Positions 1 to 64,000 of a stretch of DNA of 64,000 bases are shown here, piece after piece. Every line of letters begins with the position of its first letter. Position 1 is the first letter of the stretch. Both the position numbers and the translations under genes were made by a program. The notes below the pieces were generated by a model. It saw only the letters and a program-made list of their open reading frames with translations, was not told where the DNA came from and did no database searches. Source of the DNA: Winogradskyella alexanderae (GTDB lineage: Bacteria > Bacteroidota > Bacteroidia > Flavobacteriales > Flavobacteriaceae); assembly GCF_020166335.1 (NCBI RefSeq), contig NZ_JAIUJR010000006.1, forward strand, positions 124,001 through 188,000, in the 5' to 3' direction.

Positions 1-240
1 CCTACTGGTGGTGTAGACCCTATTACCAGACGTCAATTTTGGGAAATGATTTATAAAGCTGCCCATAATGGGACTACCATTTTTGTAACTACACATTATA
101 TGGACGAAGCAGAATATTGCGACCGTGTTTCCATAATGGTGAATGGGAAAATTGAAGCTTTGGACACCCCAAAAAAGCTAAAAGAGCATTATAAAACAGA
201 CACAATGAACGATGTGTTTTTAAAACTCGCCAGAGGATGA
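1..240 (+). CDS. ABC transporter ATP-binding protein, C-terminal part (cut by window start)
   Basis: The frame is open from base 1, so only about the last 79 residues are visible. They hold the region after Walker B: a D-loop-like GVDPITRR stretch and the H-loop histidine in TTHYMDEAE, typical of drug/export ABC ATPases (CcmA/YbhF type). The Walker A and signature motifs lie outside the window. The stop overlaps the next gene by 4 bases (ATGA), so it is translationally coupled to the two ABC-2 permeases that follow and would energise them. The substrate is unknown; YbhFSR-type exporters move drugs or cations, but nothing here fixes that. Confidence 0.9.
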   Translation, partial: PTGGVDPITRRQFWEMIYKAAHNGTTIFVTTHYMDEAEYCDRVSIMVNGKIEALDTPKKLKEHYKTDTMNDVFLKLARG

Positions 241-1343
241 AACGATTTGTAGGTTTTGTAAGAAAAGAGTTTTATCACATATTCCGTGATAAACGTTCCC
301 TATTTATATTATTCGGAATGCCCATAGCCCAAATATTGTTGTTTGGTTTCGCCATTACCAATGAAATTAACAACGTGGATATAGGCATTTTAGACCAGGC
401 CAATGATGTTACTTCCAAAGAAATCATCAATAAAATATCTGCTTCAAAGCATTTCAGTATTGTAGATATCATACATCAGGAGTCATCCATAGAATCCATA
501 TTCAAAAAAGGCAAAGTAAAAGCGGTACTTCAATTTGAAAACAACTTTGGAAATAATCTCATTAAAGAAAAACAGGCAAATGTACAAGTACTTACCGATG
601 CTACAGACCCTAATATGGCCAGTACCATAAGTAATTACATTTCGTCAATACTTAAAAAGTATCAACAAGAATTAAACGAAAATATTTCTATTGATTACCA
701 GATTATGCCGCAAAGCAGGATGGTTTATAATGCCGAATTGAAAAGTGTTTATATGTTTGTTCCAGGGATTATGACTGTTATTCTGATGTTGGTTTCAGCA
801 ATGATGACTTCTATTTCAATCACCCGTGAAAAAGAACAAGGTACAATGGAAATTTTATTGGTTTCCCCTTTAAAACCATTTCAGGTAATTATAGGTAAAG
901 TGTTTCCATACATTTTCCTATCTGTTATCAATGCCGTAGTCATCGTCTTGTTGAGCATTTTTGTATTTAATGTGCCTGTTAATGGCAGCTTATTCTTATT
1001 AGGGATTGAAAGTGTCCTGTTTATCATCACATCACTTGCTTTGGGTATTTTAATTTCTACCATATCGGCAACACAGCAAACAGCTATGATGATTTCCCTT
1101 ATGGGCTTAATGTTACCCACCATATTACTATCCGGGTTTATTTTCCCTATTAGCAGTATGCCATTACCGCTTCAGGTTATTAGCAACATCATACCCGCAA
1201 AATGGTTTATAATCATTGTAAAAGGCATAATGTTAAAAGGTATTGGAATTGGTTTTGTTTTAAAGGAAACCTTTATTCTTCTTTTGATGACCTTAGTGTT
1301 CATTGGTGTAAGTGTGAAGAAATATAAAATTAGACTGGAGTAA
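237..1343 (+). CDS. ABC-2 type transporter permease (YbhS/YbhR-like)
   Basis: 368 residues. There is one N-terminal membrane helix (about residues 20-42), a periplasmic domain of about 130 residues, then five to six helices from about residue 175 on. ITREKEQGTMEILLVSP near residue 200 is the conserved cytoplasmic coupling segment of ABC-2 permeases. It overlaps the ATPase stop by 4 bases and is followed one base later by a second, similar permease, so the pair probably forms a heterodimer in the inner membrane. In this family an HlyD-type adaptor usually lies upstream, which would be outside the window. Substrate unknown. Confidence 0.9.
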   Translation: MKRFVGFVRKEFYHIFRDKRSLFILFGMPIAQILLFGFAITNEINNVDIGILDQANDVTSKEIINKISASKHFSIVDIIHQESSIESIFKKGKVKAVLQFENNFGNNLIKEKQANVQVLTDATDPNMASTISNYISSILKKYQQELNENISIDYQIMPQSRMVYNAELKSVYMFVPGIMTVILMLVSAMMTSISITREKEQGTMEILLVSPLKPFQVIIGKVFPYIFLSVINAVVIVLLSIFVFNVPVNGSLFLLGIESVLFIITSLALGILISTISATQQTAMMISLMGLMLPTILLSGFIFPISSMPLPLQVISNIIPAKWFIIIVKGIMLKGIGIGFVLKETFILLLMTLVFIGVSVKKYKIRLE

Positions 1344-1344
1344 G

Positions 1345-2466
1345 ATGAAAATAATACTATACATCATAAAAAAGGAGTTTAAGCAAATCTTTAGAAATAA
1401 AGGAATGCTACCCATCATATTTATTTTACCTGTGCTACAATTGGTCATTTTATCCAATGCGGCTACCTACGAAATAAAAAATATACAATTTGGATATGTC
1501 GATACCGATAACAGTAGCATCTCCAGAGGGTTGATAGAACAATTTGAATCTTCGACTTATTTCAATGTTTCAGAAAAGTTTCCCTCTGAAAAGGAGGCTT
1601 CCCAAGCAATGCAGGAAGGTACGATTGATGCGTATTTAAATATACCTACCCATTTTGAACGGGATTTACAAAAAGACAAAACAAAAGATATAGGCGTATT
1701 TATTGATGCCATTGATGGTTCGGCAGCGGGAGTTATCAATGTTTATATAACCCAAATTATACAGAACTACAACAAAAGTATTGTAGCGGATTTGATACAG
1801 GTTTCAGATGCTGTACAAAAACCGAAAAATATAGATAGCATTCCCCTATTTTGGTACAACCAGACTTTAAACTACAAAACGTTTATGGTGCCTGGGATTT
1901 TGGTTTTGCTTGTAACAATGATTACCCTGTTCTTATCAGGAATGAACATTGTTAGAGAAAAAGAAATTGGTACGCTAGAACAGATAAATGTTACACCCAT
2001 AAAAAAACATCATTTTATAATTGGGAAGTTATTCCCATTTTGGGTATTGGGCTTAGGATTATTGACCATTGGTTTAATTCTGGCTAAAGTTATTTTTAAT
2101 GTACCTATGATAGGAAACCTAGGACTTCTTTATGTTTATACCGCCGTTTACATATTAGTGATTTTGGGAATTGGATTGTTCATCTCAAACTTCACCGACA
2201 CACAACAGCAAGCAATGTTTATTGCTTGGTTTTTTGTAGTAATATTCATATTGATGAGTGGATTGTTCACACCTATTGAAAGTATGCCAAAATGGGCACA
2301 AAAACTCACTGAATTTAATCCAGTTAAGTACTTTGTGGAAATCATACGAATGGTCATGCTCAAAGGTTCTAGCTTTAACGATGTTTTCCCTTTGGCCATA
2401 AAAACATTAGTATATGCTATAGTTATGAATGGCTTGGCTGTCTGGAGTTACAAAAAAACACTATAA
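1345..2466 (+). CDS. ABC-2 type transporter permease, second subunit
   Basis: 373 residues with the same architecture as the preceding permease: N-terminal helix (about 20-40), extracytoplasmic domain, and a helix bundle from about residue 178. NIVREKEIGTLEQINVTP is the coupling segment. FTDTQQQAMF and the following helix match the FSATQQTAM part of its neighbour, so the two are paralogues. It is the last gene of the operon; about 100 bp separate it from the convergent Rrf2 gene. Likely partner of the upstream permease in one exporter; the cargo cannot be told from sequence. Confidence 0.9.
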   Translation: MKIILYIIKKEFKQIFRNKGMLPIIFILPVLQLVILSNAATYEIKNIQFGYVDTDNSSISRGLIEQFESSTYFNVSEKFPSEKEASQAMQEGTIDAYLNIPTHFERDLQKDKTKDIGVFIDAIDGSAAGVINVYITQIIQNYNKSIVADLIQVSDAVQKPKNIDSIPLFWYNQTLNYKTFMVPGILVLLVTMITLFLSGMNIVREKEIGTLEQINVTPIKKHHFIIGKLFPFWVLGLGLLTIGLILAKVIFNVPMIGNLGLLYVYTAVYILVILGIGLFISNFTDTQQQAMFIAWFFVVIFILMSGLFTPIESMPKWAQKLTEFNPVKYFVEIIRMVMLKGSSFNDVFPLAIKTLVYAIVMNGLAVWSYKKTL

Positions 2467-2569
2467 TATTAAAAATGTGAAAAAGCATATCTAAAACAAA
2501 TTCAACTCATTTATGTTTTTTCAGATATCTAAATTTTAATAATGAGAACTTAACTGTTAAAACAAATGA

Positions 2570-3001
2570 TTATAATGGTAGTATAGACTCCCCTCTCATA
2601 ATATGTTGTCTTAAATCCTTTAGAGTTGTCATTTTCAACCTTTCGTTAATCTTGTTTTTCTCATCAAAAACCAAATGATGCAACGAACATGGATTATCAC
2701 TATTACATTTTTCCAAACTTAATAAACAAGAATTAAACCTCTCTTCACCATCAACCGCTTCTATGATTTGCATAACTTTTGTTTGCAACTGATCACTGGT
2801 TAGATAAAATCCTCCTTTGGGGCCTTTAGTTGAAGATATAATATCTTTTTTGGAAAGAGCTTGCAAAATCTTAGCAATATAGTGCTTAGGCACATTAATA
2901 GGTTCAGCAATATCTTTAATCATTATTTTTTGCTCTTCTGAAGAATGTACTGCTAAATACAAAACCGCTTTTATAGCGTACTTAGTTGAATTTGAAAACA
3001 T
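2570..3001 (-). CDS. Rrf2-family transcriptional regulator, divergent from the nos cluster
   Basis: 143 residues, the usual Rrf2 length. A winged helix occupies about residues 1-70 (YAIKAVLYLAVHS, then GPKGGFYL as the wing). A cysteine set C92, C99, C105 sits in the segment that holds the Fe-S ligands of NsrR/IscR-type members. NsrR uses its cluster to sense nitric oxide, so an NO- or redox-sensing role is likely given the divergent N2O reductase genes. Two perfect 16-bp inverted repeats lie between this gene and the cytochrome c gene and are the probable operators, which would give autoregulation plus control of nos. The exact family name (NsrR or another Rrf2) is inference. Confidence 0.88.
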   Translation of the reverse strand: MFSNSTKYAIKAVLYLAVHSSEEQKIMIKDIAEPINVPKHYIAKILQALSKKDIISSTKGPKGGFYLTSDQLQTKVMQIIEAVDGEERFNSCLLSLEKCNSDNPCSLHHLVFDEKNKINERLKMTTLKDLRQHIMRGESILPL

Positions 3002-3037
3002 AATCTTTAGACTTGTTAATATTGAACAAAAGTAAAA

Positions 3038-3072
3038 AAGATATTTTTATCTTAAATATGATTTTTATCATA
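3038..3072. promoter_or_regulatory. Tandem inverted repeats, probable Rrf2 operators
   Basis: Two perfect 6-4-6 inverted repeats lie side by side. AAGATA-TTTT-TATCTT is at 3038-3053 and TATGAT-TTTT-ATCATA at 3057-3072, with centres 19 bp apart. They share the core GAT(A/T)TTTTATC. They lie between the divergent Rrf2 gene and the nos cluster, 22 bp upstream of the -7 element of the cytochrome c promoter. Position and symmetry support operator sites for the adjacent Rrf2 protein; the assignment is inference. Confidence 0.65.
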
Positions 3073-3093
3073 TTTTACTAACAAGCCCCATAT

Positions 3094-3101
3094 TATATTT
3101 G
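3094..3101 (+). promoter_or_regulatory. Bacteroidota -7 element (TATATTTG) of the nos cluster
   Basis: TATATTTG matches the phylum -7 consensus TAnnTTTG. The ATG of the cytochrome c lipoprotein follows 22 bp after it. No TTG at the usual -33 distance is seen, which suits an activated or regulated promoter. The element contains the TTG that could be read as an earlier in-frame start, so that start is rejected. Confidence 0.6.
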
Positions 3102-3122
3102 CATCATATTAAATCAATAAAA

Positions 3123-3593
3123 ATGAAACAAACACTAAAACTCATTGCACTTATTATTTCATTCACCCTATTTAATTGTGGTGGAAGTGAAAAGAAAGAA
3201 GAAGTTTCTTATGGTAAAAAAACACCTGAAGTTAAAGTAAAGGCCTCTGAACGTGTAGACCTGAAGAACAAAGGAGTTGGTCCTGTAACATCGGTTGACC
3301 TTGCACTTGTTGTAGACCAAGACATGGCTACACACGGTAAGGAGATATACGAAAAAATGTGTACCGCTTGCCATAAAGCAGAAAAAAAATTCATTGGCCC
3401 AGCACCAAAAGGCATTTTAGAACGTCGTTCGCCAGAATGGGTAATGAATATGATTCTAGCACCAGAGAAAATGGTAAAAGAAGATCCATTAGCGAAGGAC
3501 TTATTAATGGAATTTAATGGCTCTCCTATGGCCAATCAAAACTTAACAAAAGAGGAAGCGAGAGCTGTTCTTGAATATTTTAGAACACTCTAA
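3123..3593 (+). CDS. Mono-haem cytochrome c lipoprotein of the nos cluster
   Basis: 156 residues from ATG 3123; an upstream in-frame TTG falls inside the -7 promoter element. A lipoprotein signal ends at C19 (FNCGG). After a charged linker comes a class I cytochrome c domain with haem motif CTACH (C80, C83, H84) and a probable axial Met in GSPMANQ (M136). It is thus a membrane-anchored periplasmic c-type cytochrome. As the first gene before nosZ it is the obvious candidate electron donor to N2O reductase, a role known for cytochromes c encoded in clade II nos clusters. Specific donor activity is inferred from position. Confidence 0.9.
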   Translation: MKQTLKLIALIISFTLFNCGGSEKKEEVSYGKKTPEVKVKASERVDLKNKGVGPVTSVDLALVVDQDMATHGKEIYEKMCTACHKAEKKFIGPAPKGILERRSPEWVMNMILAPEKMVKEDPLAKDLLMEFNGSPMANQNLTKEEARAVLEYFRTL

Positions 3594-3623
3594 ATTTCAA
3601 TAATAACACTAAACAAAAAACCA

Positions 3624-4208
3624 ATGAAAACACTAATCAAATCATTAATATTGTTTGTGCTTTTTGGATGTTTCGTAGCTTGCAATAATGCTACAAAATC
3701 ATCTGAAAACGCAACAAATGACACTACTACTGATGAAACTTCAACTAAAAAAACAGGACAAGCTTTCATTAAAGATGAAGGAGGTACACCTAACGCATTA
3801 CAGTTAGCGATTCAGTCAGAAGATCACTCAACATTAGTTGCTGCTGTGCAAGCTGCAGGTGTCGAAAACGCATTGGTAAATGTTGGCCCATTAACAGTAT
3901 TTGCACCAAATAATGCTGCATTTGCAAAAATTGATGAAGCGACTCTAAATAGCCTTTTAGAACCAGAAAACAAAAGTAAACTCGCTTTTATTTTAACACA
4001 TCATGTTGCGCCTGCCAACTACCCAGTTGATATGCTAAAAAAGAATGCGCAAAAAGGGCGTAAACTTTATATGGCTTCAGGTAAATACGTGGAAGTTACT
4101 GAGAAAGATGGTGACCTCTTTGTAGATGGAGTTAAGATATTAGGTACTGTTAATGTAAGTAACGGTTGGGTGCACGTCACTGAGGATGTCATCTTACCAA
4201 GAGAATAA
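3624..4208 (+). CDS. Fasciclin (FAS1) domain lipoprotein
   Basis: 194 residues. A lipoprotein signal ends at C20 (CFVACNN), followed by a Thr/Ser-rich linker and one FAS1 domain from about residue 50 to the end, with the signature blocks GPLTVFAPNNAAFAKI and ILTHHVAP and the C-terminal GWVHVTEDVILP. FAS1 domains act as adhesion or protein-interaction modules. It lies 30 bp after the cytochrome c gene and 28 bp before nosZ, so it is probably co-transcribed. Fasciclin genes recur in flavobacterial nos clusters as far as I recall, but their function in N2O reduction is not established. Confidence 0.88.
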   Translation: MKTLIKSLILFVLFGCFVACNNATKSSENATNDTTTDETSTKKTGQAFIKDEGGTPNALQLAIQSEDHSTLVAAVQAAGVENALVNVGPLTVFAPNNAAFAKIDEATLNSLLEPENKSKLAFILTHHVAPANYPVDMLKKNAQKGRKLYMASGKYVEVTEKDGDLFVDGVKILGTVNVSNGWVHVTEDVILPRE

Positions 4209-4236
4209 ATAAATCAACTAATTAAAACAAAATTAT

Positions 4237-6189
4237 ATGAATACAATAGGTAAATATTTGTTGAGTATTACTGCACTTATTTTTATAACAAGTTGCGGTA
4301 ATAACAACAATTCTAACAATTCTGGCGCTATGTCTTCGAGTAAAGCCGAAAAGGTATATGTAGCACCAGGTGAACATGACGAATACTATGCTTTTATGTC
4401 TGGAGGTTATAGCGGTAACTTAACTGTTTATGGCCTACCTAGCGGTAGAATGTTAAAAGAAATCCCTGTATTTTCACAATTTCCAACATCAGGCTATGGT
4501 TATTCTGAAGAAACCAAACCGATGTTAAATACGTCTTTCGGATTTGTACCTTGGGGCGACTCTCACCATCCAGATATTTCACAAACTAATGGAGAATTAG
4601 ATGGACGATGGATTTTTATCAATGAAAATAATACTCCTAGAATAGCACGTATTAGTTTAGAAACTTTTGAAACGGAAGAAATTATTGAATTGCCAAACAG
4701 TGCTGGTAACCATGCCTCTTCTTTTGTAACTGAAAATACCGAATATATTGTTGCAGGTACACGTTTTGCAGTTCCTAATCCACAACGCGATATGCCAATT
4801 AATGAAATGAAAGGACAATTCAAAGGACCTTTATCATTTGTAAGTATAGCCGATAATGGACGTTTAAATCTTGAATTCCAATTAAACATGCCTGGTTTCA
4901 ACTACGATTTAGCACATCCAGGTCGTAATAAATCTCATGGTTGGTTTTTCTTTACAAGTTATAATACTGAAGAAGCCAATACATTAATGGAAGTTAACGC
5001 TTCACAGAATGATAAAGATTATATCGCAGCTGTGAACTGGCAAAAAATTGCCGAATATGTTAAAAATGGTGGTGGTGAAAAAGTAGCTGGTACATATGCA
5101 CATAATGTATATGACGAAAAAACACATACAGCGACATCGACAATGAAAGAAGGTGTGATTTCAGTTAATCCAAAAGATGTAGAAGGTGCTGTGTTCTATA
5201 TTCCTATTCCAAAATCACCTCACGGTTGCGACGTTGACCCGTCTGGTGAGTACATTATTGGTAGTGGTAAATTATCTACAGATTTAAGTGTGTATTCATT
5301 CGAAAAAATGTTGACCGCAATAGCAAATAAGGATTTTGTTGACGATTCTTACGGAATACCTGTTTTAAGTTATGAAAACACTATTGCAGGTGTTGTTAAA
5401 CAGCCAGGACTAGGACCATTACATACTGAGTTTGACGGACAAGGAAATGCTTATACGACATTCTTTATCTCTTCTGAAGTTGTAAAATGGAAATTAGGCA
5501 CTTGGGAAATATTAGATAGACAACCAACCTTCTACTCAGTTGGTCACCTAATGATACCTGGAGGAAATTCTAGAAAACCATTTGGTAAATACATGGTAGC
5601 ACTTAACAAAATAACTAAAGACCGTTACTTACCAACGGGACCTGAATTAGAACACTCTGCGCAGTTGTATGATATTTCTGGAGACAAAATGGAATTATTA
5701 TCAGATTTCCCAACGCATGGAGAACCTCACTATGCCGCAGGAATTAGAGCAGATATCATTAAAGATAAAAGTAAAAAATATTACGAATTATCTGAAAATG
5801 AACATCCATATGTGGCTAAGAGCGAAAGTGAATCTACGGTTACACGAAATGGTAATGAAGTTCATATAAGTATGACCATGATACGTAGTCACTTCTCACC
5901 AGATAATATTGAAGGTGTTAAGGTTGGAGATAAAGTATATCTGCACTTAACAAATCTAGAACAAGATTTTGACGTACCACACGGATTCTCAATAATTGGT
6001 GCCAATACATCAGAAATTTTAGTAATGCCAGGACAAACAAAAACCATTGTTTGGGAACCAAAACGCGAAGGTGTTTGGCCATTCTATTGCACTGATTTCT
6101 GTTCTGCATTACACCAGGAAATGCAAGGTTATATAAGGGTGTCTGCGGCAAATGCAAACACACCTCTTAAATTCACCTTAGATGAATAA
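4237..6189 (+). CDS. nosZ: Nitrous-oxide reductase, Sec-dependent clade II lipoprotein form
   Basis: 650 residues. It reduces N2O to N2 in the periplasm. The N-terminus is a Sec lipoprotein signal ending at C20 (ITSCGNN) with no twin-arginine motif, which marks clade II NosZ. The central beta-propeller supplies the CuZ histidines; H110-H111 in WGDSHHPD and later His in SHGWFFF, SPHGCDVDP and GPLHTEFD are visible. The C-terminal cupredoxin domain has the CuA ligands: H582 (DVPHGF), C618 and C622 (YCTDFC), H626, M629. All CuA ligands are present, so the enzyme looks intact. Accessory nosL, nosD, nosF and nosY follow after a hairpin; no nosR is seen. Confidence 0.97.
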   Translation: MNTIGKYLLSITALIFITSCGNNNNSNNSGAMSSSKAEKVYVAPGEHDEYYAFMSGGYSGNLTVYGLPSGRMLKEIPVFSQFPTSGYGYSEETKPMLNTSFGFVPWGDSHHPDISQTNGELDGRWIFINENNTPRIARISLETFETEEIIELPNSAGNHASSFVTENTEYIVAGTRFAVPNPQRDMPINEMKGQFKGPLSFVSIADNGRLNLEFQLNMPGFNYDLAHPGRNKSHGWFFFTSYNTEEANTLMEVNASQNDKDYIAAVNWQKIAEYVKNGGGEKVAGTYAHNVYDEKTHTATSTMKEGVISVNPKDVEGAVFYIPIPKSPHGCDVDPSGEYIIGSGKLSTDLSVYSFEKMLTAIANKDFVDDSYGIPVLSYENTIAGVVKQPGLGPLHTEFDGQGNAYTTFFISSEVVKWKLGTWEILDRQPTFYSVGHLMIPGGNSRKPFGKYMVALNKITKDRYLPTGPELEHSAQLYDISGDKMELLSDFPTHGEPHYAAGIRADIIKDKSKKYYELSENEHPYVAKSESESTVTRNGNEVHISMTMIRSHFSPDNIEGVKVGDKVYLHLTNLEQDFDVPHGFSIIGANTSEILVMPGQTKTIVWEPKREGVWPFYCTDFCSALHQEMQGYIRVSAANANTPLKFTLDE

Positions 6190-6233
6190 GAGAGTTGAAT
6201 AGTTTTAGTGTTAAAAATGTTATTTAACTCAAT

Positions 6234-6266
6234 ATGGGCGAGTCGTAATAACTCGCCCATTCTTTT
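6234..6266 (+). terminator. Hairpin terminator or attenuator after nosZ
   Basis: ATGGGCGAGT and ACTCGCCCAT form a perfect 10-bp stem with a 7-nt loop, followed by TTCTTTT. It lies 45 bp after the nosZ stop and about 100 bp before the next nos gene. It would end a cytochrome c-fasciclin-nosZ transcript, or partially terminate to give more NosZ than assembly factors. Confidence 0.8.
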
Positions 6267-6369
6267 AAATTCAAACTCATAAAACATCACTGACCGCATT
6301 ACTTTATCCTTGAGATGAGTTATTCTGAGATGTTACATATTACTACAATAAAATATAAAATATTAGCAC

Positions 6370-6987
6370 ATGAAATCCGCAAGTATCATAATGATTATAG
6401 GCTCAGCTCTATTATTGGGATTATTTGTTTTTCCTTTATGGAGTATTGAGCTAGAAGCTCCACAGTACCCAAATGGTATTGGCATGAATATTCATCTCGA
6501 TGGGCTTCAAGGTAAAGAAAAACACGATTTACAAAATATAGATGGCTTAAACCATTACATAGGCATGAGTAAACTTCCTAAACCAGAAGATATGTGGGAG
6601 TTTAGTGTATTCCCTAAAGTTATTGGAGGTATGGCTGCCCTAGGTGTTATTATTGGATTGTTAGGCCTGTTTAAAGGTATTTCGCCAAAATGGTTTTTAG
6701 GTTGGTTGATTCTTATGTGTATATTAGGAGTTTTAGGTATGTACGATTTTAATGCATGGATGGTAGATTATGGTACCAACTTAGATCCAAAAGCTATAAT
6801 GAAAATGACAGATGCAGATGGTAATCCATTAAGTTACAAACCACCTTTATTTGGCACGAGACATATTTTAAATTTCGTAGCAAAATCTTATCCGCACACA
6901 GGCGCATATATGATGGGCTTTGGTATGTTCTTAACCTTTGTTGCTTATTGGTTAGGCAATAAAAAAATGAAATCTATTAAAGCATGA
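6370..6987 (+). CDS. Conserved nos-cluster membrane protein of unknown function
   Basis: 205 residues with about four membrane helices (about residues 5-25, 85-102, 107-125 and 175-195). A periplasmic loop between helices 1 and 2 carries GLNHYIGMSKL and PKPEDMW, and a second loop carries NAWMVDYGTNLDPKA. I do not recognise a named family; it may correspond to the small membrane protein often found next to clade II nosZ (sometimes called NosB), which is only positional. It overlaps nosL by 4 bases (ATGA) and so is co-translated with the maturation genes, suggesting a role in NosZ assembly or electron supply. Confidence 0.7.
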   Translation: MKSASIIMIIGSALLLGLFVFPLWSIELEAPQYPNGIGMNIHLDGLQGKEKHDLQNIDGLNHYIGMSKLPKPEDMWEFSVFPKVIGGMAALGVIIGLLGLFKGISPKWFLGWLILMCILGVLGMYDFNAWMVDYGTNLDPKAIMKMTDADGNPLSYKPPLFGTRHILNFVAKSYPHTGAYMMGFGMFLTFVAYWLGNKKMKSIKA

Positions 6988-7412
6988 AACGAATAAGCCT
7001 TTTACTCATACTATTTACTTTTTTATGTTGCAGTAAAGTACCTGAACCAATTAATTACGGAACAGACATGTGTCACTTTTGTAAAATGACCATCGTCACA
7101 AAAACTCATGCTGCTCAAATGGTTACTGGCAAAGGCAAACAATATAAGTTTGATGCTATTGAATGTATGATTAGATTCTTAATTGACAAACAAGAACTTA
7201 TTTTAGATAGCAACCTATTAATTACGGATTACACCTCACCAGGCACAATGATAAATGCCAAAACCGCGAGCTATGTAATTAGTGAAGCAGTTAGCAGTCC
7301 TATGGGAGCCAATCTAACCGGATTTAGTTCTTTCGAGCAAGCCAAAAAAGCAATAAATAATTCATCGGCTGATTATTATGATTGGGATGGTATTTTCAAA
7401 AAACTTAACTAA
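6984..7412 (+). CDS. nosL: NosL copper-chaperone lipoprotein
   Basis: 142 residues. A short lipoprotein signal ends at C15/C16 (LCCSK). The copper motif MCHFCKM (M29, C30, C33, M35) matches the MCxxCxM motif of NosL, and the FDAIECMIRF and SPMGANLTGF segments also fit the family. NosL is a membrane-anchored periplasmic Cu(I) chaperone that supplies copper for the NosZ CuZ site together with NosDFY. It starts within the stop of the preceding membrane-protein gene and is followed 9 bp later by nosD. Confidence 0.93.
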   Translation: MKRISLLLILFTFLCCSKVPEPINYGTDMCHFCKMTIVTKTHAAQMVTGKGKQYKFDAIECMIRFLIDKQELILDSNLLITDYTSPGTMINAKTASYVISEAVSSPMGANLTGFSSFEQAKKAINNSSADYYDWDGIFKKLN

Positions 7413-7421
7413 ATTAATAGC

Positions 7422-8663
7422 ATGAAACTACTATTTAGTGTTCTTCTTTTTATAATCTCAACCTGCTTTGCATCATCACAGACAACTACTGTTTGCAATG
7501 CAGGTTGCGATTTTACATCCATTCAAACGGCTGTTGATAGTTCTAAAAGCGGAGATCGTATTTTCATAAAAAAAGGACTCTACAAAGAATCAAACATTAT
7601 TATTTATAAAAAATCACTTCACATCTCAGGCGAAGAAGGAACGATTATCGATACACAAAATAACGGTTATGGTTTTTCTGTAGAAGCTACAGATATCATC
7701 ATTAAAAATTTAATTATAAAAAACATTGAGGTTAGTTATACCAAAGAATATGCAGCCATTTTACTCTTTAAATCTTATGACTTTGAGATAGAAAATGTCA
7801 CGGTAGAAAACGCATTTTTCGGGTTTTTAATTCAGAAATCTAAGGATGGTATTGTACATAATAATACTATTTCTGGAGAAGGAAAAGCTGAAGCAGATTC
7901 TGGTAATGCCATACATCTTTGGCATTGTGAAAACATAAAAATTACCAATAACGATGTAAGGCGCATGCGCGATGGTATTTATTTAGAATTTGGAAGCAAT
8001 AGTTATATTTCAGACAACTACTCCACTGAGAATATGCGCTATGGATTGCATTTTATGTTCTCTAATGAAAACACTTATGAAAATAACATATTCGAAGCTA
8101 ATGGCGCAGGAGTTGCGGTTATGTTTTCAAAGAAAATAAAAATGTATAACAACATTTTTAAAAAAAATTGGGGAACGGCATCCTATGGAATTCTGCTAAA
8201 GGAAATTAATGATGCCGAATTAAAACACAATATTTTTGAAGATAATACCATTGGTATAAATGCAGATGGTACCAATCGCATAACCTATACAGAAAATACG
8301 TTTAAAAATAATGGTTACGCTATAAAAGTGCATGGTGCTTGTTATGATAATATCTATTCAAAAAACAACTTCTTGTATAATTCTTTCGATTTATCATATT
8401 CCGGAAATCTCAATAGCAATAAGTTTGAAAATAACTATTGGAGCAATTACACGGGATATGATTTAGACAAAAATGGCATTGGTGATATACCTTACAGACC
8501 CGTAAAACTCTTTTCGTATTTGGTAAATCGCACACCCGAAAGTATTGTATTACTACGAAGCCTTTTTATAGATATCATTGATTTTTCAGAAAAAGTATCG
8601 CCTGTTTTTACACCCGAAAATCTTATTGACAATAAACCCTTAATGACTGAAGTTACATGGTAG
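7422..8663 (+). CDS. nosD: NosD periplasmic copper-binding/maturation protein
   Basis: 413 residues with a Sec signal (cleavage near FASSQ). Then comes a right-handed beta-helix of repeated parallel-helix (CASH/PbH1) coils rich in NNxF/NxI units, over about residues 60-330, ending with the NYWSNYTGYDLDKNGIGDIP block typical of NosD. NosD is the periplasmic partner of the NosFY ABC transporter and receives copper from NosL to build CuZ of NosZ. The end overlaps nosF by 7 bases, so the two are translationally coupled. Confidence 0.93.
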   Translation: MKLLFSVLLFIISTCFASSQTTTVCNAGCDFTSIQTAVDSSKSGDRIFIKKGLYKESNIIIYKKSLHISGEEGTIIDTQNNGYGFSVEATDIIIKNLIIKNIEVSYTKEYAAILLFKSYDFEIENVTVENAFFGFLIQKSKDGIVHNNTISGEGKAEADSGNAIHLWHCENIKITNNDVRRMRDGIYLEFGSNSYISDNYSTENMRYGLHFMFSNENTYENNIFEANGAGVAVMFSKKIKMYNNIFKKNWGTASYGILLKEINDAELKHNIFEDNTIGINADGTNRITYTENTFKNNGYAIKVHGACYDNIYSKNNFLYNSFDLSYSGNLNSNKFENNYWSNYTGYDLDKNGIGDIPYRPVKLFSYLVNRTPESIVLLRSLFIDIIDFSEKVSPVFTPENLIDNKPLMTEVTW

Positions 8664-9364
8664 AAATAACCGATTTATATAAAAAGTTTGGGAAGAATGA
8701 TGTGCTTAATGGAATAAACTTATCGATTAAAGAAGGTGGTATTTTTGCTGTACTAGGTCCGAATGGTTCAGGTAAGACTACTATTATCAAGACTATATTA
8801 GGTATGGTAATTCCAGATAAAGGCAGTATCAAAGTTTTTGATGCTAACATTAAAAATAATTCGGACTATCGTCATAAAATAGATTATCTGCCACAGATTG
8901 CTAATTTTCCCAGCAACCTAAAAGTGAATGAATTAATAAAAATGATTAAAGATCTTAGAGGTAAAACTGACGCAGACCAAAATCTTATAGAAACATTTAA
9001 ACTAGAACCTTTTCTGAACAAAAAGCTTGGGACATTGTCTGGAGGCACTAAACAAAAAGTCAATATTGTTTTAACCTTTATGTTTAACAGCCCAATAATC
9101 ATCTTAGATGAACCAACTACAGGCTTAGATCCTATTTCATTAATTAGATTAAAAGAATTAATTCAGAAAGAAAAAGCCAAAGGAAAAACCATACTTATCA
9201 CCTCTCATATTATGAGTTTTGTTGAGGAAGTTGCAGATAATATTGTTTTTATTCTCGAAGGAAAAATATACTTCAAAGGCAGTATTGAAGAACTAAAGGC
9301 AAAAACCGAACAACAAGATTTTGAGCATGCCATTGCTAACATTTTAACCGAAAACCATGCTTAA
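8657..9364 (+). CDS. nosF: NosF ABC ATPase
   Basis: 235 residues, a single cytoplasmic ABC domain. Walker A is GPNGSGKTT, the signature is LSGGTKQKVN, Walker B is PIIILDEPTTGLDP and the H-loop is ITSHIM. It is the ATPase of the NosDFY complex, whose ATP-driven conformational cycle passes copper or a sulfur-containing species for CuZ maturation. It overlaps nosD by 7 bases and nosY by 8 bases. Confidence 0.93.
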   Translation: MVEITDLYKKFGKNDVLNGINLSIKEGGIFAVLGPNGSGKTTIIKTILGMVIPDKGSIKVFDANIKNNSDYRHKIDYLPQIANFPSNLKVNELIKMIKDLRGKTDADQNLIETFKLEPFLNKKLGTLSGGTKQKVNIVLTFMFNSPIIILDEPTTGLDPISLIRLKELIQKEKAKGKTILITSHIMSFVEEVADNIVFILEGKIYFKGSIEELKAKTEQQDFEHAIANILTENHA

Positions 9365-10139
9365 GATATTAAAATACAGTTTTTTTGATTTAATGCGCAG
9401 CAGCTGGAGCTATGTGTATTTTGGATTCTATCTTCTATTAGGCATTGTATTGCTATTTCTAAATAATGATTTATCAAAAGCCGTCATTACTTTAATGAAT
9501 GTCATCATTGTATTGGTGCCATTAATCGGCACCATTTTTGGGGTGATGTACTATTATAATTCTAAAGAATTTACGGAGTTATTATTAGCGCAACCACTAA
9601 AACGCTCTTCTATTTTTTTAGGTCAGTATTTAGGTGTTGCCATTTCATTATCCATGAGTTTGATTCTCGGTTTAGGCCTTCCTTTTATAGCCTATGGTTT
9701 GCTTATGTCTAACGCCATTTGGGATTTTTCTCTACTACTCATTGTTGGTATATTTCTAACCTTCATATTTAGTGCCTTAGCTTTTAATATTGCGCTATCT
9801 AACGAAAACAAGATTAAAGGCTTTGGTTACGCCATCCTTTTGTGGTTGTTCCTCGCCATTATTTACGACGGTTTGTTTTTAATGTCGCTCATTTTATTTG
9901 AAGACTATCCATTAGATAAAGTATCCTTAATAGGCACAATGTTAAACCCAATTGATCTATCGAGAACGCTAATTCTTTTAAAATTAGATATCTCAGCCTT
10001 GCTAGGATATACAGGAGCGGTATTTAAGCAATTCTTCGGTACTAGTTTTGGCTTAATCGTTTCGTTTTTAGCCTTGACTTTATGGGTAGGATTACCTGTT
10101 CTGAGAATTATCTATAAATCAAAGAAAAAAGATTTTTAA
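9357..10139 (+). CDS. nosY: NosY ABC permease
   Basis: 260 residues with six membrane helices (roughly 20-40, 50-72, 95-125, 130-150, 160-185, 230-255). FGVMYYYNSKEFTELLLAQP after helix 2 is the NosY/ABC-2 coupling region. It forms the membrane part of NosDFY in the inner membrane. The overlap with nosF and the 2-bp gap to the next lipoprotein gene place it inside one operon. Confidence 0.92.
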   Translation: MLKILKYSFFDLMRSSWSYVYFGFYLLLGIVLLFLNNDLSKAVITLMNVIIVLVPLIGTIFGVMYYYNSKEFTELLLAQPLKRSSIFLGQYLGVAISLSMSLILGLGLPFIAYGLLMSNAIWDFSLLLIVGIFLTFIFSALAFNIALSNENKIKGFGYAILLWLFLAIIYDGLFLMSLILFEDYPLDKVSLIGTMLNPIDLSRTLILLKLDISALLGYTGAVFKQFFGTSFGLIVSFLALTLWVGLPVLRIIYKSKKKDF

Positions 10140-10141
10140 TC

Positions 10142-10567
10142 ATGAAATACAAAACTTTTCACATTCAGGTACTTCTTATAGCTTTACTGATACTAGGTTG
10201 CAAAAATGATAAAATTTCAACATCGGAATCCGTTATAATTCCTGAAGGCTTAGTGCTAAAAAATGATGAAAAGTGGATTGCTAATGAAGAAACACATCTT
10301 GGCATGAAACGCATAGATTCTATTCTAAAAAATAACACTTCTTCAGATGGAAAAATTTTAGGCGATGCCCTATCTAAAGAAACAAGTTATATTATTAAAA
10401 GTTGTGATATGAAAGGTGAACCACATGACCAACTTCACTTAATATTAGTTCCTATTTTAGAGGAAATAACCGACTTAAAAGACGTCACTGAAGTGGATAA
10501 GTTAGAAAATAAAGTGACCTATTTAAAAGGCTTAGTTAATATTTATTTTCAATACTTTAAAGCTTAA
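10142..10567 (+). CDS. Small lipoprotein of the nos operon with a Cys-Met-His motif, function unknown
   Basis: 141 residues, lipobox cysteine C20 (LILGCKN). The mature part is predicted to be all helical. It carries THLGMKRID and, further on, CDMKGEPHDQLHL: Cys, Met and three His within 13 residues, a plausible soft-metal (copper) site. It starts 2 bp after nosY, so it is co-transcribed. I do not recognise a named family. A periplasmic copper-binding helper for NosZ assembly is the reasonable guess from position and motif; the last helices (LENKVTYLKGLVNIYF) suggest a small helical bundle. Confidence 0.75.
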   Translation: MKYKTFHIQVLLIALLILGCKNDKISTSESVIIPEGLVLKNDEKWIANEETHLGMKRIDSILKNNTSSDGKILGDALSKETSYIIKSCDMKGEPHDQLHLILVPILEEITDLKDVTEVDKLENKVTYLKGLVNIYFQYFKA

Positions 10568-10573
10568 TGTAAG

Positions 10574-10587
10574 CTGACAAATGTCAG
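10574..10587. promoter_or_regulatory. CTGACA-AA-TGTCAG palindrome, Crp/Fnr-type site candidate
   Basis: Perfect 6-bp arms around a 2-bp centre, just 6 bp after the stop of the nos-operon lipoprotein and upstream of the copper-acquisition genes. Crp/Fnr-family nitrogen-oxide regulators (DNR, NnrR, HcpR) bind similar TGAC/GTCA palindromes, so a member of that family is a candidate. A second palindrome is centred 22 bp downstream, two helical turns away. Confidence 0.45.
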
Positions 10588-10595
10588 GTAATTTA

Positions 10596-10609
10596 AGACA
10601 AATTTGTCC
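10596..10609. promoter_or_regulatory. AGACAAATTTGTCC palindrome, candidate Rrf2 operator
   Basis: The 12-bp core GACAAATTTGTC is a perfect palindrome. It closely resembles GGATAGATTTGTCC upstream of ric and GGATAAATAAGTCC upstream of the second Rrf2 gene (both read on the minus strand). It ends 13 bp before the ATG of the following gene. The alternative TTG start at 10604 lies inside it, which argues against that start. Confidence 0.5.
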
Positions 10610-10621
10610 GATATTCGCATT

Positions 10622-11020
10622 ATGATATTAAAGGTTATTCATAAAATTACAGCACTGTTTCTAACGTTCGTTCTATTAGCGAACAGTATTAACAATGTTG
10701 TTATTGTAACTGATTTTGTCATTAATCAAGATTTCATTGCCAAAACACTTTGTATTCAAAAAGAAGAGCAAAAAGGCTGTAATGGTAAATGTCAATTACG
10801 AAAAGAACTTGTTCAAAATAATACAGATGGTAATTCTGATGCACCTTCACAAAATAGCAATAGAACACGATTAGATGTCTTTGTAATTTCTGAAATAAAT
10901 CTAAATACAGACCTTTCAAATATTAACTTACAATCACAACATTTCAATAGTGATTTAAGGTTATTTCAACCTATATCTAAGTTTTACGATTTAGATACGC
11001 CACCACCAATTTTAAGTTAA
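10622..11020 (+). CDS. Small membrane-anchored Cys-motif protein upstream of a copper receptor
   Basis: 132 residues from ATG 10622. One N-terminal hydrophobic helix (about 9-30) is followed by a periplasmic segment with C44, C53 and C57 in a CNGKCQL motif, a Ser/Asn-rich linker and a C-terminal DTPPPIL tail. I do not recognise a named family; similar short proteins with a CxGKC motif and a proline tail sit next to TonB receptors in Flavobacteriaceae, and the HYC_CC_PP protein later in this window has a comparable plan. The upstream palindromes and the downstream copper lipoprotein and receptor suggest a periplasmic metal role. Confidence 0.7.
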   Translation: MILKVIHKITALFLTFVLLANSINNVVIVTDFVINQDFIAKTLCIQKEEQKGCNGKCQLRKELVQNNTDGNSDAPSQNSNRTRLDVFVISEINLNTDLSNINLQSQHFNSDLRLFQPISKFYDLDTPPPILS

Positions 11021-11119
11021 TTCTTTTCTGCGTGCATTCCGCACAACTCACTTTACTATGCGTATAAAACACACATAGAAAGGGAAATTACATCCAATTA
11101 TTAAACAAATAAGAAAGAA

Positions 11120-11965
11120 ATGAAACTTAAATATATATTACCATTAGTACTTTTAGTACTCGTATTCTCATGCTCTACAGACGATGATGATAATACTAAT
11201 CCTGTAAACGAAGTCGAAGGTTTATTACTAGTAAAAGAAATTGTTAATGGCAACCAAACCATAGAGCTTTTTAACAAAAAAGGTATGTTTGAAACTGGTT
11301 ACAATGAAATTAGTATACGTCTAAAAGATAATACAACTGATACTTACTACGAAGATGCTATTTTATCATGGATGCCAATAATGCAAATGCCTACAATGCA
11401 ACATTCTTGTCCTAAATCAGCAATTACAAAAGCGGATGGAAAAGATACGGTTTACAAAGGCTTTATTATCTACCAAATGACTAATATAGACAGTTCTGGA
11501 TGGTCATTAACGCTAGACTATACCATTGATGGCATGGACTATTCTGTAACAGAAACCATCAATGTTATGCAATACGAAAACCAAAATGTAGCGAGCTTTA
11601 TGGCTAGCGATGACTCTAGATATATTTTGGCATTAATCGAACCAAAAGACCCAAGCATTGCTATCAATGAAATGAAAGTTGGTTTATTTAAAATGCAAAA
11701 TATGATGACATTCCCTGTTGTTGAAGATTATACCATTGCTCTAGATCCACGTATGCCTGGCATGGGAAATCACAGTTCACCGAACAATACAGACCTTACT
11801 TATAATAGTGTTGATAATTTTTATTTTGGAGATCTATCCTTAACCATGACTGGGTATTGGAAACTGAATCTTAAGTTAATGAATTCTGGTGACGAAGTTT
11901 TAAAAGGTGAAGATGTCACCGAAGAAAATGAAGCTAGTAGTCTTTACTTAGAATTAGAGTTTTAA
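11120..11965 (+). CDS. Met/His-rich lipoprotein, probable periplasmic or surface copper binder
   Basis: 281 residues, lipobox C18 (VFSCS) followed by an Asp-rich spacer. The protein seems to have two similar beta domains. The first carries WMPIMQMPTMQHSCP (about residues 91-105), the second DPRMPGMGNHSSP (about 212-224); both look like paired Met/His copper sites as in YtkA/FixH-like or PCu(A)C-like proteins. It lies between a Cys-motif gene and an OprC-like TonB receptor. I infer that it binds copper for uptake to supply NosZ; domain naming is uncertain. Confidence 0.75.
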   Translation: MKLKYILPLVLLVLVFSCSTDDDDNTNPVNEVEGLLLVKEIVNGNQTIELFNKKGMFETGYNEISIRLKDNTTDTYYEDAILSWMPIMQMPTMQHSCPKSAITKADGKDTVYKGFIIYQMTNIDSSGWSLTLDYTIDGMDYSVTETINVMQYENQNVASFMASDDSRYILALIEPKDPSIAINEMKVGLFKMQNMMTFPVVEDYTIALDPRMPGMGNHSSPNNTDLTYNSVDNFYFGDLSLTMTGYWKLNLKLMNSGDEVLKGEDVTEENEASSLYLELEF

Positions 11966-11977
11966 AACTTTTCTTAC

Positions 11978-12062
11978 TGTCATTCAGAACGAGGCACGAA
12001 GTGAAGAATCTATTAAAATAACTGACTTTTTTTAGATTCTTCGGCTTTGCCTCTAAATGACA
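11978..12062. repeat. 85-bp imperfect inverted repeat (TGTCATTC...AATGACA hairpin)
   Basis: The left arm begins TGTCATT, continues with GAGGC and ends GAAGAATCTA. The right arm runs TAGATTCTTC, GCCTC, ATGACA. The arms pair imperfectly around a 20-nt A/T-rich centre. Elements with TGTCATTC...GAAGAATCT arms are widely scattered in Bacteroidota intergenic regions as REP-like palindromes. It lies between the copper lipoprotein and its receptor and could end or dampen transcription between them. Confidence 0.75.
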
Positions 12063-12091
12063 AAATCCGTTAAACGCAAAAAATATTGGCT

Positions 12092-14092
12092 ATGAAAAAG
12101 CTAATCACAATAATGCTTTGGATACTCTTTTCATCACTTGGTTTTAGTCAAGAAAAGAAAAACGAGCAAAAAAAAGATACCACAAAGCTCGAAGAAGTCG
12201 TTATTAAAACACGACGTAAACTTAGTAGCTACAGGCAAGAAAAAACCTTATCTAGTATAGACGACTATTTAGAAAAGTCTAACAACGTCACCATGATAAA
12301 ACGTGGTAATTATGCATGGGAACCAACCATAAACAATATGGTTAGTGACCGATTGGTAGTCACTATTGATGGTATGCAAATTTTTGGTGCTTGTACAGAT
12401 AAAATGGATCCAATCACCTCTTATGTCGATGTTTCAAATCTTGAAAAAGTAACCGTAGGTTCTGGCCAAGAAGGCACGGAAAATGGACATTGTGTGGGTG
12501 GAGGAATCGATTTGCAATTACCAACTTCAAAATTTAACGAATCTGGTCTAAAAACAAGTGCAGATTTAGGCTATGAAACCAACGGCAACTTTATTGCTAC
12601 AGGTTTAGACCTGGAGTATTCTGGACAGAAGTTCTTTATTAGCGCTGACGGAATTTTCAGAAAATCTGAAAACTATGATGCTGGTAATAATTTAGAAGTT
12701 TTATATTCTCAATTTCAGAAGTATAATATTTCGTTACAATCAGGTTATAAAATTTCAGAAAATCATAGCGTCGATGCCAATATTATTTATGATAGAGCAA
12801 CAGATGTTGGCTATCCTGCCTTACCAATGGATGTGTCTTTAGCCGAAGCCCTAATTACATCTTTTACACACAACTATAAACCAGAGGATAAAGCCTTAAA
12901 AACGCTTGAAACCAAGTTGTATTTTAATACAATTACACATATTATGGACGACACCAAACGTCCAGATGTACCAATACGTATGGATATGCCTGGCTGGAGT
13001 GATACTTTTGGGTTTTATAGCAAAGCAGATGTTTTAAAAGGAAAGCATCACTTTACATTTAACCTCAATGGGTTTTATAACAAATCGCTTGCTGAAATGA
13101 CCATGTTTTCTAACAATCCTAATGAGCCAGATATGTTTATGTACACATGGCCAGACATTAGAACCTTATACTCTGGTATTTTCGTAAAAGATGATTGGCA
13201 TTTTGCTGATGGTAAATCATTATCGTCATCGGTGAGATTGGGCTATCACACCAACAGAATTGCAAAAGAAGTTGGTGTTGAAAGTCTTCAAATATTTCAT
13301 CCCAATATTGACGACCAACAAAGTCGATTTTTAATGAGTCTGGCATCTTCTTATAACATAAAAAAGGAAGATTCAAATATCGCTTTTGGTCTAGGCTACG
13401 GAGAACGTGCGCCATCGGTGAGCGAAGGCTATGGATTTTTCTTATTCAATAGTTTTGATAATTACGACTATATAGGAAATCCCAATTTAAAAAATGAAAA
13501 AGCACTCGAGGCTAACTTTAGTTTCTCAAAAACTTATGATAAGTTTAAAATTGGTTTAGAATCTTCTTATTTCTATATCATGGATTACATCATAGGCGAT
13601 ATTGCACAAAATGTAAGTTCTATGACCATTGGTGCCAATGGAGTCCGTGTATATACTGCCTTAGATAACGCTTCAATTTTTGATGTGTATGTAAATAGTA
13701 GTTATACTATTTCTGCTAGATTTTCAGTAAACGGAACTGTAGGTTACAACTACGGCAAAGGTAGTAATAGTGAAAATCTACCATTAATTAGACCATTTTC
13801 TTACTTCGCTGAATTAAATTATAATAAACCCAAGTTTAATGCTTCCTTACAACTCGATGGTAACGGTAACCAAAGTAATTACAGTAGTTTTTATGGCGAA
13901 AATGAAACCGCTTCTTATGCTATTTTAAATCTTAATTTGGGCAATGCCTTTTATGGCGAAAAAGGAAGAACCATTTTAAAATACGGCATAGAAAATATTT
14001 TAGATGCCAACTATTCCACCTATGCAGATTGGAATAATATTCCGAGACAAGGACGTAATTTTTACATCAATATATCTTATGTATTTCCTTGA
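12092..14092 (+). CDS. TonB-dependent outer membrane receptor, OprC/NosA-like copper importer
   Basis: 666 residues from ATG 12092 (a TTG two codons earlier lacks support). Signal peptide to about residue 20 (LGFSQ), plug domain about 30-160, then a beta-barrel ending in aromatic F-P (SYVFP). The plug has CTDKM (C101, M105), the CxxxM motif, and the barrel has HIM (H283, M285), the HxM motif; together these are the Cu-binding residues known from Pseudomonas OprC. NosA of P. stutzeri is a homologue needed for copper loading of NosZ. The nos cluster directly upstream supports copper import for N2O reductase. Confidence 0.9.
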   Translation: MKKLITIMLWILFSSLGFSQEKKNEQKKDTTKLEEVVIKTRRKLSSYRQEKTLSSIDDYLEKSNNVTMIKRGNYAWEPTINNMVSDRLVVTIDGMQIFGACTDKMDPITSYVDVSNLEKVTVGSGQEGTENGHCVGGGIDLQLPTSKFNESGLKTSADLGYETNGNFIATGLDLEYSGQKFFISADGIFRKSENYDAGNNLEVLYSQFQKYNISLQSGYKISENHSVDANIIYDRATDVGYPALPMDVSLAEALITSFTHNYKPEDKALKTLETKLYFNTITHIMDDTKRPDVPIRMDMPGWSDTFGFYSKADVLKGKHHFTFNLNGFYNKSLAEMTMFSNNPNEPDMFMYTWPDIRTLYSGIFVKDDWHFADGKSLSSSVRLGYHTNRIAKEVGVESLQIFHPNIDDQQSRFLMSLASSYNIKKEDSNIAFGLGYGERAPSVSEGYGFFLFNSFDNYDYIGNPNLKNEKALEANFSFSKTYDKFKIGLESSYFYIMDYIIGDIAQNVSSMTIGANGVRVYTALDNASIFDVYVNSSYTISARFSVNGTVGYNYGKGSNSENLPLIRPFSYFAELNYNKPKFNASLQLDGNGNQSNYSSFYGENETASYAILNLNLGNAFYGEKGRTILKYGIENILDANYSTYADWNNIPRQGRNFYINISYVFP

Positions 14093-14106
14093 AATGTTTA
14101 TGAATA

Positions 14107-14571
14107 TTACTTTATCCAAAATACATCTGTCGTATTCTCAACAAAAGATTCAGAATTATGAATTTTTTCAATATGAAGAAATTCTGCTTCTGTTGCTACG
14201 TTCTGAATTTCAGGAAAGAGTACACGTTCTTCAAACCTAATATGTTGTTCTAATTGGTCTTCAATATGTTGCAAGGTTATGGTGTCATCATTGCTTTTTT
14301 CAAACAATTGTATTATGTTTTTGTGTTCTGTCAAGGCACGTTTTACCAATTCATGGTCATTGCCTAAAACAGGAAAAATGTGTGTTTCTTCTATTTCAAA
14401 ATGCGGAATTAAATGGGTTTTGTAAAACCAACTGGCATACGTCCTAATGCGTATTGGTGCTATATGATATCGAAAACCCATTCTAATTTTATAACACAAT
14501 AACAAGCCAAAATGATGCTCTCTGCTTAATGGTTGCAATGCTTTATGTCTTTTTAAAGGTTTAAGTGGCAT
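14107..14571 (-). CDS. Hemerythrin-domain protein
   Basis: 154 residues, one hemerythrin/HHE four-helix bundle. Di-iron ligands are seen as SREHH near the start, HFEIEETHIFP in the middle, LTEHKNI, then LEQHIRFEERVLFPEI. Such proteins bind O2, NO or iron in the cytoplasm. The start overlaps the end of the upstream membrane-protein gene by 11 bases, so the two are coupled. With Ric and two Rrf2 regulators nearby, an NO/oxygen stress role is likely but inferred. Confidence 0.88.
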   Translation of the reverse strand: MPLKPLKRHKALQPLSREHHFGLLLCYKIRMGFRYHIAPIRIRTYASWFYKTHLIPHFEIEETHIFPVLGNDHELVKRALTEHKNIIQLFEKSNDDTITLQHIEDQLEQHIRFEERVLFPEIQNVATEAEFLHIEKIHNSESFVENTTDVFWIK

Positions 14572-15754
14572 ACGTTTTTTGTTTAATACTATTGAATAAA
14601 ATAAAACAAATCCCTAAAGGCAATAAAATGCTAAATAAAAACAATAGTAGATAATACTGTGGAAGAATTCCACTTTTAAAATAATACTTAATACCTTGTA
14701 TTAACAACAATAATTCTGTTAACGCAAAGCCTAATACAAAACTATAGATTCCAAAAGTTAATGATTTTGAAACCGTAACCAAATCACTTTTCAAAATAAA
14801 AGCAAATAAAAATCCAGTAATAACACCAAGCATTAATAAATGGATAAAGCCAATAATAAAATTGCGATGCTCATAAACCACTTGCGAAAATTCAGGTAAA
14901 ATGGAAAGTGACTGAAATATCACTTTTAAGAGAAAACAAATTAGCGTAAAAACGTACATATAAAATACCAGTTTGTTTTTCTGATTAGCTAGAGTATTGA
15001 ATTTCGGTTTTAAAACTTGAAAGAATTTATACAACACTAAAATTTGAATTACAACACCAAAACCATTAATCCATAATAAACTATCATGAGGTGCAAACCA
15101 TTGAATTGGCAATGCAAAGGTTAATACAGTTGATGTTATTAATAACCAGAAAAACTGTCTGAATATTTTAGAATTTTGAATATTTAAAAGATGAAAAAAG
15201 ACCGCTAAAGCAGCTATTAAAAACCAGCCATTAAACTGAAAATGCAAAAAGAATTGTATCGCTATTTGATAAAACGCCGAAGTCTGACCAAGTGTTGCTA
15301 CTGCTGGACCTAAGCACCAAACACCAAATGTAGATACAACCATAAATAGCAACGCTGTTTTTAACAACTTTTGACTTACACTTGATGTGATTTTATGATG
15401 TTTCCAAATCAAATACACAAAGTAATAACTACAAAAAATATGTAAGGTTGAAAACGAAATGGAAATAGCAGCATACCCTTGAAACGGGAAACTCAGCATC
15501 ATACCAACAACGGCAAATTCGGTTAACCAAAACAACCGATTGAAAACCTTGAGTTTCTCGGGCACAAAATAATGCACAAAAAGAACATACAACATTAAGT
15601 ACACCCAACCCAACATCGCTGCATGAGAATGCGCGTGCGTTAAAAACCTATAATTAATACCAATAGAGTCTATAAACGAAAAACGCAACGCCAAGCCCAT
15701 TAGCGCAGCAATAAAGAAATTAATTAAACAGACTATGACTAATTTTTTTGGCAT
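14561..15754 (-). CDS. Polytopic His-rich membrane protein, haem-copper-oxidase-like, unknown role
   Basis: 397 residues with about 11-12 membrane helices covering the whole chain. Histidines sit inside helices: THAHSHAAMLGW (H40, H42, H44), HFQFNGWFLIAAL and FIHLLMLGVITGF. The pattern resembles haem ligation in haem-copper oxidase subunit I or NnrS-type proteins, although the classic oxidase motifs are not all recognisable. It has its own transcription unit after the ric terminator and is translationally coupled to a hemerythrin gene. A haem-bearing protein in nitrogen-oxide metabolism is the best guess; the family name is not certain. Confidence 0.7.
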   Translation of the reverse strand: MPKKLVIVCLINFFIAALMGLALRFSFIDSIGINYRFLTHAHSHAAMLGWVYLMLYVLFVHYFVPEKLKVFNRLFWLTEFAVVGMMLSFPFQGYAAISISFSTLHIFCSYYFVYLIWKHHKITSSVSQKLLKTALLFMVVSTFGVWCLGPAVATLGQTSAFYQIAIQFFLHFQFNGWFLIAALAVFFHLLNIQNSKIFRQFFWLLITSTVLTFALPIQWFAPHDSLLWINGFGVVIQILVLYKFFQVLKPKFNTLANQKNKLVFYMYVFTLICFLLKVIFQSLSILPEFSQVVYEHRNFIIGFIHLLMLGVITGFLFAFILKSDLVTVSKSLTFGIYSFVLGFALTELLLLIQGIKYYFKSGILPQYYLLLFLFSILLPLGICFILFNSIKQKTYAT

Positions 15755-15796
15755 CTTTTAAATTGATGAAGTAGAAATGTAATGAATTAAGATAAA

Positions 15797-15830
15797 AATC
15801 CTGAAATGTTTAGGGGAACATTTCAGGATT
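15797..15830 (-). terminator. Rho-independent terminator after ric
   Basis: A perfect 14-bp stem (AATCCTGAAATGTT / AACATTTCAGGATT) with a 6-nt loop, followed on the minus strand by TTTTT... It separates the ric unit from the membrane protein-hemerythrin operon on the same strand. Confidence 0.88.
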
Positions 15831-15865
15831 AAACTACAGGTTAAAGAGTAAATAAAGGGTTGCTA

Positions 15866-16597
15866 TTAATCAAATTGTGTTTCTAAGGCTATAGCTTTAG
15901 GGAATAAAATATTATTTTCTAGGTGAATGTGTAAATGCAAGTCTTTTTCAAATTCTTCTAGCATAGCAAAGGCTACTTTATACGTATTACAAGCATCAGC
16001 TGGTGGATTGTAATTGTCTGTTAATTCTGCAATGTCTCTAAAACGTTGGCCTTCATTATCGTGTTCTTCCTTCATCATAGCAATTGGATTTTCTACAGTG
16101 CCAAATTGCGGTGATTGGATTGCTTCATTTTTTAATTTAGCACTAACCATTCTTTTTACAAACGGAAAAAGGATAAGTTCTTCTTTTTTCATATGTGATG
16201 CTAATTCGCCTGCCGAAGCTGTAAATAGCTCGTTTATTTTAAACAACTCTGGATGACGCTCGCCATGCACACGACATAATTTGTTTAAAAACTGAAGTAA
16301 CACAGGTATTTTTTCTTCTACATATCTGTGGTGTTTTTTCTCAATATATTCTGCCAACAAGTCTAGTGGCCAAGACTTATAGTCAATACTTTCGCCTGTT
16401 TTAGCATTTAAAACGTCATTTAGTTCTGCTATAAGCACAGCTTCATCAATTCCTTTTTTTTCGCAGGCTTCGGCGACTGTTCTATTACCATTGCAGCAAA
16501 AATCAATTTTGTATTTAGCAAAAATAGCTGCAGTTCTAAAATCGTCTGCCACATACTGCCCTATTTCTTTTTCGGTGTTTTTTTGTAATACTTCCAT
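15866..16597 (-). CDS. ric: Iron-sulfur cluster repair di-iron protein Ric (ScdA/YtfE/DnrN)
   Basis: 243 residues, the usual length. The N-terminal DUF542/ScdA_N domain carries IDFCCNGNRT (C34, C35). A hemerythrin-like four-helix bundle follows, with di-iron ligands in KKHHRYVEEK, RVHGERHPE, ASHMKKEE, MKEEHDNEG and HIHLENNILFP. Ric repairs Fe-S clusters damaged by NO or oxidants and is a classic NsrR-type target. It lies 50 bp downstream of an Rrf2 gene on the same strand, with a palindrome between them that recurs upstream of that regulator, pointing to NO-responsive control. Confidence 0.95.
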   Translation of the reverse strand: MEVLQKNTEKEIGQYVADDFRTAAIFAKYKIDFCCNGNRTVAEACEKKGIDEAVLIAELNDVLNAKTGESIDYKSWPLDLLAEYIEKKHHRYVEEKIPVLLQFLNKLCRVHGERHPELFKINELFTASAGELASHMKKEELILFPFVKRMVSAKLKNEAIQSPQFGTVENPIAMMKEEHDNEGQRFRDIAELTDNYNPPADACNTYKVAFAMLEEFEKDLHLHIHLENNILFPKAIALETQFD

Positions 16598-16613
16598 ATT
16601 TATAATTTATTTC

Positions 16614-16627
16614 GGACAAATCTATCC
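16614..16627 (-). promoter_or_regulatory. Candidate Rrf2 operator upstream of ric
   Basis: Read on the minus strand it is GGATAGATTTGTCC, an imperfect GGAY...GTCC palindrome. The ric start codon follows 16 bp later. It matches the site before the Rrf2 gene at 10 of 14 positions and the site at 10596-10609 at 11 of 14. Confidence 0.55.
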
Positions 16628-16647
16628 TATTTATATTGAAATTTTTT

Positions 16648-17082
16648 TTAGGTTTTTAAAAATGAAACACCAGACTTAATCTCTAGCGCTAATTGTTCTA
16701 ACGTTGTGTTGTCTAGCATGTCCCTCAACTCTTCTCTTACCAACTTAAATTTATCGTGTACAGGACATGGATGATTTTCGTCGCAAATATGTAATCCTAA
16801 ACCGCAACCATTGTAAATACTATCACCATCAATAGCATAAACGATTTGAGATAGTTTTGTCGTCTCAATTTTTGTTTTATCAATCTCAAAACCACCATAA
16901 GCACCTCTTACAGAAGTTATGATATTATGTCTTACTAAGGCTTGTAGAATCTTTGCTGTAAAGGCTTGAGGTGAATCTATATTTTCAGATATTTCTTTCG
17001 GACTCACACGCTTATTTTCCGCTGAGTTCACCGCAATATATATCGCTGCTTTTATACCATACTCGCAAGCTTTCGAAAACAT
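16648..17082 (-). CDS. Rrf2-family regulator, NsrR-like, next to ric
   Basis: 144 residues. Winged helix in about residues 1-70 (YGIKAAIYIAVNS; wing GAYGGFEI). Cys residues C93, C100 and C106 match the spacing of the first Rrf2 protein in this window (C-x6-C-x5-C) and lie where Fe-S ligands of NsrR/IscR are found. Known NsrR proteins release DNA when NO attacks the cluster and so derepress ric-type genes. A palindrome upstream suggests autoregulation. It is paralogous to the regulator at the nos cluster but has a different operator, so the two may split the regulon. Confidence 0.9.
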   Translation of the reverse strand: MFSKACEYGIKAAIYIAVNSAENKRVSPKEISENIDSPQAFTAKILQALVRHNIITSVRGAYGGFEIDKTKIETTKLSQIVYAIDGDSIYNGCGLGLHICDENHPCPVHDKFKLVREELRDMLDNTTLEQLALEIKSGVSFLKT

Positions 17083-17135
17083 GTCTAATGCTTAATTAAA
17101 TTTAAAGTACAAATATACATAACTCTTTTTAATTA

Positions 17136-17149
17136 GGACTTATTTATCC
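17136..17149 (-). promoter_or_regulatory. Candidate autoregulatory Rrf2 operator
   Basis: Minus-strand sequence GGATAAATAAGTCC, 54 bp upstream of the Rrf2 start. It shares GGAT-A-AT---GTCC with the site before ric. Repetition of the same palindrome before a regulator and its neighbour is the usual sign of an autoregulated local regulon. Confidence 0.55.
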
Positions 17150-17197
17150 TATTTAAAAATCAAACCGTAGAAACTTTATTAAAACGTAAATAAGTAC

Positions 17198-17587
17198 TTA
17201 ACTATGTTTTGGACAATTAGAACATTGACACTTATCGCCCTCACATGTACAGTTTCCATCTTCATGGACAGTACAAGTCATAGCTGTATTGTGTTCTTTA
17301 CAATTAGCACATTTACATTTCTTTCCATCGCATTTGCATTTTCCATCTTTATGTGCATCGCAGATCATGGCAGAATCTGTTGGCTTTAGCTTCATATTAC
17401 AAACAGGACAATCCACATCATCGTTTGCATAGACTTTGCCATCTTCGCAATCCATTGGGCAAGCATAAGCCATAGCAACTTGAGAAGTATTATCCTCTTG
17501 CTTTTCTTTATTATCCTTACAAGATGTAAAACCAATAAAAAGTCCTAGTACCGTAAAGAAGAAAAGTCTAGATATAAGTGTTTTCAT
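17198..17587 (-). CDS. Metallothionein-like lipoprotein with heavy-metal-binding domain
   Basis: 129 residues from ATG 17587; the extra upstream codons MFNLFV are not needed. Lipobox C23 (GFTSCKD). Residues 41-67 form a heavy-metal-binding (YHS-like) domain: YACPMDC ... CPVCNMKL. Then two 29-residue repeats follow (C76-H99 and C105-H128), each with six Cys and two His at identical spacing: C-x2-H-x4-C-x-C-x4-C-x-C-x2-C-x2-H. This is a membrane-anchored, metallothionein-like metal sequestration protein. I recognise the first domain, not the repeat family. Copper or zinc are plausible; the nearby nos/copper genes favour copper. Confidence 0.8.
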   Translation of the reverse strand: MKTLISRLFFFTVLGLFIGFTSCKDNKEKQEDNTSQVAMAYACPMDCEDGKVYANDDVDCPVCNMKLKPTDSAMICDAHKDGKCKCDGKKCKCANCKEHNTAMTCTVHEDGNCTCEGDKCQCSNCPKHS

Positions 17588-17712
17588 AACAAATAAATTA
17601 AACATAAAATTACTAAAAATATTACAGCTGAGTTTCGCTTTATACCATATTCGGATAACTTAATCATGTCTTGAACATTTAGAGAACGGATTTTTAATTC
17701 CTATACATCAAC

Positions 17713-18182
17713 GGTTCTGTTGCATCTATAGAATCAAGTTTAAAGAAATTATATCATTGAATTAAATGTTTATGTTCAAAGGTCATTGTTTTCTAAAGTC
17801 AATCATTATTCAAGCCGTTTATTTCAAGTTTAGATTCGGGTTGAGTTATCGTGAGATTGAGGAACTCATGGCCATACGTGGTGTTAAAGTAGACGATGCT
17901 ACCGTCCAACTATGGGTATTTAAGTTTACCCCGCTTTTAGAAAAAGAGTTTAGGAAACGTAAGAAATCTGTTGGAAGAAGATGGCGAATGGGTGAAACCT
18001 ATGTCAAGGTCAGGAGTAAGTGGTGTTATTTATATAGAGCGGTTGACAAACAAGGCAATACCATCGATTTTCTTTTGACTAAGAGACGAAAGTGTATGAG
18101 TGCTCAATCGTTTTTAATCAAAGCGATTGAAAATAATGGTAGGCCAGAATTAATCAATATCGATAAGTTTGAGATGGAATAA
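17713..18182 (+). mobile_element. Relic of an IS6-family insertion sequence
   Basis: GGTTCTGTTGCAT at 17713-17725 matches the IS6 left terminal inverted repeat (GGTTCTGTTGCAAA). The transposase frame 17766-18182 covers about 138 of the usual 230-240 residues: FKGHCFLKSII, LSYREIEELM and LYRAVDKQGNTIDF are typical. The first catalytic Asp of the DDE triad is replaced by Gly (RMGETYVKV, G76), and the C-terminus with the Glu and the right inverted repeat are gone. It is a dead fragment, inserted at the left side of the accessory island. Confidence 0.85.
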
Positions 18183-18285
18183 ACAGGTGAAAAATTTACA
18201 AAATGATTAAATTTTAAATATTTCTAATTCTTTTTTATTCGTTTTCAACACATTTTCAAACGAATTAAAACGTTTTCAATACACA

Positions 18286-18669
18286 TTAATTTTTATTTAA
18301 ACTGGTACTGTTTCCTGAAGTTTCTTCAAATAATTCGTGAGTAATGCTCTGTTGATGTTCTGGAGTTACTGACCTTAAGTATTCTAGCAGATCTATCGAA
18401 GTTGGATATCGATTGGTGCTGTTTTTTAATAACCCTGTATAACTTCGCCAATCATATATAAAGTTTTGTATGGCCTTGTTGACTTGCACCTCACCTATTT
18501 CTTGTTGTAATCTATACATAGCTAGGACACCTTTATTGTAATACACAAAATCTTGATGCTCCACTAGGGCAAGAGAAGGTTCTGAGACAGCTTTTTTTCT
18601 TTCCTTATCATAAATCTCTTCTTCTTTAAAAAATTGTTCTACCTCCTCTTCTAAATAATTTTCTGAAGT
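18286..18669 (-). pseudogene. C-terminal fragment of an M1-type (gluzincin) metallopeptidase/ABC membrane protein
   Basis: The minus frame is open from about 18669 to the stop at 18286, about 127 residues: EHQDFVYYNKGVLAMYRLQQ, NFIYDWRSYTGLL, TNRYPTSIDLLEYLR and SVTPEHQQSI. This resembles the helical C-terminal end of large M1-peptidase-domain proteins of flavobacteria, as far as I recall, but the zinc site (HExxH) and all upstream parts are missing. A GTG start inside the frame would be artificial. The break at about 18669 abuts another fragment on the opposite strand, so this is a recombination remnant. Confidence 0.55.
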
Positions 18670-18796
18670 TCATAAATCATTTATAGTTGCGAATAAACAT
18701 ATCAAGGAAACTGAAGGGAATAGAATTAGGATCGATGATTATAAAATACCCGTAGGTAAAACCTATAAAATGAATTTAAACAACTTGTTTAGCTGA
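18665..18796 (+). pseudogene. C-terminal fragment of a LytTR response regulator
   Basis: The plus frame, about 43 codons to a TGA at 18794, reads VHKSFIVANKHIKE, GNRIRIDDYKIPVG and KTYKMNLNNLFS. This is the end of a LytTR DNA-binding domain (usual pattern VHKSFIV...IPIGxxYK). Receiver domain and first half of LytTR are absent and no start codon precedes it. Its left edge coincides with the broken end of the peptidase fragment, marking a deletion or insertion junction. Confidence 0.6.
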
Positions 18797-19232
18797 TCTA
18801 TTTGTTAGGTCTTTTTACTATTCGTAGATCATCGACTTTCAATGTTATGATTAAGAGGTTTGCACTTTTTCTTTCGGTTTTATAAAGTACACCGCGCCAA
18901 TTAATTGGTTATTTAGCAAAAATGGTAAAAATAGGATGTATTTAATCACCATAGAAGAAATCAATTATAAAGTCAAGACTCCCGCTTAATAAGGCACTAG
19001 AAAAGTCTATTTCAGATTTCATTCAATCCACAATGTACATTATATGACTGGATACCGATACATCTCCTCGCCTAAAAAATATTTTCAGAATTATGTAGGA
19101 GGTCTTATGTAGGCTATAACTAATACTCATCTAGTGAGTTGACTTTCAATTAATTTATGAAATTCCGCACTAAGTTCGGAACCAATATTTTTATCTTTAT
19201 AGTTTTGGAAATGAGATATGTATAATTAAGAT
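18797..19232. other. 436-bp gap left of hamA, no convincing gene
   Basis: No open frame over about 30 codons resembles a protein I know. A short plus frame near 19040-19110 (GYRYISSPKKYFQNYVGGLM then stop) may be another gene crumb. The right end holds the hamA promoter. The stretch is consistent with decayed sequence inside the island scar. Confidence 0.5.
19200..19207 (+). promoter_or_regulatory. -7 element (TAGTTTTG) before hamA
   Basis: Matches TAnnTTTG and lies 26 bp before the hamA ATG. No good -33 TTG is visible at the normal distance. A single promoter here would drive hamA and the overlapping hamB. Confidence 0.5.
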
Positions 19233-20063
19233 ATGCCTAGACAAAATACTTTAATAGGAACCCATCCCGTACCTCCCAATATTATTGGAAGGTGGTTGAA
19301 TAGCACAAACCATCCTGAAACAGATCGTCAATGTCACCGCAGCCTTGCTGAAACTAATAATTTGACTGAAGAGGAGCTTGTTGATTGGCTAGCTGACAAG
19401 ATCATTCTTCATCATTATAAGGAAAGTCAAATAGACAGACTTAAGAATAAATATGGCGAGTTGGGATTTGAAGAATATGCTGAAAATATCCGTATGATAC
19501 CCAATTGGGATGATACCCGGAAAGGGAACATGACCGAGATAATTTTATGTGAGTACATTTTAAGCTCTACAGGCAAGCCACTCATCAAGACCTATCGATT
19601 TAGGTACAGCACTAATGTAGATCAATCCATGAAAGGTGATGATGTGTTGATGGTTGATTATGATAATGAAAATGATGATATAGAAGTATTTCTTGGAGAA
19701 GCCAAATTTAGGCAAGACCCTTCTGCCCAAGTTGTTAGAAATATAGCTGATTCATTATCAACTGATACGAAACCTCTATCATTTACTTTTTTGGTAGAAC
19801 GACTATTGGAATCCGATTCAACCACTGATATTGGTAATCGATTAGACCAATTTGTAGTTGAAACTATAAGGCAACAAGGAAAAATTACATATTCTGGATT
19901 GCTTCTGAGTAAGACAGACTGTGCGGATACCGTTCAAAATAATTTGGATAGTGATAATCAAAAATTGGTTTTTCTTTCTCTAGGAGTTGACGACCCAACT
20001 GCTCTTATGAACAAAGTATTCTCTAAGGCAGAAGAGAAATTAGCTAACCCAGAACAACTATGA
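19233..20063 (+). CDS. hamA: HamA, DUF1837 nuclease of a Hachiman anti-phage system
   Basis: 276 residues, usual DUF1837 size. The core is a PD-(D/E)xK-like nuclease: GNMTEIILCEYIL with E102, then GDDVLMVD (D136/D137), then EVFLGEAKFRQD with E156 and K158, the expected catalytic E-x-K. In characterised Hachiman systems HamA is a nuclease held inactive by HamB until damaged or phage DNA is sensed, then degrades DNA broadly. The stop overlaps the hamB start by 4 bases (ATGA). It is flanked by IS debris and recombinase genes, as is common for defence genes. The catalytic assignment follows from motif matching. Confidence 0.86.
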   Translation: MPRQNTLIGTHPVPPNIIGRWLNSTNHPETDRQCHRSLAETNNLTEEELVDWLADKIILHHYKESQIDRLKNKYGELGFEEYAENIRMIPNWDDTRKGNMTEIILCEYILSSTGKPLIKTYRFRYSTNVDQSMKGDDVLMVDYDNENDDIEVFLGEAKFRQDPSAQVVRNIADSLSTDTKPLSFTFLVERLLESDSTTDIGNRLDQFVVETIRQQGKITYSGLLLSKTDCADTVQNNLDSDNQKLVFLSLGVDDPTALMNKVFSKAEEKLANPEQL

Positions 20064-23000
20064 GCATAGAGAATACACTTGAATCCGTTACTAAGCTAAA
20101 CGACGATAGATACCTTCAGAATCAGGTAGCACAATTGAATGCGAGGTATATTCTTCTAAATACAGATGAAGATAAGGAGAAGTTTCCTAATTACAATGTA
20201 AAGGATGAAGAGATGACCTTACTGGCTTTTCATTATCTGAACCTTGGTTGTAGGTTAGCAGAAAGAGATGCTATCCTTGAAGCCTCTCAACCTTTGGAAA
20301 GAGGAGCTCAAATTTTAGAGTACATTTATGGTTCAAAAAATAACGAGATTCACTTCAGGAATTACCATGTTCTGATCTCAGGCCTTGCCTATTATTCTGC
20401 ATTCCAGTATTCAAAGTCATTTATATTAATAAAGAAGGCGGAGAACGAGACCACTATTGCAAGGCTATTGAGTTTGTTCTTGAGCCGTCGTTTTAATGAA
20501 CTTCAAAATGATATCAATACAATAATTGTCAACAAAGATTACATCAACTTAAACAGAAAAGAAAACGTTGATGAAGCTTCTTCTCGAATCTATGAAATTG
20601 TCATAGCTCGTTCTCTATCAAAAGTTATTAGCTACTTGAACTTTGGGGATGGAGTTTTACTGGAGCATGCCAAGCAGGAGTTAAACACTTTAAAAGATAT
20701 AGCAAGTATAAAAGAGGATGTAGATGTTTGGTGGACTATTAGGTTGATTCTCATCATCATTAGTGGGATTGAACGAGCCTCTTTGTGGAGTGTCCTTACT
20801 AATCATTACATCGATTTGCCTCCTTTGGTATCTAGCTTTATTTACTCTCATGTTTTTGCGAAGAGAAGTAAAATACATGAGTTCTTTACAACGCAGCGAA
20901 GTGCTTTGAACAAAGTGATTAATAAGGAAGATGGTGTAATCATTAGTATGCCAACCAGTAGTGGTAAAACACGAATTGCCGAAGTATCCATACTGGATAC
21001 CAAAGTTAGAAATAACGCTTCAAAAATATTATATATTGCACCCTACAAATCACTTGCCTTTGAGATAGAAAATGATCTAGGAAGAATCTTTGCACCCATA
21101 GGTATTGATGTTTCGCAACTCTATGGTGGAAGTCTATTTAGTAAAATAGATGAGAAACTAATTCAAGATACAGACGTGATTATCGCTACCCAGGAAAAGG
21201 CAAAGGCTCTTTTTAGAAGTGATAGTGAACTCCTAAAAACCATTAAGCTGGTAATCTTGGATGAAGGACACCTTCTCGGTGGAGATGAGAGAAATACAAG
21301 GAATGAATTATTTATGGAGGAACTTAGGTTTCATGTGGATAGAAATGAAGGGAAGTTCATTGTGCTCTCAGCGGTTCTGCCAAACCCAGAAGACCTTTCG
21401 TTTTGGCTTACCAGTTCTGAAGTGAACGTCTTTGAAAGCAACTGGAGACCTTCTGAAGAACGTATGGGTATCTTGGAATGGACAGGTAAGAATGTGAATT
21501 TAAATTGGCAAAGTGCAGATGATGAAAGAAACTCCTTCAACAATCGATTTATTGTAGCCGAAAAGCAGCCAAGAAAACTGCGAGAGCGAGTTGATAAGTA
21601 CATTCCAGCGGATAAGAATGAAGCCGTAGCAGCCACGGCTCTCAAACTCTTCAAATTTGGTCCTGTGCTTATTTATGTTGGGCTAAAAAGGTCTGTTTTT
21701 ACGATGGCCAAGGCATATGAAAAAGTTCTAAATGATGACAATGTGTTTCAATGGAAAAATGAGAACAATTGGCAAGCATTTGAACTGGCATGTATAGAGT
21801 TTGATGGGGAAGATAGTCTATGGCTCCATTATTCAAAGTTGGGCATTCTTTGTCATAACGCGGACTTACCTTCAGACGTTAGGATTCCATTAGAACGTCT
21901 CATGAGAACAGAAAGACCTAGGGTGATTATAGCAACATCAACACTGGGACAAGGTGTTAATCTAGGGGTTTCATCAGTTATTTTTTCAACGCTTCAACAA
22001 GCAAGTCAAAAATTATCTTACAGTGATTTTTGGAATATTGCTGGAAGAGCCGGAAGAGCATTCGTTGACCAAGAAGGAAAAATCCTTGTTGCTCTGGATA
22101 ACTCCAAAAGAGGTACTGTCAAAGAAAGACGTAAGGTTACTAGAACCCAGAGACTCATTTTGCGGTACTTTGACAAGACCAACGTGCAAGATGCTAAGAG
22201 TGGACTCCTTTGGTCTATTAGAGCGATGAAACGCTTTGCCTCATTTGAAGAAGGAATTAGTTTTGAAAAACTACTGGAACTTGTGGCTGAAAATGACTTT
22301 TCTGACTTAGAAGAAAGTCAAGCATTCATTAACGAATTAGACCTTATCGATGATACTCTACTCGCATTGCATCAATTGAGTCATGATGAAATTGATCCAA
22401 CCGACATTACTTGGATAGAGGAATTCTTTAAAAAGTCACTTGCATATTTACAGTGCAAAAAAGATAGCGATGCGAATGCCAATGAACAAGAAGAAGTAAT
22501 TACTTTTTTAAAAGCAAGAATGGTAGGAATTTTAAAAGCTGTGGGGCAAGATTCAAAGGATTGGGATGCTCATATACGCTCAGGTATTCCATTACAGAGT
22601 GACTTAATCCTTGAGCAGCACTTGCAAGAGATTATTGACTTAATTGGAGAGTATTTTGAAAACGATGACCATTCTATTCAAGCTAAAGTTAAATTGCTTT
22701 CCTTGATTGAAGCCATAGTCAATCAAACTCCAGTACTTCAAGATGAGTATCTTGAAAATGAGCGCCTTCATGAAGTTAGAGAGCTTTGGCTTGCTGGTGT
22801 TTCCATGACCAACATCAAAAAAATTGAAAACGCATCCAAGATCGTAAATAAACATTTTTCATTTAAACTTCCTTGGGTGTTGAATGGCCTTGCAAAAAAA
22901 CTCCATGTTTTAGACTTGGAGCATTATTCACAATTACTTCAGGAATTATCTATACTAAGCGAGACTGGCTTACCAGACCTCGTGTCAGTTAAGGTTTATC

Positions 23001-23452
23001 AGGCTGGAATAAGATCAAGACAGGCAGCTATTGAAGTAGCTTCAATGTTCGAAGACGACTCTTGGGATAAGGGAATTAACTACTACAAATACAGTATTAT
23101 TGAAAATGCTGATTTTTATAAAATAATCTTGTCAGATGAAACTTCGAAATGGATAGACCTGTTCTTACAATACAATGAGCGAGAATATATAGTGATTAAT
23201 GAAATTCCACCTTTTTATACAGACGACTTAAGTAATGTATCTGTTGATGTTCTATTACCTAAAACGATAATCCAAAAGCAATATCTCGTTAGCCCAGACT
23301 TAACCGTCATGATACCAGCAGATGCGTTTGACGGTATTTACTTTTCTGAAGTGATTGATAAGGATGGTGTATATTTTCTTCGTGCTAGTGATGGGTATTG
23401 GTACTTACAGGTTGTCAATCCTAACATTGAAGTCCATCGTGAAGAAGATTGA
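20060..23452 (+). CDS. hamB: HamB, Ski2-like DExH helicase of a Hachiman system
   Basis: 1130 residues. A helical N-terminal domain (about 1-285) precedes two RecA-like domains: Walker A MPTSSGKT (297-304), IAPYKSLAFE (Ia), DEGH (401-404), SAVLPNP (III), ATSTLGQGVNLG (V) and NIAGRAGRA (659-667, VI). The QGVNLG/GRAGRA form is that of Ski2-type helicases. A long C-terminal region (about 700-1130) of helical and beta parts follows, as in HamB. Known HamB binds HamA, loads on DNA ends or ssDNA and releases the nuclease. All visible motifs are intact, so the system looks functional. Pairing with hamA and length fit Hachiman better than other helicases. Confidence 0.87.
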   Translation: MSIENTLESVTKLNDDRYLQNQVAQLNARYILLNTDEDKEKFPNYNVKDEEMTLLAFHYLNLGCRLAERDAILEASQPLERGAQILEYIYGSKNNEIHFRNYHVLISGLAYYSAFQYSKSFILIKKAENETTIARLLSLFLSRRFNELQNDINTIIVNKDYINLNRKENVDEASSRIYEIVIARSLSKVISYLNFGDGVLLEHAKQELNTLKDIASIKEDVDVWWTIRLILIIISGIERASLWSVLTNHYIDLPPLVSSFIYSHVFAKRSKIHEFFTTQRSALNKVINKEDGVIISMPTSSGKTRIAEVSILDTKVRNNASKILYIAPYKSLAFEIENDLGRIFAPIGIDVSQLYGGSLFSKIDEKLIQDTDVIIATQEKAKALFRSDSELLKTIKLVILDEGHLLGGDERNTRNELFMEELRFHVDRNEGKFIVLSAVLPNPEDLSFWLTSSEVNVFESNWRPSEERMGILEWTGKNVNLNWQSADDERNSFNNRFIVAEKQPRKLRERVDKYIPADKNEAVAATALKLFKFGPVLIYVGLKRSVFTMAKAYEKVLNDDNVFQWKNENNWQAFELACIEFDGEDSLWLHYSKLGILCHNADLPSDVRIPLERLMRTERPRVIIATSTLGQGVNLGVSSVIFSTLQQASQKLSYSDFWNIAGRAGRAFVDQEGKILVALDNSKRGTVKERRKVTRTQRLILRYFDKTNVQDAKSGLLWSIRAMKRFASFEEGISFEKLLELVAENDFSDLEESQAFINELDLIDDTLLALHQLSHDEIDPTDITWIEEFFKKSLAYLQCKKDSDANANEQEEVITFLKARMVGILKAVGQDSKDWDAHIRSGIPLQSDLILEQHLQEIIDLIGEYFENDDHSIQAKVKLLSLIEAIVNQTPVLQDEYLENERLHEVRELWLAGVSMTNIKKIENASKIVNKHFSFKLPWVLNGLAKKLHVLDLEHYSQLLQELSILSETGLPDLVSVKVYQAGIRSRQAAIEVASMFEDDSWDKGINYYKYSIIENADFYKIILSDETSKWIDLFLQYNEREYIVINEIPPFYTDDLSNVSVDVLLPKTIIQKQYLVSPDLTVMIPADAFDGIYFSEVIDKDGVYFLRASDGYWYLQVVNPNIEVHREED

Positions 23453-23600
23453 AGAGTATAATTTTAGACTTTTACTCGACGGAGAGAAGGAGAAGATATA
23501 ACAGTTATAATAAACATATGAACAATAAAGCGACTTTTGGATTAAGTAAAAGCAGTTTTATTCGTTTTAGGGTGCCAAGTTGTTAATTTAAGTACGCCTA

Positions 23601-23822
23601 TTAGGTGAAATAGTTTTCATCTAATGCGCTAGTGCTTCTTCGTGAGTAATTCTTCTTGTGTATAGAATAAGCCGTAAAGCCAAATAAGGCTATTCCAATG
23701 ACAATTATGCCATATTTTAAATACTTGTTTTCCTGCTTCAATTGCCTCACATTGGAAAGCTCAACCATATTTAATTCCTGTGAAGACAAAATTTCAATAT
23801 CATATAGATCGGTATCAATCAT
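23601..23822 (-). CDS. Small single-pass membrane protein coupled to the zinc-ribbon gene
   Basis: 73 residues from ATG 23822. A helical, charged N-terminal half with a heptad-like stretch (NVRQLKQENKYLKYG) precedes one membrane helix (about residues 38-56, IIVIGIALFGFTAYSI) and a basic tail. The start overlaps the end of the zinc-ribbon gene by 8 bases, which decides it over the longer upstream frame. No family recognised. A membrane-tethered small protein co-expressed with a DNA- or RNA-type zinc ribbon. Confidence 0.5.
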   Translation of the reverse strand: MIDTDLYDIEILSSQELNMVELSNVRQLKQENKYLKYGIIVIGIALFGFTAYSIHKKNYSRRSTSALDENYFT

Positions 23823-24186
23823 TTGTGCAAATTTTATAGTGTTCTTTATCGACTTTATAATAATGAACTGTATGTAGGGCATAACAGTTCTTATTTATTG
23901 TTTTGTTGTAGTGGATATGTGTGAAAAGGGAAAAATTAACCCCAATACCCCTGAGGTATTCCTTGTGCACCGTAACTTCTTTTTCACCGTTTAACAACTC
24001 TAATAGTGCATAATATTGCTTCTCTATCGGTTTAAAAAGCTTAGCCAATTCTTTTCGCTTAGCGTTATTTCTTTTATTATGATGCGCCGTCCTACAGGCA
24101 CTGTTGCAGAATGTTTGATTTGATCGTTTGGGTATAAATTCGACCCCACAATACGGACAAATCCGCTTTTCAATTTCATTATTCAT
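23815..24186 (-). CDS. Zinc-ribbon protein of the recombinase-linked module, function unknown
   Basis: 123 residues from ATG 24186 (the earlier TTG-type start adds only MLFKQIT). An N-terminal zinc ribbon/finger: C10, C13 (CPYC), C27, C31 and H35-H36, then a Lys/Arg-rich helix (NNAKRKELAKLFKPI) and a C-terminal domain rich in His and Tyr (FTHIHYNKTI, TVHYYKVDKEHY). The finger looks like the short CPYCG...FC...CR..HH type seen in element-encoded proteins. It is divergent from a MerR-like gene over a shared 77-bp control region. Possibly a directionality or copy-control factor; this is speculation. Confidence 0.6.
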   Translation of the reverse strand: MNNEIEKRICPYCGVEFIPKRSNQTFCNSACRTAHHNKRNNAKRKELAKLFKPIEKQYYALLELLNGEKEVTVHKEYLRGIGVNFSLFTHIHYNKTINKNCYALHTVHYYKVDKEHYKICTND

Positions 24187-24237
24187 AGTAATTTGCTTAA
24201 ATAACATTTACAAATATAGTATTTTTTAATTTTTAAT

Positions 24238-24255
24238 ATTTACATTTGTGTAAAT
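24238..24255. promoter_or_regulatory. Perfect inverted repeat over the -7 element of the MerR-like gene
   Basis: ATTTACA-TTTG-TGTAAAT: 7-bp arms, 4-bp centre. The TACATTTG inside it (24241-24248) fits the -7 consensus TAnnTTTG. A repressor on this site would block the promoter, so autoregulation by the adjacent MerR-like protein is likely. An in-frame TTG at 24246 falls within it and is not a start. Confidence 0.6.
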
Positions 24256-24263
24256 TTAATTTT

Positions 24264-25124
24264 ATGAATGATCAGTTTTATATCAAATTTGGGGAATCAT
24301 TCTATGAAAAATACATTCTCCCTAAAGATCTTGGCCTTAAATCACGGCAGGTTTCCTATTGGCGAGAGAACAAAGTTATCCCCTATTTCTTTGAGACGCA
24401 TCAAAAGCACGGTCGGATGAACATCCCTGAAGCCATTTGGATGATGATACTGAAGGAACTCAGCGACATTGGCATCAGTACTGAAAAATTAAAAATCCTA
24501 TCCTATCAGGTGTGGAATGTTCCAAAGAAGAACAAGTATGCCGACCAGGTCATATTGAAGTATATTCATTCAAAAAAGCCTCTGCTATCAGAAACGGGAA
24601 AAGTTAGCCTAAGAGATACCTTGGCAAATGAAATGGTCATGGACACCCTTAGGGAAGAAATAAACCAATATACCGATATGCTAAAGTCATGCATAGCCAA
24701 CATAAGCCAACCACATTGTATGGTATACAGTCCATTGACGAACGAACATTCATTTTTGGTCAACGATGGTGTTCTAGTAAAAAAACTGGGGAGTCTAACT
24801 TTTGATTACCCACTGATTTCCATTCCCATACTAGGCAAGCTATCTAAGATCATAAGCATCGATCTTAACATAAAACATAAGAATCTGGATTATCTCAGTG
24901 ACCTCGAAAATCAAATCCGGGAAATCGTATTGTTCAAAAAACCAAAAATAGTAGAGATAGCTTTTGATGATGGACACATCAAACCTAGAGTTATTACTGA
25001 AAAGCATGTGAAGCAAGTCGAACTGGCTGACTTCTTTCTGAAAAACAAAATTCCTAAGGGTTCAAAACTCCTAATTGACCCTAGAAGCCAGCACAATTAT
25101 AAATTAACTTTAATTACAAAATAG
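24264..25124 (+). CDS. MerR-like DNA-binding regulator of the integrative module
   Basis: 286 residues from ATG 24264. An N-terminal MerR-type winged helix (about 10-70): LPKDLGLKSRQVSYWRENKV, then GRMNIPEAIWMMILKELSDIG. A helical linker and a C-terminal alpha/beta domain (about 140-286) of unknown kind follow; the latter has VEIAFDDGHIKP and KGSKLLIDPRSQH. No known effector site is recognised. Its own promoter lies within a perfect inverted repeat, and the divergent zinc-ribbon gene shares the region. The serine recombinase follows about 240 bp downstream, so it may control excision or integration. Confidence 0.65.
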   Translation: MNDQFYIKFGESFYEKYILPKDLGLKSRQVSYWRENKVIPYFFETHQKHGRMNIPEAIWMMILKELSDIGISTEKLKILSYQVWNVPKKNKYADQVILKYIHSKKPLLSETGKVSLRDTLANEMVMDTLREEINQYTDMLKSCIANISQPHCMVYSPLTNEHSFLVNDGVLVKKLGSLTFDYPLISIPILGKLSKIISIDLNIKHKNLDYLSDLENQIREIVLFKKPKIVEIAFDDGHIKPRVITEKHVKQVELADFFLKNKIPKGSKLLIDPRSQHNYKLTLITK

Positions 25125-25125
25125 T

Positions 25126-25357
25126 ATGACAACCTATGTAGAACAAATTCAGTCCCTGAAAACACAGCCTGATTTAACCCTGTCGCGTTATGGGCCGAAA
25201 ATCAAATCAGGAACTTCAACAGAAACAATTTCTGGATAACAATGAACTCACAGAATATTTATCTAAAGAATATATCGATTTAAATGAAGCACAAAAAAAT
25301 GAATTAGTCTTGAGTATTTATCAATTCACAAAACTCATTTTTGATTCAGCAAAATAA
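25126..25357 (+). pseudogene. Broken small gene between the MerR-like gene and the recombinase
   Basis: The first frame starts at ATG 25126 (MTTYVEQIQSLKTQPDL) and stops after about 37 codons. The second frame, ATG 25190 to TAA 25357 (55 codons, MGRKSNQELQQKQF ... YQFTKLIFDSAK), overlaps it in another frame. They may be two tiny genes or one gene split by a frameshift. The second shows sensible codon use and ends just before the recombinase ATG at 25365. No family recognised. Confidence 0.35.
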
Positions 25358-25364
25358 CTTTTAC

Positions 25365-27037
<1,673 letters not shown>

Positions 27038-27092
27038 ATATTGGACTGCAAATATACAACGCTTTTTCCTTTTGGCAAGAATTTTAAACAAA

Positions 27093-27119
27093 AAAACGCT
27101 CGGAGTGTCCGAGCGTTTT
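27093..27119. terminator. Strong bidirectional hairpin terminator
   Basis: AAAACGCTCGGA / TCCGAGCGTTTT, a perfect 12-bp stem with GTG loop and A/T runs on both sides. It lies downstream of the LRR gene (minus strand) and upstream of tRNA-fMet. Confidence 0.88.
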
Positions 27120-27145
27120 AAACCAATTATAAATAAACTTTTATA

Positions 27146-27988
27146 TTAATCATCATCGTCTTCTGAGTCTAAGGTTGCAAGTGCTCCTTTCATGTTCACT
27201 TCGTCTAGATCGAAATCTACAATATTTGGTAACTGATCTTTCAAAGCTGCGTAATTACCTTTAAATCCATTATTACTCAACAACAAGGTTTTTAGATTTG
27301 ATAATTGTGCCAGTTCACCTGGTAAATTGCCGTAAAAAGCATTGTTGGATAGGACCAATTCTTCTAAACTTGTTAATTCTCCAATTGCAGATGGAATTGT
27401 GCCAAGTAAATTATTATCAAAAACACTAAGCACTTTTAAGGCCTTTAGGTTGGATACAGTTGACGGGATCTTTCCCATTAAATTATTGCTACTAAGTATT
27501 AGAGTTTCCAGCTTAGTTAAATTTCCAATTGTATTTGGAATTTCTCCGAAAAAATTATTATTGTATAGTTCTAACGCTTTTAAATTTTCTAGGTTACCTA
27601 TAGAAGCAGGGATTGCACCGCTCAAATTATTTGAAAACAACAATATTTTTTCAAGCGAAGTTATTTTTGTTAGGCTTTCTGGTAATGTTCCTTCCAATCT
27701 GTTGAATGCCAAATTTAAAACTCTTAACGATGACAAAGCATCTATTTGTCGTGGTATTTCTCCTTTTAAATTATTAAAAGTTAAATTTAAGGCAACAACG
27801 TTGCCATCCTCAACAGTAACACCATACCAGTCAGTAACCGGAGTATCTAAATTCCATGTTGTTTTCCAATCCTCACCGTTAGTAGCATTAAATAGTGCTA
27901 GGAGCGCGTCCTTTTGTTCTTGGGAAACGTTTGCAAATGTAAATGCAGAAAGCAAGCAACATAATAAGGTTAATTTTAAAGTTCTCAT
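27146..27988 (-). CDS. Exported leucine-rich-repeat protein
   Basis: 280 residues. Signal peptide (cleavage near FTFANV), a cap segment with NGEDWKTTWNLDTPVTDWYGV, then about eight plant-type LRRs of 24 residues (pattern LxxLxLxxNxLxGxIPxxIGxL), ending with an Asp/Glu tail. The cap motif is common in Bacteroidota LRR proteins. No type IX sorting domain is visible at the C-terminus. Probably secreted or periplasmic and involved in protein binding; a specific partner is not known. Confidence 0.88.
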   Translation of the reverse strand: MRTLKLTLLCCLLSAFTFANVSQEQKDALLALFNATNGEDWKTTWNLDTPVTDWYGVTVEDGNVVALNLTFNNLKGEIPRQIDALSSLRVLNLAFNRLEGTLPESLTKITSLEKILLFSNNLSGAIPASIGNLENLKALELYNNNFFGEIPNTIGNLTKLETLILSSNNLMGKIPSTVSNLKALKVLSVFDNNLLGTIPSAIGELTSLEELVLSNNAFYGNLPGELAQLSNLKTLLLSNNGFKGNYAALKDQLPNIVDFDLDEVNMKGALATLDSEDDDD

Positions 27989-28120
27989 AATAGCAGATTT
28001 CTGTGGAGGGACACATTTTACTATACGAATATAGGTTTCAAAAGGATAAACGACAACTTTTTTCGATGAACTACATAGTGAAATTTTTCAATTATCTGAT
28101 TTACAGATATTTAAAAATTT

Positions 28121-28303
28121 TTATTGTTCAATATTATCAGCCTGAAAACCTACTATTTCTTGGTCTTGACACACAACATCAATTTGTATGGGATTACAAC
28201 AAATCTCGCAATCCTCAATATAATTTTGCTGTCTTTGGGAAGTATCTATTAGCATCGAAACTTGCTCCCAACAATACGGACATTGAAAGAAATGTTCATC
28301 CAT
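28121..28303 (-). CDS. CPXCG-motif cysteine-rich protein
   Basis: 60 residues, a small zinc-binding protein: QCPYCWE (C8, C11) and DCEICCNP (C32, C35/C36), which form a zinc ribbon, followed by an acidic C-terminus. This is the CPXCG family of unknown function found in Gammaproteobacteria and Bacteroidota. It sits 12 bp after the stop of the convergent or co-directional efflux operon end, possibly as the last gene of that operon. Confidence 0.85.
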   Translation of the reverse strand: MDEHFFQCPYCWEQVSMLIDTSQRQQNYIEDCEICCNPIQIDVVCQDQEIVGFQADNIEQ

Positions 28304-28315
28304 AGTACTTTAATA

Positions 28316-29668
28316 TTAAAATTCGACATTTAGGAGTTGCCCCGTAAGTTGAAGTAATTGTAATTCAGCAATTTTAGCGTCGTATTTAGCCGCATTTAGA
28401 TTGGTCTCAGCCAAAATCAAATTTATTTGTGCTTGGCGAAATTCAATTGCTGTAATTTGACCTAGATTGTAACGCTCTCTAGACCTACTGAAATTGGTTT
28501 CGTTTGTTAGTACGTTTTGACGCTGAATTTCTAGAACCTCTAGTCTATTTTGATAATTTCCAAGAGCATTCGCAATATCCCGCTCAACTTCCATTTCTAT
28601 TTGGTTTCTGGCAATCTCCTGGCTACTTAAAGCAATTTTAGAATTTTGAACTAACGTTGAAGTTGTGCCTCCATCAAACAAATTCCAACTCAAATTTATT
28701 CCCGCACTAAATGTGTAGGAATCGGATATATTTCCTGGAAAAAAGACCGAAGCTGGGTTTCTATTTTCATTCCAACCATAAGACCCAACAAGTCCAACAG
28801 TTGGAAGATATCCAGACTTACTGACTTTTAAATCATATGCACTTATTTCAATAATACTCTGATTTTGCAGTAAAGTGACATTATTTTCAGGAGCACTTGT
28901 AATGTATTGTTCTAACAATAATTTTGGAATAAAGGTAACGGTTGTATCAACTTTAAAATCATTATTTATCTTATTAGCCAGGAGCACATTTAAGTCTCGT
29001 TTTGTATTTTTTAATTGTTGATTGATACTAATCAGATTTATACTGTCGTTAGCAACGTCTACCTGTGCATTTAAAACATCAAGCTTTGAATTTTGTCCGT
29101 ATTCAAATTGATAATCTGCCCTCATTAAGCGTTCTCTAGAGATGGTCAATGTCTCTTCTAAAATTTCCGTGTTTTGAGTTAACCTAGCTACTTCATAATA
29201 CACAGTAAATAATTGAACAATAGTGTTTTCTATTGTCTCTCTCGCTTCTAACTCAGATAAATTATATTGCTCTTTTAAACGTTTGTAATTATAATACCTA
29301 CCCATACCGTCAAACAAAGTATAGGCAAGATTTACTGAGGCATTATAGCGTTGCGTTTCGGCATTTGGAATTTCAATATCTGGTCTTGGCTCACCAGTAT
29401 TCTGGTCTATTACACCTGGAAATCCAGTCACTGTAGTCTGTTGTGTATAGTTAGCACCGGCTGTTGTTGATACCGTTGGCAGGAAACCTGAGTTTAAAAT
29501 ATCCTTATTATTTTCTGCAATTTTTACATCGTTAGATGCCACCAAAATGCCAAAATTATGCTGAAGAGCAAGAGCAATAGCTTCAGATTTGCTCAAGTCT
29601 TCTTGCGCATTTACATACATTACCATAAACATTAGTATGCAAAACCATATATTATTGTTCCAATTCAT
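28316..29668 (-). CDS. TolC-family outer membrane efflux protein
   Basis: 450 residues. Signal peptide (to about VNAQE), then two OEP repeats with long coiled-coil helices (NLSELEARETIENTIVQLF; NLGQITAIEFRQAQINL). It forms the outer membrane channel of a tripartite RND pump. Its start overlaps the RND pump stop by 17 bases, so the three genes are one operon (fusion protein, pump, channel). Confidence 0.93.
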   Translation of the reverse strand: MNWNNNIWFCILMFMVMYVNAQEDLSKSEAIALALQHNFGILVASNDVKIAENNKDILNSGFLPTVSTTAGANYTQQTTVTGFPGVIDQNTGEPRPDIEIPNAETQRYNASVNLAYTLFDGMGRYYNYKRLKEQYNLSELEARETIENTIVQLFTVYYEVARLTQNTEILEETLTISRERLMRADYQFEYGQNSKLDVLNAQVDVANDSINLISINQQLKNTKRDLNVLLANKINNDFKVDTTVTFIPKLLLEQYITSAPENNVTLLQNQSIIEISAYDLKVSKSGYLPTVGLVGSYGWNENRNPASVFFPGNISDSYTFSAGINLSWNLFDGGTTSTLVQNSKIALSSQEIARNQIEMEVERDIANALGNYQNRLEVLEIQRQNVLTNETNFSRSRERYNLGQITAIEFRQAQINLILAETNLNAAKYDAKIAELQLLQLTGQLLNVEF

Positions 29669-32600
29669 ACTTTTCTTTTACAGCGCGTTCAACTTCTTCT
29701 TTTGTAACAGACCTTCCTTGTATCAGCCATTTTATACCTACCTTAATATTATTACTAAGAGACAATAATAAAGGTAAGGCCAGCAAGGTTAAGATTGTAG
29801 CATATGCTATTCCGAAAGTTATAGAAATTGCCATTGGTTTTAGAAATTGCGCCTGCCTACTTTTTTCAAGTAATAGAGGTGCCAAACCAGCAATAGTAGT
29901 TAACGACGTCAGAAATATAGCCCTAAATCTTGACTTCCCTGCTTCTACAAGAGCTTCGTCAAAGTCGAGTCCATTTCTAAGGTTTAAATTAAATTTCCCT
30001 ATTAGAACAAGACCATCATTTACCATAATTCCAATTAAGGCTATAATTCCTAATAAGGATAAAATATTAAGTGGAAAACCTAGTAATAAATGTCCCCAAG
30101 CTACAGCGGTTAGGCTAAATGGTATCAATAAAATGAGTAAAAAAGGTTGACTATAACTTCTAAACGTAAAAGCAATAGTCGCATAAATAAGTAGAATTAT
30201 TACCAATCCTGCTGATCTCAACGACTTACTCAATTTTTCTTGTTCTCTGTTTTGACCTTCAAAAGAAGCTGTTATAGTAGGATATTTGGACTGTAACTCT
30301 GGGATTATATTTGCCCTCAAGTCGTCCATGACATCTGTATTACTCGCATTTGCATCTTTCATGTCTGCAGAGATCTGGATTTCTCTCTGACCCTCAAGGT
30401 GATTAATCAAAACATCTCCACGTTCAATGCTATACTCTGCAATGTCTCTAAGATTAACTCTTTCTCCATTTGGAGTTTGAATACGCATTTGATCCAAATC
30501 GTTTATGGAAGCTCTATTACTACGATCGTATCTTACCCAAACACGAATCTCATCTTGTCCTCTTTGAAAACGTTGTGCTTGCACACCAAAGAATCCTGCT
30601 CTAACCTGATTCATTACTGTTCTTAAGTCAAGGCCTAACAGATATGCACTTTGCTTAAGCTCAAGACGAATCTCTTTAATACCTGCAGGATCGTTATCTT
30701 CAACATCCTTTAAAACAGGATTTGAGTTCATTATGTCTTTAAGCTCTTGTTTTGCTGCTTTTAATTCTGTTATGTTATTGCTTAACAACGATACAGAAAT
30801 TGGACTTCCTCCAAAATTACTGCCAGATCCAAAGGTTAATCGTTCAACACCAATTACAGGACCCACAAGTTCCCTTAGTCTATTAGCCACTAAAATCGAT
30901 GTTATTTCATCTGGCCGTTCCTCGCCAGGCAACATATTAATACGCAATGAAGCAGATGAGGAACTATTAATGGTCCTGATAACATTTTCTACAAGGTTCT
31001 TATCAGATTCCGTGATATATTTTTCTGTGAATTCTTTGTCTATAATATCAACTTTATCTTCAATCATAGAAATAATTGAATCGGTAATGCGCTCGTTTGT
31101 TCCATTTGGCATATCGAGAGTGACCGCAACCTGATCGCTTGCAATTCTAGGAAATAATGTCACACTAATTACTCCACCTCCAATGGCACCCATTGTAAAA
31201 ATTAAAAGCGCTATGAAAATACTTAAAGCAAGTAATTTATATTCTAGGACAAAGCGCAAACATGGTGCATAAATCCTATCGCGATTAAAGCGCATTATTC
31301 GGTCTCCAAGTTTATTAATTACGCGCATTTTGGCAAAAAAGCGCTTTATCCCTTGGGGTTCTGGCTGACCATTTTTTGCCCTTAGTGCCTTAGAATGTGC
31401 TAAGTGAGCTGGCAAAATTATCAATGCTTCGATTAAAGACACCGTTAATGTAAGAATTACAATTACCGAAACTTCGCCAAAGAATTCTCCTATTCTACTA
31501 TCCAAAAACAGGAATGTTGAAAAAGCTAAAAGCGTAGTTATTATAGCTGAAACCACTGGCGGTATTACTTCTATAGTACCATCTATAGCGGCCTCTATTG
31601 GACTTTTACCTCTTTCGTAATGTTGATAGATATTCTCTGCAATTACAATTCCGTCATCAACTAAAATACCTATCACAATTATCATCCCAAAAAGGGAAAG
31701 CACATTAATAGTGACATCAAATTGCCCAGCGAACATAAACATCCCTAAAAAGGAAATGGGCAAGCCAAAGGCTACCCAGAATGCAAGTCTTGTATTAAGG
31801 AATAGTGACAGAAAAATAAGCACCAAGATTATTCCAGCTAGAGCATTTTCAAAAAGTAATTGTGTTCGTTGTTCGAGAGTTATAGATAGATCCCTAACAA
31901 CATCAAGACGTACATTTGTAAACTTTTGATTAAACTCCTCGATATACTCTTTAACCTTTTGAGCAGAACTCACTAAGTCTTCGTTGTTGGTACTAGTTAC
32001 AGTAATATCAACAGAAAGCTCTCTATTAAAATAGGTTGCACTTGGTGTTTCTGAAAACCTATCTCGAATTATAGCCACGTCTTTTAGACGTACTGTTTTA
32101 CCACTTGGAGTAGCTTTTACCACCACATTGGATAGCTCATCTCCAAAATAAGAACGATTATTGGCACGAATCAAATAATCTTCTTTTTCTGTTTTTATAT
32201 TCCCTCCTGTAACTAAAATATTAGATTGCCCAACAGCCAATGCTACATCTGCAAAAGTAATATTATAAGCAAGTAAGCTACTTTCATTTACTGCAATCTC
32301 AATTTCTTCCGCTGGAAAACCTGAAACTTCTACTTGTGAAATGCCTGATATTCCCCTCAGATCATTTTCAATTTGCCGGCCTATTTGCTTTAATGTTCCA
32401 AGAGGTATATTCTTTCCACTAACAGCAAAACTAATGGTTTGTCTAACTTCTTCTCGCTTGGCGACTACAAGCGGTTCCATGTCTGCAGGGTAACTAGGAA
32501 CACGATCTACTGCATTCTTTACTTCAAGAAGCATAAAGTCTATGTTCTCTCCTTTTTCAATTTCTACAGTTATGGTTCCTCCATTTTCATTTGAAACAGA

Positions 32601-32846
32601 AGTTACTCTTTCTACACCTCTTAAGCCTTTAAGATTGTCCTCTATTTTTAGAACCACACCTTCTTCAATTTCTTGGGGTGATGCTCCGGGATAAGCAATA
32701 GCTATGTTAATTATTTTCGAATCTACAAGTGGAAAGAAACTTGATTTTAAGGCGCTAAAACCTAATATTCCAAAAATGAAAAAAGCTCCAATTAAAACAT
32801 TAACTGCAACATGGTACCTTATAAAAAATGCAATAATCTTTCGCAT
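29652..32846 (-). CDS. RND-family efflux pump, AcrB/CzcA type
   Basis: 1064 residues, normal RND length, 12 membrane helices in two halves with large periplasmic loops. N-terminal helix MRKIIAFFIRYHV, the FPLVDSKIINIAIAYPGASP segment and GILVDDGIVIAENIYQ with the proton-relay Asp pair in helix 4 are recognised. It is hydrophobe/amphiphile (HAE-1-like) or metal export; the DD pair favours HAE-1, but substrate cannot be fixed. It starts 1 bp after the stop of the fusion protein gene. Confidence 0.93.
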   Translation of the reverse strand: MRKIIAFFIRYHVAVNVLIGAFFIFGILGFSALKSSFFPLVDSKIINIAIAYPGASPQEIEEGVVLKIEDNLKGLRGVERVTSVSNENGGTITVEIEKGENIDFMLLEVKNAVDRVPSYPADMEPLVVAKREEVRQTISFAVSGKNIPLGTLKQIGRQIENDLRGISGISQVEVSGFPAEEIEIAVNESSLLAYNITFADVALAVGQSNILVTGGNIKTEKEDYLIRANNRSYFGDELSNVVVKATPSGKTVRLKDVAIIRDRFSETPSATYFNRELSVDITVTSTNNEDLVSSAQKVKEYIEEFNQKFTNVRLDVVRDLSITLEQRTQLLFENALAGIILVLIFLSLFLNTRLAFWVAFGLPISFLGMFMFAGQFDVTINVLSLFGMIIVIGILVDDGIVIAENIYQHYERGKSPIEAAIDGTIEVIPPVVSAIITTLLAFSTFLFLDSRIGEFFGEVSVIVILTLTVSLIEALIILPAHLAHSKALRAKNGQPEPQGIKRFFAKMRVINKLGDRIMRFNRDRIYAPCLRFVLEYKLLALSIFIALLIFTMGAIGGGVISVTLFPRIASDQVAVTLDMPNGTNERITDSIISMIEDKVDIIDKEFTEKYITESDKNLVENVIRTINSSSSASLRINMLPGEERPDEITSILVANRLRELVGPVIGVERLTFGSGSNFGGSPISVSLLSNNITELKAAKQELKDIMNSNPVLKDVEDNDPAGIKEIRLELKQSAYLLGLDLRTVMNQVRAGFFGVQAQRFQRGQDEIRVWVRYDRSNRASINDLDQMRIQTPNGERVNLRDIAEYSIERGDVLINHLEGQREIQISADMKDANASNTDVMDDLRANIIPELQSKYPTITASFEGQNREQEKLSKSLRSAGLVIILLIYATIAFTFRSYSQPFLLILLIPFSLTAVAWGHLLLGFPLNILSLLGIIALIGIMVNDGLVLIGKFNLNLRNGLDFDEALVEAGKSRFRAIFLTSLTTIAGLAPLLLEKSRQAQFLKPMAISITFGIAYATILTLLALPLLLSLSNNIKVGIKWLIQGRSVTKEEVERAVKEKYELEQ

Positions 32847-32847
32847 T

Positions 32848-33975
32848 CTAGCCTTCGTTTTTTGAACTTATATAGGGTTTAACTAGCATACCTGAATAGG
32901 CTCCTGGAACTGGCTTTTTAAGAATCACTGTGCCATCCTTAACATTCTTAAGTACGACTTTTTTATCTGAAAAAAAGACAGGTTTTACCGCAATAGACTC
33001 TAAGATACTGTCTCTTACAGCAAATATGGTATTACTATCGGAAAGCAAAATACGATCAATTTCAATAGCATTTTCCTCATTCTTAGCACTGACATCCGCA
33101 TTGAAATACATACCCTCTTTTATGTCTGGATGTTTTACATTAATGAACGCCGTTATAGTTTGAGTTGTTAAATCAATACTAGCATTTACTCGAGAAACTA
33201 TTCCTGTATAAGTAGATTCACCGTTTAACGTTGTAAGCTTAACTTCCTCACCCTCTTTTATGAATGGCGCGTATGATTTGGATATAGCTATTTCGATTTC
33301 ATACTCTGAGGTATCAATATATTCTCCGAGCTTTTGACCATTTCTTATCAAGGTACCTTCAGTAACCAAGGCTTCGGTCAAAACACCCGAAAATGGTGCA
33401 CTAATGTAGTACTTGGTAAGGCGCTGTTCTAGATTCTTTACGTTATAATAACTCGAGACTATACCTCTTCCAGTGATAAAATAATTCTCTTTATCCGATG
33501 TTATTTCTGGCAATTTTGGCGTAGTTGATTCCAAATCGAAACTAACAAGGTAGTTCTTCCATTTTGGAAAAATATCAGGAAAATCAAGTCTTAAATCCGG
33601 CATTATTGCCGCTATGTCGTTATAAAGGTTACTCTTGGCAGATTGAACAGATGCGTAATATTCTGACGCATCAATATGAATTAAGCGTTGACCTTTTATA
33701 TAATTTTGTCCTGCCTTAAATAACTTTCCTGTAGGCTTAAAAACACCTTGAACTTCTGAAAATAATTCAACTCTACGTTTAGCAACAGTATTTCCATTAG
33801 CGGAAATTACAATTGGAATTGTAGAATTTTTAACCGTATCCACAAATACCGTTTTTACCACTTTTGGCAACACGGACTTAGGCTTATTTTTATTTTTAAT
33901 TAAATTGTTAGAAATTAAAATTGCTCCTAATATCAAGGCAAAGCCTAATATGGAAAGGATAACTTTTCGTAACAT
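32848..33975 (-). CDS. RND efflux periplasmic adaptor (membrane fusion protein)
   Basis: 375 residues. N-terminal anchor helix (about 5-25), then the lipoyl/alpha-hairpin part (VSEVQGVFKPTGKLFKAGQ; YYNVKNLEQRLTKYYISAPFSGVL) and beta-barrel (SKSYAPFIKEGEEVKL). It links the inner-membrane pump to the TolC channel. First gene of the efflux operon. A regulator is not adjacent. Confidence 0.92.
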   Translation of the reverse strand: MLRKVILSILGFALILGAILISNNLIKNKNKPKSVLPKVVKTVFVDTVKNSTIPIVISANGNTVAKRRVELFSEVQGVFKPTGKLFKAGQNYIKGQRLIHIDASEYYASVQSAKSNLYNDIAAIMPDLRLDFPDIFPKWKNYLVSFDLESTTPKLPEITSDKENYFITGRGIVSSYYNVKNLEQRLTKYYISAPFSGVLTEALVTEGTLIRNGQKLGEYIDTSEYEIEIAISKSYAPFIKEGEEVKLTTLNGESTYTGIVSRVNASIDLTTQTITAFINVKHPDIKEGMYFNADVSAKNEENAIEIDRILLSDSNTIFAVRDSILESIAVKPVFFSDKKVVLKNVKDGTVILKKPVPGAYSGMLVKPYISSKNEG

Positions 33976-34037
33976 AATCTGTGCTTAACAAGTGCGCAAA
34001 GTTACCCTAATCCTAAATGCTCAGCGTTAAAATAATC

Positions 34038-35948
34038 TTAATTGTTAAAATTATCAATAGCTACATGGGTAGATTCCCATTGTTGCATAAGCTTCTCAAG
34101 TTCAGACTTTTTTAATTGGTAGTCGTCAAAGAATTTTGGATCTGAAGCAGTCTGGTCATAATTGGCCTCTAAGGCTAAATCATCTGCTTTGATAGCCTTC
34201 TCTAAATGATTGATTTTGGCCTCGAGTTTACTCAGCTTATTGTTTAGTGACTTAAGTCTTTTCTGGTCCTCATAATTCTGCCTATTACTTTCTTTAGGTT
34301 TTGTCTCATTAATAGTTCTTTTCTCTGCCTCTCTCAAATTCTGAATATTGCGTTGTTCCAAATAAAAATCTATATCACCTAAATACTCCTTAATTTGCTT
34401 GTCTTTAAACTCATATACAACCTCTGTTAATCCTTGTAGAAAATCCCTATCATGAGACACCAAAATCAATGTCCCCTCAAATTTTTTAAGCGCTTCCTTT
34501 AATACATTTTTTGATTGAATATCAAGATGATTGGTTGGCTCATCCATTATTAAGACATTGAATGGCTGCAGCAATAATTTTGCCAATGCTAACCTATTTC
34601 GCTCACCGCCAGAAAGTACCTTCACATACTTATCTACCTCATCACCTCTAAATAAAAATGATCCTAAAATATCCCTAACCTTGGTTCTATTGGACTCGTT
34701 AGCAGCATCAATCATAGTATCCAATACAGTTTTGTTTCCATCGAGGTATTCTGCCTGATTTTGAGCAAAATAACCTATCTGAACATTATGACCTAGTACT
34801 AAATTCCCGCGGTGTTCTATTTCTCCAACAATGATTTTAGCCAATGTGGATTTACCTTGTCCATTCTGACCAACAAAGGCGGTTTTGGTATCCCTTGCTA
34901 TGGTTAAATTGACGTTGTTTAAAACTTGAAGCTTTCCATAATTTTTAGAGACATTTTCTAATTTTATAACTACCTTCCCTGGTATTATGGATATAGGAAA
35001 ACTTAAATTCATAACGCTGTTATCGTCTTGATCTACTTCTATCCTATCTATTCGATCTAGTTTTTTAATAAGTGATTGTGCCATGGAAGCTTTAGACGCT
35101 TTTGCTCGAAATTTCTCGATTAGCTTCTCTGTCTGTTGAATTTGCTTCTCTTGATTTTTTTGTGCAGCTAACTGCTGTACTTTTATTTCTTCCCTTAGCT
35201 CAAGAAACTTAGTGTAGGGTTTATTATAATCGTAAATACGACCGAGTGAAAGTTCTATGGTCCTATTGGTAACATTATCCAAGAACATTTTATCATGTGA
35301 AACAATTACCACTGCGCCACCATAATTTTGAAGAAACGACTCTAGCCATATTATAGATTCAATATCTAAATGATTCGTAGGCTCATCCAATAGCAATAAG
35401 TCGTTATTTTGAAGCAGAAGTTTGGCAAGTTCAATTCGCATTCGCCATCCTCCTGAAAAGGTGTCCGTAAGTTTGTCAAAATCTTCTCTGTTAAAACCTA
35501 GTCCTTGTAGAATTTTTTCAGTTTCTCCTTGATAATTATATCCTCCTAGTATTTCATACTTGTGCTGAATTTCATTTAAATCTACCATAAGCTGATTGTA
35601 TGCCTCACTTTCATAATCTGTGCGTTCTGCTAGTGCACCATTTATTGTTTGAAGCTGCGTCTCACACGCTTTTATTTCCTTAAAGGCTTGGTAAGATTCC
35701 TCAAGGACTGTTTTACCAAATTCAAAATCAATGTCTTGTTTTAAGAAACCTATTTTTAAATCCTTATCCGATGCAATCTGGCCAGAATCGTATTCTTGTT
35801 CATTAGATAAAATTCTGAGCATGGTAGATTTACCTGCACCATTTTTTCCTATTAAACCAACTCTGTCCCCAGCACCTAATTTAAATGTGACATCCTTAAA
35901 CAAATACTCACCTTGAAAAGAAATGGAAAGATTATGAATATTAAGCAT
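34038..35948 (-). CDS. ABC-F family ATPase (translation factor type)
   Basis: 636 residues with two ABC domains and no membrane part. Walker A motifs GLIGKNGAGKST (about 33-44) and AFVGQNGQGKST (about 360), signatures TFSGGWRMR and VLSGGERNR, Walker B LLLLDEPTNHLD and VLIMDEPTNHLD. A linker helix pair lies between and a coiled-coil C-terminal domain of about 100 residues at the end (about 545-636), as in Uup/EttA-like proteins. These act on the ribosome E site. Exact subfamily is not clear; resistance function cannot be inferred. Confidence 0.92.
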   Translation of the reverse strand: MLNIHNLSISFQGEYLFKDVTFKLGAGDRVGLIGKNGAGKSTMLRILSNEQEYDSGQIASDKDLKIGFLKQDIDFEFGKTVLEESYQAFKEIKACETQLQTINGALAERTDYESEAYNQLMVDLNEIQHKYEILGGYNYQGETEKILQGLGFNREDFDKLTDTFSGGWRMRIELAKLLLQNNDLLLLDEPTNHLDIESIIWLESFLQNYGGAVVIVSHDKMFLDNVTNRTIELSLGRIYDYNKPYTKFLELREEIKVQQLAAQKNQEKQIQQTEKLIEKFRAKASKASMAQSLIKKLDRIDRIEVDQDDNSVMNLSFPISIIPGKVVIKLENVSKNYGKLQVLNNVNLTIARDTKTAFVGQNGQGKSTLAKIIVGEIEHRGNLVLGHNVQIGYFAQNQAEYLDGNKTVLDTMIDAANESNRTKVRDILGSFLFRGDEVDKYVKVLSGGERNRLALAKLLLQPFNVLIMDEPTNHLDIQSKNVLKEALKKFEGTLILVSHDRDFLQGLTEVVYEFKDKQIKEYLGDIDFYLEQRNIQNLREAEKRTINETKPKESNRQNYEDQKRLKSLNNKLSKLEAKINHLEKAIKADDLALEANYDQTASDPKFFDDYQLKKSELEKLMQQWESTHVAIDNFNN

Positions 35949-36014
35949 AGATTTTAATTATAAAACAACGATTTAATATGTTACAAATGTTACATCTAGG
36001 GTGTAATATTGAAG

Positions 36015-36022
36015 TATCTTTG
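36015..36022 (+). promoter_or_regulatory. -7 element (TATCTTTG) before the DUF983 gene
   Basis: Exact TAnnTTTG match 38 bp before the start codon. It lies in the 112-bp divergent region between the ABC-F gene and the DUF983 gene. Confidence 0.55.
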
Positions 36023-36060
36023 TTTTGCAATTTGTAACGCAAAATTAAAGGAAATTAGTT

Positions 36061-36453
36061 ATGATAAGGAAAGGAAATAAACTTTATAGCATTCTTTTTG
36101 GTGCCTGCCCGAAATGCCACAAGGAATCAATGTATGTTAATCCCAACCCTTATGCTTTAAGCGAAACTTTAAAGATACATGATAAGTGCTCACATTGTAA
36201 TACACGTTACCGTATGGAGCCATCATTTTTTTATGGTTCTATGTATGTGAGTTATGCCGTTGGTATAGCATTTGCAGTTACCGCTTTTGTGATTAGTTAT
36301 GATATTTTCGAAACTTCCTTGTTAACGGCCTTTATCTCAATAATTATTACTCTTGTTGTATTAATTCCATTTATAATGCGATTATCAAGAAATATTTGGA
36401 TTAATCTATTTATGCATTATGATAAAGAATTGGCTAAGAATCAAAACGATTAA
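36061..36453 (+). CDS. DUF983 membrane protein
   Basis: 130 residues. A zinc-ribbon-like N-terminus with CPKCHKE (C16, C19) and KCSHCNTRYRMEPSFFYG (C43, C46), then two membrane helices (about 60-80 and 90-110). This fits DUF983, small membrane proteins of unknown function in many bacteria. Its 3' end overlaps the convergent oxidoreductase gene by 20 bases. Confidence 0.88.
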   Translation: MIRKGNKLYSILFGACPKCHKESMYVNPNPYALSETLKIHDKCSHCNTRYRMEPSFFYGSMYVSYAVGIAFAVTAFVISYDIFETSLLTAFISIIITLVVLIPFIMRLSRNIWINLFMHYDKELAKNQND

Positions 36454-37480
36454 TACTTATTTCCTTATTTAGAGGAATTTTGTTTTCTATGTAGTTATAA
36501 AGTGCATTGGCAACATATGGTGCTATCATAACGCCTCTAGTTCCAAGGCCATTTAAAACGAATAGGTTTTTATTTTTAGCATGTTCACCAACCAATGGTC
36601 GTCTATCTTTAGTGGTAGGTCTAATTCCTGCGACATGTTCTACTATTTTAAAATCGCATTTAAGAAAAGTCTTTAGTTTTTTTACTAGTTCAGCCCTACC
36701 TTCATCTGTTGGAAGGTTGGTTTTGTCAGACCAATTGTAGGTGGAACCTACAGTATAATTATTATTTCCAATAGGTATTACGAAAACAGACGATTTTATA
36801 GCGTATTCTATTCTTAATTTTGGTGCTTTTATTGTAATCACTTCTCCTTTTGTACCATTCAATGGAATACTCTTAAAAAATGGGTTTTTTTTCACACCAA
36901 AGCCTTCAGCAAAAACTATATTTTTGGCAACGACATTCTTATATGTAACACTATTCTTGCTAATCTTTAGATTTTGATATTCAAAGGGTTCTTCAACTAA
37001 ATTATTAGACACCTTCATGAACGATTTATAATTTGTAATTAATGTTTCAGTATCTAATCGTCCAGCATGTAAAACTTCTCCATAGCCATAAGGTGCATCT
37101 ACATTTTGGTTTGAATTCTTTATTATAGTAGTTGAAAGATAGGGCTCTAATGCTATTTTATCAGTTGCAGAAAACCAGATGTTTTGCTCCTCAATTGATG
37201 CAAAACGTCTATATATCTTAAGTTTGTGATCTATTTTGATTTGAAGATCCTTTTCTATCTTTTCATATGTAGGAAGTGCAATTTCTAACTGCTCTTTCGC
37301 TTTCCAAACCTCTGTAAATCGTTTTAAGATTACCGGATTATATAAACCCGCTGCAACTAAAGACGATTGTTGAGACCTATCATCATAAATTATAAAGGAA
37401 TGATTATTTGCTCTTAATTTTTCACAAAAGGCAATACTTGCGAGGCCACAACCCACTACTATGTATTCAACTTCTCGCAT
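36434..37480 (-). CDS. FAD-dependent oxidoreductase (DAO family)
   Basis: 348 residues, D-amino-acid oxidase/glycine-oxidase fold. FAD-binding VVGCGLASIAFCE (about 8-20) and the second FAD contact VVAKNIVFAEGFG are visible, and a C-terminal GIRPTTKDRRPLVG and NGLGTRGVM close the family pattern. MnmC C-terminal domains share this pattern, so tRNA modification is one possibility, but substrate is unknown. Downstream of the gld operon terminator, so a separate unit. Confidence 0.87.
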   Translation of the reverse strand: MREVEYIVVGCGLASIAFCEKLRANNHSFIIYDDRSQQSSLVAAGLYNPVILKRFTEVWKAKEQLEIALPTYEKIEKDLQIKIDHKLKIYRRFASIEEQNIWFSATDKIALEPYLSTTIIKNSNQNVDAPYGYGEVLHAGRLDTETLITNYKSFMKVSNNLVEEPFEYQNLKISKNSVTYKNVVAKNIVFAEGFGVKKNPFFKSIPLNGTKGEVITIKAPKLRIEYAIKSSVFVIPIGNNNYTVGSTYNWSDKTNLPTDEGRAELVKKLKTFLKCDFKIVEHVAGIRPTTKDRRPLVGEHAKNKNLFVLNGLGTRGVMIAPYVANALYNYIENKIPLNKEISINRFDS

Positions 37481-37539
37481 TGTTACAAAAATAACATAAG
37501 GGACAATCAGAGACCAATTTATTTAAAATTATTGCACAA

Positions 37540-37566
37540 AAAAAGCTCACTAAAAGTGAGCTTTTT
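37540..37566 (-). terminator. Terminator of the gldKLMN operon
   Basis: AAAAAGCTCACT / AGTGAGCTTTTT, perfect 12-bp stem with an AAA loop. It lies 17 bp past the gldN stop. Confidence 0.88.
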
Positions 37567-37582
37567 ATAATTTGAATGTTAA

Positions 37583-38479
37583 CTAGTAACTCCACATATC
37601 TTGTTCAAAATTTCGAATCTTGTCTTTAATACGTTCAGATTCTAAAAGTTGCATAAGCGCATTTTCTGCGATGTATTCCTTGACTTCCCTATCACCGTAA
37701 ACATTTTCTTCTTTATATATCAAACCGTGGAAACGATGACTATTTAACAAATGATCGAAGGATATGGGGACCGCACTATTTTTATTATTAAATGCCTTAG
37801 CCTCATGTAAAATGTCCCTTATCTCTGGTACAAATACCCAAAACAAACCGATAGGTTCTTTATCTGCTTCATTATCGGAGTCAATAAAGTTAATGTCTGG
37901 TGCAGCAGGAGCCAATGCCAATATACGGTACTTCATTTCTCCTTGACGCTTATCAAAATACCACATACCCTTGATTAGATATGATTTGATATCCTGCGAC
38001 TGAATTTTGGTTGTAATAATATATTCAGGATCTATGTAGCCATCAGCATTAAATTGATCATATCCAATTGGCAAAGTATCAATTTTCTTAAGCGAATTTT
38101 CCAAGTCCTTATTTGTTATTTCTGTAGTGAAATAGGAATCGCTGTATACTTTTGATATCATACCATTATCTATATTGTCCTTTAACACCTTAAACAATGA
38201 TTTTCTGTTACTTCCAAGATTGTCTTCTGTTGGAAAATACAATGGAAAATTAGCGCGTTCATCTAGGACAACATTTTCCCAAATAATTTTAGAAAATAAT
38301 ATGTCTCGGTCGCCAACATAACCATACTCCAAAGGCTTATCATTATCGAGAAGCAATTCTGCCTCTGTTTTCATACCTATTTCTTCTGGTATCTTAGCAT
38401 TTAGAATATTTGCTTGGGCAAACACACTATTGAAGGCTAAAATCCCTACAAACGTTAATAATAACTGCTTAATTTTCAT
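37583..38479 (-). CDS. gldN: GldN, gliding motility and type IX secretion protein
   Basis: 298 residues from ATG 38479 (an upstream in-frame start would add 12 residues ahead of the signal peptide). Signal peptide to about residue 22 (NSVFAQ). The mature part contains YDQFNADGYIDPEYI, KGMWYFDKRQGEMKYRILALAP and LGLFWVFVPEIR-like blocks of GldN/PorN. GldN joins GldK in the periplasmic ring of the T9SS. Last gene of gldKLMN. Confidence 0.93.
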   Translation of the reverse strand: MKIKQLLLTFVGILAFNSVFAQANILNAKIPEEIGMKTEAELLLDNDKPLEYGYVGDRDILFSKIIWENVVLDERANFPLYFPTEDNLGSNRKSLFKVLKDNIDNGMISKVYSDSYFTTEITNKDLENSLKKIDTLPIGYDQFNADGYIDPEYIITTKIQSQDIKSYLIKGMWYFDKRQGEMKYRILALAPAAPDINFIDSDNEADKEPIGLFWVFVPEIRDILHEAKAFNNKNSAVPISFDHLLNSHRFHGLIYKEENVYGDREVKEYIAENALMQLLESERIKDKIRNFEQDMWSY

Positions 38480-38547
38480 TGTTTTCAATTTATAATTTGA
38501 GGCTTTAGAACACATCTATAACGCTCTATTAACTATAATATTTCCTA

Positions 38548-40119
38548 TTAGTTAGACAACTCTACAACTACTGCTGTTGGTGGCTTAATTCTAATTGGAT
38601 TATTTGGTGCCTTAGCTCTAATGTTAATGAACTGTACTAAATCGCCACGTCTCGCAGAACGTAGGGCATTTTTAGCCGCACCGTTTAAACGGTTTCCATT
38701 TACATTAATTGACGGCTTACCTGGAACTTTCATAGTAAATGACACAACCTCAATTGGTAATTTAAAATCAAAGTCGTCACCAAAGTCAGCTGAAAGTCTA
38801 CCTATTTCAACATTGCTTTTTGGTAATTTAGCATTACCTATTTGTCCGTTGAATTTACCTAGTGGTATTGGTAAATCTTTAATTCTAAAGGTCTTTTTAT
38901 CGCTTACGTTAGATCCATCATCTAATGTAGCTGTAACGTTTATAGTAACTTCCCTGCCTGTACCAGGTCTCATTTCGTATTTACCGTTAGATAATTTTTT
39001 AAGACCAGTAGCATTAGCTACAACATTATTATCTGAAACTCCAGCAAATGAAATTGTCATTGGGTTAACAACACCTCTGTAAACAACGTTCATCTTATCA
39101 GCTGATATTGTTGCCGAGTTTGGTCTTGGTACAACCACGTAATTCCCGGTGAATTCAATTGGCAACTCTTCACCTTTTTCCATAAAAGTAAATGTACCTT
39201 TTACCTCGTTTTCACCTACACTACCTGTAGTAAAGTTAAGTCTTGCATTCCCTAAGGAATCGATAGCTCCTTCTTCAGCTAAAGACACTTCATTACCGTT
39301 AATATTAAGTTTAACAGGTGTTACACTTGCATATTTACCTAATACAACTTTGCCTTGAAATTTCTCACCAGCAAAAAATGCATTCTTATCTGGTATCACT
39401 ATTGCTTGGTAGTTCTTTAAAGTTACTGCTTCTTCTAATGAGTTTCCTAAGAATACATTATACAGATTGGCCTCAGTTGTTTTAACATCATTTTGTATAG
39501 ATGTTAATTTTGCATGTGAAGCAATAGCTGGAAAACCTTTAAAGTTGTAATCTAAGTAGCTTAATTTTGCTCCTTCTTCAGGTTTAATATCACTAAAATC
39601 AAAACGCTTATCAAAGTTTTCAACTGCTGTTTCATAGGTAACATCATCACCTAGTACCGCTTTGATATCGTCTTTATACTTCTGGAAAGTAGCCATTACT
39701 GCCTGACCTGGTTTTGTTAATCTGTCTCCAGTAAACCATTTCTCATCAAGGTAATCTCCTTTATCCATTTCCTCGGCAGGTAACTCTCCATTCACCAACT
39801 CGTAGCCACCTCCTTTAATTATATCATTTTTTATACCTTCAAGATAAGCATTAAATTTATCCGAGATTACTTTAATCTGTGATGCCTTGTTGGCAACTAC
39901 TCTAAATTCTGCTGGTTTTTCCTCAGCTTTTAATGATAAGCCTTTCAAAAGATTTTCATTAGATGCTGTTGTAAATTCATTTGTTGATTCAAATTTGGCA
40001 TCCATTGCGCCAAATGCTGATAGTACCTCTTTGTCCATAGTCATCGCAATCATGGCGATAAATACCAGGTACATTAAGTTAATCATTTTCTGCCTTGCAG
40101 ATAGTTTTCCTCCTGCCAT
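38548..40119 (-). CDS. gldM: GldM, T9SS motor protein
   Basis: 523 residues. One N-terminal membrane helix (about 12-32, MINLMYLVFIAMIAM), then a long periplasmic part with stacked Ig-like domains (GldM N, third and C-terminal domains). With GldL it forms the proton-driven inner-membrane motor that powers type IX secretion and gliding. The FRVVANKASQIKVISDKF segment follows the helix. It lies 47 bp after gldL. Confidence 0.94.
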   Translation of the reverse strand: MAGGKLSARQKMINLMYLVFIAMIAMTMDKEVLSAFGAMDAKFESTNEFTTASNENLLKGLSLKAEEKPAEFRVVANKASQIKVISDKFNAYLEGIKNDIIKGGGYELVNGELPAEEMDKGDYLDEKWFTGDRLTKPGQAVMATFQKYKDDIKAVLGDDVTYETAVENFDKRFDFSDIKPEEGAKLSYLDYNFKGFPAIASHAKLTSIQNDVKTTEANLYNVFLGNSLEEAVTLKNYQAIVIPDKNAFFAGEKFQGKVVLGKYASVTPVKLNINGNEVSLAEEGAIDSLGNARLNFTTGSVGENEVKGTFTFMEKGEELPIEFTGNYVVVPRPNSATISADKMNVVYRGVVNPMTISFAGVSDNNVVANATGLKKLSNGKYEMRPGTGREVTINVTATLDDGSNVSDKKTFRIKDLPIPLGKFNGQIGNAKLPKSNVEIGRLSADFGDDFDFKLPIEVVSFTMKVPGKPSINVNGNRLNGAAKNALRSARRGDLVQFINIRAKAPNNPIRIKPPTAVVVELSN

Positions 40120-40166
40120 TGTAATTAGTTTTTAATGGTTAATTATTAATTGCTTATAAAAACTAA

Positions 40167-40799
40167 TTAGTTTTTGTTCATTGCAGAAAGCATACCACCA
40201 TAAACACCATTTAAAGATGAAAGGTTTGCAGCCAATGATTGCATTTGTTCTTTTAGTTTGGTGGCATTTTCTACAGCTTCTTCGTTGATTGCTGCTTGAC
40301 GGTTTGCACTTTCCATTTGTACCTTATACAAACTGTTTAGAGATTCCATCTGAGCAGCCGCTAAAGAAAGTTCCTCACTGTATTTTTTCTGTGCAGATAG
40401 AGAATCTACCGTAGGAGAAATATTTTTTGCCGCACCTTCAAAATTTTTGATGCTCTCGCCAAGACTTGACATTAATTCACTATCTATTCTTGCCTCTTTC
40501 AATAAGTTGTCTAGTTTCTTAGATAGCAAACCTTCTGCGTCTTTAGGCTCCTCTTTTTTCTTTTTTCCAGAAGTTGCTCCGCCAGCTAACTCAGGATATA
40601 CTAATGACCAATCAAGTTCAGATTGCTGTCTTTCAAAAGCCGAGTAAGTAAATACCAATGCTTCTACAATCATACCAATAGTTAATATTTCAGAACCACC
40701 TGGCCAGTGTTGTATCTTAAATAATGCTCCTACGATTACGATTGCCGCTCCTAATCCGTAGATCATGTTAGTCAATGTGATTTTACCTTTTTGTGCCAT
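40167..40799 (-). CDS. gldL: GldL, T9SS motor protein
   Basis: 210 residues. Two membrane helices: about 12-28 and 38-52, separated by IQHWPGG, the family hallmark. Glu46 inside helix 2 and Lys28/His31 fit the charged residues that conduct protons in GldL. The C-terminal part is coiled coil (about 85-205). It partners GldM 5:2 in the motor. Confidence 0.94.
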   Translation of the reverse strand: MAQKGKITLTNMIYGLGAAIVIVGALFKIQHWPGGSEILTIGMIVEALVFTYSAFERQQSELDWSLVYPELAGGATSGKKKKEEPKDAEGLLSKKLDNLLKEARIDSELMSSLGESIKNFEGAAKNISPTVDSLSAQKKYSEELSLAAAQMESLNSLYKVQMESANRQAAINEEAVENATKLKEQMQSLAANLSSLNGVYGGMLSAMNKN

Positions 40800-40889
40800 A
40801 ATTTGTTTAGTTTTAGTTTAAGTTAATGGATTTAACTTAAGTAGGTTAATTTAAATTTTTGGTTATTTATTATTGTTTAAGTTTAAGTT

Positions 40890-42242
40890 TTAATTTGTGG
40901 CTGCATTTTTGGTTACCTCAGTTCCCATGTAGTCTTGTACCGTTCTGAATCCAATATAACTTCTTGCGGAATCCGCATATTCATAATCTCTAGAACTAAC
41001 TTGTAAGAAATATGCAACATCTTTCCAAGATCCTCCTCTAACGACTTTTCGCGCATTATTTGGATCGTTAACACTAGGATTTATAGTTGAGGAATACTCG
41101 TACGACCCTGGATCGTAAGAACCATTTACCCATTCCGAAACATTACCGGCCATGTTGTAGAGGTTAAAGTCATTTGGATCGTAAGCGTCAGCTTCAACTG
41201 TATACAACGCTTGGTCTGCGGCATAATCTCCTCTTAAAGGTTTGAAATTTGCCATGAAACAACCTCTGTCATTCTTAGCATATGGTCCTCCCCAAGGATA
41301 TGTACCACCTTGTAGTCCACCTCTAGCTGCATATTCCCACTCTGCCTCATTTGGTAATCTGTAGGCATTAACTGGTTGCTTTCCTTTACTTTTCTGGAAC
41401 CCATTGTGTTTTAAGGTTCTCCATTGACAAAAAGCTTGAGCTTGCTTCCATGATACACCAACAACAGGATAATCATCGTAAGCCGAATGCCAGAAGTAAT
41501 CATTGTGCATTGGCTCGTTATACGAATAAGCAAAGTCTCTAATCCATGCAGTTGTATCAGGATATACTTCAATTTCTTCCTTAATAATTACATCAGAGCG
41601 TTTAAGATTTCTATCCTTTGCCGCTCTCTCAATGTCCATATAAGTATACTGAAATTTAAATTGCTTAACATCCCAGGTGCGCTGTCCATTGTATGATTCT
41701 TCTAATGGTAAGTACATATTATCCATAACCTCAGCATACAGCTCATCTGGATACTCATCAGTATCAAATATTAAATCTACATCTCTATTGATTTTACGTT
41801 GCTCATTACCATAAGTATTGAGCATGTAACTTTCATAAGCATTCAAATCATTAGGATCTGAATCGAGATAAGCAAATTCTCCAATATCTCCACTACCTGG
41901 AGTTTTTCCTTCTAAATCTGCCATCTCGGCAAGATTTAATCTTAAGATAGAATCTCTTACCCAATACACAAACTGTCTGTACTCACTGTTTGTTATTTCG
42001 GTCTCATCCATATAGAATGCGCGAACCGTTGCTGTTTTTGTCGGCGCATCTTGTACACCAGCAATGTCATCATCGGATTTACCCATAATGAAAGCACCTC
42101 CTGGAACGAGTGTCATTCCATAAGGTTTTTCTGGATGCCATTTTTTACCCTTAACACCTACCAATTGTCCTCGGTCTCCAGAGTTACAGCTGGCAACCAA
42201 AACTAATACAGTAGTAAGTAAAATAAACTTCTTAATATTCAT
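40890..42242 (-). CDS. gldK: GldK, T9SS lipoprotein
   Basis: 450 residues. Lipobox C19 (LVASCNSG). A formylglycine-generating-enzyme/sulfatase-modifying (FGE-like) fold: GMTLVPGGAFIMG, YFWHSAYDDYPVVGVSWKQA, RLPNEAEWEYAARGG, VVRGGSWKD, IGFRTV. GldK/PorK forms the periplasmic ring with GldN at the outer membrane. First gld gene of the set, downstream of a strong hairpin. As in the family, the fold is used structurally. Confidence 0.94.
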   Translation of the reverse strand: MNIKKFILLTTVLVLVASCNSGDRGQLVGVKGKKWHPEKPYGMTLVPGGAFIMGKSDDDIAGVQDAPTKTATVRAFYMDETEITNSEYRQFVYWVRDSILRLNLAEMADLEGKTPGSGDIGEFAYLDSDPNDLNAYESYMLNTYGNEQRKINRDVDLIFDTDEYPDELYAEVMDNMYLPLEESYNGQRTWDVKQFKFQYTYMDIERAAKDRNLKRSDVIIKEEIEVYPDTTAWIRDFAYSYNEPMHNDYFWHSAYDDYPVVGVSWKQAQAFCQWRTLKHNGFQKSKGKQPVNAYRLPNEAEWEYAARGGLQGGTYPWGGPYAKNDRGCFMANFKPLRGDYAADQALYTVEADAYDPNDFNLYNMAGNVSEWVNGSYDPGSYEYSSTINPSVNDPNNARKVVRGGSWKDVAYFLQVSSRDYEYADSARSYIGFRTVQDYMGTEVTKNAATN

Positions 42243-42348
42243 AGTAACTCGAGGTTAAATTAGTCGTCCTTAATTTTAAGGTCGTAAACATATTTATATA
42301 TTTTCGAAAAAACAACTTTTTTCCAATTTTTTTTGCATTTCGTCCTCA

Positions 42349-42404
42349 AAAATGTGCATTTCATCGACGAAATTCAAGTATAACTCCGATAAAATGCACA
42401 TTTT
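42349..42404 (-). terminator. Long hairpin between the arginase-like gene and gldK
   Basis: The left arm AAAATGTGCATTT and right arm AAATGCACATTTT are perfectly complementary (13 bp). After one mismatch a further 4 bp pair (ATCG/CGAT), leaving a 20-nt loop. On the minus strand it ends with TTTTT. It overlaps the stop of the arginase-like gene and precedes gldK by about 107 bp. It may terminate topA-arginase transcripts or act as an RNA element before gldK. Confidence 0.6.
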
Positions 42405-43569
42405 AGAAGATGTTCTTCCTGTAGGCTTTATACCACCTTTCAGGTATTTCACCCTGCAAAGCTTGCAGATAGTCGGCATGCATGCATGGTAATAACGTGT
42501 GCTTTTTTAATTTATTATTAACATCTGGTAAAAAAGGAATTTCGATCCACCAGCGTCCTGTTTTTAGGCTTTTATAAAAGATAAGCTCATCATTATCAAC
42601 TAGAACATTAAACTTTTGATAGAACTTTTCATTTGAAAAATTGTCGTCTTTGATACGGCAATTTACCCCTTCAATAAAATACCAGATCATCTGTGCAATT
42701 AGCATGGAACTCGCGTTATCGTTCTTTGAGTTGTGGTATTCATAAATGCCAAATGAAGATACTTTGTTGCTTATACCAGCATATCTGGTAATAGCACAAA
42801 TTTCTTTACCTGAAAAACCGTTTGGTGAATATTTCTGATTGTCACTTACCTCTGAAGCTTGTACGGATTTCAAATCTACAGAAACAATATGTGCATCCCT
42901 TAGCAGGGGTTCTACCATATTTATATCCGCAGAAACATCTCCTAATCTATAAGCCTCAAAATAAAGTTTTTCCATCAGGTCAATTTCCTCCTGCGAATTA
43001 AAATATGTTTGGTATCCAATGGTAGAATAGTTAAAAAGGTTATAGGGCTGTTCTACAATGACCTTTCCGACATAACTATTATTTTTAATGGGTAAATTCG
43101 CATCACCTAGATCAAAATTAGTATCTACATTAACAATGTTGACCATTGGCATAACAGTATCGTATGCACGATAATTAGAATATGTTAAGTCTTGACTTCC
43201 CCCTAAAATGATAGGAATAATACCTTTTTCTAATAGTACGGTAATAGCAGTTTTAATTGCAAAATAAGTATCCTCGACGGTCTCACCAGGATCAATATCG
43301 CCTAAGTCTGCAATATTACTGTGCCAATTACCTGGAAACAAAGCGTAAAAAGCAGATCGTATTGAATCGAAATGAATTTCTTCTCCCATATAATTAACGT
43401 CGTTACGAGTTTCCTTTACGCCAATCAATGCGAGCCGTACATCATCAAGGTCTGGTATACCGTGTTGTTTTGAATGTACTTTTATTTTTTTTCCTAATGC
43501 CTGTGGCGCCAAAAGTTCCTTATGTGCTAGCACTATATCTGAAACAGGCGATAGAAAATTAAAATTCAT
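42403..43569 (-). CDS. Arginase-superfamily protein with degenerate metal site
   Basis: 388 residues, ureohydrolase fold like formimidoylglutamase. The three metal-binding motifs have changed: GGSQD (123-127) instead of GGDHS, DTNFD (149-153) instead of DAHxD, and SVDLKSVQ (230-237) instead of SxDxDxxDP. Most metal ligands are thus gone and catalysis is unlikely. It lies 5 bp after topA and upstream of gldK, so it belongs to that operon. Often annotated as formimidoylglutamase in flavobacteria; I would call it a pseudoenzyme, role unknown. Confidence 0.78.
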   Translation of the reverse strand: MNFNFLSPVSDIVLAHKELLAPQALGKKIKVHSKQHGIPDLDDVRLALIGVKETRNDVNYMGEEIHFDSIRSAFYALFPGNWHSNIADLGDIDPGETVEDTYFAIKTAITVLLEKGIIPIILGGSQDLTYSNYRAYDTVMPMVNIVNVDTNFDLGDANLPIKNNSYVGKVIVEQPYNLFNYSTIGYQTYFNSQEEIDLMEKLYFEAYRLGDVSADINMVEPLLRDAHIVSVDLKSVQASEVSDNQKYSPNGFSGKEICAITRYAGISNKVSSFGIYEYHNSKNDNASSMLIAQMIWYFIEGVNCRIKDDNFSNEKFYQKFNVLVDNDELIFYKSLKTGRWWIEIPFLPDVNNKLKKHTLLPCMHADYLQALQGEIPERWYKAYRKNIF

Positions 43570-43574
43570 TTAAA

Positions 43575-46085
43575 TTATTTCTTTTTAGCCGTTGTTTTTT
43601 TTCTGGTTGTTTTACGTTTGGTTTTCTTTTTTGGCGCATTTTTCTCAAGCAGTGCTTTGGCTTCTTCTAAAGTCATTTTACTCACATCTACTGTTTTTGC
43701 AAGCTCTACTTTCTGTTTGCCTTTAATTACATTATGTCTACCCCATCTGGCTTTTTCTACTCTGATACCTTCGGTTTCCCAAACATGGACAAGTTTATCT
43801 TTTTCTTTCTGTAACTTGTCCTCAATCAAAGTTACAATGTCTTCTTCAGATAAATTATCCCAATCGTATTTTTTATTAACATTTATAAACATATTGTTCC
43901 ATTTAATAAATGGTCCAAATCTTCCTTTTCCCTTTGTAACATCTAAACCCTGGTAAGTATATATAGGTGCGTCTGCCTTTTCCTTTTCTTTGATATAGGT
44001 AATTGCCTCCTCTAATTCTACACTTAAAGGATCTACACCTTTTGGTAATGAGACAAATTTCTTACCATACCTAACGTAGGGTCCGAAACGGCCAATATTA
44101 ACCTCTACTTCTTCCTCTTCATAGTGCCCTAGTGCCTTAGGAAGCTCAAAAAGGCTCATAGCCTCTTCGAAAGTTATAGAGCTTAATTGTTGGTCTGGCG
44201 CCAAACTTGCAAACTGTGGTTTTTCATCTTCTTCCGCTGTACCTATTTGAACCATAGGTCCGAACTTACCGAGACGAACGCTCACTTGTCTTCCTGTTTT
44301 AGGATCCGTACCTAAAACGCGCTCTCCAGATTCTCGATCTGCATTTTCCTGTACGTCTTCTACTTGAGGATGAAATCCTTTGTAAAAGTCCTTCATCATC
44401 ACTTTCCAGTCCTCTTTCCCCTCTGCAATGTCATCAAAACTTTCTTCTACTTTAGCCGTAAAATTATAGTCCAATATAGACTCAAAGTGATTTACAAGGA
44501 AATCCGTAACAATCATACCAATATCAGTTGGAACCAATTTACCTTTGTCCGATCCTACCCGTTCTGTTAAGCTGTTTTCCTTTATTACATTTGATTCTAA
44601 AACCAATTGCACATAATCCCGCTCAACACCATCAACAGATCCTTTTTCTATATAATTTCTATTTTGAATTGTAGATATTGTCGGTGCATAGGTAGATGGT
44701 CTACCAATTCCAAGTTCTTCCAGTTTTTTAACTAAAGATGCCTCAGTGAAACGTGCTGGTGGCCTTGTAAAACGTTGTGTTGCAGTGATATAATTGTTTA
44801 ATAGTATATCGTTGATATTTAATTCTGGTAGTAATCCTGATTGCTCAATGTCTTCATCATCTGTCCCTTCTAAATATACTTTTAAAAAGCCATCAAAGGT
44901 TATCATCTCTCCATTTGCTGTGAACTGCTCACTTACCTTCTGATTGGAATTTACCTTAATCTTTACATTTGTGCGTTCCAGTTTGGCTTCACTCATTTGT
45001 GAGGCAATTGCTCGTTTCCAAATAAGATCATATAATCTCGCTTGATCTCGTTCTGCGTTAACAGTTGGATTTGAAAAATCCGTAGGCCTTATGGCTTCAT
45101 GTGCTTCTTGAGCACCTTTTGTTTTTCCCTTGTAATTTCTCGGTTTACTATATTCAGCGCCATAGGATGCCTTGATTGCACTTTCGGCTCCTTGTTTTGC
45201 TTCATTGGATAGATTAACACTATCTGTTCTCATATATGTAATCAGACCTGCTTCATATAAACGTTGCGCATTACGCATTGTCCTGCTTACCGAAAAGCCT
45301 AATTTTCTAGATGCTTCTTGTTGTAAGGTTGAAGTCGTAAATGGTGGAGCAGGAGATTTTTTAACTGGCTTTTTCTCTAAATCTGAAACATTGTAAGATG
45401 CTTCCAGATTTTTATTTAAAAATGCCTCTGCTTCTTTTTTAGTTGCAAAATTCTTCGGGAGCTTTGCTCTAAAGGTGGATCCATCTGAAGTTACAAACTC
45501 CGCATCAACACGATAAGAAGCTACTGCATTAAAATCCTGAATTTCTCGTTCACGCTCTACAATTAACCGCACTGCAACAGACTGCACTCTTCCAGCAGAA
45601 AGACCTCCTTTTACTTTTCGCCACAGCACAGGAGACAATTCATAGCCCACTATGCGATCTAGTACACGTCTTGCCTGTTGTGCATCAACAAGATTGTAGT
45701 CTATTGTTCTAGGGTTCTCTATTGCTTTACTTATGGCCTTTTTGGTAATTTCTGAAAAAACAATTCGTCTTGTTTTCGCTCTATCTAGCGCCAAAGTTTC
45801 TGCAAGATGCCATGCAATTGCTTCACCTTCCCGATCTTCATCACTTGCTAACCAAACAATATCTGCCTTTTTTGCTAAATCCTTGAGTTTCTTGACAACA
45901 TCTTTCTTGTCTTTTGATACTTGATATTTTGGGTCGAAATCACCTTCTACATCTACCCCTAATTCTTTTGATGGCAAATCTGCAATGTGACCAAAACTAG
46001 ATTCTACTTTGTAATCTTTACCCAGAAATTTCTCTATTGTTTTAGCCTTTGCTGGCGACTCAACTATTACTAAATTCTTTGGCAT
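43575..46085 (-). CDS. topA: DNA topoisomerase I (type IA)
   Basis: 836 residues. Toprim domain with E9 (VESPAKAKT) and SDEDREGE (81-88, acidic DxDxE), catalytic Tyr284 in LITYMRTDS, then C-terminal repeat domains (KFGPMVQIG, RFGPYVRYG, RFGPFIKW). The last 15 or so residues are Lys/Thr/Arg-rich. It relaxes negative supercoils. C-terminal topo repeats replace zinc fingers here. It heads the unit that continues to the arginase-like gene. Confidence 0.97.
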   Translation of the reverse strand: MPKNLVIVESPAKAKTIEKFLGKDYKVESSFGHIADLPSKELGVDVEGDFDPKYQVSKDKKDVVKKLKDLAKKADIVWLASDEDREGEAIAWHLAETLALDRAKTRRIVFSEITKKAISKAIENPRTIDYNLVDAQQARRVLDRIVGYELSPVLWRKVKGGLSAGRVQSVAVRLIVEREREIQDFNAVASYRVDAEFVTSDGSTFRAKLPKNFATKKEAEAFLNKNLEASYNVSDLEKKPVKKSPAPPFTTSTLQQEASRKLGFSVSRTMRNAQRLYEAGLITYMRTDSVNLSNEAKQGAESAIKASYGAEYSKPRNYKGKTKGAQEAHEAIRPTDFSNPTVNAERDQARLYDLIWKRAIASQMSEAKLERTNVKIKVNSNQKVSEQFTANGEMITFDGFLKVYLEGTDDEDIEQSGLLPELNINDILLNNYITATQRFTRPPARFTEASLVKKLEELGIGRPSTYAPTISTIQNRNYIEKGSVDGVERDYVQLVLESNVIKENSLTERVGSDKGKLVPTDIGMIVTDFLVNHFESILDYNFTAKVEESFDDIAEGKEDWKVMMKDFYKGFHPQVEDVQENADRESGERVLGTDPKTGRQVSVRLGKFGPMVQIGTAEEDEKPQFASLAPDQQLSSITFEEAMSLFELPKALGHYEEEEVEVNIGRFGPYVRYGKKFVSLPKGVDPLSVELEEAITYIKEKEKADAPIYTYQGLDVTKGKGRFGPFIKWNNMFINVNKKYDWDNLSEEDIVTLIEDKLQKEKDKLVHVWETEGIRVEKARWGRHNVIKGKQKVELAKTVDVSKMTLEEAKALLEKNAPKKKTKRKTTRKKTTAKKK

Positions 46086-46192
46086 TCTTCATTTTTTTGA
46101 GGTTACAAATGTATGTAGAAATTAATTTACAATCCTAATCTGCATTATTTTCGAGTGATTCACGGCTTCTAAAACAACACTCAACAATCAAA

Positions 46193-46217
46193 AAAGCCTC
46201 ACAATATGTAAGGCTTT
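46193..46217 (-). terminator. Terminator after the LVIVD lipoprotein gene
   Basis: AAAGCCT/AGGCTTT plus ACA/TGT around an internal mismatch form a stem-loop with T-rich flank on the minus strand, 21 bp past the stop. Confidence 0.6.
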
Positions 46218-46237
46218 AATTATTTACTAAATATTAG

Positions 46238-47464
46238 TTAATTTAAAATGAGCGTACTTAATAATTGGATTGCGCCCTCGTCATTGTATTCATATTGATA
46301 TAGCGCATCTTCTGCAATCATTAGTAGTTTGTCTTCTAAGGGTATCACATCTTTTGCATTAATTTCTTCGAATGCATTAATCATTTGCAAGTCTAGAGGA
46401 TTTGTTTTGTCATATACTTTTAAACCTGAATTACCGTCGCAAACAAATAAGTAATTGTCTTTAAAACCTAATCCGTACGGATTATCTAAACTGTGTTGTG
46501 CAACCAACGTAGGATTGTATTTATTGCTAACGTCAATAACCTCTAGGACACTTAATTCTTGTCCACATTCATTACCTCCTCTTAAAGTAAGGAATGCGTA
46601 ATCGCCATCTACAACAACCGGATCGCATCCTTCCCAATGCGTAAATTCAGAAATAAAGGTTGGTGAAGCAGGGTTTTCTACACTATGAATAAACATCCCG
46701 TTATCACCACCTAAATATAAGTAGCCTTCTGCATGAAACATTGTTTCTATTCGCCAGCCAGCATAATAACTTGTGACAAAACTTGGTGCAGAAAGGTTGG
46801 AAATATTAAACGTACTCAATTCCGCCTCTCCTACTGTATACAAATAATCCTCAACAATTTGAAATCGCGCCAAGGATCCTCCTACTCCAACGCTATTTGC
46901 TGATTCTCCAGACCCAAGAGTGTATATGTCATCGTAAAACGATTGCTCCAATTCACGTTCTTCATAAGTCCATCCTACAATGACTTCTTCTTCAGGATTA
47001 AAATCTGAATAATCAGTAAAAGCAAAAGGATCTGGTGTATCAAATTGTTCATAGTAATCAAATACATCTTCCAATAGCGCCACTTGTGTAATACCATTAA
47101 TATTTGAAATGCCAAAGACAATGAGATCAATTGCGCTGTCGGCAAACAAAAAATTATTTTTAATCGCAATATCCTCATTTCCCGGAATGTTTAGAAATGC
47201 AATTATTTGTGGTGATGTCGGATTGCTGTTGTCAAAAACGTGCACACCTTTATCTTCTTCACCTATGAAAATAAAATCATTATAGACGTAAATCTTACCA
47301 ACATTTTCAATTGGTTTGGGAACTTGAACTTCAATCTGTGAACGCCAATCGGTTTTGGACATAACTTCTGGGATAGCAAAAGTCGCAGTAACAGTTTCTA
47401 CATTATCATCACTTTTGCACGAGACAAAACTGATGAAAAACAGCAGTGCAATAATCTTTTTCAT
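46238..47464 (-). CDS. LVIVD-repeat lipoprotein (beta-propeller)
   Basis: 408 residues. Lipobox C16 (FVSCKSD). Beta-propeller-like repeats of LVIVD type: VGKIYVYNDFIFIGEEDKGVHVFD, AEGYLYLGGDNGMFIHS, FKDNYLFVCDGNSGLKVYD. These are surface or periplasmic lipoproteins, role unknown. A 20-residue acidic stretch near residue 155 (FNPEEE) is unremarkable. Single-gene unit, divergent from miaB. Confidence 0.87.
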   Translation of the reverse strand: MKKIIALLFFISFVSCKSDDNVETVTATFAIPEVMSKTDWRSQIEVQVPKPIENVGKIYVYNDFIFIGEEDKGVHVFDNSNPTSPQIIAFLNIPGNEDIAIKNNFLFADSAIDLIVFGISNINGITQVALLEDVFDYYEQFDTPDPFAFTDYSDFNPEEEVIVGWTYEERELEQSFYDDIYTLGSGESANSVGVGGSLARFQIVEDYLYTVGEAELSTFNISNLSAPSFVTSYYAGWRIETMFHAEGYLYLGGDNGMFIHSVENPASPTFISEFTHWEGCDPVVVDGDYAFLTLRGGNECGQELSVLEVIDVSNKYNPTLVAQHSLDNPYGLGFKDNYLFVCDGNSGLKVYDKTNPLDLQMINAFEEINAKDVIPLEDKLLMIAEDALYQYEYNDEGAIQLLSTLILN

Positions 47465-47769
47465 TTTATATTGATTCTAGTTTTTGTAAGTGCCTTTAAT
47501 CCGTTTGACTGAGCAATGATTATTTAAACAGTTTAGTTGAATTCTGAAATAAAAGTTTCAACCAAATTCATTTCTCTAACTAAAAATAGGGATTTTAAGC
47601 AACAACCCTTCTATTAGTCTAACCTCTCATTAATTAAATTAAAGATACGCAAAATGATTGTGTGTTTTAATGTTAAATTAAACTATTAACTAACTGCCAG
47701 ATTGTCACATTCTGTAAATTAATACTATCTTTGCATATTCTTTGAATAAAGAAAAATTTATTTCTTACA
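47465..47769. other. 305-bp divergent intergenic region, LVIVD gene / miaB
   Basis: No gene seen. The right part has a full Bacteroidota promoter for miaB; the left part is AT-rich with nothing I can name. Two TTTCAACC/AGTTTC-type bits do not form clear repeats. Confidence 0.5.
47702..47733 (+). promoter_or_regulatory. Promoter of the miaB-secG unit
   Basis: TTG at 47702-47704 and TATCTTTG at 47726-47733 are separated by 21 bp, matching the phylum consensus TTG-N19-21-TAnnTTTG. miaB starts 37 bp downstream. Confidence 0.7.
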
Positions 47770-49215
47770 ATGGAAAAAATAATTGACGAAAACAAACAGG
47801 GTGAAGCCTTGGTTCTAGATAAAAAAGAGGGTAATGGTAAAAAACTTTTTATTGAAAGTTATGGTTGCCAAATGAACTTCAGTGATAGTGAAATAGTTGC
47901 ATCTATATTGAGCGAACAAGGCTATAATACGACGCAACAACTGGAAGAAGCAGACTTAGTATTGGTTAATACTTGCTCCATAAGAGATAAAGCGGAACAA
48001 ACAGTTAGGAAGCGATTGCAAAAATACAATGCTGTAAAACGTATCAATCCCAATATGAAGGTTGGTGTTTTGGGCTGTATGGCAGAACGGCTTAAAAGCA
48101 AATTTTTAGAAGAAGAGAAAATTGTCGATTTGGTTGTTGGTCCCGATGCTTACAAGGATTTACCAAATCTTCTTACTGAAGTCGATGAAGGTCGTGATGC
48201 TATAAATGTTATACTTTCAAAAGAAGAAACCTATGGTGATATTTCACCTGTAAGATTAAATTCAAACGGCGTTACAGCCTTTGTATCGATTACTCGTGGT
48301 TGTGACAATATGTGCACTTTTTGCGTTGTGCCATTTACACGGGGAAGAGAACGTAGCCGAGATCCTCAAAGCATAATTGAAGAAATTAATGATTTATGGG
48401 AAAATGGGTATAAAGAGGTAACCTTACTAGGACAAAACGTAGACAGCTATTTGTGGTATGGCGGTGGTCTTAAAAAAGATTTTGATAAGGCTTCCGAATT
48501 ACAAAAAGCAACAGCCGTCAATTTTGCAAAATTAATTGAACTCTGTGCAAAAGCCCAACCAAGAATGCGATTTAGATTCTCAACATCTAATCCTCAAGAC
48601 ATGACCTTGGATGTTATAGAGACAATGGCCAAATATGATAATATTTGTAATTACATTCATTTGCCTGTTCAAAGCGGTAGCGATCGAATCCTTAAGGCTA
48701 TGAATCGCCTGCACACAAGACAGGAATATTTTGAACTTATAGACAATATTAAGCGTTTAATCCCAGATTGTGCAATTTCACAAGACATGATCACTGGTTT
48801 CCCAACCGAAACAGAAGAAGATCATCAAGATACGCTAAGCCTAATGGAATATGTTAAGTACGATTTTGGATTTATGTTCGCCTACTCAGAACGTCCCGGC
48901 ACATTGGCTGCTAGAAAATTGGAAGACGATATTCCTGATGATGTAAAGAAAAGACGACTTAACGAAATTATACAGCTTCAACAAAAGCATAGTTTATTAA
49001 GAACACAAGCTCATGTTGGAAAGGTTGAAGAAGTTTTAATTGAAAAGGAATCCAAGCGCTCTGATAAACATTGGTCTGGTAGAAATAGCCAAAATACTGT
49101 AGTTGTTTTTCCAAAAGAGCACTATAAGGTCGGTGATTTTGTAGATGTAAAGATTAACGACTGTACAAGCGCCACACTCATTGGGCAGGCAATTGACTAT
49201 TCAAAGAACAATTAA
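47770..49215 (+). CDS. miaB: tRNA-2-methylthio-N6-dimethylallyladenosine synthase
   Basis: 481 residues. N-terminal UPF0004 domain with three cluster Cys: C33 (YGCQMN), C69 (NTCS) and C103 (GCMAE). Radical SAM domain with GCDNMCTFC (C178, C182, C185). C-terminal TRAM domain (about 410-475). It methylthiolates A37 of tRNAs that read UNN codons. All six Cys are present. First gene of a run to secG; the sigma54 activator starts 6 bp after its stop. Confidence 0.96.
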
Positions 49216-49221
49216 TAATAA

Positions 49222-50490
49222 ATGGAATCTGTACAAGCCATAAAACAGCGCTTTGGGATTATTGGTAACGATCCTAAACTTAACCGTGCCTTGGAGAAAG
49301 CAATTCAGGTTGCTCCAACTGACATTTCGGTATTGGTTACTGGAGAAAGTGGTGTTGGTAAAGAAAGTGTACCAAAAATAATTCATCAGTTATCTCATCG
49401 TAAGCATGGCAAATACATCGCTGTAAACTGTGGTGCCATACCAGAAGGAACTATTGACAGCGAACTGTTTGGACATGAAAAAGGTGCATTTACTGGAGCA
49501 ACACAAACACGTTCTGGCTACTTTGAAGTTGCAGATGGTGGTACCATTTTTTTGGATGAAGTTGGTGAATTACCCCTAACCACACAAGTACGTTTACTTA
49601 GGGTTTTAGAGAATGGTGAATTCATAAAGGTAGGCTCGAGTAAAGTTCAAAAAACCAATGTTAGGATTGTTGCAGCAACTAACCTTGACATGTTTGAAGC
49701 AATAAAAAAAGAGAAATTTAGGGAGGATCTCTATTACCGATTAAGTACAGTAGAAATATCCCTACCACCATTGCGAGATCGCAAGGAAGACATTCATCTT
49801 CTCTTCAGAAAATTTGCTAGTGATTTTGCGTTGAAATACAAAATGCCCACAGTAAAACTAACTGATGATGCGGTAGTATTACTTCTTAAATACCGTTGGA
49901 ACGGAAACATAAGACAATTAAGAAATGTTGCTGAACAAATCTCAGTTTTAGAACAAAATAGAACAATTAATAGTTCTACCTTACAGCAATATTTGCCAAA
50001 CTCTGGAAACAATCTGCCCGCTGTCATAAATACGTCTAAAACCGAAAGTGACTTTAGTAATGAACGTGAAATACTTTATAAGGTATTATTTGACATGAAA
50101 AGCGATCTAAACGATTTGAAAAAACTTACCATGGAATTGATGAAAAAAGGCAGTGTGTCCGATGTGACCAAGGAACATGAACATCTAATTCAGAAAATTT
50201 ACGGCGAGGATTCAGAAGCTAATTACGATTCAGAAAGTATTTCGGAAGATTTAGAGGTGTTGTCTATACCAGAACACACAAAACAAGTAGAAACTGTTAC
50301 AGACGTGAACGACAAATACCTTTTTGCGGAAGAAATTGAGGAAGAAGAAACACTATCATTACAGGATAAAGAACTTGAGTTGATTAAGAAATCACTTGAA
50401 CGCCATAATGGTAAACGAAAATTGGCGGCAGCAGAATTAGGTATAAGTGAGCGTACCTTATATAGAAAAATTAAGCAATACGATCTTTAG
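49222..50490 (+). CDS. Sigma54-dependent transcriptional activator
   Basis: 422 residues. AAA+ domain: Walker A GESGVGKE (41-48), GAFTGA loop (88-93) that contacts sigma54, Walker B GGTIFLDEVGEL, and R-finger part FREDLYYRLS. C-terminal Fis-type helix-turn-helix (LAAAELGISERTLYRKIKQ). There is no N-terminal receiver or GAF; it starts right at the AAA+ module, so its signal input is not in the protein's N-terminus. An acidic spacer of about 100 residues lies before the HTH. Target genes are unknown; co-transcription with miaB and lptE is likely. Confidence 0.92.
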   Translation: MESVQAIKQRFGIIGNDPKLNRALEKAIQVAPTDISVLVTGESGVGKESVPKIIHQLSHRKHGKYIAVNCGAIPEGTIDSELFGHEKGAFTGATQTRSGYFEVADGGTIFLDEVGELPLTTQVRLLRVLENGEFIKVGSSKVQKTNVRIVAATNLDMFEAIKKEKFREDLYYRLSTVEISLPPLRDRKEDIHLLFRKFASDFALKYKMPTVKLTDDAVVLLLKYRWNGNIRQLRNVAEQISVLEQNRTINSSTLQQYLPNSGNNLPAVINTSKTESDFSNEREILYKVLFDMKSDLNDLKKLTMELMKKGSVSDVTKEHEHLIQKIYGEDSEANYDSESISEDLEVLSIPEHTKQVETVTDVNDKYLFAEEIEEEETLSLQDKELELIKKSLERHNGKRKLAAAELGISERTLYRKIKQYDL

Positions 50491-50557
50491 GAAAAGATTG
50501 GCAAACACATTATAATTAGTTTATAATTACAGCGTTTTACAAAGACATATTTATCCA

Positions 50558-51058
50558 ATGAAAGTATTTAAGTTCATTTTAGGCTTGTTTATAGTCTTAT
50601 TGGTAACAAGTTGCGGAATCTACTCGTTCACTGGTGCAGACACTGGTAATGCCAAAACTTTTCAGGTCAACTTTTTTCAGAATAATGCAGAACTGATTGA
50701 ACCTCAATTAGATTTTGATTTTACCAACTCCTTGCAAGATCTTATTCAAAACCAAACAAATCTTAATTTGGTTAATAATGGTGGTGATTTAATTTTTGAA
50801 GGTGAAATTACAGAATATAGAATTGCTCCTATGACAGCAACAGCTCAAAATACTGCCGCACAAAATAGGCTTACCATGGCTGTTCAAGTGAGATACTTTA
50901 ATACCCTAGATGAAGAAAAAGATTTTGAACAACGCTTTAGTTTCTTTTTTGATTATCCTGCAAATGTACAGCTCAACAGTGTAAAGGCAGAAGCTCATGA
51001 AGAGTTATTTGAAAGGATAACACAAGATATATTCAATGCCTCATTGGCTAACTGGTAA
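50558..51058 (+). CDS. lptE: LptE-like LPS assembly lipoprotein
   Basis: 166 residues. Lipobox C19 (VTSCGIYSFTG). Mature part FQVNFFQNNAELIEPQL, DLIFEGEITEYRIAPMTATAQNTAAQNRLTMAV fits the Bacteroidota LptE family. LptE plugs LptD in the outer membrane for LPS insertion. Downstream of the sigma54 activator and 3 bp before the next gene, so in the miaB-secG run. Confidence 0.88.
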   Translation: MKVFKFILGLFIVLLVTSCGIYSFTGADTGNAKTFQVNFFQNNAELIEPQLDFDFTNSLQDLIQNQTNLNLVNNGGDLIFEGEITEYRIAPMTATAQNTAAQNRLTMAVQVRYFNTLDEEKDFEQRFSFFFDYPANVQLNSVKAEAHEELFERITQDIFNASLANW

Positions 51059-51061
51059 ATA

Positions 51062-51988
51062 ATGCAACTGCGAGACCTTACATATTTATTACAACATCCT
51101 GAGGCCATTACGAGCACTCAAACAGAAGCGCTCGCAAAAAAAATTGAGGAATACCCATACTTTCAGCCCTTGCATGCTTTATATCTTAAAGGGCTAAAAC
51201 AAAAGAATAGTTTTAAATATAACACTACCTTAAAAGTAACTGCAGCGCATACAGCAGACAGAAGTGTATTGTTTGATTACATTACTTCAGACGTATTTAA
51301 TCAGAACGAAATATCACAACAGATAAAGCAAACTTCAGAGTATATAAAATCAATTAGTGTTAATGATGTCGATGATATTTCCGTTAACAAAAGCGTTACA
51401 ATTGATGATGCCCTAAAAGAACATATAAGAGCTACCGAAGGTGTATTAGACCCTAATTTATTTAAAGCAAAACAACCCATTGAGAAAAAACCGGTTGAAG
51501 CACTTACCGAACTTCAAAATTCTATTATTTCTGTAGACGTTGAAAATATTGAACCTGAAAAGAAACTAGATATTGGCAAACCTTTAGAATTTGATAAGAA
51601 TGAAAGTCATTCTTTTGCCGAGTGGCTTAAAATTACAAGCTTCAAACCCATTGATCGGTCAGAAACCGAAAAGGAAAGTACTCCTATCGAAGTCAAAGAA
51701 GCACCACTTCAAGATAAATTAAAAATAATTGACAAGTTTATAAGTGAAAATCCTAAGATAAAACCAGTAGACCTACAGGCTCCAAAACCAAAGTTAGTTA
51801 ATAACGATGATACAATATCTGATAGCCTAATGACTGAGACATTGGCAAGGATATATTTAGAACAAAAAAACTATGAAAAAGCTATTCAATCTTACAAAAT
51901 ATTAAGTTTGAAATATCCAGAAAAAAGTAGTTTCTTTGCAGACCAAATTAAATTAATAGCAGAATTAAAAGACAATAACAATATATAA
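51062..51988 (+). CDS. TPR-like protein of unknown function
   Basis: 308 residues. N-terminal helical domain (about 1-80, with PYFQPLHALYLKGLK), a disordered charged middle (about 110-240) and a C-terminal TPR pair: LARIYLEQKNYEKAIQSYKILSLKYPEKS. I recognise the TPR, not a family. It lies between lptE and secG with 3- and 1-bp spacing, so co-translated; perhaps an envelope biogenesis adaptor. Confidence 0.75.
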   Translation: MQLRDLTYLLQHPEAITSTQTEALAKKIEEYPYFQPLHALYLKGLKQKNSFKYNTTLKVTAAHTADRSVLFDYITSDVFNQNEISQQIKQTSEYIKSISVNDVDDISVNKSVTIDDALKEHIRATEGVLDPNLFKAKQPIEKKPVEALTELQNSIISVDVENIEPEKKLDIGKPLEFDKNESHSFAEWLKITSFKPIDRSETEKESTPIEVKEAPLQDKLKIIDKFISENPKIKPVDLQAPKPKLVNNDDTISDSLMTETLARIYLEQKNYEKAIQSYKILSLKYPEKSSFFADQIKLIAELKDNNNI

Positions 51989-51989
51989 C

Positions 51990-52334
51990 ATGAGCGCATT
52001 TACAATATTCCTAGTTTTAATCGTGATTGTAGCATTTTTGCTTGTAGTGGTTATTATGGTTCAAAATCCTAAAGGAGGTGGTTTATCTTCCTCTTTTGGA
52101 GGTGGCGGGACGCAACAATTAGGTGGCGTTAAGAAAACTGGTGATTTTTTAGATAAAAGTACCTGGTTTTTGGCAACAGCATTGATTGTATTGATTTTAG
52201 CTTCAAATTTAACCATTGATTCTGGATCATCTGTAGAATCTAAGGCTTTGGATGCAACTGAAGACACCTCTACCTTACCACCACTTAATACGATTCCGGC
52301 AGGAGAAGAAACTAGTGGAGACACTCCTGAATAG
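51990..52334 (+). CDS. secG: SecG, preprotein translocase subunit
   Basis: 114 residues. Two membrane helices (about 3-23 and 55-73) with VVVIMVQNPKGGGLSSSFGGGG between, the signature of SecG. A longer Thr/Ser-rich tail is usual in Bacteroidota. It completes SecYEG. Last gene of the run; a weak terminator follows. Confidence 0.93.
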   Translation: MSAFTIFLVLIVIVAFLLVVVIMVQNPKGGGLSSSFGGGGTQQLGGVKKTGDFLDKSTWFLATALIVLILASNLTIDSGSSVESKALDATEDTSTLPPLNTIPAGEETSGDTPE

Positions 52335-52358
52335 TTTCATATTTTGAAATAACCCAGA

Positions 52359-52383
52359 AGCCAGCAACCTAGCTGGTTTTTTT
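52359..52383 (+). terminator. Terminator after secG
   Basis: AGCCAGC and GCTGGTT pair over a 6-nt loop, then TTTTTTT. Located 25 bp past the secG stop. Confidence 0.65.
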
Positions 52384-52477
52384 ATTTACTGCAAGTTTGT
52401 CAGTCCATTGCACTTGGCATAATTTTCGAAATAGCAGGACTAAATACTTTTAATTAATTACTAAAAACTTATATAGA

Positions 52478-52753
52478 ATGAACTTAAACATTAGACCTTT
52501 AGCAGATCGTGTTCTTGTAGAACCGATGGAAGCTGAGACAACCACGGCTTCTGGTATTATTATTCCAGATAATGCAAAAGAAAAACCGCAAAAGGGAACT
52601 GTTGTTGCCGTAGGTAACGGTAAAAAAGATGAACCATTAACAGTCAAAGTTGGTGACACTGTATTGTACGGGAAATATGGCGGCACCGAACTTAAGTTTG
52701 AAGGCAAAGACTATTTAATGATGCGTGAAAGCGACATCTTAGCAATTGTTTAA
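52478..52753 (+). CDS. groES: Co-chaperonin GroES
   Basis: 91 residues, standard length. LADRVLVEP and the mobile loop [26 protein letters not shown] and [15 protein letters not shown]-like end ([14 protein letters not shown]). GroES caps GroEL. It lies 32 bp before groEL. No CIRCE operator is seen upstream, so HrcA control is unlikely. Confidence 0.97.
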
Positions 52754-52779
52754 TCTATAATAACTAATTAAAAACTTAG

Positions 52780-54414
<1,635 letters not shown>

Positions 54415-54460
54415 TCCGATGTTTCGATACATAATCATTTACTAAAGTTAATTTCAAATT

Positions 54461-54492
54461 AAAAAGCCCTTGATAAGAATCAAGGGCTTTTT
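54461..54492 (+). terminator. Terminator of groESL
   Basis: AAAAAGCCCTTGAT / ATCAAGGGCTTTTT, perfect 14-bp stem with loop AAGA, then TTTTGT. It lies 46 bp beyond groEL; the stem also faces the convergent gene. Confidence 0.92.
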
Positions 54493-54543
54493 GTTATTCC
54501 AATTTCATGTTATATTCATCTATTTAATTCAAAAAACACATTG

Positions 54544-55692
54544 TTAGGTAGATGCAGAAATTTCAAGATGCGGATATTCACTTGATCTATTTTGAAAAGA
54601 GGTTATTTTTGGGTTTTTAATAATTCCATCTTTAATCTCAATAGCCCGTCTAATAGTTTCGCTTCCTTTCCATTTTTCAGGACCTCCAATTATTATAGGT
54701 AGATAAGGAATGAGGTTACTAGATATTTCCCAGCTAGCCGCATTCCATAGATATGAAGGCGTATGGTCAACCGCATAATAAAATAAAGTCCCAACCTTAA
54801 ATATGGGTCTTTCAAAATTAGTAGGCTTCGCGAAGGAAAATCCCATACCTTCATCACAACTAATATCTATAATGAGACAACCAGGTTTCAACCGATTGTT
54901 TTGATCTTCTGACACAAACATCAATGGGTTGTCAGTATCCTGAAGCATTCCGTTCACAATAATATCTGCATCAATCAATTCTTCAATAAATGGATGAGAT
55001 TGATTATCAGGTCTAAGAGCTATAAGATTACCTTTTTCATCTTCATCAATTTGATAATAATTAACTCCAGCCATTTGGTCAGCTACCAGAAAATAATGAC
55101 GTTGTGTTAATACGGTAATATCTTGTATCCCTCTTGCTTGTAATGCTCTTATCGCTCCCCTGCTTACAGAACCAAAACTAATGACCACTGCTTTGCGATT
55201 TGGCCCATAGTTTCCATCAATTCCCATCAGATTCATCGCATGGTGCACACCTGCATATCCTGCAATTTCATTATTGTGTTGAAAGATATGCATTTGCCAA
55301 TCTCCGTGAGCTGTCCAGCGATGCATGGCTTCCCATGCAATAAGTGTCAATTTTTTATCAATAGCACTTTGAGTAATTAGCCTTTGTTGCACGCAATGTG
55401 GCCAGCCCCAATGAATCGTTCCTTCTTTCATTTCATCAAAATCTTCTTGTACTGGCTTAGCTAATAGGGCGACTTTACAATGCTGAAAGAGCTCGGCCCT
55501 ACTTAGAACACCAGCACTCAATTCAGTTAATGCAGAGTCATTCATCCCAAAAGGTAATCCATAGCCCTCTTCAAAAAATAAATGATCTCTTACCTCTTGA
55601 TCTATCCAATCCAACTGATCAGGATGAATTGGTACTCTTTTTTCTTGCTTTTTTCTTGAAGTCCCGAAAACACCAACTGTAAGTAAACTCAT
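54544..55692 (-). CDS. Alanine dehydrogenase/transhydrogenase-family enzyme, CEO-synthase-like
   Basis: 382 residues. N-terminal AlaDh/PNT domain (KRVPIHPDQLDWI), then an NAD(P)-binding part with VVISFGSVSRGAIRALQARG and DISCDEGMGFSFAKPT. The two blocks match N(5)-(carboxyethyl)ornithine synthase annotations, which reduce pyruvate-ornithine imines. It is longer than the Lactococcus enzyme. The overall family is certain; the substrate is not. Convergent with groEL. Confidence 0.75.
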   Translation of the reverse strand: MSLLTVGVFGTSRKKQEKRVPIHPDQLDWIDQEVRDHLFFEEGYGLPFGMNDSALTELSAGVLSRAELFQHCKVALLAKPVQEDFDEMKEGTIHWGWPHCVQQRLITQSAIDKKLTLIAWEAMHRWTAHGDWQMHIFQHNNEIAGYAGVHHAMNLMGIDGNYGPNRKAVVISFGSVSRGAIRALQARGIQDITVLTQRHYFLVADQMAGVNYYQIDEDEKGNLIALRPDNQSHPFIEELIDADIIVNGMLQDTDNPLMFVSEDQNNRLKPGCLIIDISCDEGMGFSFAKPTNFERPIFKVGTLFYYAVDHTPSYLWNAASWEISSNLIPYLPIIIGGPEKWKGSETIRRAIEIKDGIIKNPKITSFQNRSSEYPHLEISAST

Positions 55693-55894
55693 TAGTTTAA
55701 TTATTTTTAAATTCTATGATATTTATTAGATGCTAACTAATCCTATCATTCTACCTATTAGGCATTGATTAAAGATAAGAAAACTAAAGTCATCCTTATC
55801 GCATTCTGATTAATGATTTATTTGAAATGATAATAATTTTTAGATAAGATATTAACGAAGATCACTTAATATTTTATCAGATTCAGTATAAAAA

Positions 55895-55918
55895 AAGCCT
55901 GAATTTAAATTCAGGCTT
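55895..55918 (-). terminator. Palindromic terminator after the HMA gene
   Basis: AAGCCTGAATTTAAATTCAGGCTT is a perfect 24-bp palindrome with T7 on the minus strand. It lies 18 bp past the HMA gene stop. Confidence 0.85.
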
Positions 55919-55935
55919 CTATTCTTTATTTCTCC

Positions 55936-56295
55936 TTACCTTTTTCCATCATGGTCTTTTACAACATCCTTGTCTCTATACTTGCAACAAGGGTGGACAG
56001 AATTATAGGCTTCTTCCGTAGCTTTGATTTCTTTAGTATCATGACCTACATCTGCCAGTTTTTGGGCTATTGTTTTAAGGTTGGTCTTACGTTCATCATA
56101 AATAAGCTTCAACTCGTGCGTATCTACACTCCAAACTGCAGACTTAACTCCTTTTGTCCTTATGGCCGCTTTTTCAATGCGTTCTTTACACATCATGCAC
56201 ACACCATCTACTTCCATGCTAGCCTTGGCATTTTTATTTTGAGCATATGCAACTACACTCATAAATAATACAACTAACGTTATTACTCTTTTCAT
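55936..56295 (-). CDS. Secreted heavy-metal-associated (HMA) domain protein
   Basis: 119 residues. Signal peptide (to about AYAQN). HMA domain: EVDGVCMMCKERIEKA (C33, C36) and VDTHELKLIYDERK. A C-terminal VHPCCKYRD motif (H101, C103, C104) adds a second soft-metal site. Exported HMA proteins of this type pass Cu/Zn-like metals in the periplasm. It follows the TonB receptor on the same strand by 20 bp, so both form one unit. Confidence 0.86.
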   Translation of the reverse strand: MKRVITLVVLFMSVVAYAQNKNAKASMEVDGVCMMCKERIEKAAIRTKGVKSAVWSVDTHELKLIYDERKTNLKTIAQKLADVGHDTKEIKATEEAYNSVHPCCKYRDKDVVKDHDGKR

Positions 56296-56315
56296 TTTAT
56301 TATTTATTTACGCTT

Positions 56316-58553
56316 TTAATTTATTCTAAATCTTAGTCCTGTATAAAACATACTTCCAAAAATGGGACCATATACAAAATTACTATCAAAATTTGAACCA
56401 AATGGGTCGTCCGGACTTATTATTGGATCCAACTGTCTAACATCTGTAATATTTTCACCACCAATATAAATTTCAAATCTAGGTGAAAACACTTTTGTCA
56501 CCTGCATGTTTAATGTTCCTATTGAAGGTGAATAGTCGTCTAATTGAAATTCGGGAGCGCTTAATTCTGTACTCGGAAAACGTTGTCTGCTTAACCAATT
56601 ATAAGTTAGATCAAATTTCCACTGAGAACCTTTTGAGGTTTTTTCAGTTTCATAGGCCAAATTACCAAAAAATCTATGTTTAGGTATAAGTGGATTTTCT
56701 AATCGGCCAATGAGATAATCGGTTTGTACGTCATAATACTTATAAGCCAAACGCATATCAAAATTATTGAATGCGTTATAATTAAATTCCAACTGAAAAC
56801 TATTTGCAAAGCTATCACCCTCGAGATTGTAAAAATTAATTTCAAAAGGATTTTCCCAATCTGTAACAACCTGGTTTTCAAAATCAGTTCTGTAGAAATC
56901 AAAAGTAATGTCTGCCTTTCTACCAAAAAGATTAAAACCCTGCAAATAACTAACGCCATAGTTCCATGCAATCTCAGGATCTAAACCATAAATTTTTCCT
57001 CCTTCATTAAGAATATTAATTTGCCTCGAACTTGAGAACATATTCTGCGTCTCTGCAAAAATATTAGCGCTTTTTATACCTCGTCCAAAAGAGGCTCTCA
57101 AAGCAGATTTTTCCCACGGTGTATATCTAACATGTAACCTCGGAGTAATGAAAAAACCGAATCGATTATGTTTATCTGCTCTTAATCCTGAAGTAAAAAT
57201 AAGCTTATCTAAATCGTCATAAGAGTACTCAAAAAATCCTCCGAAAGAATTTTCAATTCGTTCAAAGTTATTAGTATTGACTAGCTCATTATAGGCGTCA
57301 TAAGTAAAACTAAGTCCTGTTTTCACTTTGTGCCTAGAATCTGATATAATACTATTATATACAAGATTAGAATAAAAGCTTGTGTGTTCTATATCATAAT
57401 TATTTAAACCAAAATAAGATTCTTGATTATGATAGCTAAATGCTGTTTGAAACCCAAGACTTTGATAAGGGACCTGAGGATTTACAAATCCCAATTTTGT
57501 AGTCAACTCAAAGCGTTCAGTATCAATTTCACTACCCCAGAAATTTGTGGTTCCTTTATCCCTATCGGGTTCAAAATCGATTTGACCTGCCTGTGTATTA
57601 TCATTTAGATATCTAAGATTTATAAAACTAACGATTCCCTCTTCTGGATTTGTGTACTGCCATCTATTCAATAAATTGATCTGTTCCTTTAGTGGGACAT
57701 CTAAAAACGAATCATCATTTCGGTCAAATTTCTGATTTCTAACGTTACCATGGATATAGAGTCCACTACTCCATTTATCCGATATTTTTTGATTTAGATG
57801 CGTATTTAATTCGAGCCTTCCATTTATGCTGGCATATGCGTTGACAAATAATCTGTCATCAGTCATTGGTTTAACCAACTCTGCATTAATTTGTCCGGCA
57901 ATACTTTCAAAACCATTAACAACACTACCCGCTCCTTTGGTTATCTGAATACTTTCCACCCAGGTTCCTGGGATAAAACTTAGGCCATAAGCTTGAGATG
58001 CCCCTCGAATTGCAGGTATGTTCTCCGTTGCAATTAGAATATATGGTGAACTGAGTCCCAACATCTTTATTTGCCTTGTACCAGTAACAGCATCTGCAAA
58101 ATTAACATCAATGGATGGGTTGGTTTCAAAACTCTCAGATAGATTACAACAAGCTGCTTTCAGCAATTCTTCGCTACTTACCGTAAAGGTGTTTGTGGCT
58201 TTTAAATAAGACTTAGTAGTTGCCTGTTTACGCGATGTTACTGTAACCGCATCTAGTTCATCAGAAGGTTGCATTACATGCCTTATGTATCGGTTTTCAT
58301 TAACTGTTATAGTATCTGTTTTAAAACCCACATAGCTAATAACTAATTTGTTATAGGAGAATTTGTAGGGTATGGTAAATGTTCCATCTTCTGCCGTGAC
58401 ACCTCCAACTGTAGAATTTAACCAAAACACATTGGCACCTAGCAAGGGCAACTCTTTAGACGCACTTGCTTCTAACACGACACCCTTTAATTGCTCTTGC
58501 GCACTAACTACATGCGCAAAGCATAAAAATAAAATGTATATATATTTTTTCAT
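56316..58553 (-). CDS. TonB-dependent receptor with CC motif in the plug
   Basis: 745 residues. Signal peptide (HVVSAQ, about 1-18), CarboxypepD_reg-like domain (about 20-100), plug (about 115-235) with KAACCNLSESFETN (C135, C136), then the barrel ending in aromatic GLRFRIN. The adjacent Cys in the plug and neighbours with CC motifs point to a metal or metallophore substrate. Receptors of this form in Bacteroidota are grouped by the CC block, but the substrate is unproven. Confidence 0.9.
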   Translation of the reverse strand: MKKYIYILFLCFAHVVSAQEQLKGVVLEASASKELPLLGANVFWLNSTVGGVTAEDGTFTIPYKFSYNKLVISYVGFKTDTITVNENRYIRHVMQPSDELDAVTVTSRKQATTKSYLKATNTFTVSSEELLKAACCNLSESFETNPSIDVNFADAVTGTRQIKMLGLSSPYILIATENIPAIRGASQAYGLSFIPGTWVESIQITKGAGSVVNGFESIAGQINAELVKPMTDDRLFVNAYASINGRLELNTHLNQKISDKWSSGLYIHGNVRNQKFDRNDDSFLDVPLKEQINLLNRWQYTNPEEGIVSFINLRYLNDNTQAGQIDFEPDRDKGTTNFWGSEIDTERFELTTKLGFVNPQVPYQSLGFQTAFSYHNQESYFGLNNYDIEHTSFYSNLVYNSIISDSRHKVKTGLSFTYDAYNELVNTNNFERIENSFGGFFEYSYDDLDKLIFTSGLRADKHNRFGFFITPRLHVRYTPWEKSALRASFGRGIKSANIFAETQNMFSSSRQINILNEGGKIYGLDPEIAWNYGVSYLQGFNLFGRKADITFDFYRTDFENQVVTDWENPFEINFYNLEGDSFANSFQLEFNYNAFNNFDMRLAYKYYDVQTDYLIGRLENPLIPKHRFFGNLAYETEKTSKGSQWKFDLTYNWLSRQRFPSTELSAPEFQLDDYSPSIGTLNMQVTKVFSPRFEIYIGGENITDVRQLDPIISPDDPFGSNFDSNFVYGPIFGSMFYTGLRFRIN

Positions 58554-58577
58554 GATTTAATAATAGAACTAACAATT

Positions 58578-58591
58578 GCTCTAGCTAGAGC
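58578..58591. promoter_or_regulatory. 14-bp palindrome upstream of the TonB receptor
   Basis: GCTCTAGCTAGAGC is a perfect palindrome in the 68-bp gap between the HYC_CC_PP gene and the receptor, 25 bp before the receptor start. It could be an operator for a metal regulator, or a weak hairpin. No regulator gene is nearby. Confidence 0.35.
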
Positions 58592-58621
58592 TTTACTTTA
58601 ATTGGGAGTACTATATTTAAA

Positions 58622-59029
58622 TCAAATGAGGTAAGTCTCATCTAGAACATGTATGTCCTTGATAATTTTTGGAGGTTTGTAGTTTTTATGCGGTATAATA
58701 GGCTTCGCCAACGTTTCAAAAAGATACGTGTAGCTGAATACATATGATACCAGTGTTATATAAGTATCCTTCTCAAAAGATTGGAAGTCTTTTTCTGTGA
58801 GGTCATCTTGCCCTTCAATAACATCAACCGTATCTTTACAGCATGGCTTTTTTACATAACTTATGTCTTCCGCGTCCATTCCGCCACACTTTTTGGCATT
58901 GGAAAAGATTGCAGTATCCACTAAATGCTCACCACAGAAATGCTTTTCAACCGTAAACGATAATGTAGATACAAGAACGAATACAGCTAATAGTGTTGAG
59001 AGGATTTTATGTAACACCGTTAATTTCAC
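58622..59029 (-). CDS. HYC_CC_PP family protein
   Basis: 135 residues. N-terminal hydrophobic signal/anchor (about 8-26), then EKHFCGEH (H30, C32, H35), C48, KPCCKD (C63, C64) and NYKPPKI: the H-Y/F-C, CC and PP blocks that name this family. It is a small secreted or membrane-anchored protein, function unknown. It precedes the TonB receptor and HMA genes on the same strand and shares their CC theme, so a metal relay is likely. Confidence 0.87.
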   Translation of the reverse strand: MKLTVLHKILSTLLAVFVLVSTLSFTVEKHFCGEHLVDTAIFSNAKKCGGMDAEDISYVKKPCCKDTVDVIEGQDDLTEKDFQSFEKDTYITLVSYVFSYTYLFETLAKPIIPHKNYKPPKIIKDIHVLDETYLI

Positions 59030-59079
59030 ACCGCAAATCTACAAAATATAGGGATACGTAAGTTATTTTTATAATTGCC

Positions 59080-59508
59080 TTAACGGTTTAGTTTATAATA
59101 ATAAAAGGCTGGCAATAGCAGAATTAGAAGTAAAGGTTGTATTAAAAACCGCCTAATATTGAAGAACAAATAATAGTCCTCTTGCTTCGGATTAATGACA
59201 AAATATAAAAAGGGAATCAGCAACGCAAAATAGGCAAGACCATATAGCATCACCGAAAATTTTATCATCCCTTTATCCTTAAAAACCACATACAAAAATG
59301 CAAGAGAAATAACCGTATTTATGCCGAAACGTAAACTGGTATAAAAAACCAACTTCGCCACCTCACGCCTTGGACTATCCATGTATAAATAATCATTTTC
59401 AAAAAAGGCCAAATAAGGATCGTAAAATAAAACATCCTCAAATGCCCTTACTAAAACAAGAAGTAGAATTAGAAAAGCCAGAATACCATATTTCGTAATT
59501 CTATTCAT
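59080..59508 (-). CDS. Exosortase F-associated membrane protein
   Basis: 142 residues with about four membrane helices (about 5-22, 48-70, 82-103, 115-137). Periplasmic loop with FEDVLFYDPYLAFFENDY. Overlaps XrtF by 8 bases. This matches the small membrane partner always found after exosortase F in Bacteroidota; its precise function is unknown. Confidence 0.8.
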   Translation of the reverse strand: MNRITKYGILAFLILLLVLVRAFEDVLFYDPYLAFFENDYLYMDSPRREVAKLVFYTSLRFGINTVISLAFLYVVFKDKGMIKFSVMLYGLAYFALLIPFLYFVINPKQEDYYLFFNIRRFLIQPLLLILLLPAFYYYKLNR

Positions 59509-59998
59509 GTACTTTTCTCTTTTTTGAAAATCGATTTACCCAAACCATCCACAACACAAAAACAGTCCCATAAATAGCCAATGGAAAAATTACCGTATGC
59601 AAAATCTCTCTTCGCCATGGATAATGGTAAAGTCCTGCAGACAATACAACAATTCTAATGAGATTAAATGCATAGATAATAATGCTTCCTGCCAGGCAGT
59701 ATAAAAAAGTCGTCTTAAAATTATCAGCAAAAGCAATAATAAAGGATAAAAAAAGTATGATTATACTTATCGCATTACAGCCTTCAATTACTCGTGCTAC
59801 AAACTTCCCATTTATGATTACTTTCATAGATGGTTCACTTTCATGTGGTAATACTTTAGCATCATAACCCAATCCATCGAGTAGATTTTCTGTTTGATTT
59901 GCTACTAAATGGGTAGCATAATCAGGGTAGTATTTTGTACCATCAGAAAATTCTAAATAAAAATAATAGCCAACTGTCAATACAGAATACACAGTCAA
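59501..59998 (-). CDS. xrtF: Exosortase F (XrtF)
   Basis: 165 residues as started at TTG 59998. The catalytic set is C74 (VIEGCNA), R115 (FNLIRIVVL) and H134 (REILHTVIF), as in exosortases that cleave and anchor PEP-CTERM-like proteins. Helices cover most of the chain. The frame stays open upstream and encodes KTLLLKYKLVIRFIITFLTV, which looks like the real first helix. The start would then be an ATC codon at 60052, so the annotated 5' end is uncertain. Confidence 0.87.
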   Translation of the reverse strand: MTVYSVLTVGYYFYLEFSDGTKYYPDYATHLVANQTENLLDGLGYDAKVLPHESEPSMKVIINGKFVARVIEGCNAISIIILFLSFIIAFADNFKTTFLYCLAGSIIIYAFNLIRIVVLSAGLYHYPWRREILHTVIFPLAIYGTVFVLWMVWVNRFSKKRKVHE

Positions 59999-60075
59999 AA
60001 AGGTAATTATAAACCGAATGACGAGCTTATATTTTAGAAGTAATGTTTTGATGAGATAAATATAGGTATATAATA

Positions 60076-60106
60076 AAAATGACCTTTAATGAATAAAGGT
60101 CATTTT
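60076..60106 (-). terminator. Terminator upstream of xrtF
   Basis: AAAATGACCTTT / AAAGGTCATTTT, 12-bp stem with a 7-nt loop and A/T-rich flanks. It ends the minus-strand unit of the PLDc_N protein and the lipoprotein before xrtF. Confidence 0.8.
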
Positions 60107-60130
60107 AGCTATCTTTAGACAAATTCTTTT

Positions 60131-60373
60131 CTAATACCTTAATTCTTTTCTATTAAAAGCTTTTTTATAGACTAAATAAACTAATCCTGGTACTAAAGGG
60201 ATAAAAATTGACGCTAATATCCAAATAGCGGAAAGAAATCTATTTTCTCTATTTTTTATTTCGCTAAATACTACATAAATAGCGAGTAAAGCATGAATTA
60301 AAAGAAATGTAATCATAAGAATTTGGCTCACGGTATCACTTAATACAATATCCATAAAAATATTTTTTAACAT
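60131..60373 (-). CDS. PLDc_N-like small membrane protein
   Basis: 80 residues with two membrane helices (about 15-36 and 47-68). RENRFLSAIWILASIFIPLVPGLVYLVYKK is the PLDc_N (phospholipase D-nuclease N-terminal) pattern, common as a stand-alone two-helix protein. No catalytic domain is attached. Overlaps the upstream gene by 7 bases, so co-translated. Confidence 0.75.
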   Translation of the reverse strand: MLKNIFMDIVLSDTVSQILMITFLLIHALLAIYVVFSEIKNRENRFLSAIWILASIFIPLVPGLVYLVYKKAFNRKELRY

Positions 60374-60978
60374 TCAAAATCAGTTACACAAACACAATAA
60401 AAATCTCCCCAAAGACAACCACAATCGGTTCCTCCAATTGAAGATGGTTCATCACCACAATAATCAGTTATTGTCTGTAATGCATTATTACACTTACTTT
60501 TTCTAAACCTGAAACACCATAAAGTTAAATTATTACTTTTTTGATAATTTGTATCGTAGTCATTTCCACTATTTTCTTCGTCATAGAAAAGGGTAGTCGT
60601 AGCTACAGAAAGCGGTTTACCTATATCTTTTGTTTCTCCCTCTAATTCAGTATAGGTAATAATTGTATTATCGGTGTTATTTTGTACAGTTATATTTTCA
60701 GCAATTCTGTCAAAAGTTACTACATATTCTTTATTATCTAATCTCATCTCCACAGACTTTTCATTTGCAGAAATATCAACCGAGACAAATATAGTATCGG
60801 ACTTTTCAGTGATTAAACGATATTCATTTGAGGAGAAACTAACTTTCTGAATTTTGTTTGCAAACAACATTTTTTCTAATACTAAGCTGGGTTGAAATAT
60901 TGTCTTTGAAGTTATTATCAAATTTTCAGTAACTATTTCTCCAAAATCATCACGGCTACATGAATAATTTAAAATCAT
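60367..60978 (-). CDS. Hypothetical lipoprotein, 5' end possibly frameshifted
   Basis: 203 residues from ATG 60978; begins MILNYSCSRDD, too short for a signal. Upstream the same frame reads KILLFVIMILNYSC, a proper lipoprotein signal, but no start codon precedes it in frame. An ATG (about 61030) lies out of frame by one base across a run of five A. Removing one A gives MRKCSFKILLFV... and restores the signal. Mature part unknown; a C-terminal Cys cluster (CGDEPS, DCGCLW, FYCVC) may bind metal or form disulfides. Confidence 0.6.
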   Translation of the reverse strand: MILNYSCSRDDFGEIVTENLIITSKTIFQPSLVLEKMLFANKIQKVSFSSNEYRLITEKSDTIFVSVDISANEKSVEMRLDNKEYVVTFDRIAENITVQNNTDNTIITYTELEGETKDIGKPLSVATTTLFYDEENSGNDYDTNYQKSNNLTLWCFRFRKSKCNNALQTITDYCGDEPSSIGGTDCGCLWGDFYCVCVTDFEC

Positions 60979-61216
60979 TATTACAAATAAAAGAATTTTA
61001 AAACTACATTTTTCTCATTTTCATTTTCTTAGAATTTTAATTAACAATTATATTTTTTATCAAAAACACACTTAGAAACTATCAAATAATCAAGTATTTA
61101 CAATAATTCACAATAAAAAAAAATTATACTTAATTGATAAAATCAATATTAATTTTAATTTAAACACCAATTTTGTTTTTCACATTTTAAATACTTTTAC
61201 CAAAAGTTTTTCTCAA

Positions 61217-61675
61217 ATGACATTAGAAGATTTAAAACCAAAAGTAAAATCTATAGTTACCCAACACTCTACCAGCGTAGACGAACGATTATATAAAATT
61301 TGTGAGCTACTCGAAGCCAATATCGAGTACTACAGCTGGGTTGGGTTCTATTTTAGAAATGGTGAAAAAGAAGAGCTTAAACTTGGGCCATATGTTGGCG
61401 AACCAACAGACCACACTATTATTCCTTTTGGAAAAGGGATTTGTGGCCAGGTAGCCGTGAGCAATGCAAACTTTGTTGTACCAGATGTAACTGCACAAGA
61501 CAATTATATTGCGTGTAGCATTACAGTTAAAGCAGAAATAGTAGTACCCATTTTTTTGAATGGCGAGAATATAGGTCAGATTGATATAGACTCAAACACA
61601 CCAGACCCCTTTACAGAAGCTGACGAGCGTTTTCTAGAATTCGTGTGTGCGGAAGTGGCAAATATCTTAGACTAG
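61217..61675 (+). CDS. GAF-domain protein, free-methionine-(R)-sulfoxide reductase type
   Basis: 152 residues, a single GAF domain. GKGICGQVA (C76) and NYIACSITVKAEIVVP (C100) match two conserved cysteines of the E. coli enzyme; the first resolving Cys of that enzyme appears to be His66 here (DHTIIPF). Family length is right. It reduces free Met-R-sulfoxide in related organisms; activity with two Cys needs testing. Confidence 0.82.
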   Translation: MTLEDLKPKVKSIVTQHSTSVDERLYKICELLEANIEYYSWVGFYFRNGEKEELKLGPYVGEPTDHTIIPFGKGICGQVAVSNANFVVPDVTAQDNYIACSITVKAEIVVPIFLNGENIGQIDIDSNTPDPFTEADERFLEFVCAEVANILD

Positions 61676-61676
61676 A

Positions 61677-62930
61677 TTACATTCCAGTTCTAATCGCTTC
61701 GACAGGATCCAATCGTGATGCGGATAATGCTGGTATTAATCCGGAAACAAGTCCAATAAAAGAGGAAATTGAAATACCTAAAAGCATATTTTTAAGGGAA
61801 AGTACAAATTCAAAATCCTCGGTGATATTATTTCCAATTATTGTACCTATATAAACCATTAATAACCCAACTACTCCACCTACAATAGCTAATATAACTG
61901 CTTCAAAAAGAAATTGAAATAAGATAAATCTATTTTTTGCTCCAAGTGATTTCTGTATGCCAATGAGATTGGTTCGTTCCTTAACACTAACAAACATAAT
62001 ATTAGCGATACCAAATCCTCCTACTAATAATGAAAAGCCACTGATTACCCAACCGATAACATTCATGGTACTTATTATGCCATCAATGGCGTCTTGAAGC
62101 CCAGATATAACACTTATAAAAAACGTATCTATTTCATCTGGTTTTAGGCCTCTACGATTACGCATTAACTGTATTACTTCCGCCTTTAAACCAGCAATAT
62201 CTGCGTCTTTATCTGGTTTGATAATTATAATGTTTCTGAAATTTTTATTGTTATCGCCAAACCGTTTTCTTACATAATTGGCAGGAAGAAATATTGAAAC
62301 ATCATTACTATCACCAAAAAGTCCTGAACCTTCTTTTTTGACAACTCCTATAACTGTAAATTTTTGTCCATACAGCCTTACTTTCTTTCCTATGGGTTCA
62401 AAATCACCAAACAAGGATTTAGCTATTTCTGAGCCTATAACCACTACTGGCCTACCAGCATTAGATTCAGATTCTGTATAAAATCTACCTTTTTCAAATT
62501 CCAACACTTGGATATCTGTGAATTCATTGGAAACAACCACTGTATTAATACTGCTTACTTGCTCAGATTCATACCTTATGTTTTCACGCCTAACGAATAA
62601 TTGAAAAGCAACATGCTCTGCTCCATTAAGATTTGCCTTTAGAAACTTATACTCGTTATAAGAAATCTCATCAAATGTTTCCCTTTTCCATCTTGGCACG
62701 TCAGTTGGGCCAAATGAAAAACTGGCCAAGTACATGGTATTGCTATCTAACGCACTTAATGAATCTCTGATATTTTTATCTAAAGAATCTACTGCTGCCA
62801 AAACAGCAATTATTGAAAAAATCCCTATAGTAACGCCCAATAATGAGAGAAATGTCCTGAGTTTATTATTCCTCAAGGCGTTAAAGGCAAATGAAAAGCT
62901 TTCTTTAAGTAAACGTAGATACAGTAACAT
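61677..62930 (-). CDS. MacB-like ABC permease
   Basis: 417 residues. N-terminal helix (about 20-42), MacB periplasmic core domain (about 45-275) and FtsX domain with three helices (about 285-410): GWVISGFSLLVGG, SVKERTNLIGIQKSLGA. The stop and the GAF gene stop are convergent, 1 bp apart. No ATPase gene in the window; the partner may be elsewhere. Paralogue of the next gene. Confidence 0.88.
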   Translation of the reverse strand: MLLYLRLLKESFSFAFNALRNNKLRTFLSLLGVTIGIFSIIAVLAAVDSLDKNIRDSLSALDSNTMYLASFSFGPTDVPRWKRETFDEISYNEYKFLKANLNGAEHVAFQLFVRRENIRYESEQVSSINTVVVSNEFTDIQVLEFEKGRFYTESESNAGRPVVVIGSEIAKSLFGDFEPIGKKVRLYGQKFTVIGVVKKEGSGLFGDSNDVSIFLPANYVRKRFGDNNKNFRNIIIIKPDKDADIAGLKAEVIQLMRNRRGLKPDEIDTFFISVISGLQDAIDGIISTMNVIGWVISGFSLLVGGFGIANIMFVSVKERTNLIGIQKSLGAKNRFILFQFLFEAVILAIVGGVVGLLMVYIGTIIGNNITEDFEFVLSLKNMLLGISISSFIGLVSGLIPALSASRLDPVEAIRTGM

Positions 62931-63008
62931 AATCTCTTATACCGTTTAAAGATAATTGCTTTTCAAATACATTGTGTTACAAAAAGCATAAATCTAACCG
63001 AAGTAAAT

Positions 63009-64000
63009 CTACATACCTGTTCTAATTGCTTCAACAGGATCTAATCTTGATGCAGAGAAGGCCGGTATAACACCTGCAATTAAGCCAATTAAAGAGGATA
63101 GTCCAAATCCTAAAAACATATTACCGAAGGATAGGACAAATCTAAAGTCTTCTGTAAAACCGTTCATTATTAACGATGTTATCCAAACCAAGAACAACCC
63201 AACCAAACCACCTACAACAGCTAGTATTGTAGCTTCAAACAGAAACTGAAACAAAATAAATCTATTCTTTGCTCCGAGTGATTTTTGAATTCCAATAAGA
63301 TTAGTGCGTTCCTTAACACTAACAAACATTATGTTAGCAATTCCAAAACCACCTACTAACAAAGAAAATCCGCTAATAACCCAACCAACTGTATTTAACA
63401 CAGCAATTATGCCGTCAATAAAGGAAACTAAACCTGAAAGTTTATTCACAAAAAAATCATCCTCCTCGTCCGCTTTCAAACCTCTGTAAGCTCTAAATTT
63501 TTGTTTTAATACATTTTCAAAAGCACCGATATCAACACCTTTCTTTGGTTTAATAACCACAGCTCCAGGAAGTCCATCAATTCCTCCATTTCTAAACTGT
63601 CTCACAAAATTTGCGGGGACGAAACCCTTATCGTCGGGCGAATCACCAAAATTGGCTCCATATTTTTTTAAGACACCTATAACGGTAAGTTTTCTTCCAT
63701 AGACCCTTACTACTTTGCCAATTGGATTTGACTTATCAAAAAGATTCTCGGCTAAGTTGCTTCCAATTACTATAACTGGTGCTCCGGTATCAGACTCCAG
63801 CTCTGAATAGAATCTACCCTGCTCTACCTTTAAATCATCAATAGTATAAATACCGTGGGAAATTGGTGTAATATTAATGTTAGTAAGTGTTTCTGCTTGA
63901 TATCTAATTGTTTCACTACCGCCAAATATCACGTAAGCAGATTCTTCAATGTCAGGCACATTACGTCTCACAAACTCATAATCATCGTATTCTGTTTGCG
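63009..64000 (-). CDS. MacB-like ABC permease, partial (cut by window end)
   Basis: The minus frame is open to base 64000, so about the first 75 residues are missing. The visible part has the MacB core and FtsX domain. A 52-residue block (GWVISGFS... to ...FLFEA) is identical to the downstream paralogue, although codons differ. Tandem pair, both on the minus strand, 78 bp apart. Confidence 0.9.
   Translation of the reverse strand, partial: QTEYDDYEFVRRNVPDIEESAYVIFGGSETIRYQAETLTNINITPISHGIYTIDDLKVEQGRFYSELESDTGAPVIVIGSNLAENLFDKSNPIGKVVRVYGRKLTVIGVLKKYGANFGDSPDDKGFVPANFVRQFRNGGIDGLPGAVVIKPKKGVDIGAFENVLKQKFRAYRGLKADEEDDFFVNKLSGLVSFIDGIIAVLNTVGWVISGFSLLVGGFGIANIMFVSVKERTNLIGIQKSLGAKNRFILFQFLFEATILAVVGGLVGLFLVWITSLIMNGFTEDFRFVLSFGNMFLGFGLSSLIGLIAGVIPAFSASRLDPVEAIRTGM

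What the first reader, a model, noticed from the sequence alone, without database searches (positions are those of the whole stretch)
19233..23452. Complete Hachiman (hamAB) anti-phage system on a mobile island
Two overlapping genes, a DUF1837 nuclease with E156/K158 and a 1130-residue DExH helicase with Walker A, DEGH and GRAGRA motifs, match the Hachiman pair. Both are intact, and they sit between IS debris and a serine recombinase.
Basis: partly seen in the sequence, partly recalled or inferred. Interest (0 to 1): 0.7.

Follow-up and report, generated by a model that had tools for sequence, protein, structure and literature searches.

The report
Hachiman phage-defence genes beside tRNA-Met
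A marine bacterium carries an intact two-gene Hachiman system, a known defence against viruses of bacteria, next to a DNA-inserting enzyme that sits at a tRNA gene where several relatives carry other defence genes instead.

Summary
19233-20063 is HamA (PADLOC E 4e-82; PF08878) and 20060-23452 is HamB (PADLOC E 0, matched over 1124 of 1130 residues). The closest solved structures are those of E. coli Hachiman: HamA E156/K158 align with the tested E138/K140, and HamB D401 of DEGH with the tested D431. In a tree HamB groups with HamA-linked helicases, apart from the Hachiman-like candidate PDC-M23. It is a complete known system: a new member of a known kind.

The surroundings are more interesting. 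The serine recombinase gene (25341-27005) ends inside a tRNA-Met gene, so the tRNA's 3' half writes its last residues. In 13 of 14 loci examined of this recombinase subfamily the end is the same. In 10 of the 14, own included, PADLOC-matching genes lie near it (Hachiman, CBASS, type I restriction, BREX and others); in 4 none was found. A congener has the same module, 88% identical over 3.4 kb, with CBASS in place of Hachiman. One relative keeps both ends, 6,768 bp apart. Here the left end was not found, so present mobility is not shown.

The parts
19233..20063 (+). hamA: Hachiman effector nuclease, 276 aa, D-E(X)K type; E156 and K158 are the predicted catalytic pair
   Evidence: PDLC00155 E 4.1e-82; PF08878 64.3 bits; best solved match 8vx9_A HamA E 1.9e-7, E156/K158 aligned with E138/K140
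20060..23452 (+). hamB: Hachiman sensor helicase, 1130 aa, SF2 Ski2-like; Walker A SGKT 301, DEGH 401, GRAGR 662
   Evidence: PDLC00192 E 0, 1236 bits; motifs; best solved match 8vx9_B HamB E 1.4e-69; tree
25341..27005 (+). large serine recombinase, 554 aa; its last 13 residues (VAGTGLEPVTFGL) and stop codon read into the 3' half of tRNA-Met
   Evidence: PF00239 and PF07508; relatives share the same end
26964..27037 (-). tRNA-Met (CAT), target of the recombinase; its 3' half is probably supplied by the island (inference)
   Evidence: ARAGORN; next to the LRR gene in 19 of 19 congener LRR loci scanned
24246..25124 (+). gene travelling with the recombinase, 292 aa from TTG (in-frame ATG at 24264); looks like a MerR-type DNA-binding protein and possible directionality factor (inference from reading the sequence)
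   Evidence: no Pfam match; 93% identical in G026, 76% in G380, 45% in G284, 39% in G029, beside the recombinase each time; not found by tblastn near the recombinase in the other loci
23815..24207 (-). small zinc-finger-like protein of the recombinase module (reading of the sequence)
   Evidence: weak NinG match below cut-off; 88% identical in G026, 49% in G380
23601..23882 (-). small protein of the recombinase module with one likely membrane helix (read from the sequence)
   Evidence: 77% identical in G026, 49% in G380
18909..19139 (+). broken remnant of a tyrosine recombinase just upstream of hamA
   Evidence: 34% over 85 aa with stops, 39.7 bits, to the intact tyrosine recombinase next to hamA in G024; best of 20 shuffled controls 22.3 bits
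18212..18300 (.). stretch shared with the non-coding DNA left of the CBASS cargo in G026
   Evidence: 77.5% over 89 bp, E 6e-12; weaker overlaps with L146 of G380
17766..18182 (+). truncated IS240/IS6-type transposase (IS debris)
   Evidence: PF13610 77.8 bits over positions 3-67 of 139 of the domain; 87% identical over 455 bp to a G029 copy
27146..27988 (-). conserved LRR-protein gene flanking the tRNA, the fixed right-hand anchor
   Evidence: match in 37 of 37 genus genomes, own included; in 35 of them at E 1.5e-90 or better

Best explanation
A type I Hachiman anti-phage system (HamA PDLC00155, HamB PDLC00192) carried beside a serine-recombinase module at tRNA-Met. By homology with the studied complex, HamB and HamA form a heterodimer that patrols DNA. 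When HamB meets damaged or unusual DNA during infection, its ATP-driven movement activates the HamA nuclease, which degrades phage and host DNA and stops the infection at the cost of the cell. The island entered by recombination between the tRNA-Met gene and a copy of its 3' half on the island; that copy also encodes the recombinase's C-terminus and rebuilds the tRNA. Shown here: gene identity, intactness, catalytic residues, the tRNA junction, and cargo differing between relatives. Inferred: complex formation, activity, trigger, and that this copy once moved as described.
For: Full-length profile matches for both genes. Closest solved structures are E. coli ECOR31 HamA and HamB, with catalytic residues aligned that were needed for defence in PMC12278908. 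Tree: own, G024 and a B. finegoldii plasmid form one clade at 100/99, inside a larger group that includes plasmid HamBs next to annotated HamA. Relatives annotated as Hachiman HamA (6 of 7 plasmid records; the seventh is named DUF1837 protein). Recombinase C-terminus encoded by the tRNA-Met half in 13 of 14 loci of the subfamily. Module 88% identical in G026 but with CBASS cargo. Complete 6,768-bp element with a 46-bp direct repeat in G130.
Against: No activity, expression or phage test is possible here. Structure models were unusable (mean pLDDT 37.7 and 32.4), so the HamA-HamB interface was not examined. The best stretch of the match to solved HamB starts at profile position 254, so the N-terminal part is not compared. 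The left attachment site was not found and the left flank is eroded. NCBIfam has no model that names the pair.
Confidence: 0.92

Rival explanations
1. It is a Hachiman-like but separate nuclease-helicase system, such as PADLOC's candidate PDC-M23, rather than Hachiman itself.
For: HamB also matches PDC-M23B at E 2.7e-65; helicases whose partner matches PDC-M23A are its relatives in the tree.
Against: The HamB profile scores 1236 bits against 219 for PDC-M23B. The partner gene is HamA: 13 families listed at E up to 0.1, all HamA. The group holding the PDC-M23A-linked helicases is separate in the tree (99/99).
Confidence: 0.03
2. An intact-looking but silent or inactive Hachiman stranded in a decaying island: left end lost, IS fragment and a broken recombinase next to the promoter region.
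For: Left attachment site not found, truncated IS, broken tyrosine recombinase. Apart from the remnant, DNA similarity to G024 around the hamA start begins only at 19219, 14 bases before the start codon (79 bp at 72%).
Against: Both ORFs are full length with all catalytic motifs, unlike the neighbouring remnants, which suggests they are maintained.
Confidence: 0.15
3. A housekeeping DNA-repair helicase with an accessory nuclease.
For: The helicase core resembles Hel308/Ski2 proteins.
Against: Rare and patchy: full-length HamB of this kind in 2 of 37 genus genomes; one strong HamA match among 397 family genomes, the own one; a 45%-identical HamA sits on a plasmid.
Confidence: 0.01

Closest known systems
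Hachiman HamAB of E. coli ECOR31 (8VX9, 8VXA, 8VXC, 8VXY; PMC12278908)
   Same: HamA D-E(X)K nuclease plus HamB Ski2-like helicase, with the same catalytic residues
   Different: distant in sequence (HamA E 1.9e-7, HamB E 1.4e-69); best HamB stretch starts at profile position 254
HamAB of Bacteroides finegoldii plasmid NZ_OY725938.1
   Same: same HamA/HamB subfamily: HamA 45% and HamB 48% identical, same 4-bp gene overlap
   Different: carried beside conjugation-type genes and a site-specific integrase on a plasmid, not beside a tRNA-Met serine recombinase
HamAB of uncultured Winogradskyella NZ_CANMXL010000003.1 (G024 / L084)
   Same: nearest relative found: HamA 58%, HamB 66% identical
   Different: next to two intact tyrosine recombinases and followed by an extra 270-aa gene overlapping hamB; no relative of the own serine recombinase found in that genome
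PADLOC candidate system PDC-M23
   Same: two genes, nuclease-like plus related helicase
   Different: different nuclease family and separate helicase clade
Defence islands at integration hotspots, e.g. of E. coli (PMC10121019, start of abstract seen in the listing)
   Same: defence systems clustered at certain chromosomal spots
   Different: here the spot is tRNA-Met in Flavobacteriaceae, served by one serine recombinase subfamily whose C-terminus is encoded by the tRNA
tRNA-adjacent genomic islands of Riemerella anatipestifer (PMC6764341, PMC9745183; passages seen)
   Same: islands next to tRNA genes with direct repeats (53 bp and 19 bp)
   Different: driven by tyrosine, not serine, integrases; one is at tRNA-Arg

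Membership tests
Hachiman | HamA of the DUF1837/PF08878 family | tested here: met
   PF08878 64.3 bits, cut-off 25; PDLC00155 E 4.1e-82
Hachiman | D-E(X)K nuclease residues in HamA | tested here: met
   E156/K158 align with E138/K140 of 8vx9_A; D136, D137, E156, K158 kept in G024
Hachiman | HamB SF2 helicase with Walker A and DEGH | tested here: met
   PDLC00192 over 1-1124; SGKT 301, DEGH 401; 8vx9_B best solved match
Hachiman | hamA and hamB adjacent, same strand | tested here: met
   4-bp overlap
Hachiman | helicase groups with HamA-linked HamB | tested here: met
   tree of 23 helicases plus 3 outgroup rows; 8 upstream partner proteins scanned: 5 best-match HamA, 3 best-match PDC-M23A
Hachiman | N-terminal helical region of HamB that binds HamA | tested here: inconclusive
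   N-terminus covered by the PADLOC HamB profile, not in the best stretch against 8vx9_B; model pLDDT 32.4
Hachiman | HamAB complex, DNA-damage-triggered nuclease, phage protection | not testable with these tools
   needs bench work
PDC-M23 | PDC-M23A nuclease partner | tested here: not met
   HamA lists 13 families at E up to 0.1, all HamA
tRNA-Met serine-recombinase island | recombinase C-terminus encoded by the tRNA-Met 3' half | tested here: met
tRNA-Met serine-recombinase island | two attachment sites bounding the element | tested here: not met
   one copy of the tRNA half in the own genome at up to 3 mismatches; two copies in G130

The most novel reading that the evidence does not exclude
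The window holds one member of an undescribed family of small integrative elements in Flavobacteriaceae: a tRNA-Met-specific large serine recombinase, whose C-terminus and stop codon are encoded by the tRNA half it carries, shuttles interchangeable anti-phage systems (Hachiman, CBASS, BREX, type I restriction, Thoeris-type and others), stacks in tandem, and rebuilds the tRNA at each insertion. More distant recombinases of the same kind end at other RNA genes (tRNA-Arg, tRNA-Leu, tRNA-Asn, tmRNA), so the target may be written in the C-terminus of each branch.
Probability: 0.45. Interest if true: 0.5.

Novelty: new member of a known kind. Interest (0 to 1): 0.32.

Why it matters
The Hachiman pair itself adds one more, divergent, intact member from a marine genus where this subfamily is rare. 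If the island family is real, the tRNA-Met spot is a predictable address: reading what lies beside this recombinase in Flavobacteriaceae would be a simple way to find defence systems, including unknown ones (for example unnamed genes in G380).

Tried and rejected
Structure prediction of HamA and HamB from two-sequence alignments gave unusable models (pLDDT 37.7 and 32.4), so no fold search was run. The genome-contig scan returned one locus, G024. Viral-contig scans with HamA and with the recombinase confirmed none. Phage records held no HamA match at E 1e-5 and no recombinase match at E 1e-10. Plasmids held 7 HamA matches at E 1e-5 and no recombinase match at E 1e-20.

Search for the left attachment site: pattern scans and local alignment (best score 16 in the own flank, 18 in one shuffle of it; G026 19 against 22 and G001 18 against 20) found none. 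The ORF at 18286-18564 gave only a sub-threshold Peptidase_M1 match (13 bits) and no convincing relative in the loci held at that time; I reject it as evidence of anything.

I first thought the long gene left of the CBASS genes in G026 might be the parent of that ORF; it is a PLD/SNF2 helicase protein and the ORF had no match in it. The third gene overlapping hamB in G024 has no counterpart in the own island (best 24.3 bits, inside hamB itself) and no family match at the limits used.

The cargo survey is biased: for each recombinase locus I picked ORFs by eye from stretches of about 3 to 20 kb and scanned 1 to 8 proteins; only in G130 did I find both ends of the element. A control of 10 proteins, 5 from L095 and 5 from elsewhere in the window, gave 2 with matches at E 1e-8 (mad3, 155 bits in two stretches; DpdF, 64 bits over part of the model), neither part of a system that I recognised.

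Rows left out: of 18 recombinase matches I used 5; the other 13 (21-38% identical, E 1.5e-53 or weaker) were left out of the count. Ten of these 13 are held as loci: eight have another RNA gene at the recombinase end (tRNA-Arg 3, tRNA-Leu 2, tRNA-Asn 1, tmRNA 2), one (L042) has none called, one degenerate match (L048, G005) carries the tRNA-Met half. Their cargo was not scanned. From the HamB tree I left out G826 (713 aa), G696, and the plasmid records H4 and H6.
Full report
What was checked. HamA matches PADLOC HamA PDLC00155 (E 4.1e-82, residues 4-273) and Pfam PF08878 (64.3 bits, cut-off 25). HamB matches PADLOC HamB PDLC00192 (E 0, 1236 bits, residues 1-1124). The motifs are at E156/K158, SGKT 301, DEGH 401 and GRAGR 662. 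NCBIfam gave no family for HamA and 18 general helicase families, all below cut-off, for HamB.

Against solved structures, the two-sequence HamA profile finds 8vx9_A (HamA, E 1.9e-7) and the HamB profile finds 8vx9_B first of 49 (E 1.4e-69), ahead of Brr2-like, Hel308 and Ski2 helicases. 8VX9 is the E. coli ECOR31 complex. In those alignments E156/K158 fall on E138/K140 and D401 on D431, by counting residues in the printed lines. Of PMC12278908 I saw the abstract and outline, section 6 part 1 of 3, section 27 and found passages. Mutation of E138/K140 or D431 abolished defence there. Its abstract gives the mechanism: HamB constrains HamA on intact DNA, DNA damage activates the nuclease, and all DNA in the cell is degraded.

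Phylogeny. A tree of 23 HamB-like helicases plus 3 outgroup rows (17 of 23 inner branches well supported) puts own HamB with G024 (66% identical), then with the B. finegoldii plasmid protein (100/99), then in a group of six with Methylobacter, G665 and Paenisporosarcina. A second group (99/99) holds nine helicases: G693, G722, G498, G629, G738, G708, G782, G655b and G826b. Of these I tested the partner proteins of three; their best match is PDC-M23A, strongly in G722 and G629 and weakly in G693 (E 4e-9, with HamA at 1e-5). G826b had no upstream ORF of fitting size in the stretch held. The partners of own HamB and of G665 and the B. finegoldii plasmid match PDLC00155 best. G011 and G421 have long branches and their place is unsure. 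G826 (713 aa), G696 and two plasmid records were left out.

Distribution. In the genus (Winogradskyella, from the title of the G024 record) a full-length HamB of this kind is present in 2 of 37 genomes, own and G024 (which searched 60 genomes in all and scored at most 12 candidates in each). The HamA profile found 1 strong match, the own one, and 3 weak ones in 397 family genomes. In 395 phylum genomes, 15 had HamB-profile matches at E 1e-30, two of them above 1,000 bits, own and G665. This is the patchy pattern of a transferred gene pair.

The right end of the island. tRNA-Met (CAT) lies at 26964-27037 on the minus strand. The recombinase ORF runs into it and stops inside it, at TTATGA (27000-27005). 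The LRR gene beyond the tRNA has a match in all 37 genus genomes, own included, in 35 of them at E 1.5e-90 or better. In the 19 congener LRR loci that I scanned the tRNA is next to it in 19. I compared the DNA next to the tRNA in 12 other genomes (13 stretches; the fourteenth, L083, is the HamAB locus of G024). The LRR gene is shared by all 12; beyond the tRNA the DNA differs almost throughout, with a few shared ORFs between single pairs. This is an insertion hotspot.

The recombinase subfamily. I used 14 loci: own, G026, G029, G010 and G001 (37 genomes; 70% identity or more over the aligned part) and G380, G284, G296, G108, G232, G137, G130, G150 and G395 (397 genomes, E 1e-80; of these G232, G137, G130, G150 and G395 are only 34-36% identical). 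Thirteen weaker matches were left out. In 13 of the 14 the protein ends VAGTGLEPVTFGL (one residue unread in G296), written by the tRNA-Met 3' half; G108 lacks it. After TTATGAG, 6 of the 13 continue as a tRNA and 7 into unrelated DNA. The second form is what stacking of a further island at the same site would leave (inference). In G130 two copies of the tRNA half, 46 bp identical, lie 6,768 bp apart in direct orientation, one at the recombinase end and one in non-coding context: a complete element. Of ten weaker recombinases held as loci, eight have another RNA gene at their end (tRNA-Arg 3, tRNA-Leu 2, tRNA-Asn 1, tmRNA 2), one has none called and one degenerate match has the tRNA-Met half. 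So insertion at tRNA-type genes is common in this wider family, and the Met target marks the near branch.

Cargo. PADLOC scans near these recombinases (proteins picked by eye, 1 to 8 per locus) gave: own Hachiman; G026 CBASS (cyclase, E1-E2, JAB, NucC); G029 type I restriction genes with a UG13b-type reverse transcriptase; G296 a ThsB-type protein; G380 candidate PDC genes; G232 and G137 type I restriction; G130 a SoFic-type protein, between the two element ends; G150 and G395 BREX. Nothing was found at E 1e-8 in G284 (5 proteins), G010 (4), G108 (1) and G001 (1); the last three have broken or partial recombinases. So 10 of 14 loci are positive. A control of 10 other proteins had 2 matches at E 1e-8, one of them 155 bits, so a single PADLOC match is weak evidence; the multi-gene sets (Hachiman, CBASS, BREX, restriction) are the strong part.

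Swap of cargo. Own 23608-27006 is 88.4% identical to G026 over 3,400 bp, and all four module genes are shared. Left of 23608 own has HamAB and G026 has CBASS. A further 89-bp stretch (own 18212-18300) is shared left of both cargos (77.5%, E 6e-12). This is best read as one element backbone with exchanged cargo.

The left side is decayed. One copy of the tRNA half was found in the own genome at up to 3 mismatches. Between 17.7 and 19.2 kb lie a truncated IS240-type transposase and, at 18909-19139, a broken tyrosine recombinase related to the intact one next to hamA in G024 (39.7 bits; best of 20 shuffles 22.3). HamAB therefore probably rode on a tyrosine-recombinase element before it came to lie in this serine-recombinase island (inference).

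Literature. A search for Winogradskyella, defense system and Hachiman together found no paper. Searches combining serine recombinase or serine integrase with tRNA-Met, defence islands, BREX or Flavobacteri(aceae) (listings and abstract starts, 10 of 13 papers listed) showed none whose title or abstract start describes this tRNA-Met element family. Two papers on Riemerella islands next to tRNA, of which I saw passages, concern tyrosine integrases. The library lacks most subscription journals, so it may be in print elsewhere.

Verdict. The finding is right and ordinary in kind: a complete, intact Hachiman system, a new member of a known family. The tRNA-Met recombinase islands with exchangeable defence cargo are the part worth a follow-up.

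Noticed in passing
L136 5994-9460 (G011:C1, about 4449994-4453460): A congener carries a different Hachiman pair: HamA matching PDLC00163 (E 5e-105) and an 841-aa HamB matching PDLC00186 (E 6e-278).
   Followed up: partly
L084 11389-12201: In G024 a 270-aa gene overlaps the end of hamB by 11 bp and has no match in Pfam, NCBIfam or PADLOC at the limits used; a possible third Hachiman-linked gene, not found in the window.
   Followed up: partly
L092 7601-10849: Next to the CBASS cargo of G026 lies a 1082-aa protein with a PLD-like domain and a SNF2-type helicase, possibly another defence gene.
   Followed up: partly
window 11120-17082: Genes that read like a TonB receptor, NnrS, a hemerythrin/ScdA protein and an Rrf2 regulator (names from reading the sequence, no family search) lie left of the island. 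G026 has the same locus left of its island and G001 has it near its recombinase remnant; in G034 the ScdA-like gene lies far from the tRNA-Met site.
   Followed up: partly
window 26967-27006: The own tRNA-Met carries a paired T-stem change (A/T for T/A) relative to most congeners; exact copies of its 25-base stretch are in G006 and G007 of the 37 genomes searched.
   Followed up: no
L082 5749-13264 (G029): A reverse transcriptase of the UG13b type sits inside a type I restriction operon, between the methyltransferase and specificity genes.
   Followed up: no
L040, L041, L043, L044, L045, L046, L047, L049: Distant relatives of the recombinase end at other RNA genes: tRNA-Arg, tRNA-Leu, tRNA-Asn and tmRNA. 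Target choice may have switched along the family.
   Followed up: partly
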